Below the pieces are notes generated by a model that searched no databases, was not told the origin of the DNA, and saw nothing but the letters and a program-made list of their open reading frames with translations. A stretch of DNA of 8,575 bases from an uncultured Flavobacteriales bacterium (GTDB lineage Bacteria; Bacteroidota; Bacteroidia; Palsa-965): contig CAMLEF010000195.1 of assembly GCA_946478675.1 (NCBI GenBank), forward strand, positions 1 through 8,575, written 5' to 3'. The position numbers and the translations under genes are program-made. Positions 1 through 8,575 of the stretch are shown here, in pieces; position 1 is the stretch's first letter, and the number at the start of each line of letters is the position of its first letter.

Positions 1-3
1 AAG

Positions 4-567
4 ATGGAAACGAGAGTACTGTTTGAACGTGGTGCATTTTACCATATCTATAATCATGGTAACGGCGATGAAAACATCTTCAGGCGGCCGGAAAACTATT
101 TTTACTTCCTGAAAAAACAACACCAGTATATGGATGATTTCTGGGAGCTGTTTTGCTGGTGCCTCATGCCAAATCACTTTCATCTCCTGATACGGGTGAA
201 AGATAGTATTGCAGATTGCACAACGGACCAACAAGCCAACAAAATGATCTGCTCAGCCTTCAGCCATTTTACAAATGGTTATGCAAAAGCCATCAACAAG
301 GCCTTCAACAGGCGGGGAAGCTTATTCGTCAAAACCTTTAAAAGAAAACACATTCGCGACGAACGATACCTGAAAGAATTGGTCAGGTATATTCATCTGA
401 ACCCGGTAAACGACCGGTTTGCAGCAGCGCCTGAAAAGTGGCCGCACTCTTCGTATGGTTATATACTCCGAAATCCGTCTGCGTTTCCCGCTACAGAAGT
501 TTATTCACTCTTTAACGACGAGGAAGGTTTCCTGAAAGCGCATGGACAAAATCAGGTTGCTGCGTAG
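4..567 (+). CDS. REP-associated (RAYT/IS200-like) HUH tyrosine transposase
   Basis: A 187-residue protein of the Y1 transposase family, which nicks and joins single-stranded DNA at hairpins through a 5'-phosphotyrosine. The N-terminus has the usual YHIYNHGN motif (residues 13-20). The metal-binding HUH motif is H58-F-H60 within MPNHFHLLI. The probable catalytic tyrosine is Y129 in RYIHLNPV. The length is normal for stand-alone RAYT proteins, and no second ORF (tnpB) or paired IS ends are visible, which favours a RAYT over a complete IS200/IS605 element. The ATG at 4-6 fits the family start, but the upstream region lies outside the window. The stop codon runs directly into a long palindrome (566-627), the kind of structure these enzymes act on. 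All key residues are present, so it is probably functional. Family assignment is confident; the exact subfamily is inferred. Confidence 0.92.
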   Translation: METRVLFERGAFYHIYNHGNGDENIFRRPENYFYFLKKQHQYMDDFWELFCWCLMPNHFHLLIRVKDSIADCTTDQQANKMICSAFSHFTNGYAKAINKAFNRRGSLFVKTFKRKHIRDERYLKELVRYIHLNPVNDRFAAAPEKWPHSSYGYILRNPSAFPATEVYSLFNDEEGFLKAHGQNQVAA

Positions 568-627
568 AAATTAAAAAGCAGACCTCGAAGGTTTTTGGAA
601 ACCTTCGAGGTCTGCTTTTTAATTTCT
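566..627. terminator. 29-bp-arm palindrome: bidirectional terminator and/or REP-like RAYT target
   Basis: Arms 566-594 and 599-627 are perfect reverse complements around a TTGG loop. The stem contains a GC-rich core (AGACCTCGAAGG) flanked by A/T runs, so each strand ends in GCTTTTTAA after the core, as expected of an intrinsic terminator working in both directions. It lies between two converging genes: it overlaps the stop of the transposase (565-567) and sits 6 bp past the stop of the 634-1422 gene. The core resembles a palindrome I recall as recurring in Bacteroidota genomes, so it may also be a REP-type element served by the adjacent transposase. That second role is inference. Confidence 0.85.
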
Positions 628-633
628 TCAAAC

Positions 634-1422
634 CTACTTCTTCGCAATCGAAACCACCTGGTTATCGAAGCACAAAAAATAAGTCCCCTTCTCAAAATCC
701 GAAAGATCGATGCTCGCCCCGAACCCTTTCAGCACCACGTTCCCATACGCATCGTACATCTCATACAACGACTCCCCGCTCAGCGTCACATGCTTCGAGT
801 CTTTCGTTTGCGTAAATGTCAGCGCCGGTTTGTCGGCAGGCGTAAACGTAATCTCCGGCGTGTATTTCACTTCTTTGCCGAAGCCGACCTGTTTCACGCG
901 GAAACGGTTCTCTCCGGAATGCGGCGTCACCTGGAAAGAATAATTATTCGCACCCGGCGTGCCGATGCCTTGCACTTCGCCGACATACACCCATTTGCTC
1001 CAGCGGTATTGCTCGACGACAAACGGAAGTGAGCCCGCTTCATTGGCGGTGGTCCACGAAAGCAGTCCGGAGGGAGAAATAGTAATCGATTTCGTTTCGA
1101 AGCTCGGGCGCGGCTTCAGCGCTTCGGGATTCAGCACTTTCGGCTCGCAGCCGTCTTTATGATAGATCTGGATCTCCACTTTGTCGCCCGCCTGCAGGTT
1201 GTAAGGACGCAGGTCGATCTCGAAAGCGGAAGAATTCACTTCGTCCGTCGTACGCGTGCCGTTCACATACACCTCGTACGCGCAAAAACCAACTCCACTG
1301 GTGCTGAAAGAATTCTGTACGTAAACGTTCTTGTTCTGGTACTTTCCTTCGAGTATCAGCGCCGTGTTGGCCGATACCGCAAGCGTGGTAAATAAAGCGA
1401 AAAATGTGAGTACCTGTTTCAT
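634..1422 (-). CDS. Secreted protein of a conserved Bacteroidota family, T9SS-like C-terminus
   Basis: 262 residues. Residues 1-18 form a signal peptide (MKQVLTFFALFTTLAVSA). Residues ~20-100 form a beta-rich module with a characteristic stretch (NKNVYVQNSFSTSGVGFCAYE, about 31-50) and KDGCEPKVLNPEAL (89-102). C47 and C92 could form a disulfide. Residues ~108-195 look like a fibronectin III-type fold (LSWTTANEAG, HSGENRFRVKQVG). The last ~60 residues (YEMYDAYGNVVLKG ... FEKGTYFLCF) resemble a short T9SS C-terminal sorting domain. I recognise the arrangement as a recurrent Bacteroidota family with no established function; that is from memory. The protein is probably exported to the periplasm or surface. 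It has its own promoter at 1465-1494 and ends at the bidirectional terminator at 566-627. Coding is secure, function unknown. Confidence 0.88.
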   Translation of the reverse strand: MKQVLTFFALFTTLAVSANTALILEGKYQNKNVYVQNSFSTSGVGFCAYEVYVNGTRTTDEVNSSAFEIDLRPYNLQAGDKVEIQIYHKDGCEPKVLNPEALKPRPSFETKSITISPSGLLSWTTANEAGSLPFVVEQYRWSKWVYVGEVQGIGTPGANNYSFQVTPHSGENRFRVKQVGFGKEVKYTPEITFTPADKPALTFTQTKDSKHVTLSGESLYEMYDAYGNVVLKGFGASIDLSDFEKGTYFLCFDNQVVSIAKK

Positions 1423-1464
1423 TCTGTTGAGGGATGACAGAATTTGACCTTTTTATTCCCTGCG

Positions 1465-1494
1465 AAATTATAAATAAAAACACCCCCGTGTCAA
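1465..1494 (-). promoter_or_regulatory. Promoter of the 634-1422 secreted-protein gene
   Basis: On the minus strand, TTGACA (1489-1494) and TATAAT (1467-1472) are both exact sigma-70 consensus hexamers with a 16-bp spacer. The same DNA also fits the Bacteroidota form loosely: TTG, then 21 bases, then TAATTTCG, one mismatch from TAnnTTTG. Transcription would begin near 1460, giving a leader of about 38 nt before the ATG at 1420-1422. Confidence 0.65.
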
Positions 1495-1515
1495 GGAAAA
1501 AGGCAATTATTTCAC

Positions 1516-1550
1516 GACTCGTCGAAGAAAAATCAAGATTCGTCGATAAA
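1516..1550. promoter_or_regulatory. Two 21-bp-phased direct repeats upstream of the -35 box (possible activator site)
   Basis: TCGTCGA occurs at 1519-1525 and again at 1540-1546. The similarity extends to about 14 bp on each side (GACTCGTCGAAGAAA against GATTCGTCGATAAA). The period is 21 bp, two helical turns, so both copies face the same side of the DNA. They lie 22-56 bp upstream of the TTGACA of the 634-1422 gene. Paired short direct repeats with a 21-bp period just upstream of -35 are the layout used by LytTR-type response regulators. Assignment to that class is inference; the repeats themselves are plain in the sequence. Confidence 0.5.
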
Positions 1551-1569
1551 ATAAACAATCCATTGAAGA

Positions 1570-1770
1570 TCAGTGAATTCTCAGGTTTTTGAGAATAAAG
1601 GAGAGCGCCGCAAAGATGATGATCACCGAGATCAGCACCTTCCACACGCCCGAATATTGTTTCTTGTCCTCCGCGCGGTCCTTCCGGTACGACCACACCA
1701 ACGCGATCGCAAACGCCGCCACGAAGAAAATAATGAAGTTGATCTGTCCCTGTGAAAAATGCACGCCCAA
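1570..1770 (-). CDS. Small two-helix membrane protein, unknown function
   Basis: 66 residues with two predicted membrane helices (about 9-27, INFIIFFVAAFAIALVW, and 42-61, VWKVLISVIIIFAALSFIL). They are separated by a charged loop, YRKDRAEDKKQYSG, which is probably cytoplasmic, so both ends would be outside. The loop plus GVWKVL resembles short uncharacterised proteins I recall from other Bacteroidota. The start is uncertain: in this frame the first usable codon is TTG (1768-1770), an in-frame TGA lies upstream at 1795-1797, and GTG (1762-1764) is an alternative. The composition and helix pattern support real coding better than the overlapping frames do. It lies 147 bp upstream of the secreted-protein gene, which has its own promoter, so no operon is implied. 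Confidence 0.7.
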   Translation of the reverse strand: MGVHFSQGQINFIIFFVAAFAIALVWSYRKDRAEDKKQYSGVWKVLISVIIIFAALSFILKNLRIH

Positions 1771-1827
1771 AGGTAGGAATTGCTTCGAACGATTTCACAC
1801 GCGTCCATAGTTCAAATGCCTGCTTTG

Positions 1828-1923
1828 GCGGGCTGCTCCGCACCGGGCTATCCGTTCCAAGTCCTCGCCCTCCCAAAAACTTTCGGGAGGAACTGCGGGC
1901 TTTCCACTGCTATCCCTGCCCGG
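1828..1923. repeat. Structured GC-rich intergenic repeat
   Basis: An outer stem is formed by CCGGGC (1843-1848) and GCCCGG (1918-1923). An inner hairpin is formed by CCTCCC (1869-1874) and GGGAGG (1885-1890) with a 10-base loop. A small GCGG/CCGC stem (1828-1841) precedes it. Inside, CGGGCTATCC (1844-1853) and CGGGCTTTCC (1896-1905) are near-identical direct repeats, each followed by a similar degenerate stretch. No coding frame fits. It resembles an intergenic repeat I recall from many Bacteroidota genomes (GGGCTATCCG ... TTTCCACTGC). Family membership is from memory and unverified. Confidence 0.55.
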
Positions 1924-1935
1924 AAAAAAAAGGGC

Positions 1936-2070
1936 ATTCGTGAATTCGGTCATTCGGTTTAAAATACCCGATCACGAATGAACGAATTACCGAATTGTCC
2001 GACTTCCCGAATTACCGAATTACCGAATGAACGAATTACCGAATGCCCGATTTTCCGAATGAACGAATGT
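1936..2070. repeat. Tandem CGAATTA octamer array with inverted left arm
   Basis: From 1974 to 2070 the sequence is almost entirely head-to-tail 8-bp units of the form (A/C)CGAAT(T/G)A, about a dozen copies with some drift and one 9-bp unit. At 1936-1958 there are three units in the opposite orientation, whose reverse complement matches 2022-2044 at 20 of 23 positions, so the region can fold into a long imperfect hairpin. The array is in frame with the WG-repeat gene, so a naive start at 1978 would add 36 artefactual residues. The same octamer appears at 4203-4473 and 4771-4865. Confidence 0.75.
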
Positions 2071-2085
2071 TTAAATTTGAAAGCA

Positions 2086-4203
2086 ATGAAACGCCCGCTG
2101 CTGCTGCTTTCCTTCCTGCTCTTCCTCTCCTGGAATCCGCTCCTCGCCGGCAGGCTGGAAAAAGGGTACGAAGCCTTGCGCGTCTACAACTACTTTCGCG
2201 CACGCGAGCTCTTCCTGGAAACGACAAAGCAGCATCCCGTCGGCGCTGGCTACGGCTTAGCCATCATCTACTCCCGCACCGATAATCCTTTTCACAGCGT
2301 TTCACTCGCGCACGCCTCCATCCTCATCGCCGACTGGCATCTCGCAACGACTTCCGCCAAAGAAAAAGCTCGGCTGAAAAAACTCGGCGTCACCGACAGC
2401 CTCGTCGTGTTGCTCAAACTGCGCATCGACACGCTCGGTTTTCTCGAGACGGAAAAACAAAATTCCGTCACTGCATGGAACGCGTACCTCGATGAATATT
2501 GCGGCTCTTCACTCACCGCTTCAGCAACACAACGGCGCAACAAATTGGCGTTCGAAGAAGCACAGCTCGCCAACACCTGGCAGGCATTCAAAAATTTCAC
2601 GCAATTGTATCCGGACGCGGAACAATTTTCCATCGCGCAGGCAGCCTACGAACGTTTGCTCTACGAAAACAGCACCGCCGACAACACCATTGCCTCCTTC
2701 GAAAAATTTCTCGCGCAGTTTCCGCAAAGCCCGTTCGCCCCGCAAGCCGAAGATGCGCTCTTTCGCTTGTCGACGCCCGGCCACAGCATTGCGGAATACC
2801 ACAGCTTCATCCTGAAATATCCGGATAACCGCAATGTGCCGGAAGCCTGGAACCGCCTCTACGCGCTCTATACCGCCGACGGCAAATCCACGACCATCGC
2901 GCAGTTCTGGATCGACTATCCTTCGTTCCCGTTCAAAGAAACCATCAGCGAAGACCTGCGCCTGTCGATGACCGATTTTTATGCCGTTCGCAAGAATGAA
3001 AAATGGGGATTTGCCGACAGCACCGGCATCGTTCGCATTCCGTTCCTGTACGAATGGGTCGACCAGTTTTCCGAAGGCGTGGCGGCTGCCGGACTGAACG
3101 GCAAAAGCGGCTACATCGGCAAAAACGGCAAAACGCAGATCGCATTCGAATACGACGAAGCCGAAGCGTTCCGCAAAGGAATGGCCGTCGTTCAGCAGAA
3201 AGAAAAAATCGGGCTCGTCGACAAAACCGGTCATCTGATTGTGCCGATTGTATACGACGAGATCAGCGATTTTTCCGAAGCGCGCGCGGTGGTGGTGCGC
3301 GATGGCAAATACGGCTACATCGATCTTTCCGGTAGCGAAGTCGTGCCCTGCCGCTACGAAAAAGCCGGCGACTTCTCCGGTGGTTTTGCGTACGTCGTCG
3401 ACAGCTCGAAATACGGCTACATCGATCGTTCCGGCAAAGAAATTATTCCGCCGCAGTTCGATTGGGTCGAAGCGTTTTCCTACAGCTCCGCGCGCGTGGA
3501 GAAAAACGGAAAATTCGGATTGCTGTCGACCAGCGGAAAACTGTTGCTGCCTTGTGAATATTCGTTTTTCGCACCGTTCAGCGAAGGCCTCGCGCTCGTC
3601 GTGAAAGACGACAAATGCGGTTACGTGCGCCGCGACGGCAGCATCGCCATTCCGCTGCAATACGATTACGACAAAACGAAGCTCGGCGAAAGCCCCTTCA
3701 CCGGCGGCCGCGCCAAAGTCCTGCTCGACGACAAATGCGGCCTCATCGACACGAACGGAAAAGTCGTGGTGCCGCGTGAGTTCGACGACATCCAGGTATT
3801 CTCCAACGGCCTCGCCGCCGTGCGCAAAAAAGACAAGTGGGGCTACATCGATGCGAAAGTCAAGCTCATCATTCCGTACAAATACGATTACGCCTGGAGC
3901 TTCAGCGAAGGAGTCGCGCGCGTAAAAACAGAAGACGGCATCGGCTACATTGACACGAAAGGAAAAGAAGTTCTCCCCCCGCAATTCAACGACGCCGGCG
4001 ATTGCAGCAACGGCTACATGCGCGTCAACGACGGCAACGGCTGGGGCCTGGTCGATGCCAAAGGAAACTGGATCCTCCCCTGCCGCTACGACAAGATCGA
4101 ATTCCTCAACACCCGCGAGTTACGTTTGGAGAAAGACGGAAAGTTCGGCTACTACCATCTCATCCGCTGCGAGTTCATCTGGAAAGAAGAAGGACTTGAG
4201 TAG
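2086..4203 (+). CDS. Exported WG-repeat protein with N-terminal TPR-like region
   Basis: 705 residues from ATG 2086. This start gives a clean signal peptide (MKRPLLLLSFLLFLSWNPLLAG, residues 1-22); the longer in-frame start at 1978 only adds translated octamer repeat. Residues ~23-300 are helical and TPR-like (YNYFRARELFLETTKQHP, FEKFLAQFPQSPFAPQAEDAL). From ~306 onward there are eleven WG repeats of about 33-35 residues, plus a partial twelfth. Each follows the pattern K-(W/Y/F/C)-G-(Y/F/L)-I-D-x-x-G-K-x-I-P-x-x-Y-D-x-x-x-x-F-S-x-G-x-A-x-V. The seventh is lengthened by a short insertion. WG (KWG) repeats are predicted beta-structured modules common in exported Bacteroidota proteins; their role here is unknown, though the TPR half suggests protein binding. 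The gene is alone on its strand, diverges from the 1570-1770 gene and is flanked on both sides by octamer repeats. Confidence 0.92.
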   Translation: MKRPLLLLSFLLFLSWNPLLAGRLEKGYEALRVYNYFRARELFLETTKQHPVGAGYGLAIIYSRTDNPFHSVSLAHASILIADWHLATTSAKEKARLKKLGVTDSLVVLLKLRIDTLGFLETEKQNSVTAWNAYLDEYCGSSLTASATQRRNKLAFEEAQLANTWQAFKNFTQLYPDAEQFSIAQAAYERLLYENSTADNTIASFEKFLAQFPQSPFAPQAEDALFRLSTPGHSIAEYHSFILKYPDNRNVPEAWNRLYALYTADGKSTTIAQFWIDYPSFPFKETISEDLRLSMTDFYAVRKNEKWGFADSTGIVRIPFLYEWVDQFSEGVAAAGLNGKSGYIGKNGKTQIAFEYDEAEAFRKGMAVVQQKEKIGLVDKTGHLIVPIVYDEISDFSEARAVVVRDGKYGYIDLSGSEVVPCRYEKAGDFSGGFAYVVDSSKYGYIDRSGKEIIPPQFDWVEAFSYSSARVEKNGKFGLLSTSGKLLLPCEYSFFAPFSEGLALVVKDDKCGYVRRDGSIAIPLQYDYDKTKLGESPFTGGRAKVLLDDKCGLIDTNGKVVVPREFDDIQVFSNGLAAVRKKDKWGYIDAKVKLIIPYKYDYAWSFSEGVARVKTEDGIGYIDTKGKEVLPPQFNDAGDCSNGYMRVNDGNGWGLVDAKGNWILPCRYDKIEFLNTRELRLEKDGKFGYYHLIRCEFIWKEEGLE

Positions 4204-4292
4204 GGTGCGAATTCCGAATAGGTACGAACATCCGAATACAAAATCCCATCATTACCCATTCGCATATTCGCAAGGATTAGTAATTCGCACCC
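4203..4292. repeat. Octamer-type inverted-repeat element after the WG gene
   Basis: GGGTGCGAATT (4203-4213), starting in the WG gene's stop codon, is the exact reverse complement of AATTCGCACCC (4282-4292). Between them lie further CGAAT/ATTCG units (CCGAATA, TACGAACATCCGAATA, ATTCGCATATTCGC), so the element can fold into a long imperfect hairpin. No T-tract follows, so a terminator role is not supported by sequence alone. Confidence 0.6.
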
Positions 4293-4473
4293 GCTACCCA
4301 TTCGTATATTCGTAACGATTAGTAATTCGCCCCCCACATCCCGTTTACTTCTTCCTCACCATTTTCCTGCGAACTTTTTAAACGCCGATCAGCAGCAGGT
4401 ACGAATATCCGAATACAAAATCCCATCATTACCCATTCGTATATTCGTAACGATTAGTAATTCGCACCCGCTA
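4220..4473. repeat. Duplicated intergenic segment (177-bp offset) with a nested 43-bp tandem copy
   Basis: 4220-4296 and 4397-4473 are nearly identical (AGGTACGAA(C/T)ATCCGAATAC at the left, TAATTCGCACCCGCTA at the right). Bases 4254-4296 are repeated once more in tandem as 4297-4339. The duplicated segment carries with it the 3' end of the neighbouring small gene (4345-4396). The simplest history is a 134-bp tandem duplication followed by a 43-bp expansion of one copy. Confidence 0.75.
4345..4396 (-). pseudogene. Remnant copy of the 3' end of the 4479-4766 gene
   Basis: Read on the minus strand this gives LLIGV-stop-KVRRKMVRKK-stop, which aligns with the C-terminus of the adjacent intact gene (PLIGVAKVIKRMVMKK-stop) with no gaps and a shared stop position. 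An internal TAA replaces the alanine codon. Only about 17 codons remain and no upstream gene body is present, so it cannot be functional. It sits between the two copies of the intergenic repeat at a constant 134-base offset from the intact 3' end, showing that gene end and repeat were duplicated together. Confidence 0.7.
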
Positions 4474-4478
4474 CCCAT

Positions 4479-4766
4479 TTACTTCTTCATCACCATCCTT
4501 TTGATAACCTTAGCAACACCGATCAGCGGCAGCATCCAGATCAGCAGCGTCAGCACGAACGTCAGTTTCACGTAATAAGAACCATCGAATAGATCCGCCT
4601 GTTTTTCGATGAGCCAATCCGTCGGCCAGTGCTCCCCGATCTCCGACCACAACGTTAATCCCAGCGCCACGAGAAAAGCCACGATCGTAAAAGGATCCGC
4701 GTTTTTGTAAGGATTATCCCGCTGCTGCGAAGGAATATTCGTCGGCTGGTTGTATGGGTTTTCCAT
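4479..4766 (-). CDS. Small membrane protein, unknown function
   Basis: 95 residues from ATG 4764-4766. The N-terminal ~24 residues are polar and Asn/Pro/Gln-rich with a repeated NPY motif (NPYNQP and DNPYKN). Two probable membrane helices follow: about 25-41 (PFTIVAFLVALGLTLWS) and 66-88 (VKLTFVLTLLIWMLPLIGVAKVI). The loop between them is acidic and aromatic (EIGEHWPTDWLIEKQADLFDGSYY), and the tail is basic (KRMVMKK). I do not recognise a named family. The gene lies downstream of the M23 peptidase gene on the same strand, but the 105 bp between them is dominated by a 25-bp inverted repeat, so co-transcription is uncertain. A decayed copy of its 3' end is next to it (4345-4396). Confidence 0.75.
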   Translation of the reverse strand: MENPYNQPTNIPSQQRDNPYKNADPFTIVAFLVALGLTLWSEIGEHWPTDWLIEKQADLFDGSYYVKLTFVLTLLIWMLPLIGVAKVIKRMVMKK

Positions 4767-4770
4767 CGGA

Positions 4771-4865
4771 GTTACGAATTACGAATCTTTACGAATATAC
4801 AAATGCGTTAACGGAACACTCCTGTGCCCTGATTCGGATCTTCGTAAAGATTCGTAATTCGTAAC
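4771..4865. repeat. 25-bp perfect inverted repeat made of CGAATTA-type octamers
   Basis: The left arm 4771-4795 (beginning GTTACGAATTACGAATC) and right arm 4841-4865 (ending GATTCGTAATTCGTAAC) are perfect reverse complements, separated by 45 bases. Each arm is about three copies of an (T)ACGAATT/(C)TTT octamer. The element fills nearly all of the 105-bp gap between the M23 gene stop (4872) and the start of the small membrane gene (4766), so in that transcript it would form a stable hairpin ending 4 nt before the ATG. No T-tract follows it. Confidence 0.85.
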
Positions 4866-4871
4866 CCCCGC

Positions 4872-6164
4872 TTATTTCACGCGGACTTTCTGACCGATGC
4901 GGAGCGTGCTGGTCGACTTGATGCCGTTCAGCTTGCAGATCTTATCGACGGTGGTGCCGTATTTCACAGCAAGCGCCGAAAGCGTTTCTCCCTTTTTGAT
5001 CGTGTGGTAAACCGCGGTTCCAGCAGGCTTCGTAGTCGTTGTCTGCGTGGTGGGTTTTCCGGGAGCGGTTTTGGCAGTAGTAGTCGTTGCCGGCTTCTTG
5101 GCAGGCGGAGGATTTTTCGCAGATGGAGCAGATTTCGCAGGAGCGGCATTCGCTTCTGTCTGCGAAGGAGGAGCTTGAGCAGGAACACTGGCTGTATTGG
5201 CAGCACTGGTTCCGGGTGTTGACGGTTCAGGCACCTGCGCCATGATGCGACGGGCTTCCGGCGTTGCGTAATGCGCGCCACCCGGCGTATAGTACGTATA
5301 CCAGGTCTTCTTTTTCTTCTTCGAGTAATGACGGACTTTATACGATTCCGCGAGATACTTGAAATTCGATTTCGTCAGGTAGATCGTGTCGGCGCGTACG
5401 CACTGGTGCTTGAAGTCAATCACGTAATTCGGATCGATCGGCTGGCCGCGGAAACGCACTTCGAAATGCAGGTGGCTGCCGAACGAGTGGCCGGTGTTGC
5501 CGCCGAGACCGAGGATCGTTCCTGCGTTCACGTCTTCGTTCGGATGAACGAGCAGCTTCGACAGGTGCGCATAATAGGTTTCGAGCCCGTTGCTGTGACG
5601 AACCACGACAACGTAACCGTACGTTTTGCTGCGCTGCGCGATACGGACTTTGCCATCGAAAGCGCAACGAACGGAATCGCCGGTTTCGAGATTGATGTCT
5701 TCGCCGAAATGATAACGGTATTTACGGAAGCCGAAACCGGAAGTCGTCGGGCCGTTGAAGGGATGTACGTATTTCGAATGCGCCGGATCATTGAGCACGA
5801 TCATCATCGTGTCGTCGAAAGTAAGCGCGTCGAATTTTTCGGAATGAACGATCGTGGTGTCGAACTCGTCGTATAATTCGCTGGCGGGAATTTCTTCTTC
5901 ATTCACCGTTTCCAGCGGCGCGCGCACGAGCGGAGGATTGCCCGTCGGCGGTTCGGTATGATCTTCGGTCGTATCTGTAATTATAGTTACGGGGCCGGAA
6001 GTATCGATCGGAAGTTTATCAGTGAGAGGCGCAGGCTCGGTCGTATCTGAAACGGCTTTTAAACCATCAGATGAGACCGGCGAAGCACCGGCAGTAGCAG
6101 CAATGCTACCCCAGAAGCCTGCAACGGCAACGAACAGAACGGCTATGTACCTGAGTTTCTTCAA
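4872..6164 (-). CDS. M23 (LytM) family peptidase with C-terminal LysM domain
   Basis: 430 residues; probable periplasmic murein endopeptidase or amidase activator. Residues 1-27 form a signal peptide (MKKLRYIAVLFVAVAGFWGS...). A Pro/Thr/Asp-rich linker runs to ~130. The M23 domain spans ~132-250. Its zinc ligands and catalytic residues are all visible: H152 and D156 in HFGED, H200 in YYAHLSK, and H231/H233 in HLHFEVR. This suggests an active peptidase rather than a degenerate EnvC/NlpD type. A basic stretch (SKKKKKTW, 281-288) and a long Ala/Pro/Thr/Lys linker (~310-383) lead to a single LysM domain at 385-429 (YHTIKKGETLSALAVKYG ... LRIGQKVRVK), which binds peptidoglycan glycan chains. LysM at the C-terminus of an M23 enzyme is a common Bacteroidota arrangement. 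The start is fixed by the signal peptide. A promoter lies at 6209-6239. Confidence 0.94.
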   Translation of the reverse strand: MKKLRYIAVLFVAVAGFWGSIAATAGASPVSSDGLKAVSDTTEPAPLTDKLPIDTSGPVTIITDTTEDHTEPPTGNPPLVRAPLETVNEEEIPASELYDEFDTTIVHSEKFDALTFDDTMMIVLNDPAHSKYVHPFNGPTTSGFGFRKYRYHFGEDINLETGDSVRCAFDGKVRIAQRSKTYGYVVVVRHSNGLETYYAHLSKLLVHPNEDVNAGTILGLGGNTGHSFGSHLHFEVRFRGQPIDPNYVIDFKHQCVRADTIYLTKSNFKYLAESYKVRHYSKKKKKTWYTYYTPGGAHYATPEARRIMAQVPEPSTPGTSAANTASVPAQAPPSQTEANAAPAKSAPSAKNPPPAKKPATTTTAKTAPGKPTTQTTTTKPAGTAVYHTIKKGETLSALAVKYGTTVDKICKLNGIKSTSTLRIGQKVRVK

Positions 6165-6208
6165 TCCGTTTTCGACTACAACTGTCCATGACGCTTTTTA
6201 AAGTCGCG

Positions 6209-6239
6209 CTAAAGTAAGGATTATAACGAGCTATGCAAA
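6209..6239 (-). promoter_or_regulatory. Bacteroidota-type -33/-7 promoter of the M23 peptidase gene
   Basis: On the minus strand, TTTG (6236-6239) is followed after 19 bases by TACTTTAG (6209-6216), one mismatch from the TAnnTTTG -7 element of Bacteroidota. The spacing is typical. Transcription would start near 6202, giving a leader of about 40 nt to the ATG at 6162-6164. Confidence 0.5.
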
Positions 6240-6247
6240 TTTTTTCC

Positions 6248-6267
6248 TTCCACACGGCCGTATGGAA
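6248..6267. promoter_or_regulatory. 20-bp near-palindrome upstream of the M23 promoter (possible operator)
   Basis: TTCCA (6248-6252) and TGGAA (6263-6267) flank the perfect 8-bp palindrome ACGGCCGT (6254-6261). Over all 20 bp only one symmetric base pair is mismatched. It begins 8 bp upstream of the -33 box, where a dimeric activator would bind. No T-tract follows on either strand, so it does not look like a terminator. Regulatory role is inference. Confidence 0.4.
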
Positions 6268-6368
6268 AAGTAAGGTGTGTGCCGGTTATACGCGAGAAAG
6301 CCGCTAAGGTTGCGGGTTGTAAAGCCTCAGCAGTAGCAAACGGATGAGCCTGTTAAAAAAGCTAAACG

Positions 6369-6409
6369 AAAAAACCGCGCAGCCACAGCCTCTGCTGCAA
6401 CTGCGCGGT
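6369..6409 (-). terminator. Intrinsic terminator of the endonuclease gene
   Basis: On the minus strand, the stem ACCGCGCAG / CTGCGCGGT (6401-6409 and 6374-6382) is perfect over 9 bp, with an inner CAGC/GCTG stem, and is followed directly by a run of six T (6369-6374 on the complementary strand). It begins 20 bases after the stop codon at 6430. The remaining part of this intergenic region (6268-6368) shows nothing further. Confidence 0.85.
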
Positions 6410-6429
6410 CATTACGCAAAGAAAGATTT

Positions 6430-8157
6430 TTACTGGAGCACCAGCTTTTCAGTGACGACACCTGCGCCCTGCACCTGCAGCGTATACACGCCTTTCGCGA
6501 TATTTTGCAGATCGAGTGAATACGCATTGGCGCCAGCGGCAGCAGCATTCTGCTGCTCATATACGACACGTCCCGAAACATCGATGAGGCGGATCGTGAT
6601 CGATTCGTTTTGCTTCACCTGGTAGTACAGCGTGAACACACCGTCGGTCGGGTTCGGCCAGAGACCGAGCTGCACCGTATTCGGATTCTGTTCCGCGATG
6701 CCGATCGTCGTCGTGTTGCACGGGAGCACCGGGCCGTTAATCTTCGTCATGTTGTTGAAGTCGATGTAGCAAACGTAGTTCACGCTATCGATAAACGGGT
6801 TGCGGTTGCCCTGCAGCGAATCGAGGAAGTCGTTCTTCGCGATCTCGCGCGCATCCGGCGGATCCATGTAGTGCCATGCTTTGAGTAAGTTCTGATCTTC
6901 TCCGTAAGTAATGCTCGTGCTGATCGGGTTCGGCAGTCCCCAGTTCTGTGCGGAAGTATTGTAGCACATCGCCATGTAGAACATCGCGCGCGCCGCATCA
7001 CCTTTCTGCTCGTCACGCGGCTCAAACACGGTGTGACCGTTCGCATCGAGACCGTATTTGCAGCCCATGAACGTATACGAAGGCGTTACCACTTCGCCGA
7101 GCGGGTAGTTGCTGCGCACCGCGTTCGCGTCGTTCTGGTTGACCGGGAACAGGTTGAAATAATCGCTGTATTCCGGGCCGGTCGTGCTCGGGTACGTCGG
7201 CATCCAGCTGTGGCAGTAAGTGTGCTCGCGGCTGTACGTTCCCCACTGGAACGGTTCGGTGTACACGTAATTCTCGCCGGAATAAACACAGGTGATCGCT
7301 TTGTCGCCACCCGTCGTATCGCGCGCCCAGAAGAGCGACACCATGCGCGGTCCGTAGTTGCTGTAGTAATTATCCGTGTGCGGGTTCGTCAGCGTCGTCA
7401 GATCGTCCACGAACGTCGGTGCCGCGGTGTTGATCGTATTGTAATAGTTCGCCGGCTGCATCGAACCGGAAGACATCACGCTGCCGGACAACGGTGCGGA
7501 AGTGTAATAGTTCGTATACGGAGCCGGACCGTTGAATGCGAATACCGCGAAGAAATAATCCTGGTTCGCGCCGATGTAATTCGCCCAAACCGAAAGACCG
7601 GTTCCGACGTACGCCACTTTCGAGCTGCCCACCTGGTCGCCTACGGTGTAAGAAGAACCATCGGCAGGAACATCCGTTACCGCTGCATCGTCGCGACGAA
7701 GAACGATATAACCGTCCGGCGTCGTGCTCGCTGCATTCCAGTTCAGTTTAATGCGATACGATTTTACACTGGAGAACGAAAGGTTCGTCGGGGCAGAAGT
7801 CGGTTCGGTTGCGTAGCCGCCGCCTGCGCCGTAAAGATTGATCACATAAGAGCTTTCGTCGGCGTCATCGTTGGCGATGGTGAGCGTGGCGACGCGTGTG
7901 CCGGCTGCCGACGGCGTGAAGTTAACAACGAGGTTGCCCGTGCTTTGTGCAGCGACCGTCGCCGGGAAGGAAGCGACGGAAAAATCAGCAGCGTTTGCGC
8001 CTGAAATGGTCGCGTTGGAAATGTTCAGCGTATTCGACGTGCCGGTATTTTCAACCGTGAACGTGATCGGCGTCGTCGCGCTTACCGGTGAAGAGAACCA
8101 GGCAGAGCCGCCGGTGAGCACCGTGGTCGTGTTGAGCTTCACGTTGATCTCCTGCTG
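6430..8157 (-). CDS. Secreted endonuclease I (NucM-like) with anchor-D, Fn3 and T9SS sorting domains; 5' end missing
   Basis: An extracellular DNA/RNA-degrading enzyme predicted to be exported by type IX secretion. Numbering from the GTG at 8140-8142 (570 residues): ~1-107 is a choice-of-anchor-D beta domain (TFTVENTGTSNTLNIS ... LVVNFTPSAAGTRVATLTI). Residues ~115-215 are a fibronectin III domain (APTNLSFSSVKSYRIKLNW). Residues ~235-460 are endonuclease I, with SREHTYCHSWMP (304-315; H307 is the likely general base), DYFNLFPVNQ, FEPRDEQKGDAARAMFYM (373-390) and QGNRNPFID (444-452). Residues ~490-570 are the T9SS sorting domain (LWPNPTDGVFTLYY ... IAKGVYTLQV). The GTG is unlikely to be the true start: the anchor-D domain begins upstream at QQEINVK (to ~8157), and no signal peptide is present. 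The frame stays open to 8481, but that extension is antisense to RNase HI and has foreign composition. The gene is truncated at the junction near 8160. Confidence 0.9.
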   Translation of the reverse strand, partial: QQEINVKLNTTTVLTGGSAWFSSPVSATTPITFTVENTGTSNTLNISNATISGANAADFSVASFPATVAAQSTGNLVVNFTPSAAGTRVATLTIANDDADESSYVINLYGAGGGYATEPTSAPTNLSFSSVKSYRIKLNWNAASTTPDGYIVLRRDDAAVTDVPADGSSYTVGDQVGSSKVAYVGTGLSVWANYIGANQDYFFAVFAFNGPAPYTNYYTSAPLSGSVMSSGSMQPANYYNTINTAAPTFVDDLTTLTNPHTDNYYSNYGPRMVSLFWARDTTGGDKAITCVYSGENYVYTEPFQWGTYSREHTYCHSWMPTYPSTTGPEYSDYFNLFPVNQNDANAVRSNYPLGEVVTPSYTFMGCKYGLDANGHTVFEPRDEQKGDAARAMFYMAMCYNTSAQNWGLPNPISTSITYGEDQNLLKAWHYMDPPDAREIAKNDFLDSLQGNRNPFIDSVNYVCYIDFNNMTKINGPVLPCNTTTIGIAEQNPNTVQLGLWPNPTDGVFTLYYQVKQNESITIRLIDVSGRVVYEQQNAAAAGANAYSLDLQNIAKGVYTLQVQGAGVVTEKLVLQ

Positions 8158-8175
8158 CGGGCCTGCGGGCGCTGA
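8150..8175. other. Junction between Bacteroidota DNA and foreign or chimeric DNA
   Basis: Leftward, the minus strand codes for the endonuclease, whose recognisable homology ends at about 8157 without start or signal peptide. Rightward, the plus strand codes for RNase HI, whose recognisable homology begins at about 8154-8163 in mid-domain. Two unrelated genes on opposite strands cut at the same point, with a rise in GC across it, indicate a join. No insertion-sequence ends, tRNA gene or att-like repeat is visible at it. Confidence 0.8.
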
Positions 8176-8465
8176 AGACGCAATGCAACGTGGCCTTGTA
8201 CTCCGACTCCGCCTATCTGGTGAGCCAGATGATCGGACGGCTCCCGGAGCGGTGGGCGAAGAACGGATGGAAGAACTGCAACAAGCAGCCGGTTCAGAAT
8301 CGCGATCTATGGGAGAAGCTGGTCGCCGCGTGCGCCCGCCATCAGGTTCGGTTCTTGCGCCTGGCCGGCCACGCCGGCGACCTCGAGAACGAACGGTGCG
8401 ACCAGCTCGCCGCTGACGCCGCGAAGCAACGCGATCTAGCCGTTGATTGGGAGTACGGGCAGTAG
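8154..8465 (+). CDS. rnhA: Ribonuclease HI, C-terminal part (5'-truncated at the junction)
   Basis: RNase HI cleaves the RNA strand of RNA-DNA hybrids. The frame reads AAGLRALKTQCNVALYSDSAYLV and continues through RWAKNGWKN, KQPVQNRDLWEKL, FLRLAGHAGDLENERCDQLA and a short tail ending WEYGQ. This matches the second two thirds of bacterial RNase HI. The third catalytic Asp (in LYSDSAYL), the flexible-loop His (GHAG) and the last catalytic Asp (ERCDQLA) are present. The N-terminal strands with the first catalytic Asp and the Glu are missing, and an in-frame TGA lies upstream at 8145-8147. A GTG at 8190 could be called as a start, but it falls inside the conserved LYSDS strand region, so the protein would not be functional. 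GC and style differ from the rest of the window. Confidence 0.88.
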   Translation, partial: AAGLRALKTQCNVALYSDSAYLVSQMIGRLPERWAKNGWKNCNKQPVQNRDLWEKLVAACARHQVRFLRLAGHAGDLENERCDQLAADAAKQRDLAVDWEYGQ

Positions 8466-8478
8466 AGTGGTTCTTCGT

Positions 8479-8575
8479 CTACGGTGATCCACTCGGGGGG
8501 ACGACATTGGACTGCTGCAGCAGAGCGCTCAGCGCCGCCTGGAGTCGCTTGGCGTCTTCGGTTAGGAGGTAAGAG
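8479..8575 (-). CDS. Possible 3' end of a gene running off the right edge, unrecognised
   Basis: On the minus strand an open frame enters from the edge and ends in TAG (8479-8481), reading LLTEDAKRLQAALSALLQ then QSNVVPPSGSP. The helical, amphipathic character suggests a genuine C-terminus convergent with RNase HI, 13 bases from its stop. Too little is present to name a family. An alternative is that the stretch is intergenic, because AGGAGGT at 8564-8570 on the plus strand looks like a Shine-Dalgarno sequence for a gene starting beyond 8575. Confidence 0.35.
   Translation of the reverse strand, partial: SYLLTEDAKRLQAALSALLQQSNVVPPSGSP

Follow-up and report, generated by a model that had tools for sequence, protein, structure and literature searches.

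Near position 8160 of an 8,575-nt stretch of DNA from an uncultured Flavobacteriales bacterium (GenBank assembly GCA_946478675.1, contig CAMLEF010000195.1; hereafter the window), a gene for a secreted endonuclease on the minus strand and a gene for RNase HI on the plus strand both break off (Table 1). Does this joint record an event in the history of a bacterial genome, or was it made during sequencing or assembly? The original prediction, made from the sequence alone, preferred a chimeric joint and named illegitimate insertion of foreign DNA as the alternative. We find that the join is very probably a chimera of two unrelated genomes, that is, a sequencing or assembly artefact, and set out below the evidence on each side of the joint, on the joint itself and on three competing explanations.

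Table 1: Features of the window, with coordinates in window positions
Feature	Position	Strand	Support or remarks
RAYT-like (transposase-like) ORF	4-567		187 aa
Protein with weak T9SS tail	634-1422
WG-repeat protein	1978-4203 (as listed)
M23 peptidase with LysM	4872..6164	minus	PF01551 (7.7e-28), PF01476 (3.5e-15)
T9SS-secreted endonuclease I gene, 5′-truncated	6430..8172	minus	PF04231, Por_Secre_tail, choice_anch_D, P0066 identity
Crossover zone, ~13-16 bp, GCGGGCCTGCGGGCGC	8157..8172	.	Reads APAGP on minus (endonuclease), AGLRA on plus (RNase HI)
RNase HI gene, 5′-truncated, C-terminal two thirds, own stop	8157..8465	plus	PF00075, PRK00203, P0001
Possible C-terminal end of a further gene (putative)	8482..8574	minus	Open frame ending in TAG

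First, the gene on the left has an uncut counterpart. Its frame, which ends in a stop codon at 6430, carries a choice-of-anchor D domain, an fn3-like stretch, Endonuclease_1 and a T9SS sorting tail, in that order (profile matches: choice_anch_D, 1.8e-14; Pfam PF04231, E = 2.6e-32; Pfam Por_Secre_tail, 2.4e-12), which is the domain order of the Bacteroidota endonuclease I proteins with a T9SS tail (P0066–P0185). In a protein search and a residue-by-residue comparison, the frame from 8172 down to 6433 equals residues 157–736 of P0066, a database protein of 736 aa, at 580 of 580 residues (100% identity across the entire query). P0066 has 156 more N-terminal residues, and in the window these are replaced by unrelated sequence: directly upstream of 8172 the window reads I-A-S-S before APAGPQQEINV where P0066 reads N-L-A-A, and seven chosen relatives (P0067–P0071, P0074 and P0076) go on upstream as P0066 does. 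The N-terminal loss predicted for the endonuclease is thus confirmed at 156 residues of P0066 upstream of 8172, and since the window departs from P0066 upstream of residue 157, the loss takes with it the N-terminus, which by eye we take to be a signal peptide. Upstream of 8172 the minus frame is the antisense of RNase HI and holds no N-terminal domain; its first possible start is GTG 8142, upstream of which it stays open and has no start codon back to the frame stop at 8482. Because P0066 is identical at 580 of 580 residues and has 156 further N-terminal ones, an uncut version of the endonuclease gene evidently exists in other assemblies, the identity being one of protein sequence. The 90% cluster of P0066 comprises 2 sequences, found on 5 contigs of up to 24,570 bases. 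P0066 may derive from another strain of the same species.

The relatives of this protein are, for the most part, about as long. At least 700 aa were counted in 116 of the 120 listed endonuclease matches (best 120 of 1783), and the other four of this set measure 551–662 aa, with longest contigs of at most 2,591 bases; wherever a match among these 120 bears a taxon name, it is Bacteroidota/Bacteroidia or soil metagenome. A phylum-wide search with P0066 gave matches in 273 of 395 genomes at E <= 0.001, although most of those listed were partial, the best reaching 46% over residues 160–725. Order and family searches were centred, after this survey, on better genomes: in the order of G043, P0066 has matches at E <= 1e-100 in 91 of 249 genomes, and in the family of G929 it has them at E <= 1e-230 in 21 of 150, all 21 frames measuring 720–746 aa and one having an internal stop. 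When 23 endonuclease loci were chosen for comparison (L121–L137 and L231–L236), 22 aligned from P0066 residue 1–23 and the remaining one starts at base 6 of its own contig. A second Bacteroidota genome with endonuclease and RNase HI side by side, which the original prediction had named as evidence against a chimera, was not encountered: none of 30 endonuclease loci fetched from whole genomes had an RNase HI relative (flanks up to 1.5 kb, E <= 1e-4). A viral scan with P0066 likewise gave no relative.

The position of the cut within the family deserves a comment. Among 95 match rows from the order of G043, 35 align from P0066 residue 2–22; in 52 more distant rows the alignment does not begin until residue 147–160, in frames of 704–799 aa. 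On these alignments, a domain boundary of the family lies near the cut point, and distant members evidently have another N-terminal part. Replacement of the N-terminal part at this boundary could happen in nature; the coincidence of cut and boundary is nevertheless minor and leaves the odds for a chimera unchanged.

Up to ~8170 the window carries genes of Bacteroidota type. P0186 is 99% identical to the M23 peptidase of the window over 82% of its length. For 22 of the first 56 endonuclease rows, the longest contig has the same length as that of one of the first 70 M23 rows, and two such endonuclease/M23 pairs have locus numbers ten apart (BH09BAC5_10980/10970 and Fur0041_11030/11020); given these matching contigs and near locus numbers, the endonuclease–M23 gene order is native to Bacteroidia. 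Further observations concern this part of the window. The RAYT-like ORF scores 68.1 bits against NCBIfam NF047646 (REP-associated tyrosine transposases; cut-off 80), with Pfam Y1_Tnp below its cut-off; after it comes a perfect inverted repeat of 29 bp around a loop of 4 bases (566–594/599–627). Positions 1967–2079 hold a run of repeats (CGAATTAC/CGAATGAA type), mostly spaced by 8 bases, immediately before the WG-repeat protein, whose true start, judged by eye, is likely ~2086, the listed start falling within the repeats. The stretches 4220–4496 and 4768–4868, between the WG-repeat gene and the M23 peptidase, contain two 100-base direct copies, 88% identical and rich in TTCGTAA/TTACGAA words, together with inverted copies and, at 4768–4868, a hairpin with 37-base arms.

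Second, the gene on the right is also truncated, and its affinities lie elsewhere. Like bacterial RNase HI (RnhA), it has the C-terminal part of the protein, matching PF00075 at profile positions 55–140 of 141 (E = 4.1e-20) with the SDS motif included; it differs in lacking the N-terminal third, and its match to PRK00203 (positions 56–144 of 151) scores 101 bits, where the NCBIfam equivalog cut-off is 160. Homology begins at residue 59 of P0001, which leaves ~58 N-terminal residues absent and bears out the predicted loss of the first strands, and the frame has a stop at 8145–8147, three or four codons before the homology starts. Absent from the window protein are the TDG and RMEL blocks, to which we ascribe a catalytic role, as the presumed carriers of the first acidic residues in the N-terminal catalytic strands.

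Separate searches of the two sides, which had been proposed along with the original prediction, returned different taxa: Bacteroidota/Bacteroidia names on the left and, on the right, one Gemmatimonadales and one Acidobacteria record. The three best RNase HI matches are P0001 (80%), P0002 (77%, the Gemmatimonadales record) and P0003 (72%), so that the best match to the right-hand parent stands at 80%, and the protein search found none at 100%. A single match with a Bacteroidota name occurs among those listed (Pedobacter, P0065), at 40%. The best RNase HI on a genome contig is L001, from an Acidobacteria gp1 MAG, at 70% to P0001 and 62% to the window; in a phylum sample of 396 genomes for L001's genome the next best RNase HI reached 54%, and in the Bacteroidota phylum sample of G001 (a record titled Bacteroidia; 296 genomes) the best reached 53% (L237). 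In a tree of 51 rows, made up of the window together with 28 loci selected from 102 and 22 proteins selected from 65, the window falls in a 12-row clade (100/98) with P0001–P0010 and L001. The Bacteroidota rows L057 and P0065 and the Bacteroidota-sample rows L237 and L238 all lie outside this clade, L237 grouping with Chlorobi rows. By its sequence affinities, the RNase HI piece is not Bacteroidota-like. Most RNase HI matches of the window's clade carry no taxon name, and we would not name the phylum of the right-hand parent with confidence.

L001 itself lies on a contig of only 3,095 bases, so its own binning may be wrong. There, the RNase HI gene (294–785) adjoins a converging DUF2971 gene (893–1594; PF11185, 38.4 bits), a neighbour that differs from the converging frame at the right end of the window. 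The latter frame (8482..8574) had no Pfam or NCBIfam match, and its best E value among 80 RNase HI loci was 1.2.

Composition also changes at the joint, to a degree that depends on the measure. The predicted rise in GC to the right is real, with 0.627 in 8176–8575, against 78 windows taken from the left side that average 0.523 and reach at most 0.590. The tetranucleotide comparison that had been suggested gave a low correlation between right and left (r = 0.407); as 7 of the 78 left windows are as low or lower, this contrast is weak and not decisive. The Shine–Dalgarno-like sequence noted earlier is present as AGGAGG at 8564–8569, six bases from the window end and inside the open minus-strand frame, but no start codon is visible, so it says little and cannot be judged as a ribosome-binding site. 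These data bear on an internal rearrangement, in which a deletion or inversion would have fused two genes of one genome. Both sides are ordinary bacterial genes and the tetranucleotide contrast alone is weak, as such a fusion would have it, but neither the clade nor the GC of the RNase HI piece resembles the Bacteroidota examined, and the endonuclease has an uncut copy, which makes an internal rearrangement barely credible.

Third, the joint has a structure of its own. RNase HI homology extends left to 8157 in P0001, P0004, P0005 and P0006, to 8160 in P0003, P0007 and P0009 and to 8163 in P0002, and blastn similarity to the DNA of L001 starts at window position 8160; endonuclease homology extends right to 8172. 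The idea of two opposite-strand genes cut at the same point therefore stands insofar as both truncations are real and fall in the same place, but there is no gap between the two homologies, which overlap by ~13–16 bp (8157–8172). At the level of protein matches, 8157/8160–8172 fits both proteins on opposite strands, over about five residues each; the window contains the junction word a single time. With a single cut inside 8157–8172, about four more residues would have to match by chance, which is unlikely. In view of this and of the overlap, the simplest reading is that a GC-rich word of 13–16 bp (19 at most) would have been common to both parents, which were joined there. This word is read from protein matches and not from parental DNA: against the 23 endonuclease relatives, which at 48–58% identity are too distant to reveal the parental DNA of the word, 3–11 of its 16 bases match, the three best (11/16) encoding the same APAGP.

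A joint made in vivo would look the same, and an overlap of 13–16 bp would also fit microhomology-mediated joining. Through microhomology-mediated end joining, foreign DNA with the RNase HI piece may have entered the endonuclease gene in one strain and disrupted it, and the cut at a domain boundary of the endonuclease family would suit such an event. Against this, the foreign piece would start inside a gene and bring no intact RNase HI, a second joint would be required beyond the window, there is an uncut gene with the same protein sequence, tRNA, Rfam and element features are absent, and the arrangement was seen in none of the 30 relatives examined. We consider a real insertion very unlikely on this balance. 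Its most specific form, in which DNA of Gemmatimonadota/Acidobacteriota type would recently have integrated illegitimately, across phyla, into the gene for a secreted endonuclease of Bacteroidota, through ~15 bp of microhomology at the domain boundary, in one strain and without a mobile element, has only a slim chance of being correct.

Could the joint instead mark where a mobile element or prophage ends, with the rest of it extending rightwards past the window? As predicted, no recombinase or tRNA accompanies the join: the window has no Rfam family at gathering scores and no tRNA, and among the 9 window frames scanned there is no recombinase save the transposase-like frame, ~7.6 kb from the join. 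The window repeat scan lists no repeats of at least 16 bp at the join; the far end of any insert would fall outside the window. No match came from a phage DNA search with 6400–8575, from a plasmid DNA search for 8100–8575 or, at high identity, for the whole window, and a viral scan with a 24-base pattern taken from the junction and the sequence to its right gave no relative. RNase HI relatives do occur on viral contigs, where 98 were found, and the nearest genome-contig relative adjoins a DUF2971 gene, both of which would be in keeping with an element. The best 80 of these 98 viral loci are, however, 33–51% identical to P0001, versus 70–83% for P0002–P0007, P0009 and P0010 of the window's clade. 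Further, an element would not be expected to end within one of its own genes, yet the RNase HI gene is cut. With element features lacking and the RNase HI gene itself cut, we reject an element end, to which we would assign a remote likelihood.

A chimeric join remains the simplest explanation, as originally proposed, and is supported by the uncut P0066 together with the placement of the RNase HI apart from the Bacteroidota rows of the tree. Most likely, positions 1 to ~8170 are genuine chromosome of an uncultured Bacteroidota bacterium, and the last ~419 bp (from 8157–8172 to 8575) would be DNA of another bacterium, presumably from the same sample, with an RNase HI of the clade that includes one MAG each of Gemmatimonadales and Acidobacteria. 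An artificial step, either in the assembler or in library preparation (template switching or ligation), would have joined the two DNAs at the GC-rich word of ~13–16 bp apparently common to both parents. We infer both this in vitro or in silico origin and the route. The foreign tail of ~419 bp is about one short-read fragment in size and reaches the window end, which suggests that the Bacteroidota contig was lengthened there by one chimeric fragment or by a wrong path through the assembly graph.

As the relevant part of one review describes (PMC7299287), shared k-mers often connect the assembly graphs of related species, sequencing errors can have the same effect, and chimeric contigs can result. 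The join resembles such inter-genome chimeric contigs of short-read metagenome assemblies in that two unrelated genomes meet at a short, putatively shared sequence, both genes are cut and the foreign piece stands at the sequence end. It differs in that this part of the review describes k-mers and sequencing errors in the graph, whereas the word deduced here, at 13–19 bp, does not quite reach the length that a plain k = 21 graph collision would need; since it falls slightly under that overlap, template switching in the library would be as likely as graph-based joining. At the level of titles and abstract openings, our literature search found nothing specific on the mechanism of such joins.

For annotation, the endonuclease stub and the RNase HI stub should not be described as a fusion, a pseudogene pair or a transfer event, and the record would be better cut at ~8157. 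Most likely, the join shows nothing biologically new and is of no biological interest unless reads show it to be real. A real join would make a clean case of illegitimate recombination between phyla.
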